A stretch of 64,000 nucleotides of DNA, taken from NCBI GenBank assembly GCA_035502855.1, contig DATJTX010000018.1, forward strand, positions 62,001 to 126,000, read 5' to 3'. The notes under the pieces were generated by a model. The model made no database searches, had not been told where the DNA came from, and worked only from the letters and a program-made list of their open reading frames with translations. Below are positions 1 to 64,000 of this stretch, in pieces. The DNA is from Candidatus Baltobacteraceae bacterium (GTDB lineage: Bacteria > Vulcanimicrobiota > Vulcanimicrobiia > Vulcanimicrobiales > Vulcanimicrobiaceae). Position 1 is the stretch's first letter. Each line of letters begins with the position of its first letter. The position numbers and the translations under genes are program-made.

Positions 1-622
1 GGCGCACGGCCTGAAGCGCGTGGTGCAGCGACGGCGCGGCTTCCCGCTCTTCCGCGGAGAGATAGGCATTACGGCTCGAGAGCGCGAGGCCGTCGGCTTC
101 GCGCTGCGTGGGAACGATCACCACGGTCGTCGGTATCTCCAAGTCGCGGACCATTCGCCGTACGACCGCCGTCTGCTGCGCATCCTTCTGTCCGAGGTAG
201 AGCGCATCGGGGCGAACCACATTGAGCAACGCGCAAACCACGGTGGCGACCCCACGAAAATGCGCCGGCCGGATCGCGCCCTCGAAGACCTCTGCGAGGC
301 GGCCGGTGTCGACCGAGGTGCTGAAGCCGGACGGATACATCGCCTCGACGCCGGGCGCGAAGAGCACGTCGATCCCGGCCTGAGCCAGCTTGGCTCGATC
401 GCCTTCGGGATCGCGCGGGTAGCGGGCTAGATCTTCGCCCGGCGCAAACTGGAGGGGGTTGACGAAGACCGACGCCGCGACCGCGGCCGACTCGGCCCGG
501 GCCCGTCGAACGAGCGCCAGGTGACCCTCGTGCAAGGCCCCCATCGTAGGCACGAAACCAAGCGGGCGAGGAAGCACGTCGAAGAGCGCACGAGCTTGCG
601 CGATCGTCGCGGCGATTTGCAC
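1..622 (-). CDS. panC: Pantoate--beta-alanine ligase, partial (C-terminus outside window)
   Basis: The reverse strand is open from a GTG at 622 to the window edge, about 207 codons of a family usually near 280. The translation carries the family signature PTMGALHEGH near residue 27 (the HxGH nucleotidyl-transfer motif), then SVFVNPLQF, YPRDPEGD and YLGQKDAQQ. These are the ATP- and pantoate-binding segments of pantothenate synthetase, the cytoplasmic enzyme that joins pantoate and beta-alanine using ATP. A GGAGAGG ribosome site lies 11 bases before the GTG, which supports this start. The FHA gene ends 18 bases upstream on the same strand, so the two are probably co-transcribed. Only the end of the gene is missing. 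Confidence 0.93.
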   Translation of the reverse strand, partial: MQIAATIAQARALFDVLPRPLGFVPTMGALHEGHLALVRRARAESAAVAASVFVNPLQFAPGEDLARYPRDPEGDRAKLAQAGIDVLFAPGVEAMYPSGFSTSVDTGRLAEVFEGAIRPAHFRGVATVVCALLNVVRPDALYLGQKDAQQTAVVRRMVRDLEIPTTVVIVPTQREADGLALSSRNAYLSAEEREAAPSLHHALQAVR

Positions 623-639
623 GAAGCTAGGAACCTCTC

Positions 640-933
640 CTAAAGACGCGTGACGCGCAGCACCGTGCGGCCGACGATAAACGGGATGCCGACTTCGAGC
701 GTGGCATCGCCGCTCACCGGCTCGCCGTTCACCTTGGTTCCGTTCCGGCTCTCCAGGTCCGTGAGGTGAAGATTTTCGCCGTCTATGCGTACGTGCGCAT
801 GTTTGCGGGAAACATAACGATCGAGGGCTATACACGCCTGCGCGACCGAATCGTCGCGTCCGATCGTGATTTCGCTCTCGAAAGTCCAAGTTTTCCCGTC
901 TAGTGGCCCGCTCAGGACCTCGAGCAGATACAT
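640..933 (-). CDS. Small FHA-domain protein
   Basis: A 97-residue protein made almost entirely of one forkhead-associated domain, which binds phosphothreonine peptides. The landmarks are in order: IGRDD near residue 24, SRKHAHV near 42, LTDLESRNGTKVNG near 56-70 and a closing GRTVLRV strand. The Arg of GRDD, the Ser-Arg-Lys-His turn and the Asn of NGT are the usual phosphate-contact positions and are present. No other domain or membrane segment is seen, so it is probably a cytoplasmic adaptor for a Ser/Thr kinase pathway; no kinase lies in the window. It sits directly upstream of panC on the same strand. The functional link to pantothenate synthesis is unknown. Confidence 0.85.
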   Translation of the reverse strand: MYLLEVLSGPLDGKTWTFESEITIGRDDSVAQACIALDRYVSRKHAHVRIDGENLHLTDLESRNGTKVNGEPVSGDATLEVGIPFIVGRTVLRVTRL

Positions 934-1044
934 CGGGACGTGCCCTTCTCTGGCGCAACCGCCCGGCTCCTGGTCGGGCAGCCGGGCCCTGTTAACCTGG
1001 AACTAACAAAAAGGACCGTTAGGACGATTACTCATAGGGTGACG

Positions 1045-1260
1045 ATGAACGACCGGATCGACGAGTTGCTGGAGCTCATAGAAGTAGAGCCGGATGCCTT
1101 GCGCGAGGCGGAATTCCTGCAGGCGCAGGCGATTCTCGAGACCTTGGTGGGCAAGACGATCACGGCAGCCGAGATTCAGGACACGCGCATCATCATTACG
1201 ACCAACGACGGCAACCGTTACTTCTTCTACGGATTTCTCGGGGAATCGCGCACGGCCTAA
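1045..1260 (+). CDS. Small hypothetical protein
   Basis: A 71-residue acidic, mainly helical protein starting MNDRIDELLELIEVEP and ending GFLGESRTA. I do not recognise a family. The frame stays open further upstream to 940, but the ATG at 1045 (or the GTG at 1039) follows an AGGGTG that can act as a ribosome site, and the upstream stretch is divergent from the FHA gene and looks like a promoter region. The next gene is convergent and begins six bases after the stop. A structure with an N-terminal helix and a beta-rich C-terminal half is suggested by the residue pattern only. Confidence 0.55.
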   Translation: MNDRIDELLELIEVEPDALREAEFLQAQAILETLVGKTITAAEIQDTRIIITTNDGNRYFFYGFLGESRTA

Positions 1261-1266
1261 CCGTCG

Positions 1267-1623
1267 TTACTTCGCCGTTTCTTTGGCAGCCACGAACGCG
1301 GCGATCTTTTCATGATCGCTCGACGTGTATTGCGTAAAGGCGACGCCGTGAGCGTAGAATTTGCTCGCGGCGTCATAAAACGTAAGCGCGATTTTCGCAC
1401 GGACGAGCATCTCGCGATCGCTCTCCGGCAGGGTGAAGCGCAAGACGATTGGTTGGCCTGCGGGTAGATCGGTCGAGGTTGCGACGCGCATACCGCCGCG
1501 GCTGAGGTCGATTGCCGTTCCAACCAGCACCAACTCATGCCCCGGAACGATGATTGTGACCGGGAAATCCACAACCGCGCGATAGAAGCGGCGCTCGTGC
1601 GAGCGATCCTCTTGAGTACTCAC
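1267..1623 (-). CDS. PilZ domain protein (putative c-di-GMP receptor)
   Basis: A 118-residue single-domain protein. Near the N-terminus it has an arginine pair in HERRFYRAV (RxxxR), and about 30 residues later DLSRGGMRV, matching the D/NxSxxG motif; together these bind cyclic di-GMP in PilZ domains. There is no signal peptide or transmembrane segment, so it is expected in the cytoplasm as a small adaptor that passes c-di-GMP levels to a partner. The start overlaps the end of the upstream lyase gene by four bases, consistent with one operon. A second PilZ gene lies at 23991-24665. Confidence 0.85.
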   Translation of the reverse strand: MSTQEDRSHERRFYRAVVDFPVTIIVPGHELVLVGTAIDLSRGGMRVATSTDLPAGQPIVLRFTLPESDREMLVRAKIALTFYDAASKFYAHGVAFTQYTSSDHEKIAAFVAAKETAK

Positions 1624-2918
1624 CGGTGGGAGTTCTTCTCTGTGCGCGCGCCTCGGCCTTCAGCTGTATCGCCCGCAGCAAGCGCTTGCGCGGCCAGAAG
1701 TACGCCGAGCATCGCGTGTTCGGCGACGACTCCGCCTTGGAGATAGACTTCGTACGGCGCGCGAAGCGGCGCGTCACAAGAGAGCTCGATCGTCGCTCCG
1801 CTCACGAAGGCGCCGCTCGACATGACGACCGGATCGGCGTAGCCCGGCACCGGGCCCGGTTCAGGACGAAAACGCGCGTTGACCGGCATCGCCGACTGCA
1901 ATCCGCCCGCGAAGCGCAGCAACCGGCCGGGATCTCCCAGCCGAATCGCCTGCACGATGTCGGTGCGATGTGCGCCCGGCTGCGGATCGACCTCGAACCC
2001 CAATTCTTCGAAAAGCGCGGCGGCGAAATCGAGACCGCGAAGGGTTTGTTCGACGATCGCGGGCGCCAGGAAAAGACCTTGAATGAAGGCGCGCCCGAAT
2101 CCAAGCGTTGGTCCCAGTGCACCGCGTAGACCCGGAGCATAGAGGCGCGCGCTCACCCGCTCGAGCAAATCCGAGCGGCCGGCGATATACCCGCCTCCCG
2201 GAGCGAGCGACCCGCCCAAATTCTTGATCAGTGAGCCCATCACCAGATCGGCGCCTGCCTCGCTCGGCTCTGCCTCCTCGACGAGCTCGCCGTAACAGTT
2301 GTCGACCAGCACGGCGACGCGCGGCGCGGTGCTTTTGACCGCGGCGGCGATGCGTTCGCACGCCGCAATGTCCAACGAAGGACGCGGCGCATAACCCCGC
2401 GAGCGCTGCACGAAAACCGCGGCCGCATCGGCTTGCGCCGCTGCACGCGCGATTGCGTCGAGGTCCGGGGTTCCATCGTCGCGCAGCGCAATCTCTTGAT
2501 AAACGGCGCCCTGCGCAGTCAGTGAATGCGGCGCGTCGCAAATCGCGTTTCGCAAGGTGTCGTAGGGTGCGCCGGCGGCGGCGATCAATCGCTTTCCCGG
2601 CGGAACGCAAGCGGCGAGTGCGGTCACGATTGCATGCGTACCGCTCACGATCGAGAGGCGCGCGAGCACGCGCTCCGCGCCGAGGACGCGCGCAAGCAGC
2701 GACTCGTAGCGCGCGCGTGCCGCGTCGTCGTAGCCGTAGCCGCTGGTTCCGGCCAGTTCGCTCTCGTCGATGCCTTCGTCGAAAAAGGCGCGCAGCATGC
2801 GCACTTTCACTTGTGCTTGCGCCGGATAGGTGAGATCGCGCGTGCGTTCGTACGCGCGGAGTGCGGCCTCCCGAACCGTTCCCCCGATCGTAAAGCGTTC
2901 GCACAGCAATTCGATCAT
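1620..2918 (-). CDS. PLP-dependent lyase of the methionine gamma-lyase / aluminium-resistance family
   Basis: A 432-residue fold-type I PLP enzyme of the group annotated as aluminium resistance protein or YnbB-like. The N-terminal part contains the group's typical GTSGYGYDD segment. An internal SGTHAI follows, and the PLP-lysine region is MGSLIKNLGGSLAPGGGYIAG around residues 220-240. The ATG at 2918 overlaps the stop of the EIIC gene (ATGA), so a much longer in-frame extension upstream is not needed. Family members are thought to cleave C-S bonds of sulfur amino acids, but the physiological substrate is not established. It is probably co-expressed with the downstream PilZ gene, with which it shares four bases. 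Confidence 0.8.
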   Translation of the reverse strand: MIELLCERFTIGGTVREAALRAYERTRDLTYPAQAQVKVRMLRAFFDEGIDESELAGTSGYGYDDAARARYESLLARVLGAERVLARLSIVSGTHAIVTALAACVPPGKRLIAAAGAPYDTLRNAICDAPHSLTAQGAVYQEIALRDDGTPDLDAIARAAAQADAAAVFVQRSRGYAPRPSLDIAACERIAAAVKSTAPRVAVLVDNCYGELVEEAEPSEAGADLVMGSLIKNLGGSLAPGGGYIAGRSDLLERVSARLYAPGLRGALGPTLGFGRAFIQGLFLAPAIVEQTLRGLDFAAALFEELGFEVDPQPGAHRTDIVQAIRLGDPGRLLRFAGGLQSAMPVNARFRPEPGPVPGYADPVVMSSGAFVSGATIELSCDAPLRAPYEVYLQGGVVAEHAMLGVLLAAQALAAGDTAEGRGARTEKNSHR

Positions 2919-4099
2919 GCGGCCGCCTCGAGCGCTTCGTGCTGCAGATGGCGCTCGTAGGCGCGCACGAACGGCAAGTAGGCCGCGGTTGCGAGCGCAA
3001 CGTTGATCAGGACGAGCGCGATCGCCCGTACGTCGAGCGTCGAGAGATACGTCGAGATCAGGGTGGGAACCGAGGACGGCACGTAGTAGATCGGGCGCCC
3101 GACCCAACCCCACGCGACCGCAAAGTATGTCGTCGTGGCGAGCAGTAGCGGCGCGACGATGAACGGCGGCACCAGAAACGGATTGAGCACGACCGGAACG
3201 GCAAAGAGCAGCGGCTCGTTGGCGTTGAAGACCGCCGGCACGATCGTCGCGCGTCCGACGGTACGCAGTCGCGGCACGCGCGAGAAGACGAGCAGCGCGG
3301 CGAGCGGCAACGTGGATCCCGCCCCGCCGGGGAAGATGAAGAGAAACAGCGAGACCACGACGATGTGCGGTAGACTCAGGTGATGATCGTAGGCGAGCGT
3401 ATTTTGCATTTGCAGCGTGAGGTACACCGGCGTCACAACGGCGGCGAGCAGCGCAGGGCCGTGGATGCCGATCGTCCACAGCAGCGTTTGCACCAGCACG
3501 ATGACGACGAGCGCCGCGTACGTATCGCCCAGACGGCCTAGCGGCTCGAGCATCTGCGCGACCGCGGCCGCCAGGTCGACGTGTAGCGCGCGCAGCGCCA
3601 GCGCGAGCGCGACGGTGAGCAGCGCGCCGATCCAGGCCGTGCGCGCCAGGCGCGCACCAAGAGCAACCGCACCGCATGCGCCGAGCGCGAGAAACAGTCC
3701 GCTTGGGCCGACCGAACGCAAATAGGGAAGCAGCGCTCCGCTATATGACGGAAGCGCGAGGAGGTAACCCAGCGTCGCGCCCGCGATCGCCGCGGTGGTA
3801 TCGATATGGGCGCGCCGGGCATAAAACCAGGCCAGCGTGGGCGCCAGCACGAGGCCCATGATGCCGAAGGCGGGCAGAAGGGCGGCCGAAACGCGCAAGC
3901 CGAGCGAGGGGCCGATGAAGGGCCCCGGTACCGAGACCGAGGGCAAGATGGCGAAAAAGGCCGCGAGCAGGCCGCCGAAGCTCCAGGGGAGCGCATCGCG
4001 GGTCGCGGCGAGGAACGCAAGCTCGGCGATCGCTCTGAGCGCGCCGAACGGGCTAGAGCCGGCGGACGACGGCCTCGACGCGACCGATGATCTCGACAT
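2915..4099 (-). CDS. Orphan PTS EIIC-like membrane permease
   Basis: A membrane protein of about 394 residues with roughly ten hydrophobic segments. The region VFNANEPLLFAVPVVLNPFL about two-thirds along matches the NxNEPxxFGxPxxLNP core of cellobiose/lactose-type EIIC subunits, where the Glu and neighbouring residues bind sugar; LWTIGIHGP is also typical. The start is uncertain: the frame runs into lexA, and the ATG at 4099 is the nearest in-frame start, overlapping lexA by 47 bases. No EIIA, EIIB, HPr or EI gene is visible, so it may be a PTS component with partners elsewhere or a phosphotransfer-independent transporter. Confidence 0.68.
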   Translation of the reverse strand: MSRSSVASRPSSAGSSPFGALRAIAELAFLAATRDALPWSFGGLLAAFFAILPSVSVPGPFIGPSLGLRVSAALLPAFGIMGLVLAPTLAWFYARRAHIDTTAAIAGATLGYLLALPSYSGALLPYLRSVGPSGLFLALGACGAVALGARLARTAWIGALLTVALALALRALHVDLAAAVAQMLEPLGRLGDTYAALVVIVLVQTLLWTIGIHGPALLAAVVTPVYLTLQMQNTLAYDHHLSLPHIVVVSLFLFIFPGGAGSTLPLAALLVFSRVPRLRTVGRATIVPAVFNANEPLLFAVPVVLNPFLVPPFIVAPLLLATTTYFAVAWGWVGRPIYYVPSSVPTLISTYLSTLDVRAIALVLINVALATAAYLPFVRAYERHLQHEALEAAA

Positions 4100-4664
4100 C
4101 GCTCGCGTAGATTGGCGCCATGCTGCGATTCTCCGGCTGCAGCCGGATGCGTCCATTCTCACGGTAGTAGCGCTTGACGGTAGCCTCGCCGTCGAGCATC
4201 GCGACCACGATCTCGCCGTCGCGCGCGACGCGCTGCGGGCGGACCATGATCAGGTCGCCATCCAAGATCGCGGCCTCGATCATCGAGTCGCCCTGCACGC
4301 GCAGCATAAACGCGTCGGACGAGCGCGGCACGAAGGATGCCGGCAGGACGAATTCACCCTCGAGATGTTCCTGAGCGGTGATCGGTACGCCGGCCGCGAC
4401 CTTCCCGACGATCGGCATTACCACGCTATCGGGCACTCGCGTCGTGTTGAGATCCGAGCGAAGAGCGCGCGGCTTGGTGGGATCGCGCAGGATCAGGCCC
4501 CGGCGTTCCAGGGCCTTGAGGTGGGCATGGATCGTGGACGAGGACGAAAGGCCGACGCGCTCGCCGATTTCCCGCACCGAGGGCGGGTAGCCGCGCTCGG
4601 CGGTGAAGGCGCGGATCACATCGAGGATGCGCTGCTGTCGCTCCGTGGCAGGTTTGTCGGTCAA
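4053..4664 (-). CDS. lexA: LexA SOS repressor / autoprotease
   Basis: A 203-residue LexA. The N-terminal winged helix covers about residues 8-70, with YPPSVREIGERVGL as the recognition region. The self-cleavage site lies in GKVAAGVP (Ala-Gly bond), the catalytic serine in QGDSMIEA and the catalytic lysine in EATVKRYY. I chose a TTG start at 4664 because GGAGGGAG lies just upstream and the length then fits the family; the frame is open to 4772 but that part contains the promoter. LexA dimers repress SOS genes until RecA-stimulated autocleavage. An operator-like site overlaps its own -35 region, so autoregulation is expected. Confidence 0.94.
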   Translation of the reverse strand: MTDKPATERQQRILDVIRAFTAERGYPPSVREIGERVGLSSSSTIHAHLKALERRGLILRDPTKPRALRSDLNTTRVPDSVVMPIVGKVAAGVPITAQEHLEGEFVLPASFVPRSSDAFMLRVQGDSMIEAAILDGDLIMVRPQRVARDGEIVVAMLDGEATVKRYYRENGRIRLQPENRSMAPIYASDVEIIGRVEAVVRRL

Positions 4665-4726
4665 GGCTCCCTCCGGGAAAAGGCACGCAACGCAATGCCA
4701 GCCGTATGGCATGGGTTTGCCGTACA

Positions 4727-4755
4727 ACCGTAGCACAGACGCCCCAAAAAGGCAA
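4727..4755 (-). promoter_or_regulatory. Predicted lexA promoter
   Basis: Reading the reverse strand, TTGCCT (4755-4750) is followed after exactly 17 bases by TACGGT (4732-4727), and TGC directly before the -10 makes it an extended -10. The -35 shares bases with SOS box 1, so LexA binding there would block polymerase. The predicted start point is about 55 bases before the TTG start codon. Confidence 0.6.
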
Positions 4756-4766
4756 ACATACGTTCG
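4753..4766 (-). promoter_or_regulatory. SOS box 1 (LexA operator candidate)
   Basis: The reverse strand reads CGAACGTATGTTTG, matching 13 of 14 positions of the Gram-positive-type operator CGAACRNRYGTTYC. It overlaps the lexA -35 element, which is the place expected for autoregulation. Confidence 0.75.
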
Positions 4767-4774
4767 GATCACGC

Positions 4775-4805
4775 TTGACAGCTCTGGCGCGGCGTGTGCT
4801 AAAAT
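4775..4805 (+). promoter_or_regulatory. Predicted promoter of the LysM gene
   Basis: A perfect TTGACA at 4775-4780 is followed by TAAAAT at 4800-4805, with TGC directly before it (extended -10). The 19-base spacer is longer than ideal, so the extended -10 may matter. It points away from lexA, with SOS box 1 just upstream and SOS box 2 just past the predicted start point. Confidence 0.55.
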
Positions 4806-4813
4806 CTAGGGGA

Positions 4814-4827
4814 CGAACAGCTGTTTG
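4814..4827 (+). promoter_or_regulatory. SOS box 2 (LexA operator candidate)
   Basis: CGAACAGCTGTTTG keeps both half-sites (CGAAC and GTTTG) around a four-base centre. It lies immediately downstream of the predicted -10 of the LysM promoter, a position where a bound repressor would block initiation. Confidence 0.7.
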
Positions 4828-4853
4828 GCCCAAGATCTAGGCACGTTGGTAGT

Positions 4854-4867
4854 CGAACGCTCGTTTG
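4854..4867 (+). promoter_or_regulatory. SOS box 3 (LexA operator candidate)
   Basis: CGAACGCTCGTTTG again has the form CGAAC-N4-GTTTG. It starts 40 bases after box 2 starts, in the transcribed leader of the LysM gene. Three such sites within 115 bases are very unlikely by chance. Confidence 0.7.
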
Positions 4868-4881
4868 CCACAAGATATGGA

Positions 4882-4929
4882 CCCTTCGACAAGCTCAGGG
4901 TGACACGAGCGATTTTGCTCAGGATGACA
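4882..4929 (+). repeat. Interspersed palindromic repeat copy in the LysM leader
   Basis: A 24-base unit beginning CCCTTCGACAAGC and ending with GGTGACA (4882-4905) is followed by a short GAGC/GCTC hairpin and by GCTCAGGATGACA, the other common end of this repeat type. The same unit recurs exactly at 5230-5253 and inverted at 5281-5304. It lies between the promoter and the LysM start codon. Confidence 0.75.
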
Positions 4930-4941
4930 GGAGCGATTTCA

Positions 4942-5229
4942 GTGGTAAGGCGCAAACGGGTCACACTCATGCCGGCGATCGTGCTCGCCGCGCTCAGCCT
5001 CTCGGTGACGCTGCCCGCACTGTCCAGCATGCATCTCTACGCGGCAACCGCGCAGCGATACGCAACGATCACCGTGCAGCCCGGCGATACGCTTTGGTCG
5101 ATCGCGTCGGCTCACACCAGCTCGAGTGGTGACGTGCAGGAGACGATCGATCGGATCAGCGCGACGAATCACCTGCAAGCCTCGATGCTCATGCCCGGCG
5201 AGAAACTCCGCATACCTGTCCTTCGATAA
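4942..5229 (+). CDS. Membrane-anchored LysM protein, likely SOS-controlled cell-division inhibitor (YneA-like)
   Basis: A 95-residue protein: a short basic N-terminus (VVRRKR), one hydrophobic segment at about residues 9-25, then a single LysM domain from about 42 to the end (ITVQPGDTLWSIAS ... MLMPGEKLRIP). This topology places the peptidoglycan-binding domain outside the inner membrane. The GTG at 4942 has AGGAG eight bases upstream and is preferred over an ATG at 4924. B. subtilis YneA, mycobacterial ChiZ/Rv2719c and corynebacterial DivS are encoded beside lexA, are SOS-induced and act on division; YneA and ChiZ carry a LysM domain. The three SOS-box-like sites upstream support the same role here. 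Function remains an inference. Confidence 0.75.
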   Translation: MVRRKRVTLMPAIVLAALSLSVTLPALSSMHLYAATAQRYATITVQPGDTLWSIASAHTSSSGDVQETIDRISATNHLQASMLMPGEKLRIPVLR

Positions 5230-5304
5230 CCCTTCGACAAGCTCAGGGTGACAGATGGGTGGCTCATGTCATCCTGACTCTGTCACCCTGAGCTTGTCGA
5301 AGGG
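5230..5304. repeat. Perfect inverted pair of the palindromic repeat
   Basis: The 24-base unit at 5230-5253 begins directly after the LysM stop codon and is repeated exactly in reverse at 5281-5304, with 27 bases between. Transcribed, this gives a long hairpin just before the terminator. The segment ATGTCATCCTGA in the middle is a further piece of the same repeat family. Confidence 0.85.
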
Positions 5305-5315
5305 TCCGGAGTGAC

Positions 5316-5347
5316 AAAGAGACCGCAGCAATGCGGTCTCTTTTTTT
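5316..5347 (+). terminator. Rho-independent terminator after the LysM gene
   Basis: A perfect 12-base stem (AAAGAGACCGCA, 5316-5327) with a GCAA loop pairs with 5332-5343 and runs into a tract of T up to 5347. It is textbook for the + strand. On the reverse strand it could also stop the convergent small gene at 5370-5582, though with a shorter T run. Confidence 0.92.
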
Positions 5348-5369
5348 GCGCACCGGCCGGATGACGACG

Positions 5370-5582
5370 TCATTTTCCGCGGCTGACGAGCACGATCGAG
5401 TGGCCGGCGTGATCGTTCAAAAAATCGAGCCCCTCCACCATCCACGAGTCGAGGCCGGCGCCCGAATGTTTTGCGACTTCGCGGACCACGTGGACGCGGT
5501 CACGCAGCCATGCGAGCTCGCTGCGCGTCGTCGTCGGAAAGACGGCGACCTCGCAATCCTCGCACTTGTATCCGTACTCCAT
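5370..5582 (-). CDS. Small hypothetical protein with one CxxC motif
   Basis: A 70-residue protein starting MEYGYKCEDCEVAVFPT. The KCEDCE pair could be half of a metal site, but no second cysteine pair follows, so a full zinc ribbon is not supported. The rest is charged and probably helical. I chose the ATG at 5582 because the longer frame upstream is low-complexity and overlaps the receptor's terminator hairpin. It lies between two terminators and is probably transcribed alone or by read-through from the receptor gene. Family not recognised. Confidence 0.5.
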   Translation of the reverse strand: MEYGYKCEDCEVAVFPTTTRSELAWLRDRVHVVREVAKHSGAGLDSWMVEGLDFLNDHAGHSIVLVSRGK

Positions 5583-5612
5583 CAGCGCGCCACTTCGCGC
5601 TCGTGACGCAAG

Positions 5613-5638
5613 AAGGCCTCCGCTTTCGCGGAGGCCTT
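5613..5638 (-). terminator. Hairpin after the TonB receptor gene
   Basis: A perfect 11-base stem AAGGCCTCCGC with a four-base loop, 33 bases past the receptor stop on the reverse strand. The trailing sequence is only moderately T-rich (TTCTTG), so it is a probable rather than certain terminator. Confidence 0.65.
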
Positions 5639-5670
5639 GTCGTTCGCCGATGCGAGGTATGCTTCTTCGT

Positions 5671-8600
5671 CTACAGTCTGATCCGGAAATCGACGTAGGC
5701 GTTGAAGGGGAGAGACCCGACGAATGGCGCGTAGGCGTACGAACCGATTGGTTGCGCAAGCTGAGCGCCGGTCGACGTGAGTGCGGACAAGTTTCCAGGG
5801 GCGAACCCGTATTCGGTCTGGACGCTAGGTCCGTACCCGCAGATCGCCTTGGATGGGAGTCCCGGTGTGTTCTCGGTCCACGGGGCCTTCGTGCCGCCGC
5901 TGCAGATATCGAAGATATTTGCGAGCGTCGCCACGACGGTGATGCGCGGGCTGAGATCGTACGTGAGCTGCGTGCTCAGCGTATACCGCGACGGGGTGAT
6001 GAACGCGCCGATGTCGTCGAACTTACCCGTCGAGATGTCGGGGATGTCGAGTTCGGCTCCGCACGTCGACGGATCGGCAGCGCTGCCGTAACCGCCGGCG
6101 GATCCGTAGTAAACAGAGCCGATCGGGAATGCGGTTGGAGTGCCGCAGCTCGAGGGATCGTACCCTGTCTCTGCGAGAGGATAGCCGTACCGGTTGCCGG
6201 CGCTGAACTGCAGTGCGGGCGTGATTGCGAACTTGCCCTTCTTGTAGTTGAGCACCAGCGTCGCCGTGTACGGCGTCACGAACGAGCTGTAGCTGCCTGC
6301 ACCCGGAATGTACGGGAACAGGTCGTACGGCGAGTAGTTGCCGGTTGGATTCAGGAGCGCTTGCGGTGAAGCGTTCCAGTATGGGTTGGCAACGTCGGCG
6401 GCCGTACAGGATGCCGCACTCGCGATCGGCGTTCCCGTTGTACCTGCCGGCGCTCCCACCGGCACAGGTGCGTAGCACGGCGCGACCGCGACGCCGCTCG
6501 GCGTCGTCGTTCCCGTACCGCACAGTTTCGCCGATGCGGTTCCGGTCGCGCAGGCCGACGTCATGTCGTTGTAGGCCTGGATGTTGTTGTTGATCGACGT
6601 TAGCACCGACGCGCCGGTCGAGAGCGCACCGTAGGTCACGTACGCGTTCGTGTACGTGAACGAGAGCAGACCCGAGAGTCCGTCGCGTGCGAAGTCGCCC
6701 TTTTGCAGTTCGAACTCGAAGCCTTCATTCGTCTGCGATCCGATGTTCAGACCGGAAACGAAGTTGGTCTTCACGTTCAAATAGAACTGTTCGATCTGGT
6801 CTTGCGTCTTCCGGTAGAACGGCGTCAGCTTGAAGGACCAGTCGCTTCCCTTGAACTGATGCTCCAGGGAGAGGTCGTAGTTGTTCGAGACTTCCGGTTG
6901 GATCGGATAGGTCGAGCTCGTGCGCCCGTAGGCGAAGAACGTCGGCCCGAGATAGTCCGGAAGGTCTTGCTGCAACACGTTGTACTGCTCGAACGCCGTG
7001 TTCGGCGCCTGGTCGTAGCGACCGTAGCTGGCGCGGATGACGTTGAGCGGGTTGAGCGTGTAGGTCAGACCGACGCGCGGCTGCCACACGGGGAACGAAG
7101 CCGTGTTGACCGTGTCGGAGAGCGTTGCCGGTACCCAACTTGGCCCGAAGCCCGGTTCGCTCGTACAGCCGCCGTTCTGTGCGTTCTCCGTCGGGGTGAC
7201 GGTGGGAAGCGCAACCGCTGAACTACCCGGTTGAGCCGTGTTGTAGCACATCTCGTTGTTCCAGGCGTTGAACCAGAACGGACGAGCGCCGTAATCAGTG
7301 GGATCGGGAACGAACGTGTAGTTGTCGTAGTGCACGCCGACGTTGACGTGCAGTTTGTCGGTCGGATCCCAATTGTCGGTGATCGAGCCCGACGAGAAGC
7401 GCGGCGTCACGGTGTTGTACTCACCGTCGAATCCGTTCTCCGTCGCCAGATACTCGTATCCGGCCGGCGCTGCCGCCGGGAGGCAGTTGTTGGTGACCGT
7501 TGTCGGCGGCGGGCCCGGGAGGACCGTTCCGCACGCCGTCGAGACTCCGGACGGCGAGAAATACGAGGGAGCGTAGCCTTGCGCAACGCTGCATCCCGTT
7601 GGTGCGAGGGCTGCCGTGTAGCAGATGCCCGAGTCCGGATTGGCCGAGCTTACCAGCGTCGCCATCTGGACGTACGGGCTATCGAACACCGTGTTGTCGT
7701 AAGCGCGTTCCGAGGTGGCCGTCGTGTACGACAGTTGCACCTGTGCGAGGTTCTCCGGATTCAACTGATCCGCGAACTCCGCGCTTACGCCGCGCGTATG
7801 CGAGCTGACTTGGTAGTCCGGCGGAATCTCGCCGTTGTAGATGTAGTATCCTAAGGTGCCTGTCGAAGGCCCGTAGTTGAGCCAGTTCGAGTAATCGGTG
7901 TAGCCGTAGACGCGCAAGTACGCATTGGAACCGAAGTTCTTCTGGAACTGCACCTTGATGATGGCATCACCGATGCCCTCGTTATCGCGCGTGTTGTTCG
8001 GAAGCGTCGCGCCGGTTGACTGGAAGGGGAAGTTGTAGGTTGAGAGTTGCGAACCGACGGTGGCGAGATTGACCGGCTGGTTTATCGCGCCGGTGTAGAC
8101 CAATCCCGACGGGTAGGGAATTGCGATCTGCCCGCTCGAGTTGGTGGGGAAGTACCCCGCAAACGCCGGGTTGGTAAAGAGCGCGAAGTCGTCGACCGAG
8201 TTCGCGTAGTACTGGTTGATCTGCGAGGTTTCGTACATCAACTGGATGTCGTCACGCCCGCCGTCGTGTTTGTGCGGGATGCCGAAGTGGAAATTGACGA
8301 CGTTGTCACGATCGTAGATCGACGATAGACCGTCGGTGTAGAACGGAGCCAACGCGAACCCGGGCGTCTCGACGCCGCCGGGCGAGCCGGACATGTAGTT
8401 CCCGTTTACGTAGCACGACGGCAGCGTCGGCGATGCGGTTGGGGGACACGGCAGGAACAGGTCGCCGTACGTGTTGGTGATCGACGCGCCGTCGAACTGA
8501 TCGTACTCGCGATCGTTGTTGTTGTAGCCGCCGAATCCGGCGTAGTACGAGAAGAGCCGGTCCGGTGAGGCTCCTCCGACTTCGACGTTCGCCTTGTGAT

Positions 8601-9405
8601 AGAACGTCGGGAAGCCGATGCCGAGATCGGTTGAAGCATAGCCCGGATAGGTACCGGTCTTGATGACCTGGTTGATGTACCCGGCAAGACCTTGTCCTTG
8701 TGCGTCCGCCGGCGCTGCGCCGGTGTACACTTGGACTTCTTGCTGTCCGAGCGAGGTCGCCGTGTTCGACGGATAGTTGTCGAACGAACGGTTGACCGGA
8801 ACGCCGTCGACTTCGTAACCCACTTGGTCGTAGTCGCCGCCGCGGATGTATACGCTCTGGTACCAGCCCATTTGGCCGACCGGAACGTACGCACCCGGCA
8901 TCGTGGCGATGGCCGAGTAAGCGTTATCGAGGCCGCCGCCGCCGCCCAGGCCCGTGACCTTGGCCGCGGTCGCTGCGTTCACCGAATAGACGTCGGAGGT
9001 CGTGCCCGCCTTGACGAGCGCGCCGGCCGCAGTCGAGGTGACGTGCGCGATTTCTTTCAGCGCCGGATGCATCGTAAACGCGAGCGTCTGGGTTTGGTCT
9101 GCGAAGACCGTGACGCCCGCGAGTGAGATCGGATTGAATTGATCTTTCTCGATCGACACCGTATATGTGTCCGGTGCGAGCGAGAGAAACACGAAGTGGC
9201 CAGAAGCGTCCGTCGTGGTGGAGGCGATTTGCGATGCCGAAGTGACCTTGACGGCCGCTCCAGCAACCGGTGCCCCCGCCTCGTTGGTGACCGTGCCGCT
9301 CAGGCCGCCCGTCGTTCCTGCCAGTGCCCATGTTCCCTGAAACAGAAATGCGACGAGAAGCACCAACGCCACGGCCATCCGACGGATGGTCCGTTTAATT
9401 GTCAT
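5671..9405 (-). CDS. Large TonB-dependent outer-membrane receptor with carboxypeptidase-like N-terminal domain (Oar type)
   Basis: A 1244-residue protein. Residues 1-29 are a signal peptide (basic start, hydrophobic core, AxA-type end). About 33-115 is a carboxypeptidase-regulatory-like beta-sandwich (LSGTVTNEAGAPVAGAAV ... GHFVFLSLAPDTYTV). A plug domain follows at about 135-250, including QSVYIRGGDYDQVGYEVDGVPV. The remainder is a long, aromatic-rich beta-barrel with Cys-containing extracellular loops, ending NAYVDFRIRL. This organisation matches Oar/RagA-like importers. The substrate cannot be read from the sequence; no SusD-like partner or ExbBD/TonB genes lie nearby. The last residue is Leu, not the Phe usual in proteobacterial barrels. 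It appears monocistronic, with a hairpin after it. Confidence 0.88.
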   Translation of the reverse strand: MTIKRTIRRMAVALVLLVAFLFQGTWALAGTTGGLSGTVTNEAGAPVAGAAVKVTSASQIASTTTDASGHFVFLSLAPDTYTVSIEKDQFNPISLAGVTVFADQTQTLAFTMHPALKEIAHVTSTAAGALVKAGTTSDVYSVNAATAAKVTGLGGGGGLDNAYSAIATMPGAYVPVGQMGWYQSVYIRGGDYDQVGYEVDGVPVNRSFDNYPSNTATSLGQQEVQVYTGAAPADAQGQGLAGYINQVIKTGTYPGYASTDLGIGFPTFYHKANVEVGGASPDRLFSYYAGFGGYNNNDREYDQFDGASITNTYGDLFLPCPPTASPTLPSCYVNGNYMSGSPGGVETPGFALAPFYTDGLSSIYDRDNVVNFHFGIPHKHDGGRDDIQLMYETSQINQYYANSVDDFALFTNPAFAGYFPTNSSGQIAIPYPSGLVYTGAINQPVNLATVGSQLSTYNFPFQSTGATLPNNTRDNEGIGDAIIKVQFQKNFGSNAYLRVYGYTDYSNWLNYGPSTGTLGYYIYNGEIPPDYQVSSHTRGVSAEFADQLNPENLAQVQLSYTTATSERAYDNTVFDSPYVQMATLVSSANPDSGICYTAALAPTGCSVAQGYAPSYFSPSGVSTACGTVLPGPPPTTVTNNCLPAAAPAGYEYLATENGFDGEYNTVTPRFSSGSITDNWDPTDKLHVNVGVHYDNYTFVPDPTDYGARPFWFNAWNNEMCYNTAQPGSSAVALPTVTPTENAQNGGCTSEPGFGPSWVPATLSDTVNTASFPVWQPRVGLTYTLNPLNVIRASYGRYDQAPNTAFEQYNVLQQDLPDYLGPTFFAYGRTSSTYPIQPEVSNNYDLSLEHQFKGSDWSFKLTPFYRKTQDQIEQFYLNVKTNFVSGLNIGSQTNEGFEFELQKGDFARDGLSGLLSFTYTNAYVTYGALSTGASVLTSINNNIQAYNDMTSACATGTASAKLCGTGTTTPSGVAVAPCYAPVPVGAPAGTTGTPIASAASCTAADVANPYWNASPQALLNPTGNYSPYDLFPYIPGAGSYSSFVTPYTATLVLNYKKGKFAITPALQFSAGNRYGYPLAETGYDPSSCGTPTAFPIGSVYYGSAGGYGSAADPSTCGAELDIPDISTGKFDDIGAFITPSRYTLSTQLTYDLSPRITVVATLANIFDICSGGTKAPWTENTPGLPSKAICGYGPSVQTEYGFAPGNLSALTSTGAQLAQPIGSYAYAPFVGSLPFNAYVDFRIRL

Positions 9406-9604
9406 TGATAGCCCTCAATTGTAAGGTGAGTGACATTCAATCCCGCACATGCGGGACCGCCAACGTACGACCATTTCGAGCGCCACATCCGCGGCATCCC
9501 AAACGAGTCTCAAGCTGACGTGTGGGTCGAATTCTCTCGACTAAGGTCGCATCCTTTAAGGGGCCTTAAAAATATAAGGGCTCCTTGGACTATCTGGGAA
9601 GTCG

Positions 9605-9639
9605 CCCCTCGACTGCGCTTCGCTACGCTCGGGGTGACA
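9605..9639 (+). repeat. Palindromic repeat forming the 3' end of sucD
   Basis: CCCCTCGACTGCGCTTCG (9605 on) and its continuation CTACGCTCGGGGTGACA to 9639 form a CCCC...GGGG stem-loop of the same general class as the 4.9-5.3 kb repeats (shared GGTGACA end). Read on the sucD strand, it encodes the last residues of SucD and its stop codon. Confidence 0.65.
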
Positions 9640-10513
9640 AAGAAGCAGCCATGCGCTCTGAGAGTAGCGCAGGAATCTGCGAGGGCCGTTCTGCGACCGG
9701 AACGCCGGCGGCCTCGAAGGCCGCGATCTTGCTTTGTGGGGTCCCGAAGCCTCCCGAAATGATCGCCCCGGCGTGCCCGAGCGACTTCCCTGGGGGCGCA
9801 TTGCGTCCGCCGATGAAGGCCACGACCGGCATCCCGGCCAGGTGCTCCTTAATAAAGGCGGCCGCATCTTCTTCGTCCGAGCCGCCGATCTCACCACAGA
9901 TTACGACCGCGCTCGTTTGGGGATCGTTTTTGAATTCGCGCAGGCAGTCCACGAACGTCGTGCCGATGATCGGGTCGCCGCCGATGCCCACACAGGTCGA
10001 TTGACCGAGGCCCGCGCGTGTCAGACCGTCGACCACCTCGTACGTCAGGGTTCCCGAGCGCGAGATCAAGCCGACGCTGCCTTCCTTGAATACGTGGCCC
10101 GGCATGATGCCGACCGACGACTTCCCCGGCGAGATGAGGCCGGGGCAGTTCGGACCGATGATGCGCATACCGGGGGTGGTGCCGACCACCCGCAGCATGT
10201 CGTGCACCGGCACGCCCTCGGTGATACAGACGGAGAAGCGCACGCCCGCTTCATAGGCTTCGAACAACGCGTCGGCTGCGCCGGCCGGCGGCACGAAGAT
10301 GCACTGATGGGTCGCTCCCGTAGCTGCGAGGCATTCCTCGATGGTATTGAAGACCGGCAAGCCGTGCTCGGTTTTCTGCCCGCCTTTGCCGGGCGTCACG
10401 CCGCCGACGACGTTCGTGCCGTAGGCGAGCATGCGGCCGGTATGATACGAGCCTTCCGCGCCGGTGATGCCCTGCACGAATACGCGGCTGTTCTTATCTA
10501 AAAAAATCGACAT
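9623..10513 (-). CDS. sucD: Succinyl-CoA synthetase alpha subunit
   Basis: A 296-residue protein of normal family length. The CoA-binding Rossmann part is N-terminal ([19 protein letters not shown], then [10 protein letters not shown]). [12 protein letters not shown] follows in the middle. [11 protein letters not shown] and the phosphohistidine loop [13 protein letters not shown] (the active-site His) are in the ligase domain. With SucC it makes ATP or GTP from succinyl-CoA in the TCA cycle. It is on the same strand as sucC but separated from it by about 5 kb of inserted genes, an unusual arrangement. The last five or so codons and the stop lie in a palindromic repeat, suggesting that the C-terminus has been altered. 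Confidence 0.96.
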
Positions 10514-10576
10514 GATCGTGTGGTTATTCTCAATCTTCAGCTTTGGGATTCTTAGTTATCTTTTTTAAGGCGCCTC

Positions 10577-11086
10577 ATGGGACCTACATACCAAGGGATG
10601 CTCCTGGAGCGAACAAAAGCCCAGTTCAACAACTTGCCGACGGGTGCACGACAATTGCCGGAACCACGCTTTCAAATCGGGGATGATAGGCGGGATTCCT
10701 CTCCACCTTTCCGACTACTGGATGATCGCACGCTGCGGCTAATTTCCTACTTTCCGAGCCTTCAACGTGTCGCCGACTTTGTTCGCAATAATCCTCACGA
10801 CTCTGGGCTACCTGCCGCTGCAAGTATCGCCGGTATGACCCCGTCCGCGTTCTCGCGCCACTTCTACGGGCGCACCGGCATGAAATTCTGCGATTTCTCG
10901 AAGCGAGTTCGCATAGAATGCGCGCTCGCAGCGTTGGAATACTCAAACCACTCGGTAGCGCAGCTCGCCGAGCTTTCGGGATATTCTCCGTGCGCATTTT
11001 CGCGAAATTTCAAGCAGCTCGTCGGCACGACTCCGTCTGAGTACCGGCGCACTCTGGTAAGCGGATTCCGCACGAGCCCCACGTGA
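10577..11086 (+). CDS. AraC-family transcriptional regulator of the lanthipeptide locus
   Basis: A 169-residue protein whose C-terminal hundred residues form the double helix-turn-helix of AraC/XylS regulators: AASIAGMTPSAFSRHF is the first recognition helix and VAQLAELSGYSPCAFSRNFK the second, followed by the typical GTTPSEYRR. The N-terminal 60 residues are too short for a cupin sensor domain and are not recognised, so the signal is unknown. Its GTGA end overlaps the lanC start, making it the first gene of an operon with lanC and lanB. It is divergent from sucD with only 63 bases between. The precursor gene promoter at about 15.4 kb is a plausible target. Confidence 0.85.
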   Translation: MGPTYQGMLLERTKAQFNNLPTGARQLPEPRFQIGDDRRDSSPPFRLLDDRTLRLISYFPSLQRVADFVRNNPHDSGLPAAASIAGMTPSAFSRHFYGRTGMKFCDFSKRVRIECALAALEYSNHSVAQLAELSGYSPCAFSRNFKQLVGTTPSEYRRTLVSGFRTSPT

Positions 11087-12276
11087 GCGGCCTACTCGCC
11101 GTGTCTTCAACTACGACAGCGCGCGCACTCGCGAAACTCGAGGAACTCGCAGAGTTACTCGTCGAGCACCGTCAAAGCGCCCGACGATCGGTCGGCAGGG
11201 GTTTAGCATCGAATGCGGGCTACGCGATACTCTTTGCCGCTCTGTTCCAGGCAAAAGCCGAGGAAAGATTTGCTGAAGCCGCGGGAAGAGAGCTCCAGGA
11301 TGCCGCCGGTTTCGCAGACGTTCCAAGCCGGGGGCTTTTTTCCGGCTTGGCGGGCCTCAGAGCGGCGGCCGCTTACGCGGAAAAACTCTGGCCTAAATTC
11401 GGCAGGCTGGCGGCCCAATGCGACTCTTACATCGGCGCGGAATTATCTACCATCCCCGAAGTAGTCGAGATGGACACATACGATCTCATATCCGGCTGGG
11501 CCGGGACGAGAGCCGCGCTAGCCCTCGAAGGAGGGTGCAATCCCGACATGTATGTTGAGTCTCTCCTTGCACTTTTCGATTCTGGCGAAGGTCGTTGGCG
11601 GACACGTAATCGCTTCTTTCCGGACCGTGCCTCCCGCAATATTATCGGGGTAGCGCACGGCGTCGTAGGCCCTCTGACGATCATTGCCCTTACGACAAAG
11701 CCCGATCCCGCCACTGTGGCACGCGTCGTAGTTCACGCCAGAAAAGTCGCCGAGCTTGCCATTACCGAAAATAACGCTGTCGGCTGGCCTCAGTGGATAG
11801 GTCATAATGAAATTTACAGGCCGATGACAACCTGGTGTTACGGCAGCGCGGGCATTGCTGCTGCTCTTTTTGCGGTCGGTAAGTGGGCGCGTGACGAATG
11901 GCTCTGCGAGGTCGCGATTAGCAGTCTCGCGTCAATCGACCACAGATCGGCGGCGGCGCTACCCGACGCGGCTCTTTGCCACGGTATCATGGGAACCGTC
12001 GCCTGCTATGCCAGCGTCGCAGCCAATTCCAGCGGCCACGCATTCGAAGTGGCCATCGATGACCTCGTCAACCTTGCGATTGATAGGCTTGCGGCTGAAG
12101 GCAATTCGATCACCGTCAGGAGCAATAATGACTCAAGGCTCGCCTTCGGCGAGCTCGATGGCCTCGCCGGCGTCTGTCTGATGCTCGCAACCCTCCTATA
12201 CGACATAGATTCATCGTGGATGCGCCTGCATGGGCTACTGCCTTTGCCTCATAGCTCGAAAAGTGGCTGCACATGA
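11083..12276 (+). CDS. lanC: Lanthionine synthetase C-like cyclase
   Basis: A 397-residue LanC-type alpha-toroid. The zinc ligands are visible: Cys252 in WCYGSAG and Cys299-His300 in LCHGIMG. GVAHGVVG (His192) and LISGWAGTRAAL are the other family repeats. LanC catalyses addition of cysteine thiols to dehydrated Ser/Thr, making lanthionine rings. The GTG start overlaps the regulator stop and its own stop overlaps lanB (ATGA), so translation is coupled. The tract is visibly richer in A/T-containing codons than the flanking suc genes, hinting at acquisition by transfer. The product could also be classed as LanC-like, but the lanB neighbour favours a true cyclase. Confidence 0.9.
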   Translation: MSGLLAVSSTTTARALAKLEELAELLVEHRQSARRSVGRGLASNAGYAILFAALFQAKAEERFAEAAGRELQDAAGFADVPSRGLFSGLAGLRAAAAYAEKLWPKFGRLAAQCDSYIGAELSTIPEVVEMDTYDLISGWAGTRAALALEGGCNPDMYVESLLALFDSGEGRWRTRNRFFPDRASRNIIGVAHGVVGPLTIIALTTKPDPATVARVVVHARKVAELAITENNAVGWPQWIGHNEIYRPMTTWCYGSAGIAAALFAVGKWARDEWLCEVAISSLASIDHRSAAALPDAALCHGIMGTVACYASVAANSSGHAFEVAIDDLVNLAIDRLAAEGNSITVRSNNDSRLAFGELDGLAGVCLMLATLLYDIDSSWMRLHGLLPLPHSSKSGCT

Positions 12277-15224
12277 GGGAGCACCGATTCGACGCCAGAA
12301 CACGCCCCCTGATCGTGGGTCGCGTTGCGGCGCTGCCGATACAGGTTGCGATCGATCTCCTCGCAGCCCGTAACCCGTTCGAGCAAATGCGGGATCTTAT
12401 CGAATCCGATCCGACGGTTCGACAATTACTGTACGTTGCTTCGCGCTCGCTCTACGACGATCTGCTTCGCTCAGCGCCACCCTCTGATGTTAAGGATACC
12501 GATGAAGCCTGGCTGCGCGGCATGTGCTATCTCCTTCGCAGCTCAGGGCGTTCTACGCCCCTTGGGTTGTGCGCTGGTTTCGGCTCCGTCGAGCCGAGTG
12601 ACGAAACCTCGTTGACGTTGAGCGGCTGGCGAACCAGAACTCTTCCCGACATGCATCAAGCAACTGAGCTAGCGGCAGCCGTCGCCGCGAATCATCGCGA
12701 GCGCATCCGCGTGGTAACCAACGGCGCATGCCTAACTCGGGGCGATCGTTTCTACATCACGAACATCAATCTCTCGGCTCGCCGGATCAGGCCTTTTGGA
12801 ACGGTAACTACACAACGACCCATTTCCATTAAAAGCACCCCTGCGGTAAGGCTCGCACAAGAAACCTGCAGCACGCCAGTACAAATCGGAGAACTCGCCG
12901 AAACCATCATCCGCCATCTCGGCACGAGCCGCCACGAGACTGAGCAGTTTATCGACAGCCTGATCGACGCGGGTGTCCTGATAACAGAACTCTCGGTGTC
13001 GCCGATTGGCGATGCGCCCGGGGAGCTGGTCAGGCGCCTCGAGCGAATCGCACCGCACAACGATCTTTCACGTGCTGCCGCCGCATGCCAATGCTTAGAT
13101 TCGACGGACTTGACGCAGCGCAAAATCCGAGATTATGAGGCAATTGCTTCGCTGCTTGGAGTGCGAAGCAAAAGCGGTACGACGTTTCACGTAGATCTCG
13201 TCGCCCAACTTCAGGGCGGCCTCGGTCATGGCGTTTTGGCTGAAGTCGAAAAATTATGCGGATTCCTCGATGCACTCTCGCTCCCGCAATCATTGAAGAC
13301 CTATCGCGACCGTTTCGTTCGGTTCTATGAGAGTGCCGAGCGGATGGTGCCGCTGCTAGAGCTCGTAGACGACCAGCTAGGAATTGGGGCACCAGACAGG
13401 CTAGACGTTGAGGGAGATGCTGACGAGGCACGGATCGGCGAGATGCGGTCGATCGCAGCCGAAGCGATGCGGGCGCATGCGCGCGAGGTCATTCTTACAG
13501 ATGAGCAGGTCGATAGATTATTTCGTCGGTCGTCGCCGACCCAGAGAAGCTCTCATGACTTGTCGTTCTTCGTCGCTGCGCGCTCGCGAGAGGCAATCAA
13601 CGCCGGCGAGTTCACCATATTGCCAGGCTTCGTTTTTACAGACCGGGCTGGGAAGGTCTTTGGTCGTTTCGCAAGCGCGCTGGACCCAAACTTCCAAGAT
13701 CGCATGGCCGATCTGGTGCCGCAGATCACTGAAGCGGAAGACGATTGCATAACGGCTGAGCTCGCCTTCGCACCACAGGGACGCGTATATAACATAACGT
13801 GTCGCCCCAGGTTATTTGGCAGAGAGCTTAACATCGGAATCTTCGACCAAAGCGAGCCGCAGCCGATTCAGCTGAGTGACGTCTGGGTCGGCCTTGACGG
13901 CGAAAAATTCTTTCTTTGGTCGAAGCTTCATGGGCGGCAGCTCTCACTCCGGGAAAGCCACGCGTTCCTGACGATCGCAAACACGCCGAATCTTTGCCGC
14001 TTCCTGTCGATGATGGCGTCACAGATGGACCGGCGCCCTCGCATGTTCGATTGGAACGGAGAATGGCATCGATACACGCCGCGCGTACGTTATGGGAGGA
14101 TAGTATTAGCAGTCCGGACCTGGCGTTTCGACGCGAGCGAGCTCGGTGCAGATATAGAACGAGCTGTCGCTACTCTTAGTCGTTGGAAGGAAGATTGGGA
14201 TCTACCCGGGCTTGTCAATTTGACGAACGGAGACAACACCTTGCTTATCGACCTCGAGTCCGTGGCGGCTGCGCCGATCCTACTCGACCAACGAAAGAAC
14301 GCACGCGAGTTCGTTTTTCGGGAATTTCTTCCCACGCCTGACGATCTTTGGCTACGGGGACAACACGGAGCACACGTTGTTGAATTCGTTGCCGCGCTGA
14401 TACCGCACGACCAGATCCCACACGGAGTGCGCGTGCGGCGCCCGCTGCTGCTGCAGCAGCGTTCCCGGTATGGACCCGGATCAGAGTGGACATACCTGAA
14501 GCTCTACATGGGCTCACAGGCGATGGAGGGATTCGTATCAGGACCGCTGCTTTCTGCCATCACGGCACTCAAGACGTCTGGGCTGATAGAGCAATGGTTT
14601 TGGCTGCGATACGCGGACCCGGACGGGCACATTCGTGTCCGAGCTTGCGCTGCGCAGGCAGAACCTCTCCTTCGTGATCGCCTGCTCTCCCACGCGGAGG
14701 ATTGGCTCCAGCAAGGCTACGTTCGGAGGGTTTGCGTTGACACGTTCGACCCTGAATATGAGCGCTACGGCGAACCCGAGGAACTAGCGAAGGTCCTCCG
14801 CTTTTTTTGTGAAGACAGCGAACTGTGTGCACGCATCCTGGCATCGATTCGGGAGACGCAAGACGATCGGATAACAACGGCCGCGCTGACATTCAACCGA
14901 CTCGTCATTAATATAGGTGAAGACGCTTTGGTTCTTTCGGCGTTCAAGGACGCCGCTCGCCTCGGTCTAAATACGCGCGATCGCGAGACACTTCGTCGAA
15001 TGAACGGGGAGATCGAGTCCTCGCCTTCGTCTCTGGGGCTAGCTCTTGGCAAATCTGAAAGAAACATCAGACTCTGCGATCTCCTCCATATGCACTGCAA
15101 CCGACTCGGAGTCGACGCCGCCGGTGAGCGGCGCGTTGCGCTCTTGTTGCGTTCCGCCGCCCTCGGACGAAATGCCCAAAGACGCGGAAGGGAGCGCTCG
15201 TCGCCGAACGCTCCCTTCCGCTAA
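12273..15224 (+). CDS. lanB: Class I lanthipeptide dehydratase, full length
   Basis: A 983-residue LanB containing both halves. The N-terminal glutamylation domain includes RSSGRSTPLGLCAGFGS at residues 89-105, the RxTPxGxxAG segment typical of the family. The C-terminal elimination domain (SpaB_C type, from about residue 730) includes EWTYLKLYMG and WFWLRYADPDGHIRVR. Class I dehydratases use glutamyl-tRNA to activate Ser/Thr and then eliminate glutamate to give Dha/Dhb. Having both domains in one chain points to lanthipeptide, not thiopeptide, chemistry. The start overlaps lanC by four bases. The end converges on the precursor gene 13 bases away, with a hairpin inside its last codons. Confidence 0.92.
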   Translation: MREHRFDARTRPLIVGRVAALPIQVAIDLLAARNPFEQMRDLIESDPTVRQLLYVASRSLYDDLLRSAPPSDVKDTDEAWLRGMCYLLRSSGRSTPLGLCAGFGSVEPSDETSLTLSGWRTRTLPDMHQATELAAAVAANHRERIRVVTNGACLTRGDRFYITNINLSARRIRPFGTVTTQRPISIKSTPAVRLAQETCSTPVQIGELAETIIRHLGTSRHETEQFIDSLIDAGVLITELSVSPIGDAPGELVRRLERIAPHNDLSRAAAACQCLDSTDLTQRKIRDYEAIASLLGVRSKSGTTFHVDLVAQLQGGLGHGVLAEVEKLCGFLDALSLPQSLKTYRDRFVRFYESAERMVPLLELVDDQLGIGAPDRLDVEGDADEARIGEMRSIAAEAMRAHAREVILTDEQVDRLFRRSSPTQRSSHDLSFFVAARSREAINAGEFTILPGFVFTDRAGKVFGRFASALDPNFQDRMADLVPQITEAEDDCITAELAFAPQGRVYNITCRPRLFGRELNIGIFDQSEPQPIQLSDVWVGLDGEKFFLWSKLHGRQLSLRESHAFLTIANTPNLCRFLSMMASQMDRRPRMFDWNGEWHRYTPRVRYGRIVLAVRTWRFDASELGADIERAVATLSRWKEDWDLPGLVNLTNGDNTLLIDLESVAAAPILLDQRKNAREFVFREFLPTPDDLWLRGQHGAHVVEFVAALIPHDQIPHGVRVRRPLLLQQRSRYGPGSEWTYLKLYMGSQAMEGFVSGPLLSAITALKTSGLIEQWFWLRYADPDGHIRVRACAAQAEPLLRDRLLSHAEDWLQQGYVRRVCVDTFDPEYERYGEPEELAKVLRFFCEDSELCARILASIRETQDDRITTAALTFNRLVINIGEDALVLSAFKDAARLGLNTRDRETLRRMNGEIESSPSSLGLALGKSERNIRLCDLLHMHCNRLGVDAAGERRVALLLRSAALGRNAQRRGRERSSPNAPFR
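15187..15218 (-). terminator. Hairpin at the lanB / precursor convergence
   Basis: A perfect 10-base stem (GAAGGGAGCG, 15187-15196, with CGCTCCCTTC, 15209-15218) and a 12-base loop lie inside the last codons of lanB. On the reverse strand it begins 20 bases after the precursor stop and is followed by CGCGTCTTT, so it may terminate or stabilise the short precursor transcript. The T run is weak. Confidence 0.5.
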
Positions 15225-15237
15225 ATTCTACCCGAAC

Positions 15238-15381
15238 CTACGGCTCCAAGCAGCTGTCCGAGCAATTAACGAATTTCGTACACGAGAATGAAATCTCGCA
15301 ATAGATCGCCTGAGTATCCGACATCGCCGGTTCGTGCTCGCCGCCCTCGTCGCCAATTCTGAGATCCAACTCCTGAAGCAT
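15238..15381 (-). CDS. lanA: Lanthipeptide precursor peptide
   Basis: A 47-residue peptide encoded opposite to lanBC. Residues 1-20 (MLQELDLRIGDEGGEHEP and on) are acidic and lack Cys, Ser and Thr; LDLRI resembles the FNLD-type recognition motif of class I leaders. Residues 21-47 hold four cysteines (28, 34, 40, 44) and seven Ser/Thr (21, 23, 31, 33, 35, 41, 43), most lying before a cysteine, as needed for thioether rings. GGAGAGG six bases before the ATG at 15381 fixes the start; the longer upstream frame runs through promoter sequence. The leader cleavage site is not certain. The position next to lanB, the composition and the ribosome site together make this a strong candidate, although the sequence is not one I recognise. 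Confidence 0.82.
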   Translation of the reverse strand: MLQELDLRIGDEGGEHEPAMSDTQAIYCEISFSCTKFVNCSDSCLEP

Positions 15382-15403
15382 CGGCCCTCTCCATTCTAGA
15401 CGC

Positions 15404-15431
15404 ACTGTATGGGGAACATGTCCCTCGTAAA
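15404..15431 (-). promoter_or_regulatory. Possible precursor-gene promoter with central dyad
   Basis: On the reverse strand TTTACG (15431-15426) and TACAGT (15409-15404) are separated by 16 bases. The spacer contains GGGACATGTTCCC, a dyad with GGGA/TCCC arms that could be an operator. The leader would be only about 15 bases before the GGAGAGG site. The hexamers are weak, so this is tentative. Confidence 0.35.
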
Positions 15432-15495
15432 GAGTAACACGCCGCCCACGGAGCACGGATGGCAATTTTTGATCCAGCTCTATCGTTTTTTGCTG

Positions 15496-16662
15496 TTACC
15501 CTCGTGCAAGTTCAACCGCGCGCGCCGCGCCTTCGTCCATGGTTTCGACCGGCGTCATGCCGGCCGCTTTGAGAATGCGCCGCCCCTCTTCTTCATTGGT
15601 GCCGGTGAGGCGGATCACCAGCGGAATCTTGCGCGCCTTCGTCTCCTCGAGCGCTTCGACGATGCCTTTGGCAACTTCGTCCCCGCGCGTGATGCCGCCG
15701 AAGATGTTGATGAAGAACACCCTGGCTCCGGTGTGATTGACGACCAACTCGTAGCAGTTGCGCACACGCTCGGCATTTGCGCCGCCGCCGACGTCGAGGA
15801 AGTTCGCGATCTCTCCGCCCGCATTCTTGACCGCATCCATCGTCGCCATCGCCAGTCCTGCGCCGTTCGCCATCGTGCCGACCGTGCCGGGAAACCGGCG
15901 GAAGTTGCGAATGCCCAGACCCGCCTGCGCGGCGAGCGTCTCGTCGGGGTCGAGGGGCAACGTCCTTTGCCATTCCTTGAACTCGGGATGGCGGAAGAGC
16001 GCGTCGTCGTCGAGTTCGACCTTCGCATCCGCCGCGATCACGCGGCCGTCCTTGGTCAAGATGAGCGGATTGATTTCCACCAGTTTCGCCCCGTAGGTGA
16101 AGAACAGGTCGTACATGCCGCCGAGGATCGCCGGAAATTGTTTGCGATAGCCGGCGTCGAGCCCGGCCTTGAATGCGAGCTCGCGTCCGATGAACGGCGA
16201 ATAGCCGATCGCCGTGTCGACGTAGAACGTATGAAACGACTCAGGATGCTTTTCGTGGACTTCTTCAACGTCCATACCGCCGAAGCGCGTAACGATGATC
16301 GCCGGTTTCTTGTTCGTCCGATCGACACTGATCGCGCAGTACGACTCGAGCGCAACGTCGAGCGTCTCCTCGACCAACACCGAGTTCACTTCTTCGCCGT
16401 TGGGGTTTTGGCGATTCGGCGGCATCGGCGTCGCCATGATCTCTTGCGCGGCTTTGCGGCCCTCGTCAGGCGTCGATGCAAATTTGATCTTGCCGGCCTT
16501 ACCGCGGCCGCCCATCAGCACCTGCGCCTTGATTACCCACTTGCCGGGATTGCGCTCGATGAATGCCGCGACTTCGTCGGGTGTGTCGCAGTGCTGCGAA
16601 CGCGGCACGGGAATACCCGAGCGGCGAAAGAGCTCTTTCCCCATATACTCCATGAGATTCAT
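15496..16662 (-). CDS. sucC: Succinyl-CoA synthetase beta subunit
   Basis: A 388-residue ATP-grasp protein of normal length. N-terminal landmarks are MNLMEYMGKELFRRSGIPVP and KAQVLMGGRGKAGKIKF. The metal/nucleotide region is VEINPLILTKDGRVIAADAKVELDDDA. The C-terminal CoA-ligase part contains FLDVGGGANAERV and FINIFGGITRGDEVAKGI. It forms the nucleotide- and succinate-binding half of succinyl-CoA synthetase with SucD. In most genomes sucC directly precedes sucD on the same strand; here the order is kept but the lanthipeptide locus lies between them, so sucD must have its own promoter or depend on long read-through. Confidence 0.96.
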   Translation of the reverse strand: MNLMEYMGKELFRRSGIPVPRSQHCDTPDEVAAFIERNPGKWVIKAQVLMGGRGKAGKIKFASTPDEGRKAAQEIMATPMPPNRQNPNGEEVNSVLVEETLDVALESYCAISVDRTNKKPAIIVTRFGGMDVEEVHEKHPESFHTFYVDTAIGYSPFIGRELAFKAGLDAGYRKQFPAILGGMYDLFFTYGAKLVEINPLILTKDGRVIAADAKVELDDDALFRHPEFKEWQRTLPLDPDETLAAQAGLGIRNFRRFPGTVGTMANGAGLAMATMDAVKNAGGEIANFLDVGGGANAERVRNCYELVVNHTGARVFFINIFGGITRGDEVAKGIVEALEETKARKIPLVIRLTGTNEEEGRRILKAAGMTPVETMDEGAARAVELARG

Positions 16663-16709
16663 GGCAGACTCTTGTCGTTCTCCTTATCTTGCGTGATAGA
16701 TGGCGCGTT

Positions 16710-16781
16710 GGGGCGTCTCGATGGTGTCGACGGTCGAACTGTCAATTCACGCCGCTGCGGGTTCGATTCCCGCACGCTCCA
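16710..16781 (+). ncRNA. tRNA/tmRNA-like sequence of unclear status
   Basis: GGGGCGT (16710-16716) pairs with ACGCTCC (16774-16780), a seven-base acceptor stem with one G-T pair and an A discriminator. A perfect T-arm GCGGG-TTCGATT-CCCGC sits directly before the 3' half. The 5' part contains GGTGTCGACGG, resembling the D-loop of tmRNA. The middle is only about 20 bases; a three-base-pair stem around CTGTCAA would put GTC at the anticodon position, but the stem is poor. No CCA is encoded. It could be a degenerate tRNA-Asp, an internally deleted tmRNA, or an integration-site remnant. The acceptor and T-arm are solid; function is not. Confidence 0.35.
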
Positions 16782-16839
16782 ACCCCGAAGCCTTGTCCCT
16801 CGGGAATTGGTGTGCTATCGTGAATTCGACAGTTCGGCC
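16732..16839. repeat. Near-perfect inverted repeat overlapping the tRNA-like sequence
   Basis: The 19 bases GGTCGAACTGTCAATTCAC at 16732-16750 recur in reverse complement at 16820-16839 with a single inserted base and one G-T wobble, 69 bases apart. The first arm is the middle of the tRNA-like element; the second lies beyond its 3' end. In RNA the pairing would compete with the tRNA-like fold. Confidence 0.8.
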
Positions 16840-16851
16840 GTACGCCATCAG

Positions 16852-16890
16852 CAAGCCGCCCTCGACCACGGGGGCGGCTTGTGCGTTTGC
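16852..16890 (+). terminator. Hairpin downstream of the tRNA-like element
   Basis: CAAGCCGCCC (16852-16861) pairs exactly with GGGCGGCTTG (16872-16881) around a 10-base loop, followed by TGCGTTTGCTTT on the + strand. It could end a + strand RNA starting near 16710. It also lies 11 bases past the stop of the acyl-CoA dehydrogenase gene on the other strand, where there is no T run. Confidence 0.55.
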
Positions 16891-16891
16891 T

Positions 16892-18055
16892 TTAGTCTAA
16901 TTTTCCCAACAGGGACCTTGCGATGATGATGTGTTGGATCTCCGAGGTACCTTCGTAGATCTCGGTGATCTTGGCGTCGCGGTAAAACCGCTCGACCGGA
17001 AATTCCGTCGTGTATCCGTAGCCGCCGTGAATTTGAATCGCTTCGGCGGCGGCTTTGCGCGCGGCGGTCGAAGCGAACAGCTTCGCTTTGCTCGCCTCCA
17101 CGACGAAGGAGCGGCCGGCATCGGCCAGCGCCGCCGCGCGGTAGACGAGCAGACGCGCGGCATCGAGATCCAGCGCCATCTGCGCGATCTTGAACGAAAC
17201 ACCTTCGAACGCGCCGATCGCGCGGCCGAATGCCACGCGATCCTTGGCAAATGCGACCGAATGGTCGAGGCACGCGCGGAGAATACCGGTCGCCTGCGCG
17301 GCGATGCCGATTCGGCCGCCGGCGAGCGCGTTCATCGCCGAACCGAAGCCGTCGTTTTCGGCGCCGAGGAGCGCGGTCGCGGGGACGCGCACGTCGTCGA
17401 ATGCGAGATCGCAGGTATTGCTGGTGTGAATACCGAGCTTCTCCGTGATTTTCTCGACGACGATGCCCGGCGTTGCGTTGTCGATGATAAACGCGCTGAC
17501 GCCGCGCGCACCGCCGCCCGCGGTTCGGAACATCCCCATGGTGACACCCGCAACGCTGCCGTTCGTGCACCATTGCTTGCGCCCGTTCAGGATGTACTCG
17601 TCGCCGTCGCGCTTGGCGCTCGCGCGCAGCGCCGCCGCGTCCGAACCGCAATCCGGCTCGGTCAGCGCGAATGCCGCGATCGTATCTTTCGCGCCGAGCT
17701 TCGGAAGCCAGTCGCGCTTCTGCTCCTCGGTTCCCAATCGCGCGATCGCCGAAGCGATCATCGAGTGAACCGACAGCGTGACCGCACTGCCGGCGTCGAC
17801 GCGCGCGATCTCTTCGACCGCGAGCGCATAGGCAACATATCCGGCTCCAACGCCGCCGTACGCCTCCGGCACCACGATGCCCATGATGCCTGCGTCGTTC
17901 AGCTTGGTGAAGAGTTCTCGCGGAAAGATATGCTCGCGATCCCACCGCGCGATGTGCGGGGCGATCTCGCGCCCTGCGATCTCGGCGGCGAGCGCGGCAA
18001 TTTGCCGCTGTTCGTCGGTGAGGTCGAACTGCGCCCGGGCAGAGGAATCGATCAT
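16892..18055 (-). CDS. Acyl-CoA dehydrogenase
   Basis: A 387-residue FAD enzyme of the short/medium-chain acyl-CoA dehydrogenase family, normal in length. The FAD and substrate loops are FALTEPDCGSDAAAL and KQWCTNG in the middle. The catalytic base is the Glu of KITEIYEGTSEIQ near the C-terminus, and IHGGYGYTTEFPVERFYRD is the conserved segment before it. It oxidises an acyl-CoA to the enoyl-CoA and passes electrons to ETF. The thiolase gene ends 12 bases upstream on the same strand, so the two are probably one fatty- or branched-acid degradation operon. Chain-length preference cannot be read from the sequence. Confidence 0.93.
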   Translation of the reverse strand: MIDSSARAQFDLTDEQRQIAALAAEIAGREIAPHIARWDREHIFPRELFTKLNDAGIMGIVVPEAYGGVGAGYVAYALAVEEIARVDAGSAVTLSVHSMIASAIARLGTEEQKRDWLPKLGAKDTIAAFALTEPDCGSDAAALRASAKRDGDEYILNGRKQWCTNGSVAGVTMGMFRTAGGGARGVSAFIIDNATPGIVVEKITEKLGIHTSNTCDLAFDDVRVPATALLGAENDGFGSAMNALAGGRIGIAAQATGILRACLDHSVAFAKDRVAFGRAIGAFEGVSFKIAQMALDLDAARLLVYRAAALADAGRSFVVEASKAKLFASTAARKAAAEAIQIHGGYGYTTEFPVERFYRDAKITEIYEGTSEIQHIIIARSLLGKLD

Positions 18056-18067
18056 GAACGAGGGGCT

Positions 18068-19435
18068 CTAGGCGACCTTCACGAGCAGCGCGTCGCCTTG
18101 ACCGCCGCCCGAGCAAAGCGACGCGATGCCGTAACCGCCGCCGCGCTTACGCAGCTGGTTGATCGTCGTGGCAACGAGCCGAGCACCGGACGCGCCGATG
18201 GGATGACCCATCGCAACCGCGCCGCCGAAGAGATTGATCCTCTCCTCGCCGATACCAAGGTTGCGCGCCGACGTGATCGCGACGTTGGCAAAGGCTTCGT
18301 TGATCTCCCACACCGCGATGTCGCTCGCGCGCAATCCATACATGTCGAGCAGTTTCTGCGCCGCCATGGCCGGCGTGAAGCACAGATAGGGCGAGTCCCA
18401 ACCGACGCCGGCGTGTCCGAGCACGGTCGCAAGCGCTTCGTGGCCGTGCTCGCGTGCATAGGCAGCATCCGAAAGGATCAACGCTGCTGCACCATCGTTG
18501 ACGCCCGGTGCGTTACCGGCCGTCACCGTGCCGTCTCGCTCCAGCGGTTTGAGCTTCGCCATCGCTTCGTAACTCGCGTCGGCGCGCACCGCTTCGTCGC
18601 GATCGACGAGCGTGAACGGCGCATCTCCGGTGACGAACGGAGCCCACGACGCATACTCGAGCGTGAAACGCGCCGACGGTTCGTGATCCCAGATCATGTC
18701 ATCCTGAGGTGCCCCGGAGGGGCCTCGAAGGGCGCCGACGGTCGCCGGCACACGCGTTTTCCCCAGCTGCGGCAACGCGTCGACGACGATCTTTCCCTTC
18801 GCTTTGGTCGCGACCCGAATCGGAACGATCTCGTCCGCGAAGTTGCCGGCTTCGTGTGCCGCGTGCGCGCGCCGGTGACTCTCGTAGGCGAATCGGTCTT
18901 GGTCCTCGCGCGGGAGTCCCAGCTCGCCGGCGACGAGATTTCCTTGTGCGGCCATCGTCATCGGAAAATACTGGTCCCACAACCCGTCGTAAATCATCTC
19001 GTCGATCAGCTTGCCGTCGCCGAAGCGGTAGCCGCTGCGCGCGTCCTTGAGCAGATAGGGCGCGTTCGACATCGATTCCATGCCGCCGGCAGCGATCACC
19101 CGGTTGGCGCCGGCGTTGATCAAGCGCATAGCCGTCGCTACCGCCAGCAGCCCCGAGGCACAGACTTTATTGAGCGTTTCCGCCGTAACGGTTTTGGCTA
19201 GGCCCGATTTGAACACGACCTGCCGCGCAGGATTTTGACCCACGCCGGCTTGCAACACCTCGCCGAACGCGGCATGTTCGACATCCGAGGGATCGACGCC
19301 GGAACGCTGCAGCGCTCCGACTAAAGCGGCAGCCCCCAGCGTCGTCGCGTCGAGGGAGGCGAGGGCACCACCCAATTTGCCGAACGGCGTGCGGGCGAAG
19401 GAAAGAACGACGGTTTGGGATTCCATGAGAGCCAT
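18068..19435 (-). CDS. Acetyl-CoA acetyltransferase (thiolase) with an in-frame repeat insertion
   Basis: A 455-residue thiolase; the family is usually 390-400. The nucleophilic Cys is in LNKVCASG near residue 93, with NEAFAN, GHPIGASGAR and the second Cys in SLCSGGGQGDA in the C-terminal half. The extra length lies between the GKIVVDALPQL strand and the DEAVRADASYEAMAKLKPL segment. Part of that insert (GALRGPSGAPQDDM) is translated from a genomic palindromic repeat at 18697-18734. All catalytic residues are intact, so the enzyme is probably active in condensing or cleaving acyl-CoA. A second ATG three codons in is an equally possible start. Confidence 0.93.
   Translation of the reverse strand: MALMESQTVVLSFARTPFGKLGGALASLDATTLGAAALVGALQRSGVDPSDVEHAAFGEVLQAGVGQNPARQVVFKSGLAKTVTAETLNKVCASGLLAVATAMRLINAGANRVIAAGGMESMSNAPYLLKDARSGYRFGDGKLIDEMIYDGLWDQYFPMTMAAQGNLVAGELGLPREDQDRFAYESHRRAHAAHEAGNFADEIVPIRVATKAKGKIVVDALPQLGKTRVPATVGALRGPSGAPQDDMIWDHEPSARFTLEYASWAPFVTGDAPFTLVDRDEAVRADASYEAMAKLKPLERDGTVTAGNAPGVNDGAAALILSDAAYAREHGHEALATVLGHAGVGWDSPYLCFTPAMAAQKLLDMYGLRASDIAVWEINEAFANVAITSARNLGIGEERINLFGGAVAMGHPIGASGARLVATTINQLRKRGGGYGIASLCSGGGQGDALLVKVA
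18697..18734. repeat. Palindromic repeat inside the thiolase reading frame
   Basis: TGTCATCCTGAGGTGCCCC at 18697 and its continuation GGAGGGGCCTCGAAGGGCGCC to about 18734 form a CCCC/GGGG-centred hairpin. The TGTCATCCTGA end matches the intergenic repeat at 5267-5278 and, inverted, the one at 4917-4929. It keeps the thiolase frame open. Confidence 0.7.
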
Positions 19436-19476
19436 AACTCGTGGACGCTTCGGGAAGGCTGCAGTCCTTTACTTCC

Positions 19477-20361
19477 CTACGCCTCCTCACTGCGGCAGAT
19501 GATGATCCCGCCCGGATCGCAGTGCTCGGTTTCGAGCTGAATCGTGACGTGGCCGATACCGTAGCGCGCTGCCAGCTCACGGCGCAACAGCTCGAGAATC
19601 CGTCCACCGAACGAGAGCTGGCCTTCATCGAGCAACAGATGCGCCGACAGCGCGTGCGATCCGCTGCCGATCGTCCATACGTGAAGGTCGTGCACCGCTA
19701 GGACGCCGCCGATCGCCCGTATCCGTGCCTCGACCTCGGCCGTATCGATTCCAGGCGGGGTTGCCTCGAGCAGCACCTCGCTCGCGTCGCGCAGGACGCG
19801 CGCCACGCCGATCACGATGATCGCCGCAACGAAGAGCGAAAGCAGCGGATCGATCCACGCCGCACCGGTTACGGCGATCAGGACGCCGCCGACGATCACC
19901 GCGGATGCACCGAGCGAATCACCCAACACGTGGGTGAGCGCAGCGCGCAGATTGTGGTTCACGTGATGCTGACCGCTCAAAATCAGGCCGGTGCTCACAT
20001 TCACCGCTAGGCCGATTGCGGCGACGATCGTCATGGTGAGACCGTGCGGCTCGACCGGTGCGCGAAAACGCAAGACGGCTTGATAAGCCAGAATCGCGGT
20101 CGCGCCCAGCAGAATCGCGCTGTTGGCGAGCGCACCCAATACCTCGATGCGACCGTACCCGAAGGTCTTGCGGCGGTTGGCGCGGCGCTGTGCGCCGAGC
20201 GCGGCGAGGAGCGCAATCCCGAAAGCGAACACGTCCATGCAGACGTGCACGGCGTCGGTCGTGAGCGCGAGACTGTGGGAAATCGCGCCGCCCCAAAACT
20301 CGAGCACCGCGACGCCGGACGAAAGCATCAACGCGAGAGTGAGACGGCGGCGCGTGGACAT
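19477..20361 (-). CDS. Cation diffusion facilitator metal exporter
   Basis: A 294-residue CDF protein with six predicted membrane helices (about residues 8-200) and a cytoplasmic C-terminal domain. The transport-site histidine/aspartate pairs are visible in TM2 (DAVHVCMD, His39 and Asp43) and TM5 (THVLGDSLGA). The C-terminal part has VLAVHDLHVWTIGSGSHALS, the conserved dimer/metal-sensing segment. CDF proteins exchange Zn2+, Co2+ or similar ions for protons across the inner membrane; His/Asp ligands favour zinc. It ends in a Cys-containing tail. It lies between the thiolase and a methyltransferase, separated from the latter by six bases, so co-transcription is likely. Confidence 0.92.
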   Translation of the reverse strand: MSTRRRLTLALMLSSGVAVLEFWGGAISHSLALTTDAVHVCMDVFAFGIALLAALGAQRRANRRKTFGYGRIEVLGALANSAILLGATAILAYQAVLRFRAPVEPHGLTMTIVAAIGLAVNVSTGLILSGQHHVNHNLRAALTHVLGDSLGASAVIVGGVLIAVTGAAWIDPLLSLFVAAIIVIGVARVLRDASEVLLEATPPGIDTAEVEARIRAIGGVLAVHDLHVWTIGSGSHALSAHLLLDEGQLSFGGRILELLRRELAARYGIGHVTIQLETEHCDPGGIIICRSEEA

Positions 20362-20367
20362 CGAACC

Positions 20368-20967
20368 TTACTCGCGCAGGCTTTTCAACACCAATATCGC
20401 GAGCATGGCGCCGAACGTGGCGAACGTCCGGCTCTCCGCGTCGCGAATCACCTTCGGATCCCAGCTGCCTTCGCCGTCTGCAGCGGGCTGCGCTAGCGGA
20501 ATCACCGGCGGCACGCGCTCGCAATAGCGCTCGAACGCCTCACCGAACTGCGAACGCAAGAACGCTTCTTCATGCGGAACGATCGTGGCATAGACCGCGG
20601 CCATCGCGGCGAGCGACCCGCCGACGAGTGTGAGTTTGGTCGCGAGGCGATTGTGTCCGGTGAACGCGAGCGCGAAGCCGAGTGCGGTGACGAAGTTTCC
20701 GACGTAGAGCGGATTGCGCACGTGCGCGTAGGGACCGGCGGTCACCAGACGCGGCGCTTCGACTTCGTCGCCGCGCGTGGTCACGCCGGAATAGCCGACG
20801 GCCCAGCAGCGCACGAGTTCGCCGGCGATCGCGATCGGAAGCCCGAGCCCGACGCTGGTCGCGCTGGGTTTTCCGAACGCGGCGAGAAGCGCGGCCGGAA
20901 CGGTGAGCAGCAAACCGCGATTCTTGAAGACCAGCGCCTGCAGATCGTCGTTACGTCGTTCGTCCAT
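20368..20967 (-). CDS. Isoprenylcysteine carboxyl methyltransferase-type membrane methyltransferase
   Basis: A 199-residue membrane protein with four to five hydrophobic segments. TAGPYAHVRNPLYVGN in the middle is the conserved SAM-binding stretch of the ICMT/PEMT-like family, and EEAFLRSQFGEAFERYCERVPPVIP after it is the second hallmark. Bacterial members methylate lipids or small substrates at the inner membrane; the substrate here is unknown. The gene lies six bases after the start region of rmd on the same strand, so it may belong to the sugar operon. Confidence 0.8.
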   Translation of the reverse strand: MDERRNDDLQALVFKNRGLLLTVPAALLAAFGKPSATSVGLGLPIAIAGELVRCWAVGYSGVTTRGDEVEAPRLVTAGPYAHVRNPLYVGNFVTALGFALAFTGHNRLATKLTLVGGSLAAMAAVYATIVPHEEAFLRSQFGEAFERYCERVPPVIPLAQPAADGEGSWDPKVIRDAESRTFATFGAMLAILVLKSLRE

Positions 20968-20973
20968 GGGATG

Positions 20974-21879
20974 TTAGCTCTTGGCGGCGGCTTCGTAGAT
21001 ATCCCGTATCGACGCCGCGAACGGAACGCGCGGTTCCCAGCTCGTAGCCGCGCGCAGCTTGCTCGCATCACCGACTAAAATCGGAACGTCGGAAGGCCGC
21101 GCGCGCGCCGGGTCGTCGCGTACTTCAACCGGCACGTGCGCCGCAACGATCAATTCGCCGAGCACCTCGCGAATCGAACGCGCCGTTCCACTGCATACGT
21201 TGTAGATCTCGCCCGATCGGCCGCGTTCGGCGAGGGCAATGTACGCTCGCACGACGTCGCGCACGTCCAGAAAATCGCGTTTCGCATCGAGGTTCCCGGC
21301 GTAGAGGAGCGGCGGCCCGCCGGCCGCGATCGCCGCCAGCTGCGAGGCAAAATTCGCAACGGCGAAACGATCGCTCTGCCCGGGACCGATATGGTTGAAG
21401 GCGCGCGCGACGACAACGTCGAGTCCGAGACTGCCCGCTTCGCCGAGGAGGAGCATTTCCGCGGCGGCTTTGCTCGCCGCATAGGGATTCGCCGGCGCCG
21501 GCGCGCACGTTTCGCGTAAGGGAAACATCTCGGGCGGCTGCGAACCGTAAACCTCCGCCGAGCTCGCGAAGACGAGGCGCACGCTCGAGTCTCGTATCGC
21601 CTGCGCGACGTTCGCCGTACCGCGCACGTTGGTCAGATACGTGGCCATCGGCGCAGCAATCGAATCGGGCACGAAGGTCGAGGCGGCGAGATGAAAGACG
21701 ACGTCGGGATTGCCGAGATCGATGGCGGCGCGCACGCTCGCGAGCTCAGTAACGTCGAGCGGAAGCACGTGTGAATCGGCCGGACCGCCGCAGGCCAGCG
21801 TTTCGTATCCCGCCTCGCTCAGCGCATCGACCAGATATCGGCCGACAAACCCCGTCGCACCGGTTACGACCGCGCGCAT
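20974..21879 (-). CDS. rmd: GDP-4-dehydro-6-deoxy-D-mannose reductase
   Basis: A 301-residue extended SDR protein. The NAD(P) loop is VVTGATGFVGRYL at the N-terminus, followed by FHLAAST, SSAEVYG and the catalytic Tyr-Lys in NPYAASK. The segment VVARAFNHIGPGQSDRF is typical of Rmd-type reductases, which give GDP-D-rhamnose (or the talose epimer). The gene directly follows gmd (three bases apart) and so uses the product of the dehydratase. Identification as Rmd and not another reductase relies on the FNHIGPGQ segment and this linkage. Confidence 0.85.
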   Translation of the reverse strand: MRAVVTGATGFVGRYLVDALSEAGYETLACGGPADSHVLPLDVTELASVRAAIDLGNPDVVFHLAASTFVPDSIAAPMATYLTNVRGTANVAQAIRDSSVRLVFASSAEVYGSQPPEMFPLRETCAPAPANPYAASKAAAEMLLLGEAGSLGLDVVVARAFNHIGPGQSDRFAVANFASQLAAIAAGGPPLLYAGNLDAKRDFLDVRDVVRAYIALAERGRSGEIYNVCSGTARSIREVLGELIVAAHVPVEVRDDPARARPSDVPILVGDASKLRAATSWEPRVPFAASIRDIYEAAAKS

Positions 21880-21882
21880 CGC

Positions 21883-23871
21883 TCAGCGATGCGCGAGCAT
21901 CGAGAGGCGGTCGAGGTCGGCGCGCACCATCATCTCGACCAGCTCTTCGAAGGTGATCTGCGGCTCCCAGCCCAAGACGCGCTTCGCCTTGGAAGGATCG
22001 CCGATGAGCAGATCGACCTCCGCCGGCCGCACGAAGCGCGGATCGATCTTGACGTACGGCTGGTAGTCGCCCAATCCGGCGCACTCGAACGCGATGCGCA
22101 CGAAGTCGCGAACGCTATGCGTGCGACCGGTCGCGATCACGAAATCGTCGGGATTGGTCTGCTGCAGCATCAGCCACATCGCCCGAACGTAATCGCCGGC
22201 GTAGCCCCAATCGCGCTGCGCGTCGAGATTCCCCAGACGCAATTCTTTTTCGAGTCCGAGTTTGATGCGCGCGACGCCGTCGGTGATTTTGCGCGTAACG
22301 AATTCTTTTCCCCTACGTGGGGAGTTATGAATGATCAGCTCCCCCACACCCGCGTGAAACCGCCCGGTCTCAGTGGTTAGGTCGTAGAGCCAGCCATCGA
22401 AGTGCGGATGTTCGACGACGCGCTTCACCTCGCCCAGGTCTTTTCGCAGGTGAGCGCCCTTATTCCCGATCGGATTCGGAGAACGAAGATTCGCCGAATA
22501 GAAGGGGCCGGGGCGATCGGGTGGTCCAACCTCGACGTTAAGCACGACCTCCTGGTCGAGCGCCTTCCGCGCCATCCACCATAAGCCCATGGCCAGTACC
22601 GGCGAATTCGTTTTGAAGTTCTTGTATCGGTACGTCCCATTTCCGGCCTTGAGGCCATCCGTCGCATTGTAGCCCTCGAGAAATGCGCGCCAAACCGCCT
22701 CGCCGCCATTGAGAATAACGCGCGGCACGCGCTCGTACCCGTCGCGGGTGTAACATTCCTCGCGTAGCCACTCGATGAAGCGAGGCGCCCCGTTCAACGC
22801 CAGTGCACCAACGATTGACCCCGCCCGGAAGCCCGACGCAGTTGCGTTATACGACGCCCGGCCAAGCGTCTGACGCTCCCAAACTTCCGCAAAAAATGCG
22901 CGACCGTCTTCTTGCTTCGACGCGGACCCGTCGCCAACGAAAGCGCCAAGCATCCACGCGAACTCGAGTCCGGGATTCGTGAAGGACGGCGCCTCGGGCA
23001 ACGCCGCACGCTGCATACGGTCGCCGCACTTCACGTGCTTCGATGGGCGCTCTCCGTCGGCCGTGTACATTACATGATCCGCCGTCAGCGTGACGGTGCC
23101 GCAGCGCGCCTCAATGCGGCGAACACCCTTGTTAGCGACAACCGGCCGGTGCCTGTACGCGGTCCCGCCGAGAACGCGAACGAATCGCTCGCCGTCCCAG
23201 ACTTGCAGATCGTCGAAATCGAAACGCTGGACGTTTGACCCTTTCTCGCGTACGTGCATTACGTCGCCGATTGGCACCACATCGACGATATTGCCGCGCT
23301 TTACGATAATCGGTGTCGTGGCTGGGACCGACTCGTGATTGAACAGGATTCCGCTCAGCGCAAACATGTCGTATGACTCGCGGTAGTTGACCGTGATCCA
23401 GTGTCCGTAGACTTTTGCAACTCCGTACGGGCTGCGCGGATAGAACGGCGTCGTCTCGCTCTGCGGCTTTTCGACGACCTTGCCGAACATCTCCGAGCTC
23501 GACGCCTGATAGAAGCGGATCGACGGATCGGTCGCGCGGATCGCCTCGAGCACGCGGGTTACGCCGAGCGCGGTGAACTCGCCGGTGAGCACCGGCTGCT
23601 GCCAAGAGGTCGGAACGAACGACTGCGCCGCGAGATTGTAGACTTCGTTTGGACGCACGCTGTTGATGATCGAGGTGATCGAGGTTTGGTCGAGCAGATC
23701 GCCCGAGACGAACTCGACGTCGTCGACGATGTGCTGGATGCGTTCGTGGACGTCGGTGGACGTGCGGCGCGTCATCCCCACGACACGGTAGCCCTGGCCC
23801 AGCAACAATTCGGCAAGATAGGAGCCGTCTTGCCCGGTGATCCCCGTGATCAGCGCGGTTTTCTTAGCCAA
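21883..23871 (-). CDS. gmd: GDP-mannose 4,6-dehydratase interrupted by an intein
   Basis: A 662-residue precursor. Residues 1-180 and 517-662 together make a normal Gmd of 326 residues. The NADP loop is LITGITGQDGSYLAELLL, the catalytic set lies in SSSEMFG and SPYGVAK, and the family motif NHESPRRGKEFVTRKI is split after NHE by residues 181-516. The rejoined enzyme converts GDP-mannose to GDP-4-keto-6-deoxymannose, the substrate for Rmd downstream. A TTG start is used, preceded by GAGGGG. Activity depends on splicing, since the insert falls in the active-site/dimer loop. Confidence 0.95.
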   Translation of the reverse strand: MAKKTALITGITGQDGSYLAELLLGQGYRVVGMTRRTSTDVHERIQHIVDDVEFVSGDLLDQTSITSIINSVRPNEVYNLAAQSFVPTSWQQPVLTGEFTALGVTRVLEAIRATDPSIRFYQASSSEMFGKVVEKPQSETTPFYPRSPYGVAKVYGHWITVNYRESYDMFALSGILFNHESVPATTPIIVKRGNIVDVVPIGDVMHVREKGSNVQRFDFDDLQVWDGERFVRVLGGTAYRHRPVVANKGVRRIEARCGTVTLTADHVMYTADGERPSKHVKCGDRMQRAALPEAPSFTNPGLEFAWMLGAFVGDGSASKQEDGRAFFAEVWERQTLGRASYNATASGFRAGSIVGALALNGAPRFIEWLREECYTRDGYERVPRVILNGGEAVWRAFLEGYNATDGLKAGNGTYRYKNFKTNSPVLAMGLWWMARKALDQEVVLNVEVGPPDRPGPFYSANLRSPNPIGNKGAHLRKDLGEVKRVVEHPHFDGWLYDLTTETGRFHAGVGELIIHNSPRRGKEFVTRKITDGVARIKLGLEKELRLGNLDAQRDWGYAGDYVRAMWLMLQQTNPDDFVIATGRTHSVRDFVRIAFECAGLGDYQPYVKIDPRFVRPAEVDLLIGDPSKAKRVLGWEPQITFEELVEMMVRADLDRLSMLAHR
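22324..23331 (-). other. Intein with homing-endonuclease-like domain (within gmd)
   Basis: 336 residues, Gmd positions 181-516. It begins with Ser1 (SVPATTPIIV), has a block B-like TLTADHVMYT with the conserved Thr-x-x-His near its residue 85, and ends with WLYDLTTETGRFHAGVGELIIHN followed by Ser+1. These are the splicing blocks A, B, F and G with the terminal His-Asn. In the middle LGAFVGDGS and, later, FLEGYNATDG match the two dodecapeptides of LAGLIDADG endonucleases. Ser1 and Ser+1 imply ester-based splicing. Removal restores NHE-SPRRG exactly. Confidence 0.92.
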
Positions 23872-23896
23872 ATCCCCTCATCGTTCTGGAGCAGGT

Positions 23897-24002
23897 GTTC
23901 TGAACTCGTGACGAACCGAGCGTTAGGAGCGCAAGGCCGTGGCGTGCAAGAGGCACGCGAGGCCTTTCGCGACGACACGAACGGCCGTCACTAGTTCAGA
24001 AC
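23897..24002 (-). repeat. Long inverted repeat with nested hairpin between PilZ gene and gmd
   Basis: GTTCTGAACTCGTGAC (23897-23912) is repeated in reverse at 23987-24002 with one mismatch. Between them AAGGCC...GGCCTT and GCGTGC...GCACGC pair to make a nested stem-loop. The right arm contains the last codons and the stop of the PilZ gene. It could be a processing or termination structure between the two genes. Confidence 0.6.
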
Positions 24003-24665
24003 CTGGATCGTCGTTCCTTGGTCGTCGAAGACGAACCGCGTCTCGTAAATCTCGGCGCCCTCGGGACCCACGACCTTCGACTGAATCGTGAGCCGGTGCA
24101 CCAGCGCGTTGTTATGGCGCACGACACCGGAGTAGAAATACTGGACGAGCGGGGTTACGTTCTCTTGCAGCGGCGCGAGGCGGCGGCGCTCGACCAACAT
24201 GTTCAGCAGGCGCTCTTGCAGCGCGATCGGCAGAAGCCGGTTCGCGTCGTCGGGCGTCATGCGCACCGTTACCAGCTCTTCTTGCGCCTTGTTCGCCTCC
24301 GCAACCGGCTTGTCGGTGGTGTAGCGAATGATCGCGTCCCAGTCATCGGCCGAGATACCGGTGAAACGCATGCCGTACCGCCACACCGACTTGCCTTGAT
24401 GCGAGACGGTATCTTGCCACACGGCTTTTGCGCGCATTCGAATGACGCGCGTTTCAATCGTCGCGCGTACTTCGAACTCGTCGCGGCCGACCGGTTCTTG
24501 CGTGAGAACGCACAAACCGCCGCCACTAATATCCAGTCCGATCGCGGGCTTTTGTGTGAGCCCCCCGTCGACGGAGACCGTCGCCCGATACGGTTTCCGT
24601 TTGCGTGGATATTTACGTCGGTTGGCATCCTTGCCCGTGAACCAGCCCAGTAGGTCGCTGAACAC
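23991..24665 (-). CDS. PilZ domain protein with C-terminal extension
   Basis: A protein of about 224 residues. The c-di-GMP motif pair is RRKYPRKRKPYRATV near residues 15-30 and GLDISGGGLCV about 25 residues later (DxSxxG). The PilZ barrel is followed by about 110 residues with no recognised family, containing a region rich in Arg and Leu and ending DDQGTTIQVLN. The GTG at 24665, 15 bases after the kamE stop, is my preferred start, because the longer frame lies inside kamE; the ribosome site is weak. No membrane segment is seen. Its place beside kamDE and gmd gives no clear target. Confidence 0.72.
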   Translation of the reverse strand: MFSDLLGWFTGKDANRRKYPRKRKPYRATVSVDGGLTQKPAIGLDISGGGLCVLTQEPVGRDEFEVRATIETRVIRMRAKAVWQDTVSHQGKSVWRYGMRFTGISADDWDAIIRYTTDKPVAEANKAQEELVTVRMTPDDANRLLPIALQERLLNMLVERRRLAPLQENVTPLVQYFYSGVVRHNNALVHRLTIQSKVVGPEGAEIYETRFVFDDQGTTIQVLN

Positions 24666-24679
24666 GCCTGCGGTATTGG

Positions 24680-25420
24680 CTACCGCCCAGCACGAACCAT
24701 CCCGGCGAGCGTGGTCGCGACAAAAGCTGCGACCTCGCTCGGGACCGTTCCGCGGCCGAAGCCCGCGTCGTAGCCCAGCTCGCTCGCCATCAGATTGGTC
24801 ACCCGCGGACCGCCGCAAATCAGCACCATGCGGTCGCGCAGCCCCTCGGCCTCGAGCAATTCGGCGAGCGCGGTGAAATTCTTAATATCGCTGCCCTTTT
24901 GCGTCACGACCTGTGAAGCCAGCAGCGCATCGAGCGCGTGCTCTTTGGCAAAACGAACGAACTCCTCGACCGCCACCTGACTGCCGAGGTTGAAGGTCTC
25001 GAACATGCGATATCGTTCCAGGCCGTAGTCGCCCTTATAACCCTTCATGTTGAGGATCGCGTCGATCCCGACGGTGTGCGCGTCGGTGCCGATACATGCG
25101 CCGGCGATGCGGATCTTCCGGCCGATGTGCTCGTGTATGAACGCGTCGATCTCATCCATCGACATCACGTGCGTCTTGACCGATGGCGCCTTGACCGCCT
25201 CGGCGTCGATGGCGTGCGGCGTGCTGGCGTAGACGACGAAATAGGAGAACCCACCGGCGATCCGCCGGCCTTCGACGACCGCCACGTCGGCGAAGCCCAT
25301 CTTGGCGACGAGCTGACGCGCGGCTTCGTCGGCGGCTTCGCTCCATTCGAGTGGTAGCGTGAATGACAGCTGCACCTTGCCGTCGTTCATCGTGTCGCCG
25401 TACGGTTTAACGAGCCGCAT
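24680..25420 (-). CDS. kamE: D-lysine 5,6-aminomutase beta subunit
   Basis: A 246-residue protein starting MRLVKPYGDTMNDGKVQLSF, a start typical of this subunit, which supports the ATG at 25420 rather than the one at 25390. The B12-binding motif DxHxxG is Asp113-Ala-His115-Thr-Val-Gly118 in IGTDAHTVGIDAI, so it should bind adenosylcobalamin base-off. Later parts (SQVVTQKGSDIKNF, ICGGPRVT) belong to the Rossmann fold. With KamD it moves the terminal amino group of D-lysine or beta-lysine to C5 using PLP and B12. It overlaps kamD by 14 bases. Confidence 0.9.
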   Translation of the reverse strand: MRLVKPYGDTMNDGKVQLSFTLPLEWSEAADEAARQLVAKMGFADVAVVEGRRIAGGFSYFVVYASTPHAIDAEAVKAPSVKTHVMSMDEIDAFIHEHIGRKIRIAGACIGTDAHTVGIDAILNMKGYKGDYGLERYRMFETFNLGSQVAVEEFVRFAKEHALDALLASQVVTQKGSDIKNFTALAELLEAEGLRDRMVLICGGPRVTNLMASELGYDAGFGRGTVPSEVAAFVATTLAGMVRAGR

Positions 25421-26954
25421 ACACCAGCGCGTCCTCGAACGGATTCCAGTAGTCCGCGGCGCGGGCGAAGACGCCGTCGAATCCGCGTCCGCCGTCGGGC
25501 GGGCGCGAAACGTCGGCGAAGGTCGCCGCCTCGATCGCGTGCATCAAGCCCACGTCGGCGACGCGTCCGAGCAGATCCTCGCAATCCGCCAATACCGCTT
25601 GGGCGCGCCGCTCCACCACGCCGTTCGGCTTGAAATCGATCTCGTCGCCGAAGTGGCGGGCGGTGTTCATGATGTAGCGCGCGTTCTCGATGGCGAGGGC
25701 GCGATCGCCGAGGAAGGGCGTATGGATCGCTTCGGTCAGCATGCCGCACAGGTGAATCGTCTGCTGCGTCATGACCGACGTCAGATTGAACATCGCGTCG
25801 ATGAGATGACCTTTGAAGATGTCGCCGGTCATGTGCTTGGTCGGCGGCATGTACTTGAGCGGCGCGTTCGGGAAAATTTGCCGAGCGAGCTGCGCCTGCG
25901 CCACTTGATACAGAAACCCGTCCTCGAGATCGGGGTCGATTTCGTAGGCATCTCCCAGACCGATCTGCTCGTCGGGCATGCCGGCGCGCCGCGCGAACTC
26001 TTCGTTGATGAATTGCGAGGCGAGCACCGCGGGCGCTTGTTCGACCGCGTCGGCGGTCGTGAGGTAGTTGTCCTCACCGGTGTTGATGATGATGCCGGAA
26101 TACGCGTTGAGCATGCGGCTGAAATGCTGGTCGACGAACGTTCGCTTCATATTGATGTCGCGAAATAAAATCCCGTACATCGAATCGTTGAGCAGCATGT
26201 CGAGGCGCTCCAGCGCGGCCATCGTCGCGATCTCGGGCATGCACAGTCCACTCGCATAATTCGTGAGCATCACGTACCGGCCCAGGCGCTCCGAGATCTC
26301 GTCGAGCGCCTCGCGCATGATACGGAAGTTCGCCTGCGTCGCGTAGGTGCCGCCGAAGCCTTCGGTGGTTGGACCGAACGGCACGAAATCGAGCAGCGAT
26401 TGGCCGGTCGACCGAATGACCGCGATGATCTGTGCCCCGGCTTCGGCCGCGGCGACGGCGGCGGTGCGGTCTTCGTAGATGTTTCCGCTCGCGACGATGA
26501 CGTAGAGCAGCGGCGGCGGCAGCTGCGGTAGGCGCGCAAGGCGTTCTTCGCGTTCGCCGCGTTTCGCACGGATGCGCGTGAGCGCAGCGTCGACAAACCC
26601 TCGCAGCGCGCCGCGCGCAGCCTCTTCCGGCGTGTTCGCGAATTGTTCGAGGGTCACACGTCCGGCAGCGAATTCCGCACCGAGCGCTGCGGGGTCGAGG
26701 CCGGTCTCGGCCAGCGCCTTCCCGAACGGTACCGCCACTCCCCGCGCACGCTCTTGCGGCGTCAACGCCTCGACGATGGCATTCGGAACCGGAACCTCGC
26801 CGGCGGTCACGCCGTCCACGCCGAGCAGCCGCAACACCGACCGCTCGACGGCAACGGTCGAGTGATCGGCGATAAAGGCGCGGACCGGCTCGACGATCGA
26901 CGCCGCCAGATCGCGGCAACGATCGACGATCCTCCGGTCGATTCTCAGCTCCAT
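25407..26954 (-). CDS. kamD: D-lysine 5,6-aminomutase alpha subunit
   Basis: A 515-residue protein, normal for the family, from the ATG at 26954 (the frame is open far upstream but that is antisense to the ligase gene). Conserved stretches include GNIYEDRTAAVAAA, GQSLLDFVPFGPTTEGFGGT, DINMKRTFVDQHFSR and KYMPPTKHMTGDIFKGH, the PLP- and substrate-binding core of the KamD/OAM-like TIM barrel. It pairs with KamE. No kamA, kdd, kce or kal genes of the lysine fermentation pathway are in the window. The start overlaps the end of the O-antigen ligase gene by 10 bases, which implies a transcriptional link with cell-surface genes. Confidence 0.92.
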   Translation of the reverse strand: MELRIDRRIVDRCRDLAASIVEPVRAFIADHSTVAVERSVLRLLGVDGVTAGEVPVPNAIVEALTPQERARGVAVPFGKALAETGLDPAALGAEFAAGRVTLEQFANTPEEAARGALRGFVDAALTRIRAKRGEREERLARLPQLPPPLLYVIVASGNIYEDRTAAVAAAEAGAQIIAVIRSTGQSLLDFVPFGPTTEGFGGTYATQANFRIMREALDEISERLGRYVMLTNYASGLCMPEIATMAALERLDMLLNDSMYGILFRDINMKRTFVDQHFSRMLNAYSGIIINTGEDNYLTTADAVEQAPAVLASQFINEEFARRAGMPDEQIGLGDAYEIDPDLEDGFLYQVAQAQLARQIFPNAPLKYMPPTKHMTGDIFKGHLIDAMFNLTSVMTQQTIHLCGMLTEAIHTPFLGDRALAIENARYIMNTARHFGDEIDFKPNGVVERRAQAVLADCEDLLGRVADVGLMHAIEAATFADVSRPPDGGRGFDGVFARAADYWNPFEDALVYAAR

Positions 26955-28750
26955 TGCACGCCCTCCGCGCTCTGCGCGCGCCGGTCCACGACGGCCGCGG
27001 CACTCGCGAGCACCAGCCACCACATTATCGCAACCTTCGGATAGAGCCACATGCAATCGACGATTTGATGAAAGGCCATGGCGACCGATGCCATGCACGC
27101 ACCCAGTGCGAGCGGTTCGTCGAGCCGACGCACGAACGCCCCGATCGAGGCCGCCGTTACGACGAGCGCGGCGATCAGTCCTACGATGCCTTGTTCGGCG
27201 AGCACCTGGAAATAGATCCCGTTGGCGTGCGTGCGGGCACCGGGCACAAAGCGGCCGATTTCGAGTTCGAAGTTTCCCGGTCCGATTCCGAAGAGCGGAT
27301 GCGAACGCCAAAAGGCGTACGCGCCGTGCCAGAGATCGACGCGCGAGCCGAGCCCACCGTTGAACGCAACGGCTCCGGTCGAACCGAAGAGCGCCTGAAC
27401 GGTGCCATGTAGCGCACCGGAAAATACGCCGAACGCCAGGGCGAGCACGACGGCGAAGAGTGCGATCGCACCGGAACCAACCCACACGCGCGCTGCGGCG
27501 AAATACCGGATGGTGAGCATAACGACGACCGCAACGAGCAGCGCGGCGCCGCCGCCGCGCGAGAACGTCATGACGCAAGCGATAATTCCCATCGGGAGCC
27601 CAAGGAGCTCGAGGAGAAGGGGTCGCCGCAGAAGAGCGAAGGCCAGCATCACGGGCACCACGACGCCGAGATAACCGGCCAACTGGTTCGGCCCTTCGAG
27701 CGGTCCCCCGATGCGCGCGACGTCGTGACCGGCGATCAACTCGGTTTCGCCGATCGGAAGCCCCAGTTGCACGAAGGCAAGCGCGGTCACGACGATCGTG
27801 ATCAGCGCGACCGCAATCCGGAACGCCCGCTCGCCCGGATCGAGGCGAAAGGCGCCGTACGCGACCACGATCGTGATCAGGTACTCGGCTGCTTTGAGCG
27901 TTTCGCGTAACGCGGCGCCGTGAAAGATGGCGTGAACGGAACCCGGCAGCATCGTCACGACGAACAGCAACTGCGCTCCGCCGAGAACGAGCAGCGTGCG
28001 CAGAGGACGAGTGCGCGCGATCTGCCCGATGCGGGGTGCAAGTCCGAGCGCAACCCCGATCAGCGTGACCTTCGGGAGCGTGACCGTGGTGCCGTGAATC
28101 GAATAGGCGAGCAAAAATGGGTTGGTCGCGATCAAAGCAAGCAGACCATAGAGCGGGCGGCGAAGCGTTAGCAGAAGCGCCGCAAGACCGCCGGCGAGCA
28201 ACAGCGGGATGGCGGCGCGCGCCGGGAGCCACGGAATGGGGCCGGCGCCGAGCCGCTCGCCGGTGACCGAATTGAGAAATCCTACCTCTCGCAGCATCAT
28301 GCTCAGGTGACGCGGGTCATCATTCAGTCCGATCAGCTTGGGCACGAACGTGTGCTCCGGCCAAAGTTTTATCGTGAGCGGGCCACGCCGCGCCGCGCGG
28401 GGCAGCGGGATCGTTAGCTCGTGCTCGCCCGCCCCAAGGCAGCAGCGCCGCACCGGCCGCGCTCCGCCGATCTGCACGTAGAGGGAATTCGCTCCGCCTT
28501 CGACCGCGAAGTTCGGCAGATACACGTTGAGCAGCAGGGTGTCCGCACCCGCCGGCACGACGACGCGCATCTGCGCATGCGTTGCTATCCAGCAGCAGTT
28601 GCCTGCATCGGTTCCGGCATAAATGCCGTTGACGATGTCCGACCGGGACTTAATACCCTGTGGATAGACGGGCGACTGCGCGCAAGCGAGCGACGGTGCG
28701 AAAAAAAGCAGTCCGAACGAGACTGCAAACATCCAGAAAAACCGGTTCAT
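26945..28750 (-). CDS. O-antigen ligase-family membrane protein with N-terminal secreted domain
   Basis: A 601-residue protein. Residues 1-24 are a signal peptide (MNRFFWMFAVSFGLLFF ... ACAQ); about 25-165 is a beta-rich periplasmic part with NCC and RRCC cysteine pairs; and the rest holds some ten to twelve membrane helices. The periplasmic loop RTHANGIYFQVLAEQGIVGLI near residue 515 matches the HxNxYLxxLxExGxxG motif of WaaL/Wzy-type proteins. It therefore joins or polymerises glycan at the outer face of the inner membrane. The ATG at 28750 follows AAAGGG; the extra upstream frame lacks a signal. The fused sandwich-like domain is uncommon in WaaL. Confidence 0.82.
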   Translation of the reverse strand: MNRFFWMFAVSFGLLFFAPSLACAQSPVYPQGIKSRSDIVNGIYAGTDAGNCCWIATHAQMRVVVPAGADTLLLNVYLPNFAVEGGANSLYVQIGGARPVRRCCLGAGEHELTIPLPRAARRGPLTIKLWPEHTFVPKLIGLNDDPRHLSMMLREVGFLNSVTGERLGAGPIPWLPARAAIPLLLAGGLAALLLTLRRPLYGLLALIATNPFLLAYSIHGTTVTLPKVTLIGVALGLAPRIGQIARTRPLRTLLVLGGAQLLFVVTMLPGSVHAIFHGAALRETLKAAEYLITIVVAYGAFRLDPGERAFRIAVALITIVVTALAFVQLGLPIGETELIAGHDVARIGGPLEGPNQLAGYLGVVVPVMLAFALLRRPLLLELLGLPMGIIACVMTFSRGGGAALLVAVVVMLTIRYFAAARVWVGSGAIALFAVVLALAFGVFSGALHGTVQALFGSTGAVAFNGGLGSRVDLWHGAYAFWRSHPLFGIGPGNFELEIGRFVPGARTHANGIYFQVLAEQGIVGLIAALVVTAASIGAFVRRLDEPLALGACMASVAMAFHQIVDCMWLYPKVAIMWWLVLASAAAVVDRRAQSAEGVQWS

Positions 28751-28801
28751 TAGGCCCTTTCGAGAGGCCCTTCTCGCAGGCTCACGGAAAGGCTTGCCTT
28801 G

Positions 28802-29875
28802 GTGAGCACATTTTCGCCCAAAGTCGCGACCGTCGTACTGAATTGGAACGGCTGGCTCGACACCATCGAGTGCGTCGAGAGCTTGCTGCGCAGCGATTAC
28901 AAGAACCACCAGATCGTAGTTTGCGACAACGCCTCACAGGACCACTCCATCGAACGGCTCACGGAGTGGGCCGACGGCATGCTCGAGATCAAACATCCGG
29001 GCGAAACCAAGGGCGTCGCATGGGAATATCGTCCGGTCTCCAAGCCCTTGCCGTACGCGCTCTACGATTCACCCGAGGAGGCGCTGGCGGCTTCCGCGGC
29101 ACCGGAGCAGCAGGTCGTGCTCATCCGCAATGCCGACAATTTGGGCTACGCCGGCGGCAACAACATCGGTATGCGGTTCGCGCTGGAAATTTTACACGCC
29201 GACTACGTTTGGGTGCTCAACAACGACACCGTGGTCGATCGCCGAGCGATGAGCTACTTACTGGAAGCGCTGACGCTTCGACCAGACGCGGCGGTACTGG
29301 GCTCGCGCCTCATGCAGTATCATTCTCCCGATACCATCCAAGCGCTCGGCGGCGGGAGGCTGGAACCGCGCTGGGCGCTCGATACGCAAATCGGGCGCGG
29401 TCAGCACACCCATGCGGCAGTCGATCAACTGATCGAACTCGAGCACGTCATCGGCGCGAGCATGTTCATTCGATCGGGTGTCATCCGCGACGTCGGCCCA
29501 ATCGACGAATCGTATTTCCTCTACCGCGAAGAAACCGATTGGTGCGTGGAGATGCGTAAGCGGGGATGGCGCCTCTTCTATTGTCCGCAAAGCATCGTCT
29601 GGCACAAAGAGGGTCATTCAGCCGGCTTCAAGAGCGGCGTGCACGACTACTACGCGGTTCGCAACATGCTGTACTTGATTCAGAAGCACTACCCCCAGCA
29701 TTTGACGTCCGCGTTTCTGATCTCGTTTTGGCGTGCCGTGGCACCGAAGATCGCGCGTCTGCAATTCCGGCGGCTGATCTACGTGCTGCGCGCCTACTAC
29801 GATTTCTTACGCGGTGTGCGGGGCAAGACCGAGGTCGATCCCGATCTGTTGATCTTGCTCGAGCGCAGCCTGTAG
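28802..29875 (+). CDS. Family 2 glycosyltransferase (rhamnosyltransferase-like)
   Basis: A protein of about 357 residues starting with GTG at 28802 (TTG at 28799 is also possible; GGAAAGG is upstream). The GT-A fold shows VATVVLNWNGWLDTIECVESLL, CDNAS, NADNLGYAGGNNIG, the DxD-type LNNDTVVD and, later, FLYREETDWCVEMRKRGWRL, which contains the acidic ED/ET motif of the WbbL/RfbN group. It is cytoplasmic and would add a sugar, often rhamnose, to a lipid-linked glycan. An insert of about 40 residues (ADGMLEIKHPGETKG and on) lies between beta strands. It overlaps the convergent gene by 69 bases at its end. Confidence 0.85.
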   Translation: MSTFSPKVATVVLNWNGWLDTIECVESLLRSDYKNHQIVVCDNASQDHSIERLTEWADGMLEIKHPGETKGVAWEYRPVSKPLPYALYDSPEEALAASAAPEQQVVLIRNADNLGYAGGNNIGMRFALEILHADYVWVLNNDTVVDRRAMSYLLEALTLRPDAAVLGSRLMQYHSPDTIQALGGGRLEPRWALDTQIGRGQHTHAAVDQLIELEHVIGASMFIRSGVIRDVGPIDESYFLYREETDWCVEMRKRGWRLFYCPQSIVWHKEGHSAGFKSGVHDYYAVRNMLYLIQKHYPQHLTSAFLISFWRAVAPKIARLQFRRLIYVLRAYYDFLRGVRGKTEVDPDLLILLERSL

Positions 29876-31915
29876 CGCAGCAGCCACCGCCGTTCGTACC
29901 GCATCCGGGCTGAAAGCTTGCGCCACCCGGCGGCACTCGTTCGAAATCTCGGTCCATAGGGCTTCGTCACTGTAAAGACGCAGGACCGCCTCCGCAATGT
30001 CGGCTGCGCTCTCGCGGATGAAGACGCTCTTGCCATCCTTCAGGTCGATGCCTTCGGCGCCGATCGACGTGGTGACCGTGGGCAACCCGTACGAGATCGC
30101 CTGGACGATCTTGCCCTTCATCCCGGAACCGAACCGGAGCGGCGATACGAACACGCGCGCGTTTTCGAAGAGCGGCCTCGCGTCGGCTACGTAGCCCGTG
30201 ACCGTAACGTTGGGACCGGCAAGGCGCTCGACACGGGGCGTAGGATCCGCGCCGGCAACGATCAAGCGCAGATCCGGGATGTGCTCCCAGATCTTGGGCA
30301 TGACCTCGTGCACCAGCCATACCGCCGCGTCGGCATTCGGTGCGTGCGTGTAGTTCCCGAGAAAGAGAAGGCCGTGACGCGCAGAGTACGCCGTGTGCGT
30401 TTTGGTGGGCTGCTCGATGATCGGCACGACGTGCGTTCTCAGCGAGAGCGCGGCCAGCATCTCGCGCTCGGCCTCCGAAGTTACGACCGTACAATCGGCT
30501 TTTTGAATCAAATCGATCTCGAGCTTGCGCATCGATTGCCAACCGTTGTCTCGCCCGGTCACCTCGGCTTCGCGTTGGAACCGCAAAAAGTGCAGATCGA
30601 CCGTGTCGTAGATGATCTTCGCATTCGTGCGCCGATGAAGCAACGGTAAGTATTTCGCCAGTACGTCCGGACGCGAGATCCACGCGACGTCGATGGGAAC
30701 CGGAACGTTACCGATCGTCGCCAACCCGTCCCCGCGATGCGGCAGAACTTCGACTCCGGCAAGACGCGCGCGGCTCGCATACGGTTCGTGCGCCACTCCC
30801 TCGTCCGAGATGAAGATGACATGCCACCCGAGCTCGCGCATGAGACGCATGACGGCGAGCAAGCGGCGTCCACCGCCCGAGCGATCGTCGAACGGGATGA
30901 ACGAGTCCATGACCAGGATCGTTCCCACCCCCGCGAGCCGCCGCGCGGCGCGTTCGATGAGCTCGACATCGGGCGGAAAGTGCTTGAGCAACTGATGCTC
31001 CCACTTTTTCGCAAATTTCTTGCGGTTCACCAACTGATACCGCTTGATGCCCGACGACGTGTCTTGACCGCTGGTTCCGCCCTCGAAATGCACGACGACC
31101 GATTCCGGCGTGTACATGACGCGATAGCCGGCCGCGCGCAAGCGGAAGCACAGATCGACGTCCTCGTAGTACGCCGGAGTAAACTCATCCGAAAAACCGC
31201 CCAGATCGAGAAAGAGATCGGCGCGCACCATCAGACTCGCGCCCGAGCAGTAATCGACTTCGCGTGGGAAGCAAACCGAAGGATCGGTAGCGCTGCGGCC
31301 GCGCGCGAAGTTCGCAGCGTTTCCGTCGCGCCAAACGAGCGCGCCGGCCTCGGAGATCATGCCGTCGGGAGCACGCAGTTGCGAACCCACCGCGCCGACG
31401 TTGTCGCGCGAGTCGAACGTTCGAAGCAGGGCCGCCATCCAGCCGGGCGTGACGAGCGTATCGTTGTTCAAAAAATGAAGATAGCGCCCGCGCGCGACAG
31501 CGGCGCCATCGTTGACGCTGCGGACGAACCCTTGATTCTTCGCATGGGTAATGACGGTGATTCCCGAGCACGAGGAGAGGTACTCAGCCGTAGCGTCGGT
31601 GGATCCGTCGTCCACCACGATCACTTCACATGGGATCGTCGAGAGCTGGCGCAGGATCGAGTTCAAACACGCTGCGGTAAAACGCACCTCATTGTAAACG
31701 GGTACGATGACCGAGACCAACGGGTTCTCGTGACGGGGAAAAAAGACGGCCCGCTTCTGTCCGACACGGGCAATGAGCTTGTTCCAGGCTTTGCGCTGGG
31801 CGGCGGCCTCCGCCCGGGCCGCCATCTGCAGCCTGACCCGCCGAAACACCCGGCGCACCAGCCCCCGCGCGCCGTGCGTGCGGAAAATTTGCCACGCCTT
31901 TTTTGCAACCCGCAT
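29807..31915 (-). CDS. Bifunctional glycosyltransferase, GT2 fused to GT4
   Basis: A 702-residue protein with two catalytic halves. Residues about 65-300 are GT-A (VSVIVPVYNEVRFTAACLNSIL, VVDDGSTDAT, HFLNNDTLVTPGW, YYEDVDLCFRLRAAGYRV). Residues about 330-690 are GT-B: SFIPFDDRSGGGRRLLAVMRLM at the start, GNYTHAPNADA in the middle and the nucleotide-sugar region SPLRFGSGMKGKIVQAISYG. Such fusions add two sugars in sequence. The N-terminal 60 basic residues may contact membrane. The last 69 bases are antisense to the end of the previous gene. Confidence 0.86.
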   Translation of the reverse strand: MRVAKKAWQIFRTHGARGLVRRVFRRVRLQMAARAEAAAQRKAWNKLIARVGQKRAVFFPRHENPLVSVIVPVYNEVRFTAACLNSILRQLSTIPCEVIVVDDGSTDATAEYLSSCSGITVITHAKNQGFVRSVNDGAAVARGRYLHFLNNDTLVTPGWMAALLRTFDSRDNVGAVGSQLRAPDGMISEAGALVWRDGNAANFARGRSATDPSVCFPREVDYCSGASLMVRADLFLDLGGFSDEFTPAYYEDVDLCFRLRAAGYRVMYTPESVVVHFEGGTSGQDTSSGIKRYQLVNRKKFAKKWEHQLLKHFPPDVELIERAARRLAGVGTILVMDSFIPFDDRSGGGRRLLAVMRLMRELGWHVIFISDEGVAHEPYASRARLAGVEVLPHRGDGLATIGNVPVPIDVAWISRPDVLAKYLPLLHRRTNAKIIYDTVDLHFLRFQREAEVTGRDNGWQSMRKLEIDLIQKADCTVVTSEAEREMLAALSLRTHVVPIIEQPTKTHTAYSARHGLLFLGNYTHAPNADAAVWLVHEVMPKIWEHIPDLRLIVAGADPTPRVERLAGPNVTVTGYVADARPLFENARVFVSPLRFGSGMKGKIVQAISYGLPTVTTSIGAEGIDLKDGKSVFIRESAADIAEAVLRLYSDEALWTEISNECRRVAQAFSPDAVRTAVAAALQAALEQDQQIGIDLGLAPHTA

Positions 31916-32011
31916 GACCTCGGGGTTCTCGCTCGGACCCGCACCAGGCCTTTCCGAAGGCGCTTGACCGGACGTTGAAGCAAGGGGTTGATCGCCCGAG
32001 AACGGCAGCGG

Positions 32012-33721
32012 TCAGGTACGCAGCTCGAAAGCAACCATCGTCTGGCCCCTCGGGTGGCCCCAATCTCCGATGAGGACCGGGCGCCAAGGGAGCGTCTGGC
32101 ACATCTGCGAGAAATCCGCGTAGCGGTAGTGATAGGGGTCGCAATGATCGTTCGTGACGACGCCTTCTCCGTGTGCAAATGGATCGCCGTATGGGTGGTC
32201 GTCGGGCACGATGAAGGCCGTCGCGAAGAGCTTCCCGGACGGCGCCATCTGTGGGGCAAGCCGTGTCAGGCATAAGCGGATGTGATTCCAAGGCAAATGG
32301 GTGAACAGCGACTGCGCTATTCCGAAATCGAAATCGATACCGAGTGCCGCGAACTCGAATGCGTTACCACAGAGGAGATTTGCTCTTGGCAGTTTGGCTT
32401 GCAGATCGAGGGCCGCGAGCTCGGCGTCGTACCCGGCATCGAGCAGCGATTGGTTGATATCGATGCCGAAATAGTTGCCCGGTTCCAGATATCTGACGAA
32501 ATGAACTCCGCCTCGAAGGCAACCACAGCCGATATCGATCAGTTTGTGTCGCGGCGATAGTCCCCGTGATACGAGAAACTCGAACTGCAGCCGACCGATT
32601 TCGTCCCACCTGCCGCCGACTGAATCGCGATGCCGGCCCTGCGCAACTTGCTGCGCAATCGCAACGGTGTCATAGAAGCTGCTTACGCACTGACCCGATC
32701 GCGGGACAGCCCCGGTCTTTGTTGCGCAGATCAGAATCTGCGGGCTTCCCAAGTACGCGCGCTTGTACGACCAGTACGCAAATGCGCTACGGTCGCGGAA
32801 ACCCGCGGCCGAGAGAGCATCCAAAAGGTCCCATCCGAAATGGTAGTAACACAGAATCCCTTGCTTATCGAGCGGGTCGCCATGATATTCCGCCGGGAGA
32901 TGATGGACGATCGTCCCGTCATCTTCCACGGTAGCGCGAACGAGCGTTGCGGACGAGCTGAGTAGGAAGGGAACGCTGATCACCAGCCTTCCGCCCTGCC
33001 GTAGACATCGAAAACATTCGGCGAGGGCAGCCTTATAGTCGGCAACGTGCTCCAAGACGTCGGCACTACAGATGACGTCGAACGTCTCATCGCCGAACGA
33101 GAGCGCGGTGAGGTCTTGGTGTACGATGCCTCTTCTGTTTCGCTCCCCGGGTGCCGTTCCGTCTCGCAAGAACTCGCTGCCGACTACCTGCGGATAGCGT
33201 CCGGCCAGCGCTCGAAAGAGCGGCGTGGTTTCTTCGGTGACGTAGATCGCGGCAGTAGATGGCGCGAGCAACACGGTATCGATGAAGTCGAGCAGCGCTC
33301 GGGCTCGATTCGGGAGCTTACAGGATTCGCAAGTGAGCTGCTCTCGCCAATTCGGTACGCGCGTCGAGAGATCGCTGTCTCGCGCGCAGGCAAAGTTCAC
33401 GAAGAAACGCCTCGTCCTGCGGCAGACAGCGCAAAACCCGGTGATGCGGAACCCCGCCGACGAGGGAAGGACGAGGTCGCGCTCCAGTTGCAGTCGGGCC
33501 AGGTGCGTGCCCCAGTTGTCATGTATGTAGCCGCTGAACTCACCGAGCCCGCTGCATCTGACGAAAAGCTGTTGCCTATCGGCGTCGTCTACGCCGGTAA
33601 AACTCCGACCCTCAACGCGATTCACGGGCGAAAACGCCCGTCTGGTTTTTGCTACGATGCGCTTTAGCAAATTCGGCGGCGAATGTGTCACGTTCGGCCG
33701 AGCTGACCCGGAGCGTCTCAT
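32012..33721 (-). CDS. Tandem SAM-dependent methyltransferase with zinc-knuckle start
   Basis: A 569-residue protein with two class I methyltransferase domains. The first has four cysteines (97, 100, 131, 134, in CAVC and CESC) suited to zinc, then FDVICSADVLEHVADYKAAL around 215-235. The second begins about residue 385 with HKLIDIGCGCLRGGVHF and GIDINQSLL, a canonical SAM loop. The first domain's SAM loop is weak, so it might be substrate-binding. Such proteins methylate sugars in glycan clusters. The first 35 residues are not conserved-looking, so a later start is possible. Confidence 0.75.
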   Translation of the reverse strand: MRRSGSARPNVTHSPPNLLKRIVAKTRRAFSPVNRVEGRSFTGVDDADRQQLFVRCSGLGEFSGYIHDNWGTHLARLQLERDLVLPSSAGFRITGFCAVCRRTRRFFVNFACARDSDLSTRVPNWREQLTCESCKLPNRARALLDFIDTVLLAPSTAAIYVTEETTPLFRALAGRYPQVVGSEFLRDGTAPGERNRRGIVHQDLTALSFGDETFDVICSADVLEHVADYKAALAECFRCLRQGGRLVISVPFLLSSSATLVRATVEDDGTIVHHLPAEYHGDPLDKQGILCYYHFGWDLLDALSAAGFRDRSAFAYWSYKRAYLGSPQILICATKTGAVPRSGQCVSSFYDTVAIAQQVAQGRHRDSVGGRWDEIGRLQFEFLVSRGLSPRHKLIDIGCGCLRGGVHFVRYLEPGNYFGIDINQSLLDAGYDAELAALDLQAKLPRANLLCGNAFEFAALGIDFDFGIAQSLFTHLPWNHIRLCLTRLAPQMAPSGKLFATAFIVPDDHPYGDPFAHGEGVVTNDHCDPYHYRYADFSQMCQTLPWRPVLIGDWGHPRGQTMVAFELRT

Positions 33722-33819
33722 TTGCGCGACTCACCGACTCGATTTGTTAGCCTTGTTCGCTCACGCGTCGACCGCGACAGAATGCTGGCTATCCAAGTGT
33801 GGTACAGCCTACTGAAGAC

Positions 33820-34437
33820 TCAATACAACGTAATAACGTGTGGAACGCCAACGAGGTAATACCCCTTTGCATCGTCGGTCACTCCGGCCGCTTGAATAAC
33901 GTGACGGCCCTTCGCTAGGCCGGCCGTTGAAATGGGCGCGTTCAAGAACCCAACGTACAACATAGTTGGGCCAAAGACCTTCGCCACATCCGGCCTTGCC
34001 ACTCCATACGAAGACGTTGCATTCACGATCGTTTTCGAATCAATCACGAGAACGACGCCTCGAATCGGGGTCTTCGTAGCGCTATCGCCAACCCAACCGC
34101 TGGCATAGATTGTGGATCCCTTCCGGAATTTGTCCAATGAATACTTGAAGTCGCCCAGAGTCGTTACATCAAGGCTGCCGATATCTGTGCCGCCGGCAAG
34201 CGGTTTCAACTGCGATATATCGGCCTGCGTTAAATTGAGCTCGCTGCATTTCACAGCCGACGCCGAAGTATCGGGCGCCCCGCCGCGATGCGAAAGCGGC
34301 CATACCAAACCGATCAAGAAAGCCGCGACTATCGCAGCTGCCACAACGTCGGCTCGGTATTTCTGGTTAAAGAAGCGCCTCCCGAGAAAACGCAAAACGA
34401 AGAAACCTACTACTACCGAAACGAAGATAATTAACAT
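33820..34437 (-). CDS. Hypothetical membrane-anchored protein
   Basis: A 205-residue protein with two hydrophobic segments at about 3-20 and 30-48 and a soluble C-terminal domain of about 150 residues. That domain is beta-rich, with GSTIYASGWVGDSATKTPIRGVVLVID and KGRHVIQAAGVTDDAKGYYLV, resembling accessory beta-sandwich domains attached to membrane glycosyltransferases, but I do not recognise a named family. It lies just downstream of the large membrane protein gene on the same strand and is probably a partner in the same operon. Its codon use is less GC-rich than the neighbours'. Confidence 0.6.
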   Translation of the reverse strand: MLIIFVSVVVGFFVLRFLGRRFFNQKYRADVVAAAIVAAFLIGLVWPLSHRGGAPDTSASAVKCSELNLTQADISQLKPLAGGTDIGSLDVTTLGDFKYSLDKFRKGSTIYASGWVGDSATKTPIRGVVLVIDSKTIVNATSSYGVARPDVAKVFGPTMLYVGFLNAPISTAGLAKGRHVIQAAGVTDDAKGYYLVGVPHVITLY

Positions 34438-34520
34438 TGCGCAGCCGGTTTCTCCGCGAAGGAATTGATCCCTCGGGCGGGGCTGAATCGCACGTCAACG
34501 TTTTGTAGAAGTCGCCCCTC

Positions 34521-36215
34521 TCACGTTTCCTCCAGAGGCGGAAAACGCCGGCAGATATACCGATGCGCGATTGCTGCTTCGACCGATGTGGCGACGGCGA
34601 GCGCGAAAAAGATCAATGGGAAGAGGCTACTCATGTATTCGGCGGTAAACATGACGGTGCCGGAAGGCGCCAACGCGTTCAACAACGAGAGCATGGCTAG
34701 CAGGCATCCCCCGCTCATCATGACGCTGACTACCAGTAAAACGTAGTCGGGCACGCGTGTCGATCGTTTAAGAACGACCCTGGCGACGCGGAGCACGGTA
34801 ACAGTAAGTACGATACCAATCCAGAGGGGCGTCAAGCGTCGGTACGCCTGCGCAATTTCCCCGAGAACGCCCCACTTGATGCCGCTATCGAAGTCGCTGG
34901 GCTCTCCCCCGAGGACAACGGACGTTGCGACGAAGTCATAGTCAGGCAGTAGGGGCAGGTAAGGCGACCATCCCTCGTGTCCAAGCGAGAGCGGTGCAAG
35001 TGTCGCCGTCATCCACACGCCGTAAGCAAAGTCGGAGATACGGCCCGGGATCTGCGATACAGTTAGCTGGGCCAAGAGCGGGTTGCCTTTGGGCCTACAG
35101 CGGATTTCCCCCGAATCGCACGCTCGGTCTATCTCGTTTGCAAGCTCGGTGTAGAACGAGCGCGCGTCTCTTCCGGACGTGTAGTGCCCAGCCAAAGCGA
35201 CAGCATCGCGAAGCGCCCATTCGAACCAGCCTCCGCCGATGTCGTTGCAAATATGCACTGCAAAGCACGTATTACTGGTCCAGGCTTTCCCTAGGCTTCC
35301 TTCTAAGAAGGGCCTCAGCTCACGTGCGCTGGGACTAACCCGGTAGGCGATTTCACGAGCTGCCCTTGGAACGGGAACATAGGGCTCGACCGTAGGTGGT
35401 ACGATGCGTGAGAATGCATCGTAGGCCGACACGAACTCGGGCGCCCATTGTTCATTCGTCGTATACCACCCGTAAACGAGGCCATTGATCAGCATGATCG
35501 CACCGACGGACGCCGCCCAGATTGAGACCGGCAACGCCACGCCGGCCATCCGGGCCCCGAATTCAGCCGGCTTACACTTTTTGATGTACCAAACATAGGC
35601 CGCCAGGATCGTGAATAGACCCGGCACGAGCCAGATGGCTTCCTCCCGCGTTAGCCAAAAGGCCGCGAAAGAGATCCCGAGGCCAAGAAGCCACGGGAGC
35701 AAACTACGAGGCTGCGCTTTTCTCCTAACGAAGATTCCCGCCGCGCAAGCAATCGAGAGCAGCGCCAGACTTTGGTTCACGTCTGAGCGCATAGCTACCC
35801 AGGCGAGAGTCCCATACGTAAATGGGTTGAAATCGATGACGAAAAAGACCGCTCCCAGCGTTACAGGGTTGCGAATAATAGGGCGAACGGCGATGCAAGC
35901 GATGAAGCTCGCAAGAGCGTAGAGGAGTTCGTTCGCGAGCGCCAAGGGGACGCCAAATTCTTGGACTACGGCAAGATAGATCGGGAAGAATGGCTGCTTT
36001 ATGAGCGTTAGATCATTGTAATCGCCAAACCAGCGGCCCTCCAAAATGCTCTTCGCGTGCTCGATAAAATTGCTAGCATCGTGTGGTCCGTTCTGTGACA
36101 CGATCCTGATCTCCGACGTGAGCCAGAGCTTAATGACGACGACGACGATCACGATGCCGGCGAAGACCCAGGCGCGCCTATTTATCTGCCGGTCGCTGTT
36201 CCCGTAGATCGTCAT
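34521..36215 (-). CDS. Polytopic membrane protein, probable GT-C-type glycosyltransferase
   Basis: A 564-residue protein from the ATG at 36215, which has AGGAGAA six bases upstream; the longer frame lacks any such site. About ten membrane helices. The first periplasmic loop (QNGPHDASNFIEHAKSILEG) holds an acidic Asp-containing motif in the position used by GT39/GT83-type enzymes, followed by LIKQPFFPIYLAV. A large external loop of about 190 residues follows mid-protein. This is the layout of GT-C transferases that use polyprenyl-phosphate sugars, though no signature is decisive and it could be an uncharacterised polysaccharide membrane protein. Confidence 0.6.
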   Translation of the reverse strand: MTIYGNSDRQINRRAWVFAGIVIVVVVIKLWLTSEIRIVSQNGPHDASNFIEHAKSILEGRWFGDYNDLTLIKQPFFPIYLAVVQEFGVPLALANELLYALASFIACIAVRPIIRNPVTLGAVFFVIDFNPFTYGTLAWVAMRSDVNQSLALLSIACAAGIFVRRKAQPRSLLPWLLGLGISFAAFWLTREEAIWLVPGLFTILAAYVWYIKKCKPAEFGARMAGVALPVSIWAASVGAIMLINGLVYGWYTTNEQWAPEFVSAYDAFSRIVPPTVEPYVPVPRAAREIAYRVSPSARELRPFLEGSLGKAWTSNTCFAVHICNDIGGGWFEWALRDAVALAGHYTSGRDARSFYTELANEIDRACDSGEIRCRPKGNPLLAQLTVSQIPGRISDFAYGVWMTATLAPLSLGHEGWSPYLPLLPDYDFVATSVVLGGEPSDFDSGIKWGVLGEIAQAYRRLTPLWIGIVLTVTVLRVARVVLKRSTRVPDYVLLVVSVMMSGGCLLAMLSLLNALAPSGTVMFTAEYMSSLFPLIFFALAVATSVEAAIAHRYICRRFPPLEET

Positions 36216-36524
36216 GAGTTCTCCTATTAGGACGGACGATGGCGGCTGCGCAAACGCACGTTGCTTTTCGCAGCCTAACGCTGATGCAATGTGCACGCTG
36301 ATTATTCCTCGGCAGAACAATCGGGGTAGATCGCCAATCGCTGCCGTTCGATTTGGCTTGCTGTTCCCCGCAAAAGGCCGGGTTCCGACCGGTCGGGGCT
36401 TCCATCCTTGACTGAAGAGCGGCCACGCCGCCGACTGAAGGGGACCTCCTCCCGCCACTCGTCCAAGGGAAAAGCCCAGAACAGGTAAGACTCGGTCTCC
36501 CGTGCGCCGAAAAACTCGCCTTGT
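36216..36524. other. Divergent intergenic region
   Basis: 309 bases between two divergent genes (membrane protein and SIS-domain isomerase). Both operons probably start here. It includes the AGGAGAA ribosome site of the left gene at its left edge and several short GC-rich inverted pieces (for example CCGACCGGTCGG near 36396). I see no clear -10/-35 pair, no RNA gene and no additional coding sequence. Confidence 0.5.
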
Positions 36525-37109
36525 ATGAATCGAACCGCGTTCCCCGATCGCATTTCGACGTATTTGGAGGAGATCGAGGGGATCGTCAAGTCCATCTCGA
36601 GGTCAGACGTTCGTCGCGTCGTAGACCGTTTGTTCGAAGGCTGGCAGCAGGGCCAAACGACCTATATTATCGGAAACGGTGGTAGCGCGTCGACCGGCTC
36701 GCATATGATGAACGACCTTTCCAAGATGACCACGATCGAAGGCAAGAGGCGGTTCCGCGCTATTGCGCTGACCGACAATATGCCGTATATCACCGCCATC
36801 GGTAACGATATCGAGTACGCCGACGTTTTTGTCGAGCAACTTCGCAATCTGCTTCTACCCAAAGATATCCTCATTGCAATTTCGGGCTCGGGTAATTCCG
36901 AGAACATCATTCGCGCCGCCCGCTACGCAAACGAGATCGGTGCGACGGTGATCGGCCTGTGTGGGAACCCCGGAAGCAGGCTCTGCGCGTGCTCTGACGT
37001 CGCCGTCACGATTCCGGCGAACAGTATCTGCCAGCAAGAAGACGGCCACCTCATCCTCAACCACGCAATCGCCTTAGCATTACGCGAGCGCATTGCCGCG
37101 ACTGCATGA
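36525..37109 (+). CDS. SIS-domain sugar-phosphate isomerase (GmhA-like)
   Basis: A 194-residue single SIS domain. YIIGNGGSASTGSHMMNDL and ISGSGNSENIIRAA are the phosphate-binding loops of sedoheptulose-7-phosphate isomerases, and QEDGHLILNHAIALALRE is the family's C-terminal helix with catalytic Glu/His. GmhA makes D-glycero-D-manno-heptose 7-phosphate, the first step to nucleotide-heptoses. The next genes (epimerase and HldE-like fusion, each overlapping by four bases) fit that pathway. No strong ribosome site precedes the ATG, so the start is less certain. Confidence 0.85.
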   Translation: MNRTAFPDRISTYLEEIEGIVKSISRSDVRRVVDRLFEGWQQGQTTYIIGNGGSASTGSHMMNDLSKMTTIEGKRRFRAIALTDNMPYITAIGNDIEYADVFVEQLRNLLLPKDILIAISGSGNSENIIRAARYANEIGATVIGLCGNPGSRLCACSDVAVTIPANSICQQEDGHLILNHAIALALRERIAATA

Positions 37110-38116
37110 CCAAAGCCAAGCACGTCGTTGTAACCGGCGGAGCCGGCTTTATCGGCAGTCATCTCGTTGACCGGCTCGTTGCCGACGGTCACGACGTCGT
37201 TGCCGTTGACAACCTCAAGATAGGCCGCGAAAAGAACCTAGCAAAAGCCGTTGCAAGCGGGCGGTGCAAATTCATGCGCATGGATATCCGTGAGGGCGAT
37301 GCCTTACCGGCCGTCTTCGCAGACGCCGACACCGTCTATCACCTGGCCGCCCTAGCCGACATCGTACCTTCCATCGAGCAACCCGTCGAGTATTTTACGA
37401 CCAACGTAGACGGAACGTTTAACGTCATGGAAGCCGCGCGTGTGTGTGGGATCAAGCGCGTCGTCTACGCCGCCTCGAGTTCGTGTTATGGAATACCGGA
37501 CGTGTATCCGACGCCGGAAGATGCGCCGATCCGGCCGCAGTACCCCTATGCGCTGACCAAATATTTAGGTGAGCGCATCGCATTACATTGGGGAAGTGTA
37601 TACAATATTCCAACGGTCTCACTGCGCTTTTTTAACGTGTTCGGCCCGCGTGCGCGAACCTCTGGAACATATGGCGCCGTGTTCGGCGTCTTCCTCGCGC
37701 AAAAACTTGCGGGCAAGCCCTTTACCGTCGTCGGCGACGGAACGCAAACGCGGGACTTCACGTTCGTGACCGATATTGTCGAGGGCATCGTTACCGCGGC
37801 TGCGAGCGACCTGCGGGATGAGATTGTGAATTTGGGTTCCGGCGGCACCTACAGCGTGAACGACTTATGCCGCTTGCTCGGTGGCCCGATCGAACACATT
37901 CCCAAGCGTCCGGGCGAGCCGGATTGTACCTTTGCCGACACCTCGAAGGCGCAACGGCTGCTCAACTGGCGCGCGAAAACGCCGTTTGAGGATGGCGTCC
38001 GGATCATGCTCGAGCATATAGCCGATTGGCGCGACGCGCCGCTGTGGGACGCTCAATCGATTGCAGATGCGACCAAAGTTTGGTTCGAAAAACTCGGAGA
38101 AGCATCCACCGTATGA
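37106..38116 (+). CDS. NAD-dependent nucleotide-sugar epimerase/dehydratase
   Basis: A 336-residue extended SDR. HVVVTGGAGFIGSHLVDRL starts the protein, YHLAALADIVPSIEQP and ASSSCYG follow, and the catalytic pair is in YPYALTKYLGE. RFFNVFGPRA and VGDGTQTRDFTFVTDIV are typical of UDP-sugar C4-epimerases and relatives. In this operon it may act on a nucleotide-linked heptose or hexose; the exact reaction cannot be told from sequence. The start overlaps the SIS gene stop (ATGA) and the end overlaps the HldE-like gene in the same way, so all three are translationally coupled. Confidence 0.85.
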   Translation: MTKAKHVVVTGGAGFIGSHLVDRLVADGHDVVAVDNLKIGREKNLAKAVASGRCKFMRMDIREGDALPAVFADADTVYHLAALADIVPSIEQPVEYFTTNVDGTFNVMEAARVCGIKRVVYAASSSCYGIPDVYPTPEDAPIRPQYPYALTKYLGERIALHWGSVYNIPTVSLRFFNVFGPRARTSGTYGAVFGVFLAQKLAGKPFTVVGDGTQTRDFTFVTDIVEGIVTAAASDLRDEIVNLGSGGTYSVNDLCRLLGGPIEHIPKRPGEPDCTFADTSKAQRLLNWRAKTPFEDGVRIMLEHIADWRDAPLWDAQSIADATKVWFEKLGEASTV

Positions 38117-39654
38117 GCGTTCTCGACTCACGCGCAGCGAGTAAGATCGTCCCGCTCGACCAGTTCGCGCAGCGCGTTGCGGAGCTCAAAGCATCGGGCC
38201 GCAAGGTGGTGCTCTGTCACGGTGTCTTCGATCTACTCCATTACGGACACATTCTGCACTTCGACGAGGCGCGCCGTCAGGGTGACGCATTGGTCGTCAC
38301 GATTACACCCGATATCTACGTCAATAAGGGGCCCGGCCGTCCCGCTTTCACGGAAGCCTATCGCGCGCAGATGCTTGCGGCATTAGAAATCGTTGACTAC
38401 GTCGCCATCAACAAGTGGCCAACCGCCGTCGAGATGCTCAAACTCGTCCAGCCGGACGTCTACGCGAAAGGGCCCGACTACAAAAACCATCAGCAAGACA
38501 TCACCGGCAAGATCGCCGATGAAGAAACCGCCGTTCGCCAGGGCGGCGGCCACATTTACTACACCGAAGACATCACCTTTTCAAGCTCTGCGCTGATCAA
38601 TCGCCACCTGTCATCACATTCCCAAGAGGTGAATGAATATTTGACCAATTTGCGCGGCCGCTTCAGTCCGGCGCAAGTACATGGCGCAATCGATAAGCTG
38701 CGGAAGTTGCGTGTGCTGGTCGTCGGCGAAGCGATCGTGGATGAATATGTTTACGTCGATCAGTTGGGCAAGTCGTCGAAAGAGCCGGTCCTGGCAATGC
38801 GCTATACTTCCCAAGAGGAGTTTGCCGGCGGTGCGCTTGCCATTGCCAATCATTTAGCGGAGATCATCGACGACGTCAACCTCGTAACGTTCCTCGGAAC
38901 GCGCGATTCACACGAGGAGTTCATTCGGACGCGCCTTGCGCGCAACGTCAGCCCCACGTTTTTCTACAAGTCGGACTCGCCTACGATTGTCAAGCGGCGG
39001 TATGTCGAAAGCTATCTGCTCCAGAAGTTGTTCGAAGTCTATTTCTTCAATGACGAGGTTCTCACGAGCGAAGACAGCGAACGCTTCAGCGCGCACCTCG
39101 AGAAGATCGCTTCCGGTTATGACCTCGTGATTTGCGCCGACTTCGGACACGGGATTTTCTCGCAACAGGCAGTCGACACGATTCAGACGCAGGCGAAGTT
39201 CTTAGCAATCAACACGCAACAGAACGCCGCCAATATCGGCTACCATACCCTCTCGCGTTATTCACGCGCGGATCTCGTCTGCACCAACGAAGGCGAGCTG
39301 CGCGCCGATGCGCGCGATCGCCTGGGCAGCATCGAACCGCTGATCCTGGCGGTCGCCGAGCGGCTCCACTTGGAGAATGCTTTGATTACCCGCGGTAAGC
39401 GAGGCGCGCTCTTCTATCGCGCGAGCGAAGGCTGGTCGAGCGGCCCAGCATTTGCAAAGACCGTCACCGACCGCATCGGCACCGGCGATGCCGTGCTCTC
39501 GTGGGTAGCGCCGATGGTGGCCGCGGGATTGCCCGGGCAGATGATCGCTTTCGTCGCAAATGTCGTGGGCGCGCAGGCCGCGCAAATCGTGGGCAACCGC
39601 ACCGCCGTCGACCGTATCGCAACTTATAAGTTCATCGAAGCCGTACTGAAGTAA
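38113..39654 (+). CDS. Bifunctional heptose-phosphate nucleotidyltransferase / PfkB kinase in reversed order
   Basis: A 513-residue fusion. Residues about 30-165 are a cytidylyltransferase-like domain: VVLCHGVFDLLHYGHILHF contains the HxGH motif, and FSSSALINR ends it. Residues about 195-513 are a ribokinase-like domain: VVGEAIVDEYVYVD, EFAGGALAIANHL and the anion-hole/base loop TDRIGTGDAVLSW (Asp of GTGD). E. coli HldE has kinase first and transferase last; here the order is swapped. Together they would phosphorylate and nucleotidylate a heptose phosphate. The ATG at 38113 overlaps the upstream stop. Confidence 0.88.
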   Translation: MSVLDSRAASKIVPLDQFAQRVAELKASGRKVVLCHGVFDLLHYGHILHFDEARRQGDALVVTITPDIYVNKGPGRPAFTEAYRAQMLAALEIVDYVAINKWPTAVEMLKLVQPDVYAKGPDYKNHQQDITGKIADEETAVRQGGGHIYYTEDITFSSSALINRHLSSHSQEVNEYLTNLRGRFSPAQVHGAIDKLRKLRVLVVGEAIVDEYVYVDQLGKSSKEPVLAMRYTSQEEFAGGALAIANHLAEIIDDVNLVTFLGTRDSHEEFIRTRLARNVSPTFFYKSDSPTIVKRRYVESYLLQKLFEVYFFNDEVLTSEDSERFSAHLEKIASGYDLVICADFGHGIFSQQAVDTIQTQAKFLAINTQQNAANIGYHTLSRYSRADLVCTNEGELRADARDRLGSIEPLILAVAERLHLENALITRGKRGALFYRASEGWSSGPAFAKTVTDRIGTGDAVLSWVAPMVAAGLPGQMIAFVANVVGAQAAQIVGNRTAVDRIATYKFIEAVLK

Positions 39655-39663
39655 TCAAGGAAT

Positions 39664-40677
39664 TTGAAGAACGTCGTGGATCGCAAGGGACGCAGAATCA
39701 TGCTCACCGGCGGCGCCGGATATGTCGGAAGCCGTCTCGTACCCAAGTTGCTCGAGGCCGGCTACGAAGTCTGCGTATTCGACCTTTACCTGTATGGCGA
39801 AGCAGCGCTCGCATCCGTGCGAGGCCATCAGAACCTTACCGAAGTGCGCGGCGATTTGCGCGATCCCATCGCGGTGAAACATGCGATGCGGGGAGCTGAC
39901 ACCGTCATCCACCTCGCCTGCATCTCAAACGATCCCAGTTTTGAACTGAACCCTGCACTTGGAAAGTCGATCAACTACGATTGCTTCGCCGGCTTGGTGC
40001 GAGCAGCCAAAGATGAAGGGGTAACGCGCTTCATTTACGCCTCGTCATCAAGCGTGTACGGGGTCAAACAAGAAGAGCACGTCACGGAAAACCTGAGTCT
40101 GGAACCGCTGACCGATTATTCGAAATTCAAGGCCATGTGCGAAGAAGATTTGATGAACGCGCGCGAACCGGGCTTCGAGACGTTGATTCTCCGGCCGGCA
40201 ACCGTCTGCGGCTACGCGCCTCGCTTGCGCCTCGACCTCTCGGTCAACATCATGACGAACCACGCCGTGAACAATCGCGTCATCCGCGTCTTCGGCGGCG
40301 CGCAGGTGCGGCCGAACATTCATATCGAGGATATGACCGATCTTTACGTACAGACGGTCTCCCTACCGAGCGAAAAAGTGGACGGCAAGATCTACAACGC
40401 CGGCTATTACAATCAATCTATCAGCGAAATTGCCGAGACGGCGCGCGCAGTCGTCGGTGAGGATGTGACGATCAACGTCGAGCCGACGAACGACTTGCGG
40501 TCGTATCGCATCAACTCCGACCTGATCGCCCGCGAAGTCGGCTTCGTTGCCAAACGGGATATCGCAACGGCCGTGCGCGATCTATGCGGCGCTTTCGATC
40601 GTGGACTCATCCCGGATCCGATGAACGATCCCAAGTATTACAATATCAAAACGATGCAGCTCGTCGGCTTGAAATAG
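39664..40677 (+). CDS. NAD-dependent sugar epimerase/dehydratase
   Basis: A 337-residue extended SDR with MLTGGAGYVGSRLVPKLLEAG near the start, VIHLACISNDPSF, ASSSSVYG and the catalytic Tyr-Lys in TDYSKFKAMCEE. The C-terminal substrate half includes RPATVCGYAPRLRLDL and NIHIEDMTDLYV. Close relatives occur in polysaccharide clusters next to HldE-type genes, where they probably reduce or epimerise nucleotide-sugars. It starts with TTG at 39664 after AAGGAAT, nine bases past the HldE-like stop; an ATG at 39700 is a possible alternative. Confidence 0.82.
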   Translation: MKNVVDRKGRRIMLTGGAGYVGSRLVPKLLEAGYEVCVFDLYLYGEAALASVRGHQNLTEVRGDLRDPIAVKHAMRGADTVIHLACISNDPSFELNPALGKSINYDCFAGLVRAAKDEGVTRFIYASSSSVYGVKQEEHVTENLSLEPLTDYSKFKAMCEEDLMNAREPGFETLILRPATVCGYAPRLRLDLSVNIMTNHAVNNRVIRVFGGAQVRPNIHIEDMTDLYVQTVSLPSEKVDGKIYNAGYYNQSISEIAETARAVVGEDVTINVEPTNDLRSYRINSDLIAREVGFVAKRDIATAVRDLCGAFDRGLIPDPMNDPKYYNIKTMQLVGLK

Positions 40678-40684
40678 GCGGCGG

Positions 40685-41524
40685 CTACCAGCGCTTCGAG
40701 TAGACGAATCTCGCGATTCGTCGGCTAGCGATCTCAAGAATCGTGTGCGCTACCGACAGGACGTTTCGCAAACTCACGGCGCTTGATTTTTCGTCCTGCC
40801 GCGCGAAGGCTGCCGCGGGAAGTTCCATCGGCACTTCGAGATACGTGAACCCCCGATCGAGTAACAAGCATAAAATATCGGCCTGAAACCCGAACCCGCC
40901 CGTATTCGTGTGCCAACGCATCACGTTATGGCGAAGATGAACGGCCAAGCCGTTGTAGTACCTGATCTTGTTCCCCGTTATCGCATTGATGACGGCTGTA
41001 TAGGTGTTTGAGATCACACGGCGTCCGGCGCTCCGTCCCTGATTGCTCGTGTAATAGGGTAGGATGCAGTCAGCTGTGCCGATCGCCCGCAAAACGGCGA
41101 CGGTGCCTTCCCTAGGTTCGGCTGAATCTCCACAAACAAGGCGGAAATATTTCCCCCTGCCGATGAACGCCGCATCTAAATAATTCTGCGCCAATCCCTT
41201 ATTCTGATGGTTAGTGCGAAGCACGATTCGCTCGTCGGGATGGGCCGCGATGTAGCCGTGCACGAGCTCCCTGGAATTGTCCGTCGAGACGTCGTCGATG
41301 ACGAGGATTTCGAACGACAAGCCCACCTCTTTGGCAGACTCGCAGATCCCCTCGATGGTTCGGATGATGAAAGGCGCTTCGTTATAACACGAGACAAAGA
41401 TCGTCAAGTCGATCGGCGCGTTGTCGTACGGATTCCCCATTGCCGCCGCGTCATGAATACTCGCGGCGGCCGGGGTCATGACCGTATCGGCGCCCCAAAA
41501 GGCGCGTCCTTTGCTCTGTGTCAT
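40685..41524 (-). CDS. Family 2 glycosyltransferase
   Basis: A 279-residue GT-A protein: DLTIFVSCYNEAPFIIRTIEGI near residue 40, LVIDDVSTDNSRELV, NHQNKGLAQNYLDAAFIGRG, and CGDSAEPREG in the position of the DxD acidic site. The C-terminal part (GFGFQADILCLLLDRGFTYLEVPM) is like dolichyl-phosphate or undecaprenyl-phosphate sugar transferases. No membrane anchors, so it would act at the cytoplasmic face. Convergent with the preceding epimerase gene, eight bases apart. The first 30 residues vary in this family and the true start may be the ATG at M29. Confidence 0.82.
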   Translation of the reverse strand: MTQSKGRAFWGADTVMTPAAASIHDAAAMGNPYDNAPIDLTIFVSCYNEAPFIIRTIEGICESAKEVGLSFEILVIDDVSTDNSRELVHGYIAAHPDERIVLRTNHQNKGLAQNYLDAAFIGRGKYFRLVCGDSAEPREGTVAVLRAIGTADCILPYYTSNQGRSAGRRVISNTYTAVINAITGNKIRYYNGLAVHLRHNVMRWHTNTGGFGFQADILCLLLDRGFTYLEVPMELPAAAFARQDEKSSAVSLRNVLSVAHTILEIASRRIARFVYSKRW

Positions 41525-41532
41525 TGGATGTT

Positions 41533-42681
41533 TCAGATCGTTCCGGCGCGCCTCGAACGAACGAAGCTCAGGTATTGCTGTCCGTGCCCGAAGAAGCTGG
41601 CGAAGGCTGGAGCTGAGGGCAGGGCGTTGCCTTGGCGAGCGGCGTCGCAGACCGCGAGCGCCTCGTCGATCGAATCTGCCGTCAGCGCGCTGACCGGCCG
41701 GATCATTTCCGCAAGCTCGTGGAGCTGGTCGAAAACTGGTTTGTACGACGCGCCCGACGCTTCGACATCTTTTAGCGTGGCGTAGAATGTCTCGCTAAGC
41801 TTCAAGACATGTTCTCCCCATTCGCGCGTATGTGTTGCGGTGCCATCGAGCCGGTAATCAATCATGTTCAGGAGATTCGCAAAATACTGAACGCGAACGG
41901 CCGGCCCGATATTTCGATCCTCGCCAACCAAACGTTTGTACCAACGCCACACGGTGAAAAAGCGCGGCGATGCGCTGTAAAAATGAAATCCGTCCTGACC
42001 AAGACTCTCGATAGCGTCGGCGACCGAGAACATATTGCCGACGTACGGCTGAATGATATTATCAAGTACCCAGTCTTCGAGCGGGCGGCTCATTCCGGCG
42101 ATCGTCGCCGTGTGGGGAGCGAAGAACGGAACCAGGCGTTCCAGCTGCACGGAAACACTCGCACTGCGTGAGACGAGCTGCGCGGCAACCACGCGCCGCA
42201 ACAGCTCGCCGAGGCACGACGCCGCATCCTGAGTCGTGACGATGAATATCCCGCCCTCGGCAACGAAGGAGCCGACTTTGCGGCAGAAGGCAGCGGTATC
42301 GAGTTGACCCGGAATCGTACCTTCGCAGAACACCAGATCGAACAGTTCCTCCGTAGCATAATCTTCGATCAATGATTCAACCAGCGTGCGCGCGCAGCCC
42401 GGCGCGTACCGGTCGAGCAAAGCGCTGGCAGCGGCCAAGCCGTTAGGATTTCCGTCGACGAGCACGTAGTGTGCCGGCTGCAGCAAACTGGTGTAAATGG
42501 CGTTGTGGCCGGAGCCGGGACCAAACTCGATGACGCTGCGGCCGGAGACCAGCGCCGGGACGATGCCCAATGCAAGGTACAGTGATTCACGCCGCTGGAG
42601 GTGCCGAGAGAGATCGCTCAAGTCCTGATTGACTGGAGAGATCGCGTTGGCACGATAGTAGTCGAGGAAGGGCCTAGTCAT
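41533..42681 (-). CDS. SAM-dependent methyltransferase
   Basis: A 382-residue protein with a class I methyltransferase core: SVIEFGPGSGHNAIYTSLLQP is the SAM loop, VLVDGNPNGLAAA the acidic strand, and FDLVFCEGTIPGQ the motif IV region. The C-terminal 180 residues are helical and of unknown role. It is probably a sugar or lipid-glycan methyltransferase of the polysaccharide region. It is eight bases upstream of the GT2 gene on the same strand, so the two are likely coupled. Confidence 0.75.
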   Translation of the reverse strand: MTRPFLDYYRANAISPVNQDLSDLSRHLQRRESLYLALGIVPALVSGRSVIEFGPGSGHNAIYTSLLQPAHYVLVDGNPNGLAAASALLDRYAPGCARTLVESLIEDYATEELFDLVFCEGTIPGQLDTAAFCRKVGSFVAEGGIFIVTTQDAASCLGELLRRVVAAQLVSRSASVSVQLERLVPFFAPHTATIAGMSRPLEDWVLDNIIQPYVGNMFSVADAIESLGQDGFHFYSASPRFFTVWRWYKRLVGEDRNIGPAVRVQYFANLLNMIDYRLDGTATHTREWGEHVLKLSETFYATLKDVEASGASYKPVFDQLHELAEMIRPVSALTADSIDEALAVCDAARQGNALPSAPAFASFFGHGQQYLSFVRSRRAGTI

Positions 42682-42756
42682 CGCGGTATCCAGTACGCGC
42701 TTCGAACGAAACTTTCATCTTCGACGCCGCGACCGCGCGAGCGACGAATAACCCTA

Positions 42757-43431
42757 TTAACCGTGCCGCGCCAGAGGCCGTGCGGGATTGCCGACCACAA
42801 CCGTCCCAGCGGTTACGTCCCTCGTTACCACGGCTCCCGCGCCGACGATTGCGTTTGCGCCTATTCGCCGACGGGGCAATACGGTCGCGCCAGCGCCAAT
42901 AAACGCCGCGCGGCCTATTTGGACGTATCCGGCGAGCGTTGCGCCGCAAGCAACGTGGACCCCGTCTTCCAGCACGCACTCGTGGTCCACGCTCGCCTTC
43001 GTATTGATGATGCAGGACCTGCCGATTTCAGCGCGCGCTGCGACAGCGGACATTGCTAAGATTTGGCTCCCTGCGCCAATCCTCGCGTCGGTAGCAACGA
43101 AGGCTTCTGGGTGAATCGCGGTTGCGAGCGCTATTCCGCTTGATTCAAACCACTCGCCCAGAGCGATTCGATCCTTCCCTCTCTGCTCGCTACCCATCGC
43201 TACGAGGGCACGGAGCGTGCTCCGTTCCTCGTTAGAAAGCCGCGGAAGCAACCGCGCTTTGAAATCAACGCCAGAATATAGGGGCACATCAGAAAAAGGT
43301 GACGTAATTTTCGGGTCATCGTCAACAATCGCAACGATGGGTATCTTAAGGCGGGCGTAGAGCTCGCCTAATACGATCGCTTGCCCGGCACCGCCCCACA
43401 ATATTATGCCGCTGACCCCTTTATCAGCCAT
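42757..43431 (-). CDS. NeuD/PglD-type sugar acyltransferase
   Basis: A protein of 224 residues from the ATG at 43431, which has GGAGAAC directly before it; the frame is open to 43491 without such a site. The N-terminal Rossmann-like part (GIILWGGAGQAIVLGELYARL) binds nucleotide-sugar, and from about residue 105 the repeating hexapeptides (IGAGSQILAMSAV ... IGRSCIINTKASVDHECVLEDGVHVACGATLAG) build a left-handed beta-helix with the catalytic His in DHEC. It transfers an acetyl or formyl-type group to an amino sugar, matching the aminotransferase at 44209-45357. Confidence 0.88.
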   Translation of the reverse strand: MADKGVSGIILWGGAGQAIVLGELYARLKIPIVAIVDDDPKITSPFSDVPLYSGVDFKARLLPRLSNEERSTLRALVAMGSEQRGKDRIALGEWFESSGIALATAIHPEAFVATDARIGAGSQILAMSAVAARAEIGRSCIINTKASVDHECVLEDGVHVACGATLAGYVQIGRAAFIGAGATVLPRRRIGANAIVGAGAVVTRDVTAGTVVVGNPARPLARHG

Positions 43432-43498
43432 GTTCTCTCCCCGGCCCGCAGACTCCGCGACGGCGACCGGCCGGCCATCGGAGAAATCCATGGACCCC

Positions 43499-44209
43499 TC
43501 AGCGGTCGTTTCGCTTTACTCCTGCGCAGAGTGCGATGAGATAGTGCGCCATTGGAAAGAACCCCGTGTGCAACATTTCATCGTTCATAGCAAAGACGAA
43601 GACGTTGTCAAAGAACGGCTCGAGCGATGCCTTGAGCGTTTCCGCCGACTTGAGGTTGATGTGCCCTTCACGGCTCCATTTGCTTGCGTACGCTTCAGAG
43701 TGTACGTTCGGCGTACCGATAACGCAAACGGCATCATCACACAGCGGTGCGACTAGGTTCTTCAAGAATTTCGATTCCTCCGCAAGAGGGATATGTTCGA
43801 TCACATCCAGCGAATAGGCTGCATCAAAATTTCCGGGAATCGGCCCCGCCGTCACGTCGGCCTGTTCGAACGTGCAGTTGAGCCCCTCGACCTCGGCATG
43901 GTGTTTAGCCCACGTGACATACACATTGCTGAGGTCGACGCCGTGAATGAACGGCACCGCTTGAAGGACGATGCGCAGATTGAAGCCATCACCGCACCCA
44001 ACCTCCAGCGCGCGCTTTTTTCCGGCGAGCAGCTTGGCTACGTGCTTGTAGCGCGCAAGCGTGATGGGCAAACGGCGTGGGTCGGTGCGCCACGTATGCG
44101 AAGCGGAAGGGCCGAGAACCACCGGGCCTTTCGTATTCCAGCCTTCGAAGATCTCAAGGCTTGCCCCATGAAGGCCAGCCGCAGGATCAGTTGGTTGTTT
44201 TGTTTCCAT
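43499..44209 (-). CDS. SAM-dependent methyltransferase
   Basis: A 236-residue class I methyltransferase. ALEVGCGDGFNLRI is the SAM loop, GVDLSNVYVTWA the acidic strand, and FDAAYSLDVIEHIP motif IV; GTPNVHSEAYAS follows. The ATG at 44209 overlaps the stop of the aminotransferase gene (TAATG), which argues for this start rather than a longer frame. It probably modifies a sugar in the same pathway. It resembles UbiG-like enzymes but the context is glycan synthesis. Confidence 0.8.
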   Translation of the reverse strand: METKQPTDPAAGLHGASLEIFEGWNTKGPVVLGPSASHTWRTDPRRLPITLARYKHVAKLLAGKKRALEVGCGDGFNLRIVLQAVPFIHGVDLSNVYVTWAKHHAEVEGLNCTFEQADVTAGPIPGNFDAAYSLDVIEHIPLAEESKFLKNLVAPLCDDAVCVIGTPNVHSEAYASKWSREGHINLKSAETLKASLEPFFDNVFVFAMNDEMLHTGFFPMAHYLIALCAGVKRNDR

Positions 44210-45357
44210 TAGGTCCCTTTGATAGCATCCAATACGACGGTAGCTACGCGTTCGATCTCCGCTGTCGTAATTTCGGCGAACATCGGCAGGGAGAGGATGC
44301 GTTCCGTCAGCTCGTTCGCTACCGGCGTTTCGCGTGGCGCTACGTTTGCGTTTGCGTACGCTTGTTGATGGTGAATGGTAGTTGGGTAGTGGATGCCCCA
44401 ATCGATCCGCTCGCGATCGAGCGCGTCGCAGATTGCCTGGCGTCGCGGAACCTGGACGACGAAGAGGTGGAACACGGCAAACTCGTGTTCCTCGAAGACC
44501 GGCGTTTGCACCGGAGTACCGGCAAAAAGCTCCGCATAATGCGCAGCCGCCGCGCGGCGCGCGCCGATCCACGCATCCAGATGACGCAGCTTGACCGAGA
44601 GTACTGCGGCTTGCAGTGGGTCGAGCCGGCCATTGGTCCCGATGCGGGTGTGCACGTAGCGCGCGCTCTGCCCGAGGTCACGCATCTCGGCGATGATCTT
44701 AGCAATCTCCGCATCGGCGGTAACGACGATTCCGGCGTCGCCCAGCGCGCCCAAGTTTTTGCTTGGGTGCAGACTGAACGCGGCCGCATCGCCGAAGGCG
44801 CCAACGCGCTTGCCACGGTACCGCGCGCCGTGTGCCTGCGAAGCATCCTCGAATACCTTGAGGTTGTGTTCGCGCGCGATCGAAAGCACTTCGTCCATCG
44901 CTGCTGGACGCCCCCACAAATGGACCGGAACCACGGCACGCGTGCGGCTGTTAATCGCGCGCTCGAAGCAGACGGGATCGATATTTGCGCTGTGGGGCTC
45001 GACGTCGACGATCACCGGATGCGCGCCGACGTTTGAAACGGCCATCGCCGTCGCGACGCTCGAGTTGGCCGGTACGATGATTTCATCGCCTGGGCCGAAG
45101 CCGTAGGCGCGGTAGATCAGTTCGAGCGCGGTCGTTCCGGAGCTTACGCCGATGCCGTACGACACGCCGCAATACGCCGCAAACTCGCGCTCGAAGGCCT
45201 CCATGAGGGGGCCCTTTACGTAAATACCCGAGGCGAAAAACGCATCGATCGCTGCCTGTGTCTCCGCGGCGATTGACGCGTGCTGGCGCTGAAGATCGAA
45301 GAGCCGGATACGGTTCACTGCCGCCATCGTCGTAGAAGTCACGAAACGCTTATGCAC
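44209..45357 (-). CDS. DegT/DnrJ/EryC1/StrS-family sugar aminotransferase
   Basis: A 382-residue PLP enzyme. GVSSGTTALELIYRAYG and VFEDASQAHGARYRGK are cofactor-binding parts, and the PLP lysine is in SLHPSKNLGALGDAG. These enzymes transfer an amino group from glutamate to a keto nucleotide-sugar. The GTG at 45357 overlaps the cupin gene; an ATG at 45327 just before RIRLFDLQRQH would give a more typical length. It lies in one apparent operon from the HAD gene to this acyltransferase region. Confidence 0.9.
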   Translation of the reverse strand: MHKRFVTSTTMAAVNRIRLFDLQRQHASIAAETQAAIDAFFASGIYVKGPLMEAFEREFAAYCGVSYGIGVSSGTTALELIYRAYGFGPGDEIIVPANSSVATAMAVSNVGAHPVIVDVEPHSANIDPVCFERAINSRTRAVVPVHLWGRPAAMDEVLSIAREHNLKVFEDASQAHGARYRGKRVGAFGDAAAFSLHPSKNLGALGDAGIVVTADAEIAKIIAEMRDLGQSARYVHTRIGTNGRLDPLQAAVLSVKLRHLDAWIGARRAAAAHYAELFAGTPVQTPVFEEHEFAVFHLFVVQVPRRQAICDALDRERIDWGIHYPTTIHHQQAYANANVAPRETPVANELTERILSLPMFAEITTAEIERVATVVLDAIKGT

Positions 45358-45898
45358 CGTTTTGACGAGAAACCCTGGTCATCACGCCCTCGATGTACGC
45401 CGCGGACTCCGCTGCATTGGACCCGTCCGGGGCCCATTGCGGAAACTCCGACGACTGCGGATCGAACGGGCCGCTGCTGTGTTCGACGAAGAGCAACCAG
45501 TCACTGCGAATCAACAACCCATGCCAGATGCCGGGCGCCGTCCGATACGAGAACGTGGCGGCGGGCGCCGCGCCGAGTTCCAGCGTCGATTGCACGCCGC
45601 CTGCGTCATCGAAAAACACCGCGGTCGCCTCACCTTCGACGACGAGCAACGATTCGGCCTTGTACGGGTGACGGTGCGGGCGCACGTAACACGACCGATG
45701 ATGCGCAATGAGCATCTCATGGACGGGAGAATCGACATTCTCGTGAGCGCAGATACGCGCGCGCATGCGCGGCGACGCCTTCGCGCATTCTTTGAGAAAC
45801 GCAATCTCAGCTGCGCCAAAGGTCCCAAGCGGGCCGCTCGCATACCAGACGTCAGGCCCGGCTTCGCGCAGGTCGGGACCGTCCACGCGAAGTCTCAC
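45350..45898 (-). CDS. WbuC-type cupin
   Basis: A 182-residue protein with the cupin metal set in YVRPHRHPYKAESLLVVEGE (two His and a Glu) and a third His in GIWHGLL. ARICAHENVDSPVHEMLIAH before it is characteristic of the WbuC group found in O-antigen clusters. The reaction is not established. It overlaps the transketolase C-half gene by four bases upstream, and the aminotransferase downstream, pointing to a shared sugar pathway. Confidence 0.82.
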   Translation of the reverse strand: MRLRVDGPDLREAGPDVWYASGPLGTFGAAEIAFLKECAKASPRMRARICAHENVDSPVHEMLIAHHRSCYVRPHRHPYKAESLLVVEGEATAVFFDDAGGVQSTLELGAAPAATFSYRTAPGIWHGLLIRSDWLLFVEHSSGPFDPQSSEFPQWAPDGSNAAESAAYIEGVMTRVSRQNGA

Positions 45899-46839
45899 GA
45901 TATCGCGACTTCCCCTTGCCGTGGACTCAATGCGCGCAAGATACGTTGCGCGATTTGCGGCGGCTGTAAGCCGACGGATTGCAGAACGGAGTCTTGCGAT
46001 CCGTAGGTGTTCACGAACTCGTCCGGAAAGGCCAGACGCAATTGTGGCGTCACGATTCCCGCATCGGCGAGCGCATCGGCGACCGCGCTACCAAGACCGC
46101 CGATACGCGAATGTTCCTCGATCGTAACGACCAGCGACGACGGCGCAGCGGCCGTGCAAATCGATTCGACGTCGAGCGGCTTGATCGTGTGCACGTGCAA
46201 AACGGATGCTTGAACGCCGGAAGCCCCCAATGTCTCGGCCGCGATAAGCGCACGGGAGGTCATTACTCCAGTGCTTATCATCAGAGCATCCGCGCCTTTG
46301 CGCATGACGATCGCCCTGCCGATCGCGAAGCCGCTTTCCGGCGATGAAACGACCGGATCTCCACCCTTCGCAAAACGGATGTAGGCGGGATGAGGCCAAC
46401 TCAGCGTCGCTTCGATAACGCGGGTCATTTCGGGTGCATCGACCGGAGCAAAGACGGTCATGTTCGGTAGCGAACGCATCGCGGCAATATCTTCCAGCGC
46501 CATGTGCGTGGGGCCCAGCGGCGCATAGACCGCCCCACCGCCGCTTGCCAGCAAACGAACGGGAAGGTCGTGTAAACACAGATCGACCGCGACCTGCTCG
46601 AAGCCGCGCCGCGTGATGAAGGTCGCAATCGTATTGAAGTACGGAATGAATCCGTCCATGGCCAAGCCGGCCGACATGCCGATGATCGCTGCTTCGGAAA
46701 CGCCTTCCATGAAGTACCGATCCGGCATCTCGGCTTTGAATTTCTCCAGAACGCCGGCGCCGAGGTCGGAGCCGATGAAGAGCACGCGCGGATCGCGTTT
46801 GGCGAGATCATACACGGCGTTGAGGGCGCTCTGTCTCAC
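45895..46839 (-). CDS. Transketolase-like protein, C-terminal (pyrimidine/TKC) half
   Basis: A 314-residue protein equal to the second half of transketolase: MEGVSEAAIIGMSAGLAMDGF supplies the catalytic Glu that activates thiamine diphosphate, and DALMISTGVMTSRALIAAETL begins the C-terminal domain. It needs the partner encoded just upstream to make a complete active site at the subunit interface. Split transketolases of this kind are common in secondary sugar pathways and in archaea and some bacteria for pentose synthesis. The genes abut by one base. Confidence 0.9.
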   Translation of the reverse strand: MRQSALNAVYDLAKRDPRVLFIGSDLGAGVLEKFKAEMPDRYFMEGVSEAAIIGMSAGLAMDGFIPYFNTIATFITRRGFEQVAVDLCLHDLPVRLLASGGGAVYAPLGPTHMALEDIAAMRSLPNMTVFAPVDAPEMTRVIEATLSWPHPAYIRFAKGGDPVVSSPESGFAIGRAIVMRKGADALMISTGVMTSRALIAAETLGASGVQASVLHVHTIKPLDVESICTAAAPSSLVVTIEEHSRIGGLGSAVADALADAGIVTPQLRLAFPDEFVNTYGSQDSVLQSVGLQPPQIAQRILRALSPRQGEVAIS

Positions 46840-47663
46840 TAGCCTTGCTCCAACGCCGCTCGCAGCCGTTCGATCATCACCGCATCGACCGTTGATTTAT
46901 GATGCCAGGTTGCATCGAGCTCCGCGAAACTGATTCCCCGGCCCTTGAGCGTGTGTGCGATTACCGCGTTCGGTTTGCCCTTTTCAAAGGGCAGCGCAGC
47001 AAACGTCTCGCCAAGTGCGTTGACATCGTGGCCGTCGACCTCGCGGACCGCGAATCCGAACGCGCGCCACTTGTCCGCGAGCGGTTCGAGCGGAAGCACG
47101 TCTTCGATCCGGCCATACGATTGCAGTTTGTTGTAATCGACGATAGCGATGAGATTATCGAGCATATGCTTCGAGGCGTGCAGCGCCGCTTCCCAAACCG
47201 AGCCCTCATTCACTTCACCATCGCCCATGACCACGAACACGCGCGATTCGCGCTTGCGTAAGCGCGCGGCGAGCGCGGCTCCCACGCCGATCGGCAGGCC
47301 ATGGCCGAGCGCTCCGGTGGAAGCCTCAACGCCCGGAATATGCGCATCGGCGTGCCCGCCCAGGAGGGCGCCGGGTTTACAGAACGTCTTGAGTTCAGCT
47401 ACCGGAAAGAACCCATGGTCGGCGAGGACCGCGTAGAGTCCCAAACAGCCGTGCCCCTTGCTCAGGATGAAGCGATCGCGATCGGGCCATTCCGGCTCCG
47501 CAGGCCGTACGTTGAGCACGTCGTCGTAGAGCACGCGGATGATCTCGATTAGGGAGAGCGACGACCCGACATGGCCGCGGCCGGCGCTCAAGCCGTCGAT
47601 GACGAGCGATCTGAGGTGCTTGGAGCGGCTGTCGAGCGGGACGCCCGTCTCGGCAAGGTTCAT
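46839..47663 (-). CDS. Transketolase-like protein, N-terminal (ThDP-binding) half
   Basis: A 274-residue protein. GHVGSSLSLIEIIRVLYDDVL near the start and the ThDP/Mg2+ motif MGDGEVNEGSVWEAALHASKHMLDNLIAIVDYNK (GDG...N) match the N-terminal half of transketolase. HADAHIPGVEASTGALGHGLPIG is the conserved substrate loop. It pairs with the C-half downstream. It overlaps the kinase gene stop by four bases (ATGA). Confidence 0.9.
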   Translation of the reverse strand: MNLAETGVPLDSRSKHLRSLVIDGLSAGRGHVGSSLSLIEIIRVLYDDVLNVRPAEPEWPDRDRFILSKGHGCLGLYAVLADHGFFPVAELKTFCKPGALLGGHADAHIPGVEASTGALGHGLPIGVGAALAARLRKRESRVFVVMGDGEVNEGSVWEAALHASKHMLDNLIAIVDYNKLQSYGRIEDVLPLEPLADKWRAFGFAVREVDGHDVNALGETFAALPFEKGKPNAVIAHTLKGRGISFAELDATWHHKSTVDAVMIERLRAALEQG

Positions 47664-48667
47664 GTGGCGGGATGTCCTTCAAGGTAGGACCGTAACACGT
47701 CCAATTTGGCACGAGCTTTGTGCAGTTGAGCGCGTTTCGCGCCCTCCCAATCTCTACCTTTGCCTGAAAAAGCGCGACGTTTCCAGAGCTGCGGCAAGAA
47801 CTCATTGAGCATGATCAGGACCCAGCGGATGCCGTAGAGGGGAAAAGACGCGGCCAGGCGCGGCAAAAAGTCCTCATCTGCACCGTAGAGGGCGGCGGCG
47901 CCCTCCATAAAGGATTCCTGCGCGACCTTGCTGAGCGTCATTCCCGGGTGCAGCAGGAAATCCGAGACGAGTTTGGCCGGATCGTCCCAGCCGAAATACT
48001 CGAAATCGAGAAAACAGAGGGTGCCGTCGGGCCGCCGCAGCGCGTTGTGAAAGCCAAAATCCGAGGGCGAGAGGGTCCGCCGAGCCGCGGGAAGGGTCTC
48101 GAACATCCTTAGACGGTAGCGGGCAACGCGCCGGCCGAGTTCAGGCCGTAGCTCATCGGTCAAAAACGCCGCCAGTTCCGGCTCACCGGGACTCACCGTT
48201 GCCAAGCGCTCGAGCCGGCGGGCGATTTGGGACTCCAAATCAGCGGGCCGCAGGACGGCTTCCGTCGCCTCCGGCATAGACTCGGCTCCGACGGCCAGCC
48301 GGGCTGCGTGCATCGCCGCCATGAGTTCCAGCACCGCGACGATGTCTGCCCGATCGTGATCGAGAGCCGGTTTCCCCTCGATCCACTCATACAGCGCGCA
48401 GCGTTCGTCGCGATCGACCGCCAGTGCGTTCGGCAGCGCCTTCCCGATACCGAACGACTTGAGAAAACGCACACCGTCGAACTCGTGCCCCAGACGATCG
48501 CGATCGTCAAGCTCCACTGAACCGTACGATTTCATCGCGAAAACGCCGGCCACGGTCTGGATCCGGTAAACTTGATTGTTTGCGCCGCCGCCGCAGATTG
48601 TGGCGGCGACGACCTCTTCACCGCAGAGTCGTTCCGCCACCGCTAACAGGTGGTCGGGCGCCCCCAT
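47660..48667 (-). CDS. Aminoglycoside/choline-kinase-fold phosphotransferase
   Basis: A 335-residue APH-fold kinase from the ATG at 48667. FAMKSYG holds the ATP-binding Lys, LYEWIEGKPA the hinge, and LSPSDFGFHNALRRPDGTLCFLDFEYFGWDDPAKLVSDF contains the catalytic and metal Asp positions in a slightly altered form (SDFGFHN for HxDxxxxN). The substrate is unknown; in this operon a sugar or its precursor is likely, with the HAD phosphatase next to it. It lies seven bases after the HAD stop. Confidence 0.8.
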   Translation of the reverse strand: MGAPDHLLAVAERLCGEEVVAATICGGGANNQVYRIQTVAGVFAMKSYGSVELDDRDRLGHEFDGVRFLKSFGIGKALPNALAVDRDERCALYEWIEGKPALDHDRADIVAVLELMAAMHAARLAVGAESMPEATEAVLRPADLESQIARRLERLATVSPGEPELAAFLTDELRPELGRRVARYRLRMFETLPAARRTLSPSDFGFHNALRRPDGTLCFLDFEYFGWDDPAKLVSDFLLHPGMTLSKVAQESFMEGAAALYGADEDFLPRLAASFPLYGIRWVLIMLNEFLPQLWKRRAFSGKGRDWEGAKRAQLHKARAKLDVLRSYLEGHPAT

Positions 48668-48674
48668 CTGAGGT

Positions 48675-49301
48675 TCAATCGGCGAGAAAGGCATGCGCGA
48701 TGTCGCGGAAAGACGCGTAAGCGCGATACCGGCCTCGCGGAACCGCGGCGGCCGTAGAAAGGAGCATACGCTCGACGTTTGCGGGAAACGCCGGATCGTC
48801 GAATACCTCTTCGAGATCGTCGATAAAGTGCGTGCACTGAAGCTGGATGATGCGCGCGATCTTTTCGGCACGTGTGCCCTCAAAATACAGATGCTCTTCG
48901 GGTACGCCGCGTGCCCCGAGCATTCCGCTAGCGTACAACCAGCTGCGCGCGGCGTCGTGCAGGTTTACCTTTTCTGATCCGAGATTCGAGACGGCGGTCT
49001 TGTGGCTGACGATCGATAATTCGGCACCCCCGCGCCGCGCCATTCGAATAAAATCGAGCGCTCCTTCGGCCGCGACGGCACCGCCTATTGCGGGACCGTA
49101 TACTTCGGCCTGGAGCCGCTGCCACTGTACTTCGCCACCCGGAAGCAGACGAATGGCGTCGCGTATGTCCCGCTTTGTGCCGGTAAACCCCGGCGGAATC
49201 AGGCCGCGTTCCAGCGCAACGCGTTGGAACAATTGGTCGTAGCTAATCAAGGTGTTGTCCAAGTCGAGGCCGATGCGCAACTCGGACAAAGGTCTCATCA
49301 T
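48675..49301 (-). CDS. HAD-superfamily phosphatase
   Basis: A 208-residue protein with LRIGLDLDNTLISYDQ at the N-terminus (motif I DxDxT, nucleophile Asp), LSIVSHKTA (motif II Ser), and IDDLEEVFDDPAF (motif IV acidic pair). It would remove phosphate from a small molecule. It heads the leftward run of overlapping sugar genes. The start is the first of two adjacent ATGs (49301 or 49298), which overlap the ATG of a tiny divergent reading frame. Confidence 0.82.
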   Translation of the reverse strand: MMRPLSELRIGLDLDNTLISYDQLFQRVALERGLIPPGFTGTKRDIRDAIRLLPGGEVQWQRLQAEVYGPAIGGAVAAEGALDFIRMARRGGAELSIVSHKTAVSNLGSEKVNLHDAARSWLYASGMLGARGVPEEHLYFEGTRAEKIARIIQLQCTHFIDDLEEVFDDPAFPANVERMLLSTAAAVPRGRYRAYASFRDIAHAFLAD

Positions 49302-49461
49302 GCATAGCTCATTCGAGCCACTGAAGGGAAAGTCTAGCACGGTCCAGGAAGTCCGCCGCTCGTTATACGGCGCGCTCGCCCGGCGATGGGCCGGCGCCGG
49401 ACAATTCGAATCTCTCTATCGCGCGACTGAATTGGTCGCAAACCGGCGAAAGGACAACTAA
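49300..49461 (+). CDS. Small hypothetical reading frame
   Basis: A 53-codon frame, MHSSFEPLKGKSSTVQEVRR and on, with AAGG seven bases before its ATG and the methyltransferase gene eight bases after. It has no recognisable motif. Its ATG overlaps the start codon of the divergent HAD gene, so both cannot have a free leader; it may be non-coding leader for the methyltransferase gene. Confidence 0.3.
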   Translation: MHSSFEPLKGKSSTVQEVRRSLYGALARRWAGAGQFESLYRATELVANRRKDN

Positions 49462-49468
49462 GCCCCCC

Positions 49469-50134
49469 ATGGGTCGACTTCTCGAGATCGTCACACCGCT
49501 CCATAAAGCAACGAAGCGCAACTATCTGGAGCGTATGAACGACGACAAAGTCACGTGTATGATCAAGGCCAAAGAGTACGAGTTCGATTATTGGGACGGT
49601 GACCGTCGCTTCGGTTACGGCGGATATAAGTTCATCGAGGGTCGGTGGAAGCCGGTAGCTCAGTCGTTGATCGAAACCTACGGGCTGAGTGGCGGCTCCA
49701 AGGTTCTCGATGTCGGCTGCGGTAAAGCGTTCCTACTTTACGAGATGAAGAAACTCTTACCGGAACTGTCGATCGCGGGGTTCGATATCTCACACCATGG
49801 ACTCGCTGAAGCAAGAGACGAGATCAAGCCGTACTTGTACCGCTATCGCGCGCAAGACCGCTATCCGTACGGCGACGATGAGTTCGATCTAGTCATCTCT
49901 CTCGGTTGCCTGCACAACTTGAAGCTTTTCGAGTTGCAAACGGCGGTTGGAGAAATCGAACGCGTCGGCAAGTCCAAATACATTATGGTCGAGGGATACC
50001 GTAACGAACTCGAACAGTTCAACCTCGAGTGCTGGGCGCTCACCGCAGAACAGATCCTGCACACGTCGGAATGGATCTGGCTCTACGAACACTTCGGGTA
50101 CACCGGCGATTATGAATTCATCTACTTTGAGTAG
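49469..50134 (+). CDS. SAM-dependent methyltransferase
   Basis: A 221-residue class I methyltransferase with a conserved-looking N-terminal part (CMIKAKEYEFDYWDGDRRFGYGGY) and the SAM loop KVLDVGCGKAFLLYEMKKLL; FDLVISLGCLHNLKL is motif IV. Relatives with this N-terminus are found in surface-sugar clusters beside dehydrogenases. The zinc dehydrogenase gene follows 14 bases later on the same strand. Confidence 0.78.
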   Translation: MGRLLEIVTPLHKATKRNYLERMNDDKVTCMIKAKEYEFDYWDGDRRFGYGGYKFIEGRWKPVAQSLIETYGLSGGSKVLDVGCGKAFLLYEMKKLLPELSIAGFDISHHGLAEARDEIKPYLYRYRAQDRYPYGDDEFDLVISLGCLHNLKLFELQTAVGEIERVGKSKYIMVEGYRNELEQFNLECWALTAEQILHTSEWIWLYEHFGYTGDYEFIYFE

Positions 50135-50148
50135 CGGGCAAACCGCGT

Positions 50149-51189
50149 ATGCGAGTTAAAAAAGCAAAGGCGGCGATTCTCGTACGGTCGCGCGAGCCCC
50201 TAGTCGTGGATCAGATCGAGTTCCCGGCAGAGCTTGAGGCCGGACAAGTGCTCGTGAGGGTTCTGCACACGACCATCTGCGGCGCACAGATCAACGAGAT
50301 CGAAGCCGTCAAGGGACCCGACAAGTTCCTTCCTCATCTTCTCGGGCACGAGGCCGCCGCGACGGTCATGGAAATCGGCCCTGGGGTCGCGCACGTTGCT
50401 CCCGGCAACACGGTTGTGATGCATTGGCGGCCGGGCCGCGGCATTCAGTCTGCCCCGGCCGCGTATCGCTGGCGCGGCGAAAAGTTGAATGCCGGGTGGG
50501 TCACGACGTTCAACGAATATGCGGTCGTCTCTGAGAATCGCTTGACGCCGATCTCGTCGAGCTACGATCTCAAACTTGCACCGCTTTTCGGCTGCGCCGT
50601 GACGACGGCTGCGGGTGTCATCAATAACGACGCGCGCGTGAAGGTTGGTGAATCCGTCGTCGTATTCGGCGTGGGCGGCGTGGGCCTAAACGTCGTCCAG
50701 TTTGCACAGCTTGCAGGAGCCCATCCCATTGTCGCCGTCGACCTCGTCGAGAGCAAGCTCGAAATGGCGAAAACCCGCGGCGCCACACATGTTATAAATG
50801 CCTCAGCGGTCGAGGATGTCGGCGCCGAGGTTCGCAAGATCGTCGGTTCGAGCGGTGCGGATAAGGTCGTTGAAACGACCGGTGCGAAGTTCGTCATCGA
50901 GAATGCCTACGATCTCGCGAGCGCGAATGGCACCTGCGTACTCGTCGGCGTGCCAAGCGAAAAAGTAACGATCAACACCTTGCCGATCCACTTCGACAAA
51001 GTGTTGACCGGATCGCACGGCGGCGGCGCGATTCCGCACGTCGATATTCCTCGCTTGATCCGCCTGAACGAAGCAGGGCGAATCAGCCTTGCCGGGATCA
51101 TTACACATGAGTTTGGGCTGAATGACATCAACACCGCGCTCGACACGGTGCGCACCGGGGCCGCGGGCCGGGTCCTGATCAACCTCTAG
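50149..51189 (+). CDS. Zinc-dependent medium-chain alcohol dehydrogenase
   Basis: A 346-residue MDR enzyme. The catalytic zinc ligands are Cys44 (TTICGAQ), His67 with Glu68 (LGHEAAA) and a later Cys in LFGCAVTTAAG. The NAD loop is VVVFGVGGVGLNVVQFA. The four cysteines of the structural zinc lobe are absent (the lobe reads HWRPGRGIQSAP), a trait of some subfamilies. It probably oxidises or reduces a sugar alcohol or keto sugar. An N-terminal Lys-rich start MRVKKAKAAI follows the methyltransferase gene closely. Confidence 0.86.
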   Translation: MRVKKAKAAILVRSREPLVVDQIEFPAELEAGQVLVRVLHTTICGAQINEIEAVKGPDKFLPHLLGHEAAATVMEIGPGVAHVAPGNTVVMHWRPGRGIQSAPAAYRWRGEKLNAGWVTTFNEYAVVSENRLTPISSSYDLKLAPLFGCAVTTAAGVINNDARVKVGESVVVFGVGGVGLNVVQFAQLAGAHPIVAVDLVESKLEMAKTRGATHVINASAVEDVGAEVRKIVGSSGADKVVETTGAKFVIENAYDLASANGTCVLVGVPSEKVTINTLPIHFDKVLTGSHGGGAIPHVDIPRLIRLNEAGRISLAGIITHEFGLNDINTALDTVRTGAAGRVLINL

Positions 51190-51264
51190 GGAAACGCGGG
51201 CAACGGCTTGCCGTCCGTTGCTGCACGGTCGCCTTTCGTACACAAAGGGCTTCCAGATTCCAAG

Positions 51265-52569
51265 ATGAAACGTGGGCCTGCGTTCATGAACGCACTCGTC
51301 CGCCGCGTGGCAGCCAGCGACTTCACGCGGAGCAGCGCTCTCGTCTTCGCAGCGAGCCTCTTCGCGAATTTCTTCAACTACGTGTTTTACGTATTGATGG
51401 GCCGCCTGTTGTCCGTTCGCGATTATGGCGTAGTGATGTCGCTCATCTCGATCGTGTTGGTCGTATTGGGTTTGGGTTCGATCGCGCAGACCGCCACGGC
51501 AAAGCTGGCGGCGGATCTCCGGGCGGCGGGCGATCGCGAGGCGATGGCGTCGTTCTCACGAGGAATCACGCGCGGCAGCCTGTGGTTGGCGTTCGCGATT
51601 GCCCTCGTGGCCTTCGGCGCGCGGGGATTCATCGGAAACTACCTCCACATCGGCAACCTCGGGCTCGTGATCGTTGCCGGGGCGACTGCCGGCATCGGAA
51701 TCGCGCTCTTGCTTCAGCGCGGCCTGTTCCAGGGGTTCGGAAGCTTCCCGACGTTCGCCCTGTCGAGCGTCCTCGACACCCTGAGAACCGCATTTCTCGT
51801 TCCGCTCGTCCACGCATTCGGAGCGATGGGCAGCTTACTCTCGTTCCTCGGCGCCGTGGTTGTCGGGTCCGTATTCGGCGAGCTAGCGTTGCGACGGCGA
51901 TTCGGAAAGATGACGACCTCGGCAAGGTTGGACGTGCGGCGTATGATCGTCATCGCCGGCGCGACCGGAATCTCATCGTCCGGAATCTTGTTGCTGATGT
52001 ATTACGACGTCGTGCTCGCGCGTCATTTTCTCACACCGGTTGACGCGGGCTTGTACGGTGCGGCAGCGTTGGCCGGGCGGGTGATTTTTGCGATCATCTC
52101 CTTCCTTCCCACGGTGCTACTCCCGAGCGTGGCCGTTCGCTTTGCCCATGGCAGGTCGAGCGCGCACATGCTCGCAGCGGCACTGGGTACCGCCGCATCG
52201 GTCGTCGGAGCGCTGGCAGTGGTCTGCGCCATTGCGCCGAAAATCGTGATACGCCTGTTAGCCGGAGCGAATTTCGTGCCGGGCGCACCGCTCATCTTGC
52301 CGTACGTGCTCGCCGCCGGCGCGCTCTCTGTAGCGAGCCTTCTGTCCACCTACGCAATCGCGCGTCACCGTTTTGGCTTCGTTCCGTACCTGCTGGCCGT
52401 TGCGGCCTGCGAAGTCACGGCGGTCGCCTTACGGCATGGCTCATCCCAACAGATCGTCCAGGATGTAGTCGCCGGGCACACCGCAGTTCTCTGCGTCATG
52501 GCCATTTTCGTCGTTCTCGACTCCACGAAGACGCGCCAACCCGCGACCCTTCCGGAGCAATCGTGCTGA
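51265..52569 (+). CDS. Polysaccharide flippase (MOP/Wzx-like)
   Basis: A protein of about 434 residues with 12-14 membrane helices and the start pattern RSSALVFAASLFANFFNYVFYVLMGRLLSVRDYGVV, typical of oligosaccharide flippases of the MOP superfamily. It would move a lipid-linked sugar across the inner membrane. The start is not certain: ATGs at 51265 and 51286 are both possible and neither has a strong ribosome site. The window also carries a complete ABC exporter, so two export routes are present. Confidence 0.82.
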   Translation: MKRGPAFMNALVRRVAASDFTRSSALVFAASLFANFFNYVFYVLMGRLLSVRDYGVVMSLISIVLVVLGLGSIAQTATAKLAADLRAAGDREAMASFSRGITRGSLWLAFAIALVAFGARGFIGNYLHIGNLGLVIVAGATAGIGIALLLQRGLFQGFGSFPTFALSSVLDTLRTAFLVPLVHAFGAMGSLLSFLGAVVVGSVFGELALRRRFGKMTTSARLDVRRMIVIAGATGISSSGILLLMYYDVVLARHFLTPVDAGLYGAAALAGRVIFAIISFLPTVLLPSVAVRFAHGRSSAHMLAAALGTAASVVGALAVVCAIAPKIVIRLLAGANFVPGAPLILPYVLAAGALSVASLLSTYAIARHRFGFVPYLLAVAACEVTAVALRHGSSQQIVQDVVAGHTAVLCVMAIFVVLDSTKTRQPATLPEQSC

Positions 52570-52885
52570 TGAGATCAGTCGTAATCGCGTGGGGAAAAGC
52601 GACTTCTTCACAAGCGCGTCGCTAAACGGCCGCGGCCGCCATGCACCGGACCCGCGATGGCTACGTGGATATCGCAGCCGACCGCGCGCCCGGAAAAACT
52701 ATGGGGCTCGCTCTCGCGGGATCGCGCGCTTGCGGCCCAGCAGTCAGGCTCCTTTTATCCCACCGAAGGACACCTCGCCAATTCTGTCGCCAGATGGCAC
52801 CTCGGCTTGCCGGACGCCCCGAAAGCTGCCGGAATCGTCCTGCGTTGACTCGAAAAGAATGACCGAATGGAGAAGATCGGTTGAG
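52570..52885. other. Intergenic region, no clear gene
   Basis: About 316 bases between the flippase and the methyltransferase. The methyltransferase frame stays open through most of it, but the translation is rich in Arg/Pro and unlike a domain, and no ribosome site supports a start there. I see no clear promoter or terminator. A start at 52859 remains possible for the next gene. Confidence 0.45.
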
Positions 52886-53845
52886 ATGAAACGCATCGTG
52901 CTGGATGCGGACGAAGAAGCAACGGACGCGAATTTCGATGAAGCCCGCTACTTGAGCGCTAATCCAGATGTGCGATCCGCCGTCAGTAGGGGCGACTTTC
53001 CGTCGGGCCGCGCGCATTTCAATCGGTTTGGGAAGGATGAAGGGCGGCGTTTAGCGCGCAAAGCGCCCGAGTTGTCGGCGGTTAGAGGCCCAAAGATGGA
53101 AAGGCTGCGGCAATTTCTTCGCTCAGACATGGAACATCACTGGACCGATGACGGGAAGGTCAGCTATATTACGGAGGCGCTTCGGCAAGAGACCCAGATT
53201 GTCGATACCGATAACATTTCATCTCATGGTTACGATGCGGCTGTCGGCGCGATGATCGATAAGTACGAAGATGGCCTACTTCTCGATTGCGGCGCCGGAA
53301 GGAGGAATATCTATTATTCAAACGTCGTTAATTTCGAGATAGTCGATTATGATACGACCGACGTCCTCGGACTCGGCGAGTATCTCCCCTTTCGGGATAA
53401 CGTCTTCGATGCGGTAATTTCAGTCGCCGTCCTAGAACACGTGCACGATCCATTTAAGTGTGCGGCGGAAATCGCGCGTGTCCTCAAGAGGGGGGGAGAG
53501 CTTTTCTGTTGCGTTCCCTTCCTGCAGCCCCTGCATGGCTACCCGCACCACTACTTCAATGCGACGTCTCAGGGCATCCGAAGTCTCTTCGAGAGCGCGC
53601 TCGATGTCACAGACGTCACGGTTTACCCGAGCACTCACCCTGTGTGGGCGATCAACTGGATTCTTAACAGCTGGGCGCAGGGCCTCAGCGAGAAGACGCG
53701 GGAAGAATTTCTTTCCATGCGCGTTTCCGAGTTTCTGGCCCCTCCACCCTCGTTACTCACTCAAGCGTTCGCCGCCGACCTCTCGATGGAGAAGCAGCTA
53801 GAGCTTGCTTGTGCAACGGTCCTTACGGCACGGAAGGTGAAGTGA
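52886..53845 (+). CDS. SAM-dependent methyltransferase with N-terminal NPDV-type module
   Basis: A protein of about 319 residues (start 52886, or 52859). Residues about 15-55 read ANFDEARYLSANPDVRSAV...GRAHFNRFGKDEGRR, a short helical module often attached to glycan enzymes. The methyltransferase core has LLLDCGAGRRNIYYSNVV, IVDYDTTD, VFDAVISVAVLEHVHDPFK and the Cys pair in ELFCCVPFLQPLHGYPHHYF. It likely methylates a glycan sugar before export through the following ABC transporter. Confidence 0.75.
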   Translation: MKRIVLDADEEATDANFDEARYLSANPDVRSAVSRGDFPSGRAHFNRFGKDEGRRLARKAPELSAVRGPKMERLRQFLRSDMEHHWTDDGKVSYITEALRQETQIVDTDNISSHGYDAAVGAMIDKYEDGLLLDCGAGRRNIYYSNVVNFEIVDYDTTDVLGLGEYLPFRDNVFDAVISVAVLEHVHDPFKCAAEIARVLKRGGELFCCVPFLQPLHGYPHHYFNATSQGIRSLFESALDVTDVTVYPSTHPVWAINWILNSWAQGLSEKTREEFLSMRVSEFLAPPPSLLTQAFAADLSMEKQLELACATVLTARKVK

Positions 53846-53943
53846 ACGACCACGGCGATGCTCTGGCCGTTGCTCGCGAAGCAGGCAGCTCGTCGGTCCA
53901 TTGCCCCCGTTTGGCTTTTCTCTAATGCAAAAAGGATTGGTCC

Positions 53944-54711
53944 TTGCTCCGAACGCTCTATCGATTTAGATGGCTCATCTACGAGTTGGTAGTCCGCGAC
54001 TTAGTCGCTAGATATCGCGGATCGGTGTTCGGATTCTTCTGGACGCTCCTGAACCCGCTGTTGTTCATGATCGTCTACACGATGGTCTTTTCGCTGATCC
54101 TCCGCGTGGGCATGCCGCATTTTCCTGTCTACCTTCTGGCAGGCTTAATGCCGTTCCAATGGTTTTCCACCGCGATATTTGCCGGAACGAGCTCGATAAC
54201 CGATGGCGGAATGTACGTCGGCAAAACGGTCTTTGCCCCGGCAATTCTCATAGCGGTACCCGTCCTTTCCAATCTCGTGAATTTCTTGTTTTCTCTACCG
54301 ATCTTGCTCGCGGTCGCCCTCTTGAACCATGTTCCCGTTGGCTGGCCGCTTTTGGCGCTGCCGATTTTATTGGCGATCCAAGTTATCCTCACGCTCGGCA
54401 TCCTGATGTCGCTGGCCACTTTGAACGTCTTCTTCCGCGACCTGCAGCAACTCGTCGGTGTGCTGACGATGCTGCTGATGTACCTAACGCCGATCGTCTA
54501 TCCGCTCTCGATGGTGCCGGGAAGTTATAAGACGCCGATTCTCGCGAACCCGCTGACATCGCTGATCTCGGGGTATCAGGATATCTTCTACTTCAACCGA
54601 GCTCCTGATTGGAGCAACCTGGTGTACGCTCTCGCTTGGTCGGTGGCAGCGTTCTACATCGGCCGCCTCGTGTTTACGTACTATCAGGACTCGATTCCGG
54701 AGTACGTATAG
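53944..54711 (+). CDS. wzm: ABC-2 polysaccharide exporter permease
   Basis: A 255-residue membrane protein with six helices. LVVRDLVARYRGSVFGFFWTLLNPLLFMIVY at the N-terminus is the classic start of Wzm/TagG permeases, and LNVFFRDLQQLVGVLTMLLMYLTPIVYP is the conserved later loop. With the ATPase four bases downstream it exports completed polysaccharide across the inner membrane. It starts with TTG at 53944 after AAGGATTGG. Confidence 0.92.
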   Translation: MLRTLYRFRWLIYELVVRDLVARYRGSVFGFFWTLLNPLLFMIVYTMVFSLILRVGMPHFPVYLLAGLMPFQWFSTAIFAGTSSITDGGMYVGKTVFAPAILIAVPVLSNLVNFLFSLPILLAVALLNHVPVGWPLLALPILLAIQVILTLGILMSLATLNVFFRDLQQLVGVLTMLLMYLTPIVYPLSMVPGSYKTPILANPLTSLISGYQDIFYFNRAPDWSNLVYALAWSVAAFYIGRLVFTYYQDSIPEYV

Positions 54712-54715
54712 TTAT

Positions 54716-55477
54716 ATGGATGCGATCGTCGTCGAGAACGTCTCGAAGCGTTTCCGGGTTCTCACGATCCCCAAGCAAGCGTCGCTCAAGCAAGCCATCG
54801 TCGGCCTCAAAGTGCTCGACCTCGCCAAACGCAAGACGCTCTTCGTCGAAGCGATCAATGACGTGAGCTTCCGCGTGCAGACCGGAACGACGCTGGGGAT
54901 CATCGGGAAAAACGGATCGGGGAAATCGACGCTCCTGCGGCTGCTGGCCGGTATCTACACCCCCAATCAGGGCTCGATTCGCGTTCGCGGAGAGATCGCG
55001 CCGCTGCTGAGCCTCGGCATCGGTTTTCACCCCGAAATGACCGGGAGGGAAAACGTCAAGCTGTACGGCCTCGTTCTTGGCCTCACGCCCCGGGAAATCG
55101 AAAGCAAATTCGAAGAAATCGTGGAGTTTGCCGAGCTGCGCGATTTCATCGATGCGCCGGTCAAGGTGTATTCATCCGGGATGTATATGCGCCTTGCCTT
55201 CGCTGTCGCGGTAAGCGTTAATCCCGACATACTTCTATTGGACGAAGTTCTGGCGGTCGGCGACGAGGCCTTCGGCGCGAAGTGTTACGCGCGGATCCGG
55301 GAGTTCAAGAAGCAAGGTAAGACCATCGTCCTCGTGACCCACTCAACGGCAACGCTGCTCGATTTTTGCGATAGTGCGCTGTGGATCGACGAAGGATCGA
55401 TCCGATTATACGGCCTCTGCGATCACGTTGCCGAAGCGTACCATCAGGCGATGCAGGCTCAGGCGATCGCGGGATAA
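54716..55477 (+). CDS. wzt: ABC polysaccharide exporter ATPase, short form
   Basis: A 253-residue ABC ATPase. Walker A is GIIGKNGSGKSTLLRLLAG, the signature is VYSSGMYMRLAFAVA, and Walker B is PDILLLDEVLAVGDE. It ends soon after the nucleotide-binding domain, so the C-terminal carbohydrate-binding domain found in many O-antigen Wzt proteins is missing. That suggests transport without cap recognition, as in the capsule/teichoic type. Its TAA overlaps the ATG of the next glycosyltransferase. Confidence 0.92.
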   Translation: MDAIVVENVSKRFRVLTIPKQASLKQAIVGLKVLDLAKRKTLFVEAINDVSFRVQTGTTLGIIGKNGSGKSTLLRLLAGIYTPNQGSIRVRGEIAPLLSLGIGFHPEMTGRENVKLYGLVLGLTPREIESKFEEIVEFAELRDFIDAPVKVYSSGMYMRLAFAVAVSVNPDILLLDEVLAVGDEAFGAKCYARIREFKKQGKTIVLVTHSTATLLDFCDSALWIDEGSIRLYGLCDHVAEAYHQAMQAQAIAG

Positions 55478-57270
55478 TGCCGCACGGATCGCCGGAAGAA
55501 GCTCAGATCGCGGCTCTGAAAAGCCTGGTAGAAAAGCTGCGGCGGCGCATCGGTTTTATCGAACGAAGCAGATTCTGGAAGATCCGCGAACGATGGTTCG
55601 CGCTCAGGGCCCATTTCGGCGTCCGAGGCGATCCGGTTCCGCCGCTGCCGCCGGTCGACTACGCCGAAGCCATGGACGTGCAGGACCCGTACGCGCGCTG
55701 GTTGATCCACCACGAGCCGCGCGAATCGGACCTGTGCAGATTGCGCGAGGTTGCCCACACGTTTCAAAGCCCGCCGTCGATTTGCGTCGTCGTCGACGAC
55801 GCCTCGGCGGATGCAAGCGATGCAATCGACGGCGTCCTGCGGCAAGCGTATCCATGGGTTCGCCTGTTGCGCACGAGCGAATGCTCTCACGGCAGCGATG
55901 CAGCGGTGCGCTTCAATGCGGCGCTGGAAGCTTGCACCGAACACTTTGTTGCGTTTTGCGATCCTGACGAGGTCCTGGCGCCGGATGCCTCTTTCGAGGT
56001 CGCGGTCACCTCTTACGAGAGGCCTGAGGCCGACGTGATCTACGGCGACCGGGATACGGCCTCGGCAAACGGACGGCGCTCGAAGCCGCTCTTCTTGCCC
56101 GATTGGTCGCCCGAAACGTTTCTCTGCCAAATGTATACCGGCCGTTTGGTCTTTTATCGCCGTGAACTGGTCGTTGCGGCCGGCGGGTTCCGCAGCGGGT
56201 TCGGCACCGCCGCGCATTACGATTTAGCGCTTCGGGCAACGGAACGCAGCAAGGCCATCGAACACCGCGGGCGCATATTCTACCACGAGAAAGCGGAGCA
56301 AGCAGGGGCGATCGACAAGCAGGACGCGGCGAAAGCGATACGATCCGCACTTGAAAGACGCGGGGAAGAAGGGCGGCTCGAGCATCCCTTTCCGGAGGTT
56401 GATTCAACGATCGTTCGGTATGCGATCACGAAACCGGCGCAGGTTGAGATCATCCTTCCCACTCGCGATCTCCCCGATTTTCTCGGCCGCTGCTTGACGA
56501 GCATTTTCGACCGCTCGACCTATCGCGATTTTCGGGTCAATGTCATCGATAACGGGAGCATCGAGCCTGCGACGGAGCACCTGTTGCGTGACTGGCACGA
56601 TCGAGAGCCGCGGCGATTCCGCGTCGTCAAGCTCGACCAGCCGTTTAATTTTTCGCGGCTTGTAAACTTCGGAGCGCGGTCGTGCGATGGTCCGTACCTT
56701 CTTTTGCTCAATAACGATACCGAGATAATCACTAACGACTGGATCGAAGCCATGGTCGAACAGGCGCAGCGCCCGGCAATCGGTGTGGTCGGAGCGCGCC
56801 TGCTGTACGAAGATGGATCGCTTCAACACGCCGGCGTCGTCGTCGGACTAGGCGAGTTGGCGGGCCACGTGTACCGGCGTGCGTCTCGTGACGATCAGGG
56901 GCCCGGCGGCGAGATCCTTACGGTACGCAACTACTCGGCAGTGACTGCCGCCTGCATGATGGTACGCCGCGACGTGTTCGAAGCGGTAGACGGATTCGAC
57001 GAACGGCTCCCGATCGAGTTCAACGACACCGACTTCTGTTTGCGGATATTAGGCCTTGGCTATCGGAACGTCTACGTGCCTCATGCCGCCTTGCTTCATC
57101 ACGAATCCAAGACGAGAGGCAGCGGCGAACGTTCATCCGCGTCTTCGGCGCACAAATCCAGCGGGCGGGCGCTATTTCGCGAGCGATGGCAAACGTCGAG
57201 CTATCGAGACCCGTATTACAACGGCAACCTGACAACCGTTACCGATGACGGTGCCATAGCTCTGCCCTAA
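55477..57270 (+). CDS. Tandem family 2 glycosyltransferase (first domain divergent)
   Basis: A 597-residue protein with two GT-A domains. The first (about 95-310) is degraded in its opening strand (PSICVVVDDASADAS) but keeps FCDPDEVLAPDASF at the DxD site. The second (about 330-560) is canonical: EIILPTRDLPDFLGRCLTSIF, IDNGS, LLLLNNDTEIITNDW, FNDTDFCLRILGLGYRNVYVPH. The N-terminal 60 residues resemble those of the gene at 58225-60177 (PYxRWxxxxxPRESD), so the two are paralogues. It is translationally coupled to wzt. Confidence 0.86.
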   Translation: MPHGSPEEAQIAALKSLVEKLRRRIGFIERSRFWKIRERWFALRAHFGVRGDPVPPLPPVDYAEAMDVQDPYARWLIHHEPRESDLCRLREVAHTFQSPPSICVVVDDASADASDAIDGVLRQAYPWVRLLRTSECSHGSDAAVRFNAALEACTEHFVAFCDPDEVLAPDASFEVAVTSYERPEADVIYGDRDTASANGRRSKPLFLPDWSPETFLCQMYTGRLVFYRRELVVAAGGFRSGFGTAAHYDLALRATERSKAIEHRGRIFYHEKAEQAGAIDKQDAAKAIRSALERRGEEGRLEHPFPEVDSTIVRYAITKPAQVEIILPTRDLPDFLGRCLTSIFDRSTYRDFRVNVIDNGSIEPATEHLLRDWHDREPRRFRVVKLDQPFNFSRLVNFGARSCDGPYLLLLNNDTEIITNDWIEAMVEQAQRPAIGVVGARLLYEDGSLQHAGVVVGLGELAGHVYRRASRDDQGPGGEILTVRNYSAVTAACMMVRRDVFEAVDGFDERLPIEFNDTDFCLRILGLGYRNVYVPHAALLHHESKTRGSGERSSASSAHKSSGRALFRERWQTSSYRDPYYNGNLTTVTDDGAIALP

Positions 57271-57280
57271 TGTGGATCGG

Positions 57281-58246
57281 CTAGTCGCGCCCAAAACGGT
57301 AGAGCCGGCGCAGCCCCAACTTCAGCGACCAGAACGGACTGCGCTGGATCGCTCGGGTCATTTCGTGGATCTCATGGCCGCCCCGTCGAATCTCTTCGAG
57401 TTCCTCGGCAACGTGCTTCTCAAAATCTCCGAGAAGCTCGCGATAGTTTTGTTCGAGCGCATCGAAACGCGCAACAGCGGATTCCACGGCGGAGCGCTGG
57501 ACCGCTAGTTCGGCGGATAAGCTGTGCTGCCGTTCGAGCGCCCCAGCCGCCTCCAACTCCAACTGGGCGATACGCTCGGCGTTCTCCTTACCGGTGCGGA
57601 TCAGTTCCGCTTCCCGATCGGCCGACGCCGCCAGATCGCGATCCACCTGCGCGACTCGTTCGCGCGTATCAAACTCCAATGTGGCCCGTTGCTCGATCAA
57701 CGCCAACAAAGTATCTTCCCGCATCCGCAGGAGCGCCTGGGCCTCCTTCTCTTCGGTTTCGAGCGCTGCGACACGAAGGTCTTGCGCGGGATCGGGAATC
57801 GACAGCACGACGAGGCCTTCCGGCGCCAAGAGCGCTCGCGCCTCATCTAAGAGACGCCCGGGGTTGCGTACGCGGTCGAGGATGTCGCCGAAAACGACTA
57901 CATCGAATAGACGCTCGGGAAGCACATCGGCGAGCGAACGGCTATCGAGATCTGCAACGATAACGTCTTCGCAGTAGGCTCGAACCTCGTCCGCTAAACG
58001 GGGGCTTCGCTCGATCCCAGTGACGCTGCAGCCGTTTGCTCTCATGAACTCGGCGAGCCGCCCGCTTCCGCACTCGAGGTTCAGGACTCGTTTTCCGGAC
58101 CCCACGAGATCGAGAACCGTAGCAGAACGGCTGGAAAGGAGGGAGTGACTGTCCACTGCAGCTAACTTTTTGCTTCGATTCCTACCGGCACCTTTCGCTG
58201 CCTGCGCATCACGTTTCGAAGGGGATGCGTAGAAGGACCTTAGCAA
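57281..58246 (-). CDS. Methyltransferase with long C-terminal coiled coil
   Basis: A 321-residue protein opposite to the surrounding genes. RVLNLECGSGRLAEFMRANG is a SAM loop (with LEC in place of the usual GCG start), GIERSPRLADEV the next strand and FDVVVFGDILDRVRNPGRLL motif IV. From about 165 to 305 the heptads are rich in Ala, Glu, Gln and Leu (a coiled coil). It may be tied to chain-length control, as coiled coils are in WbdD-like terminators, but it has no kinase domain. Its start overlaps the divergent GT gene by 22 bases. Confidence 0.7.
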   Translation of the reverse strand: MLRSFYASPSKRDAQAAKGAGRNRSKKLAAVDSHSLLSSRSATVLDLVGSGKRVLNLECGSGRLAEFMRANGCSVTGIERSPRLADEVRAYCEDVIVADLDSRSLADVLPERLFDVVVFGDILDRVRNPGRLLDEARALLAPEGLVVLSIPDPAQDLRVAALETEEKEAQALLRMREDTLLALIEQRATLEFDTRERVAQVDRDLAASADREAELIRTGKENAERIAQLELEAAGALERQHSLSAELAVQRSAVESAVARFDALEQNYRELLGDFEKHVAEELEEIRRGGHEIHEMTRAIQRSPFWSLKLGLRRLYRFGRD

Positions 58247-60177
58247 TTTTGGAAGAGCCGCGATACCTCAAAGACTCGCCCATACTCGCCGAACAATTGC
58301 GGCAACTTCGGGTCGCGAAGAAAGCTCTTCGCGCCGTGGTTCATGAATATCGCGTCGTCGAGCGGAGCAAATTCGCACGGATGCGTTCAGCATGGTGCGG
58401 CCTCTTGGAGTTGTTCACCGAAGGCTCGACAAGATTCATGCCGTCCTTGACCGAGGAGGAAGAAACCGGCGCACCACGCGCCGTGCCCGACGACGACCCC
58501 TACACTCGCTGGATGGCCATTCACAATCCGCGCGAGAGCGATTTTGAAGCAATGCGGGCGGAAATAGGCCGGTTTACCCAGACTCCGCTCATCAGTATCA
58601 TCATGCCCGTGTACAACACACCCGAGAAGTATTTGCGGGCGGCGATCGACTCGGTTCGTCAACAGATTTATCCGCATTGGGAACTCTGCATCGCCGACGA
58701 CAACTCCTCGAGCCGCCGGCATCGTGAGGTCCTGGCGGAATACGCCGCGCTTGACCCGCGCATCAGGATCGTGTACCGCGCGGTAAATGGGCACATTTCG
58801 CACGCATCGAACTCGGCCCTCGAACTAGCCACCGGCGAGTTCGTTGGCTTCCTCGATCACGACGACGTGCTGGCGCGCGAGGCGCTTTACGAGGTGGCTA
58901 ACATCGTCGATCGCCACCCCGATGCCGATATGATCTACTCGGACGAGGATAAGATCCACGATGATGATCGTCGCACCGACCCATACTTCAAGCCGGATTG
59001 GTGCCCCGACTCCTTCCTCTCACGTATGTATACGTGCCACTTTGGCGTGTATCGTCGCTCCCTCGTCGAAGCCGTCGGACGTCTTCGGCCCGGGTTTGAA
59101 GGAAGCCAAGATTACGATCTCGTCCTGCGCTTGACCGAACGCACGACTCGCATCCACCACATACCCAAGATTCTGTACCACTGGCGCGTACATCCAGCCT
59201 CAATGGCTAGCGGTGAATCTTCCAAGCCATACTCAACGATCGCGGCCGAGCGCGCGCTGAACGAAGCGCTGGTTCGCCGTAACGAGCCAGGTGTGGCCAG
59301 ATCTTTGCCAGACCGCGGCATCTATGTCGTCCGCTATGAGATTAAGTCACCGGGTCTCGTGAACGTTATCATCCCGACGCGGGATCATGGAGAGGACGTC
59401 GATCGGTGCCTCACGACGCTGTTTGAAAAGACGACCAACCGGGACTTCGAGGTCTTGCTTTTGGACAACGGGAGCACCGATCCGGGATCTCTTGCCGTCT
59501 TTGAACGGTGGGCGCGAAAGGAAAAGCGAATTCGAATCGTACCGTATGACGTGCCCTTCAATTTCTCGCAGATCAACAACTACGCGGTCGCGCGATCGAA
59601 CGGTCCGTATCTGCTCTTTCTGAACAACGACACCGAAATCATCACTCCCGACTGGATGGAAGCTATGGTGGAGCACGCGCAACGCTCGACTATCGGCGCT
59701 GTCGGTGCGTTACTCTTGTATCCCGACGGATCCGTCCAGCACGCAGGCGTCGTCATAGGGCTCGGCGGCGTCGCCGGGCATAGTCACAAGTACTATCCGG
59801 GAGATGCTCCTGGCTATTTCTCTGCATTGAAGACCGTCAACAACTATTCAGCCGTTACCGGTGCATGTATGATGGTTCGCCGCGACGTTTTCGAGAGCGT
59901 GGGCGGCTTCGACGAGAAGCTGGCCTTTGCATTCAATGATGTCGATTTCTGCCTCAAGGTGCGTCAGGCGGGATACCAAAATGTGTTTTTACCGCACGTC
60001 AGACTCTACCACTACGAGTCGAAGAGCCGAGGCCTCGAAACGACCCCTGAAAAGCAAGCGCGATTCGAACGCGAGGTCAATACGATGATCGATCGCTGGA
60101 AAACGGACGTGACACCCGATCCGTGTTACAGTCCAAACCTGACACTGGCCCACGAAAACTTCGCGATACGGCTGTGA
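58225..60177 (+). CDS. Tandem family 2 glycosyltransferase
   Basis: A 650-residue protein with two complete GT-A domains. The first: LISIIMPVYNTPEKYLRAAIDSV, IADDNSS, FVGFLDHDDVLAREAL, IYSDEDKI. The second: NVIIPTRDHGEDVDRCLTTLF, LLDNGSTDPGSL, LLFLNNDTEIITPDWMEAMVEHA, FNDVDFCLKVRQAGYQNVFLPH. It probably adds two sugars to the growing chain. Its last four bases overlap the sulfotransferase-like gene (GTGA). Confidence 0.9.
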   Translation: MRRRTLAILEEPRYLKDSPILAEQLRQLRVAKKALRAVVHEYRVVERSKFARMRSAWCGLLELFTEGSTRFMPSLTEEEETGAPRAVPDDDPYTRWMAIHNPRESDFEAMRAEIGRFTQTPLISIIMPVYNTPEKYLRAAIDSVRQQIYPHWELCIADDNSSSRRHREVLAEYAALDPRIRIVYRAVNGHISHASNSALELATGEFVGFLDHDDVLAREALYEVANIVDRHPDADMIYSDEDKIHDDDRRTDPYFKPDWCPDSFLSRMYTCHFGVYRRSLVEAVGRLRPGFEGSQDYDLVLRLTERTTRIHHIPKILYHWRVHPASMASGESSKPYSTIAAERALNEALVRRNEPGVARSLPDRGIYVVRYEIKSPGLVNVIIPTRDHGEDVDRCLTTLFEKTTNRDFEVLLLDNGSTDPGSLAVFERWARKEKRIRIVPYDVPFNFSQINNYAVARSNGPYLLFLNNDTEIITPDWMEAMVEHAQRSTIGAVGALLLYPDGSVQHAGVVIGLGGVAGHSHKYYPGDAPGYFSALKTVNNYSAVTGACMMVRRDVFESVGGFDEKLAFAFNDVDFCLKVRQAGYQNVFLPHVRLYHYESKSRGLETTPEKQARFEREVNTMIDRWKTDVTPDPCYSPNLTLAHENFAIRL

Positions 60178-61124
60178 CTCAAGGCGAATGCGCTAAACGC
60201 ATTATCGTCGTGCTCGGAATGCATCGCTCCGGGACGTCCGTAACGATGAATCTGCTCAACGCTTTTGGCGTCCCCCTGAGCGATGATCTCATGGACCCGA
60301 CCGAGCACAATGCCAGAGGCTATTTTGAATCCACGACGATCTTTCGGCTTCACGACGAGATCTTTGAAGCGATGGGAACGACTTGGATGACCAGCAGTCT
60401 CGTCATCCCGTTAGCAAAAAACCGGTGGCGGACCGCGCGCGTTCAGACCCTGAAGGCGGAGCTTTCCGGCATCGTGCAGCGCGAGCTGGAGAAACACGAC
60501 GGCCTCTGGGGCTTCAAGGACCCGCGCACTGCGCGCCTCCTGCCGCTTTGGCTCGAATTGATCGAAGAGCTCGGGCTCGATCCGCGTTTTGTGCTGGCAA
60601 CGCGCAACCCGAGCGACGTGGCGAAGTCGCTTTTTTCGCGCGACGGGATCGATCCTATCGACGCCGAGATTCTGTGGCTCGAGCATAATGCCGATGTGGT
60701 GTTGAACCTGCGCGGAAGGCTCGATGCTATCGTCGACTACAGCGTATGGATGAACGATCCCGTCGAACAAGCTCGATATATGCTGGAACGGCTGCACCTC
60801 GATTGGGAGGGAACGGCGGAAGATATCAAACGCATCACTAGCGACGTTATTGCGGCGGATCTGCGTCACCACGACAGTGCCGTTTCGTCGTTCAAACTGC
60901 CCTTCACGGCACCGTTTTATCGCGCATTGTTGAATCGAGACCTGACCAAGCTCTATAGCCTTTCCGAAGCGTTCAACGCCGCGCGCGGGTTCGCGGAAGC
61001 CGTTCTAGCGCCTTCGCGCAGAGAACTCCAGCGGCAGATCATCGACCAACTCTCTCCGGTCATTCAGGCTCGCGGCGAGCGGATCGTCGACTTAGAAGCG
61101 CAGTTGGCTAAGCGGAATGGCTAG
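60174..61124 (+). CDS. Sulfotransferase-family protein
   Basis: A 316-residue protein starting with GTG at 60174. RIIVVLGMHRSGTSVTMNLL is the PAPS 5'-phosphosulfate loop (HRSGTS), and FVLATRNPSDVAKSLFSRDG matches the 3'-phosphate region with the RNPxD...S pattern. GLWGFKDPRTARLLPLWLELI is conserved in this group. It would sulfate a glycan or act on an activated sugar, though some members in glycan clusters lack proven activity. A C-terminal helix follows. Confidence 0.82.
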   Translation: MTQGECAKRIIVVLGMHRSGTSVTMNLLNAFGVPLSDDLMDPTEHNARGYFESTTIFRLHDEIFEAMGTTWMTSSLVIPLAKNRWRTARVQTLKAELSGIVQRELEKHDGLWGFKDPRTARLLPLWLELIEELGLDPRFVLATRNPSDVAKSLFSRDGIDPIDAEILWLEHNADVVLNLRGRLDAIVDYSVWMNDPVEQARYMLERLHLDWEGTAEDIKRITSDVIAADLRHHDSAVSSFKLPFTAPFYRALLNRDLTKLYSLSEAFNAARGFAEAVLAPSRRELQRQIIDQLSPVIQARGERIVDLEAQLAKRNG

Positions 61125-61959
61125 GTCGAGAATAGACGTTACGGATACCGGCGGGCTTCTCGGGAAAGCTCTCGGGCAAGTCGACGAGTTGTTTTTCGTA
61201 GACTCGTCGATGCGAACAATTCCCGTCGGAGAAGCGCGGGAAGTCCCGTCCGGCTGCAGCATGGTTGTGCGCGGATGGGCGCTCAATCCCGAACCGCTCC
61301 GAGCGGCCGATCGCCTTTGCTTCACGCTGGGCCGTCCGGAGCGAGCCGTTGATTTGTCCTACGGTCAGGAGCGGAACGACGTCGCTCGAGCCATGAACGA
61401 TCCGTCCTGCGCTGCGGCTGGATTCAAGCAGATCGTGCCGCTCGATGGTCTTGCGTTGGGAACCCACACGCTGCGCATCATGGCGATCGATGAAAAGCGC
61501 TGCGGCTACTATGAACTCGATGACGAGCGCACCCTCGTCATCGTGGAATCGCGACGCCTCTTCTCGGGTACGTCGCCGGTCGTAGGGCGAATGCAGTTCG
61601 GAATCGAGCGACTGGAAACCACTTCCGGCCGGCGGGATCTCGACGGGAAGACGCTACGCGCGAGAATCGGTGATATCGTCATCGCGAGCGGCTGGGCGAT
61701 CGACATGGACCGGCGCTGCGCCGCCGGCGACGTGTTCGGCGTCGTCGACGGCGATCGCTACGTGTTGGCTGTCAACGGGATGCCTCGCGCCGAGGTCGCG
61801 GCCGGATTCGGCGCGCCTTCGGCACGTGCGTGCGGCTTCGCGCTACGCATCCGGACGAGCACGCTGAGCGCGGGACTCCACGACCTCTCGCTCGCGGCAG
61901 TTGCGCGCGAAGGCAACGATTACGAGGTCATCCCGCTCGCCTGCCTCGACTTGAGGTAG
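61117..61959 (+). CDS. Unknown protein with two copies of a beta-rich glycan-cluster module
   Basis: A 280-residue protein made of two similar units of about 110 residues. Unit 1 (about 30-135): VVRGWALNPEPLRAADRLCF, DLSYGQERNDVARAMNDPSCAAAGFKQIVPL and LALGTHTLRIMAID. Unit 2 (about 160-275): VIASGWAIDMDRRCAAGDVFGVVDG, MPRAEVAAGFGAPSARACGFALRI, LSAGLHDLSLAAV. Such GWAxD...GxHxL modules accompany glycosyltransferases and may bind or cap glycans; function is not established. It overlaps the sulfotransferase gene by eight bases and the convergent rmlD by 40. Confidence 0.65.
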   Translation: MARSRIDVTDTGGLLGKALGQVDELFFVDSSMRTIPVGEAREVPSGCSMVVRGWALNPEPLRAADRLCFTLGRPERAVDLSYGQERNDVARAMNDPSCAAAGFKQIVPLDGLALGTHTLRIMAIDEKRCGYYELDDERTLVIVESRRLFSGTSPVVGRMQFGIERLETTSGRRDLDGKTLRARIGDIVIASGWAIDMDRRCAAGDVFGVVDGDRYVLAVNGMPRAEVAAGFGAPSARACGFALRIRTSTLSAGLHDLSLAAVAREGNDYEVIPLACLDLR

Positions 61960-62783
61960 GCGGCGATGCCCTCTTTCCAACCCGGCATGACGATGCCGAG
62001 CGTTTCGAGCTTGGAATTTGCGAGCGCGGAGTAGCTGGGCCGGCGCGCCGCCACCTTCCACTCCGAAGCGCTGATCGGTTCGACGGCCCCGTCGACCTCC
62101 GCCAACTCCAGCGCTTTCTTTGCATAGTCGTACCAGGTGATCGCGCCGGCATTACACGCGTGATAGAGTCCGTACTTCCCGCTCGCAACCAGCGACCGGA
62201 TCGCCTGCGCCAGATGACCGGCAAAGGTCGGAGAAGCGATGACGTCGCTCACCGCCCGAATCGTTTCGCCCGCTTGCGCCTGTTTGATGACGCGATCGAT
62301 GAACGTACCCTTGCTCCTCGACGCGGCCGCGCCGTACACGCCGCACGTCCGAATGACGAACGCCTTCGTTTCGCCCCGCAGCACCAGGAGCTCGCCGGCC
62401 AATTTCGAGACGCCGTAGACCGAGAGCGGACGCGGCACGTCTTCTTCCGTATACGGAGCATTCTTCGCGCCGTCAAAGACGTAGTCCGTGCTGATCGTAA
62501 CGAACGCAGCGTCGTGCTGCCGGCACGTGCCCGCCATCGCGTCGACGGCGCTCGCATTGGCCGCAAATGCCGCGGCCGGCTGCGACTCGCAGGCATCCAC
62601 ATTGTGAAATGCGGCGCAGTTCACCAGCAGATCGGCGCGATGAGCCGCGAGCGCGCGCCCAACGGCGGCCCCATCCAGAACGTCCAACGCCGCATGCGAC
62701 GGCGCGAAGATCGTATCGTCTCGCCAACGCGCGCGGATCTCCGTGCCGAGCTGACCTGACCCGCCGATGAGGAGAACACGCAT
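61920..62783 (-). CDS. rmlD: dTDP-4-dehydrorhamnose reductase
   Basis: A 287-residue SDR protein. VLLIGGSGQLGTEIRARW starts the NAD(P) fold, STDYVFDGAKNAPYTEEDVPRPLSVYGVSKLAGE carries the catalytic Tyr-Lys and the family-specific DYVFDG, and RTCGVYGA follows. It makes dTDP-L-rhamnose from the 4-keto precursor. It is divergent from rmlC with 20 bases between; rmlA and rmlB are not in the window. Confidence 0.92.
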   Translation of the reverse strand: MRVLLIGGSGQLGTEIRARWRDDTIFAPSHAALDVLDGAAVGRALAAHRADLLVNCAAFHNVDACESQPAAAFAANASAVDAMAGTCRQHDAAFVTISTDYVFDGAKNAPYTEEDVPRPLSVYGVSKLAGELLVLRGETKAFVIRTCGVYGAAASRSKGTFIDRVIKQAQAGETIRAVSDVIASPTFAGHLAQAIRSLVASGKYGLYHACNAGAITWYDYAKKALELAEVDGAVEPISASEWKVAARRPSYSALANSKLETLGIVMPGWKEGIAAYLKSRQASGMTS

Positions 62784-62803
62784 CGCTCGCCGATGTTATC
62801 TCC

Positions 62804-63340
62804 ATGGACGTGCAACCCTTGCCGATCGACGGAGCCAAGAAAGTCGTGCCCGACGCCTTTCGCGACGATCGAGGCTATTTCAAGGAGATATTCCGGTCGT
62901 CGGTCTACGCACGGATCGGCGTGCCGGGACCCTTCGTACAGGACAACGTCTCCGTTTCACGGGCGCGCGTACTGCGCGGGCTCCACGGCGACATGCGCAT
63001 GGCAAAACTGGTTCAGGTCCTGCGTGGAAAGGCGTTCGACGTCATCGCCGACGTGCGAGCGGGGAGCCCTAGCTACGGGCGATGGACCGCCGTGACCCTC
63101 GAGGCGGCCGGACACGCTCAAATCTACATACCGGCCGGCTGCCTCCACGGATTTCTGGCGCTCGAAGACGACACGCTGCTCCTCTACAAGCAGACGGCCG
63201 AGTACGACCCGGCCCACGAGATCGGGATCGCCTGGAACGACCCGGATCTGGCGATCGAGTGGCCTCTGGCCGGCTCGGAGCCTCTCCTCAGCGCGAAAGA
63301 CCGGGCAAACCCCACCCTGCGGGAGCGGGGCCTGCTGTAA
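62804..63340 (+). CDS. rmlC: dTDP-4-dehydrorhamnose 3,5-epimerase
   Basis: A 178-residue cupin-like epimerase. FRDDRGYFKEIFR, the catalytic-His region LRGLHGDMRMAKLVQVLRGKAFDVIADVR, YIPAGCLHGFLALEDDTLLLYKQTAEYDPAHEIGIAWNDP and the C-terminal SAKDRANPTL are the family landmarks in order. It supplies the substrate of RmlD. LHGDM replaces the more common LHYQ, as in RmlC-like relatives. Confidence 0.92.
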   Translation: MDVQPLPIDGAKKVVPDAFRDDRGYFKEIFRSSVYARIGVPGPFVQDNVSVSRARVLRGLHGDMRMAKLVQVLRGKAFDVIADVRAGSPSYGRWTAVTLEAAGHAQIYIPAGCLHGFLALEDDTLLLYKQTAEYDPAHEIGIAWNDPDLAIEWPLAGSEPLLSAKDRANPTLRERGLL

Positions 63341-63395
63341 CAAAGACGTAGGCCGGAAGTAACACTCGCCAGAGCCACTGGAAGAAAAGAGAGGG

Positions 63396-64000
63396 ATGGC
63401 CATCGAGGCGCAGAGCGACGAAGCTCTGGTCCGGCGCATCCGCGACGGTGAACGCGATCTGTTCGCCGTGCTGGTCGACCGGTACAAGCGCGGAATCGCG
63501 AACTTCATCGGGGCGAGCGTCCGCAGCGCGCCGGATGTGTCGGACCTCTCGCAGGAGACGTTCTTGCGAGCATACGCGCATCTGGGCACCTTCAATCCGC
63601 AACTGGGTCGATTCTCGACCTGGATCTACCAGATCGCGCGCAACGTGGTGCGGACGCATTTGGGAAAATCACTGCGCCGTCCCGCCACGCAAGAGCTGCC
63701 CGAAGAGCAGACGCTCGAGAACGCCCTTCCCGACATATCCGAAGAATCGGATCCAGCCGGCGGCATCCTGCGCGCCGAGGCCGAGCGTGAATTGCGCGCG
63801 GCGCTCGCCGAGTTGCCCGAGCGCACGCGGACCGTGCTCGCGCTGCGCTATTTCGACAACATGGAGTACCACACCATCGCCAGCACGCTCGGTCTTTCGC
63901 TCGGAAACGTCAAGACGCTGATTCACCGCGGCAAGATCGCGCTGGCGCGCAAGATGGTCGAGCGCGACGCGCGCTCGCGGTCGTCCACACACGAGAAGGG
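63396..64000 (+). CDS. ECF-family RNA polymerase sigma factor, partial
   Basis: Open from an ATG at 63396 (GAGAGGG just upstream) to the window end, 201 codons. Region 2 is at about 20-85 (DLSQETFLRAYAHLGTFNP and FSTWIYQIARNVVRTHL) and region 4 at about 130-185 (LPERTRTVLALRYFDNMEYHTIASTLGLSLGNVKTLIHRGK, a helix-turn-helix). The tail (RDARSRSSTHEKG) suggests that the gene ends soon after the window, perhaps followed by an anti-sigma factor. The signal and regulon are unknown. Confidence 0.9.
   Translation, partial: MAIEAQSDEALVRRIRDGERDLFAVLVDRYKRGIANFIGASVRSAPDVSDLSQETFLRAYAHLGTFNPQLGRFSTWIYQIARNVVRTHLGKSLRRPATQELPEEQTLENALPDISEESDPAGGILRAEAERELRAALAELPERTRTVLALRYFDNMEYHTIASTLGLSLGNVKTLIHRGKIALARKMVERDARSRSSTHEK

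Follow-up and report, generated by a model that had tools for sequence, protein, structure and literature searches.

A probable class I lanthipeptide precursor with a short leader, encoded opposite lanB in a cassette between sucC and sucD of an Eremiobacterota genome

The window, which is the whole 64,000-nucleotide stretch of DNA analysed here, contains a small lan cassette located between sucD and sucC. The genes and features at this locus are as follows.

9623-10513, minus strand: sucD, flanking the cassette
10514-15495: the whole lan cassette, ~5 kb, between sucD and sucC
10577-11086, plus strand: AraC-type DNA-binding regulator (PF12833, E 3e-18)
11083-12276, plus strand: lanC, 397-aa cyclase (PF05147, E 6e-29)
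12273-15224, plus strand: lanB, class I lanthipeptide dehydratase of 983 aa, comprising glutamylation and elimination domains (PF04738, E 2e-115; PF14028, E 7e-38)
15184-15221: 17-bp inverted repeat in the 3' end of lanB, a terminator-like hairpin without a U tract
15238-15381, minus strand: lanA, putative 47-aa class I lanthipeptide precursor (whole-genome profile match, conserved leader, divergent core)
15241-15321, minus strand: predicted core region of lanA, with 4 Cys (28, 34, 40, 44) and 7 Ser/Thr; ring assignment putative
15322-15381, minus strand: predicted leader region of lanA (about residues 1-20), carrying LQELDLRI as its recognition motif right at the N terminus
15386-15392, minus strand: Shine-Dalgarno-like GGAGAGG, separated from the downstream lanA ATG by 4 bases
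15496-16662, minus strand: sucC, flanking the cassette

The lanA frame runs from 15381 to 15238 on the minus strand, is intact over 47 codons from ATG to stop, and encodes MLQELDLRIGDEGGEHEPAMSDTQAIYCEISFSCTKFVNCSDSCLEP. An earlier note had placed a 47-residue frame opposite lanB at exactly this position, and most of its description holds. Residues 1-20 contain no Ser, Thr, or Cys, and the counts of four Cys and seven Ser/Thr (S21, T23, S31, S33, T35, S41, and S43) in the C-terminal half are right. The stops of lanA and lanB, at 15238 and 15224, lie tail to tail with 13 bases between them, and the lanB and lanC genes beside the frame are both confirmed by Pfam. The GGAGAGG upstream of the ATG is also present, but its spacing is four bases instead of the six given in the note; the sequence ahead of the ATG reads CTAGAATGGAGAGGGCCG, in which GCCG separates GGAGAGG from the start codon. 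The GC3 of the frame is 0.71, which is coding-like. No promoter was detected for lanA. Read-through from sucC is conceivable, as lanA is on the same strand and 114 bases downstream of it.

The LQELDLRI motif is a variant of the FxLD box, the strict F-x-L-D being absent from the lanA leader. In nisin, the box is located about 15-18 residues ahead of the cleavage site. If this distance is the same in lanA, the leader would end near residue 20, after EPAM; the position is uncertain, and the leader end is placed at about residue 20-25. Double-glycine cleavage after G13-G14 was considered and ruled out, as the aligned relatives have no GG at that place. It is also disfavoured by the lack of a peptidase domain in the four ABC transporters of relatives that were scanned.

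LanB is full length, and its N- and C-terminal domains are both recognized by Pfam. The comparison of a five-sequence LanB profile with solved structures returned MibB (5ehk, 8e-118), MadB (9g04, 3e-116), and NisB (4wd9, 4e-58). An AlphaFold model of LanB built from nine sequences has a mean pLDDT of 66, which suits fold matches and not leader docking. Its top fold matches were MadB, MibB, and NisB, and TbtB and GodF followed with weaker E-values. R89, R93, and T95-P96 in the N-terminal domain and H786, R790, and E830-R831 in the C-terminal domain are invariant in nine LanBs. In five LanCs, D134, H192, C252, C299, and H300 are invariant, as are the WCYG and CHG motifs. The roles of the zinc ligands and of the active-site H and D were assigned on the assumption that they correspond to those in the known structure of NisC. 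Judged from these residues, LanC retains the zinc and catalytic residues, with a Cys-Cys-His zinc site.

The lanC gene overlaps lanB by 4 bases, and the regulator gene overlaps the start of lanC by 4 bases. Because neighbouring genes overlap in this way, the regulator, lanC, and lanB probably constitute one operon, of which the AraC-type regulator is probably the first gene. The genome-wide search detected a single LanB and a single LanC, which makes them the evident partners of lanA. By sequence, the cassette has the features of a class I lanthipeptide cluster: a LanB with both domains, a separate LanC, and a short precursor with leader and core nearby.

The 17-bp hairpin, in the last lanB codons, sits between the convergent lanB and lanA genes. 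The 66-nt stretch has a folding energy of -41.6 kcal/mol (z -7). The hairpin was absent from the list of classical terminators obtained by a terminator scan. Each of the 18 relatives that gave a sucC match has sucD directly next to it (within about 100 bases for the main copy); in the window the two genes are split by the lan cassette. The GC content of the cassette is 0.577, against 0.614 and 0.643 for sucC and sucD, and its GC3 is 0.62 against 0.79. These lower values fit a horizontal gain. No direct or inverted repeats of at least 9 bases, as marks of a mobile element, were found at the cassette ends. The sucC and sucD junctions were read from one assembly, and there may be a misassembly at these points. 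Near the cassette, positions 5671-9405 on the minus strand encode a large TonB-dependent receptor whose N-terminal domain is carboxypeptidase-regulatory-like. Elsewhere in the window (21883-23871, minus strand), the Gmd match of a 662-aa GDP-mannose 4,6-dehydratase frame falls into two parts. They are separated by an insert, flanked by ...ILFNHE and SPRRGKEF and ending in ELIIHN, that looks like an intein.

Relatives of LanB are present in 12 other genomes of the class, among 117 searched. The search of genome contigs with the five-row LanB profile detected 21 loci, including those from Candidatus Eremiobacterota relatives and actinobacterial outgroups; the search with the single LanB as a query detected nothing. 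Beside LanB, the relatives have frames of 48-66 residues that open with MFE(D/E)(L/I/V)DL(R/K)I and end in Cys/Thr-rich tails. The scan around these LanB genes, which required an LD motif at the N-terminal end of a short frame and Cys in its C-terminal half, yielded 12 peptides from seven genomes, all in lan loci. Examples are MFEDVDLRIADEETAQY..., MFEELDLKIGASDKEKN..., MFEDIDLKIGDNTAQAG..., and MVFDDIDLSIGHVGNAS... In eight genomes of the class, including that of the window, LanB and frames with the same short leader share one locus. Five of the 12 other genomes with LanB yielded no precursor, and in three of those five the LanB match reaches the contig end. A wider profile from all 13 peptides detected 27 copies in 10 of the 117 genomes, of which the input rows match by construction and about 14 are new. 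The earlier note had named a genomic pattern that would speak against its proposal, the loss of the frame where lanBC are conserved; this was not the pattern found in the related genomes.

The lanA motif LQELDLRI aligns with MFEDIDLKI and FDDLDLRE in the leaders of relatives; the LD part of this likeness is selected for, because the filter included the LD motif, and the flanking residues and the position in the peptide are less selected. When the lanA leader was compared with those of five relatives, none of 10,000 shuffles scored as high for three of them, and 3 and 47 shuffles did so for the other two. The lanA core, on the other hand, was mostly no better than shuffled sequences in matching the cores of relatives. 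The score against the core at locus L023 (CTKFVNC in one and CSKFIQC in the other) was reached by 163 of 10,000 shuffles, a count uncorrected for the five comparisons made, and this core likeness is suggestive only. Conserved leaders with divergent cores are a signature of RiPP precursors. A precursor tail to tail with lanB is also seen at loci L021 and L023, where it overlaps the last lanB codons. Thus, the position of lanA opposite lanB is a recurring layout and not an oddity.

The proposal that the product of lanA is a class I lanthipeptide precursor (LanA), the substrate of the LanB/LanC pair, is very probably correct. It has to be weighed against a chance open frame, in which case the LanBC pair would be an orphan or have its real substrate at another place in the genome. 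The frame is short, lies on the strand opposite lanBC, and has no detectable promoter, and spurious frames are abundant in GC-rich DNA. However, a filter for frames that follow a Shine-Dalgarno-like site and have an N-terminal LD motif and at least three Cys in their C-terminal half passed 13 frames in 267 kb (the window and relatives), all 13 of them within lan loci. The lanA frame is the only one in the 64-kb window to pass, where about 0.1 would be expected by chance: five frames passed in 2.56 Mb of sequence simulated with a third-order Markov model of window composition. In addition, the precursors of five relatives, but not the window peptide, were combined into a profile that was then run against the 3.3-Mb genome in six frames. 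With E up to 10, its single match in the whole genome was the lanA frame (E 0.017, on its own a modest value). With the leader far above shuffles, the good ribosome-binding site, and the coding-like GC3, a chance frame is highly improbable. No curated precursor model in NCBIfam, Pfam, or PHROGs matched the peptide, which says little as the peptide is short. A tblastn search with the peptide against plasmids found nothing, and no close homologue of the exact peptide was found. The suggestion of the earlier note that this frame is the LanB/LanC substrate is supported by the same-leader frames beside LanB in relatives and by the profile that matched lanA only.

The peptide could also be the substrate of a LanB chemistry that makes no lanthionine, for example, dehydration only or the use of a pearlin-type carrier peptide. 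LanB-like enzymes serve several RiPP classes (PEARLs, thiopeptides, and goadsporin), and TbtB and GodF are among the fold matches. Those matches are weaker, LanB has both domains over its full length, the metal and catalytic residues of the overlapping LanC are intact, and Ser/Thr lie upstream of the four Cys of the core, all of which make this reading quite improbable. Another view is that the cassette is a gained remnant that no longer works; it concerns present-day activity and is compatible with the peptide being LanA. Exporter, leader protease, and immunity genes were not seen among the cassette ORFs, whereas an ABC transporter is found in the lan loci of L020, L022, L023, and L027. The split sucCD and a composition unlike that of the neighbours point the same way. 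Against it, the regulator, lanC, lanB, and lanA are all intact frames, and other ABC exporters are encoded in the genome, the best candidate being on contig C15 with 31% identity. Dedicated exporter, protease, and immunity genes are accessory in class I clusters, often but not always present. A non-functional cassette is unlikely.

In a sister genus represented by three genomes (G107, G108, and G110; loci L029, L102-L108, L110, and L111), each genome has four to eight precursors. Their leaders are near-identical (RFDDLDLREEP), and their cores are very different. Several of them are scattered on contigs without a detected LanB. G108 is 95% complete and has one LanB and six LanC-like matches, with remote precursors on C18 and C23; the missing or partial LanB in G107 and G110 means little because both genomes are incomplete. 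A gene for a protein of ~1130 aa is located near remote precursors in both G110 (L106:573-3971) and G107 (L111:337-3753), with the N termini VRLVDGRVVYAASDLNDYLA and VRLVDGRVVFAASDLNDYLA, respectively. As these neighbours share their N terminus, the remote precursor sites may be conserved. It is possible that this genus has a prochlorosin-like, in-trans class I system. In the prochlorosin strategy, one enzyme set acts in trans on many substrates with different cores. The peptide from lanA belongs to no precursor family catalogued in NCBIfam or Pfam as far as sequence matches go, and eight precursors of relatives were also unmatched there. We tentatively suggest that lanA is part of an uncatalogued Eremiobacterota family whose minimal FxxLDL leader guides a class I LanB to highly varied cores, and that the sister genus might follow the prochlorosin strategy with class I enzymes.

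Among known systems, NAI-107 (microbisporicin) has the closest solved LanB by sequence, MibB, although the two enzymes are distant, with an identity of 22% in the fold match. The leaders of NAI-107 and planosporicin contain LDLxIG, similar to the lanA box, and actinobacterial class I leaders more generally have a resembling LDLD or FxLD box. The lanA leader is shorter than that of NAI-107, with its box at residues 4-7 and without an N-terminal extension, and to our knowledge the two cores are not alike. The actinobacterial precursors found beside LanB (L039, L041, L043, L044, L046, L047, and L048) share an LDLDxR/FDLDxRE leader box and a short Cys-bearing core with lanA. Their box is further from the N terminus, and most of them have fewer core Cys. 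MadB of Clostridium maddingley is the top fold match of LanB and the second by sequence, and the best phmmer match of LanC was 8byk, which we take to be MadC. This likeness covers the enzymes, and the phylum is distant. Nisin has the same enzyme pair and presumably the same logic. In contrast to nisin, no NisT, NisP, or immunity genes were seen in the window cassette, the lanA leader has LDLRI in place of FNLD, and the Cys spacing differs.

By analogy with these systems, the N-terminal leader of lanA with LDLRI would be bound by the leader-binding domain of LanB. With glutamyl-tRNA, this enzyme would then glutamylate core Ser and Thr residues and eliminate glutamate, leading to Dha and Dhb, and LanC would add the four Cys to these residues, leading to up to four (methyl)lanthionine rings. 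The earlier note took the ring pattern as probably new, which may be so, but ring topology is unreadable from sequence. Candidate rings are, from N to C, S21 or T23 with C28, S31 with C34, T35 with C40, and S41 with C44; S33 and S43, which each adjoin a Cys, would remain Dha. The leader would be cut off near residue 20-25 by a protease encoded elsewhere, and the product would be exported by an exporter also encoded elsewhere. This product is likely to be antibiotic-like, with a presumably antimicrobial role.

Class I is a large and mined class: one survey reported 2698 class I precursors, and about 24% of class I precursors were unannotated (PMC7268733). An unannotated LanA beside LanBC is thus expected. 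In the papers found on RiPPs in Eremiobacterota, other RiPP types are discussed (PMC9259500) or clusters are only counted (PMC11834409). The lanA system would be a further example of a well-known class I kind, and its novelty lies in the lineage and in the short-leader precursor family. It provides a LanBC pair of an uncultured soil phylum with a probable substrate. The precursors of this group form a leader family missing from Pfam and NCBIfam, and their diverse Cys-rich cores would be useful as a test set. For leader-guided peptide engineering, a leader as short as this would serve as a compact handle. The sister genus with scattered precursors is a more interesting lead than lanA itself.
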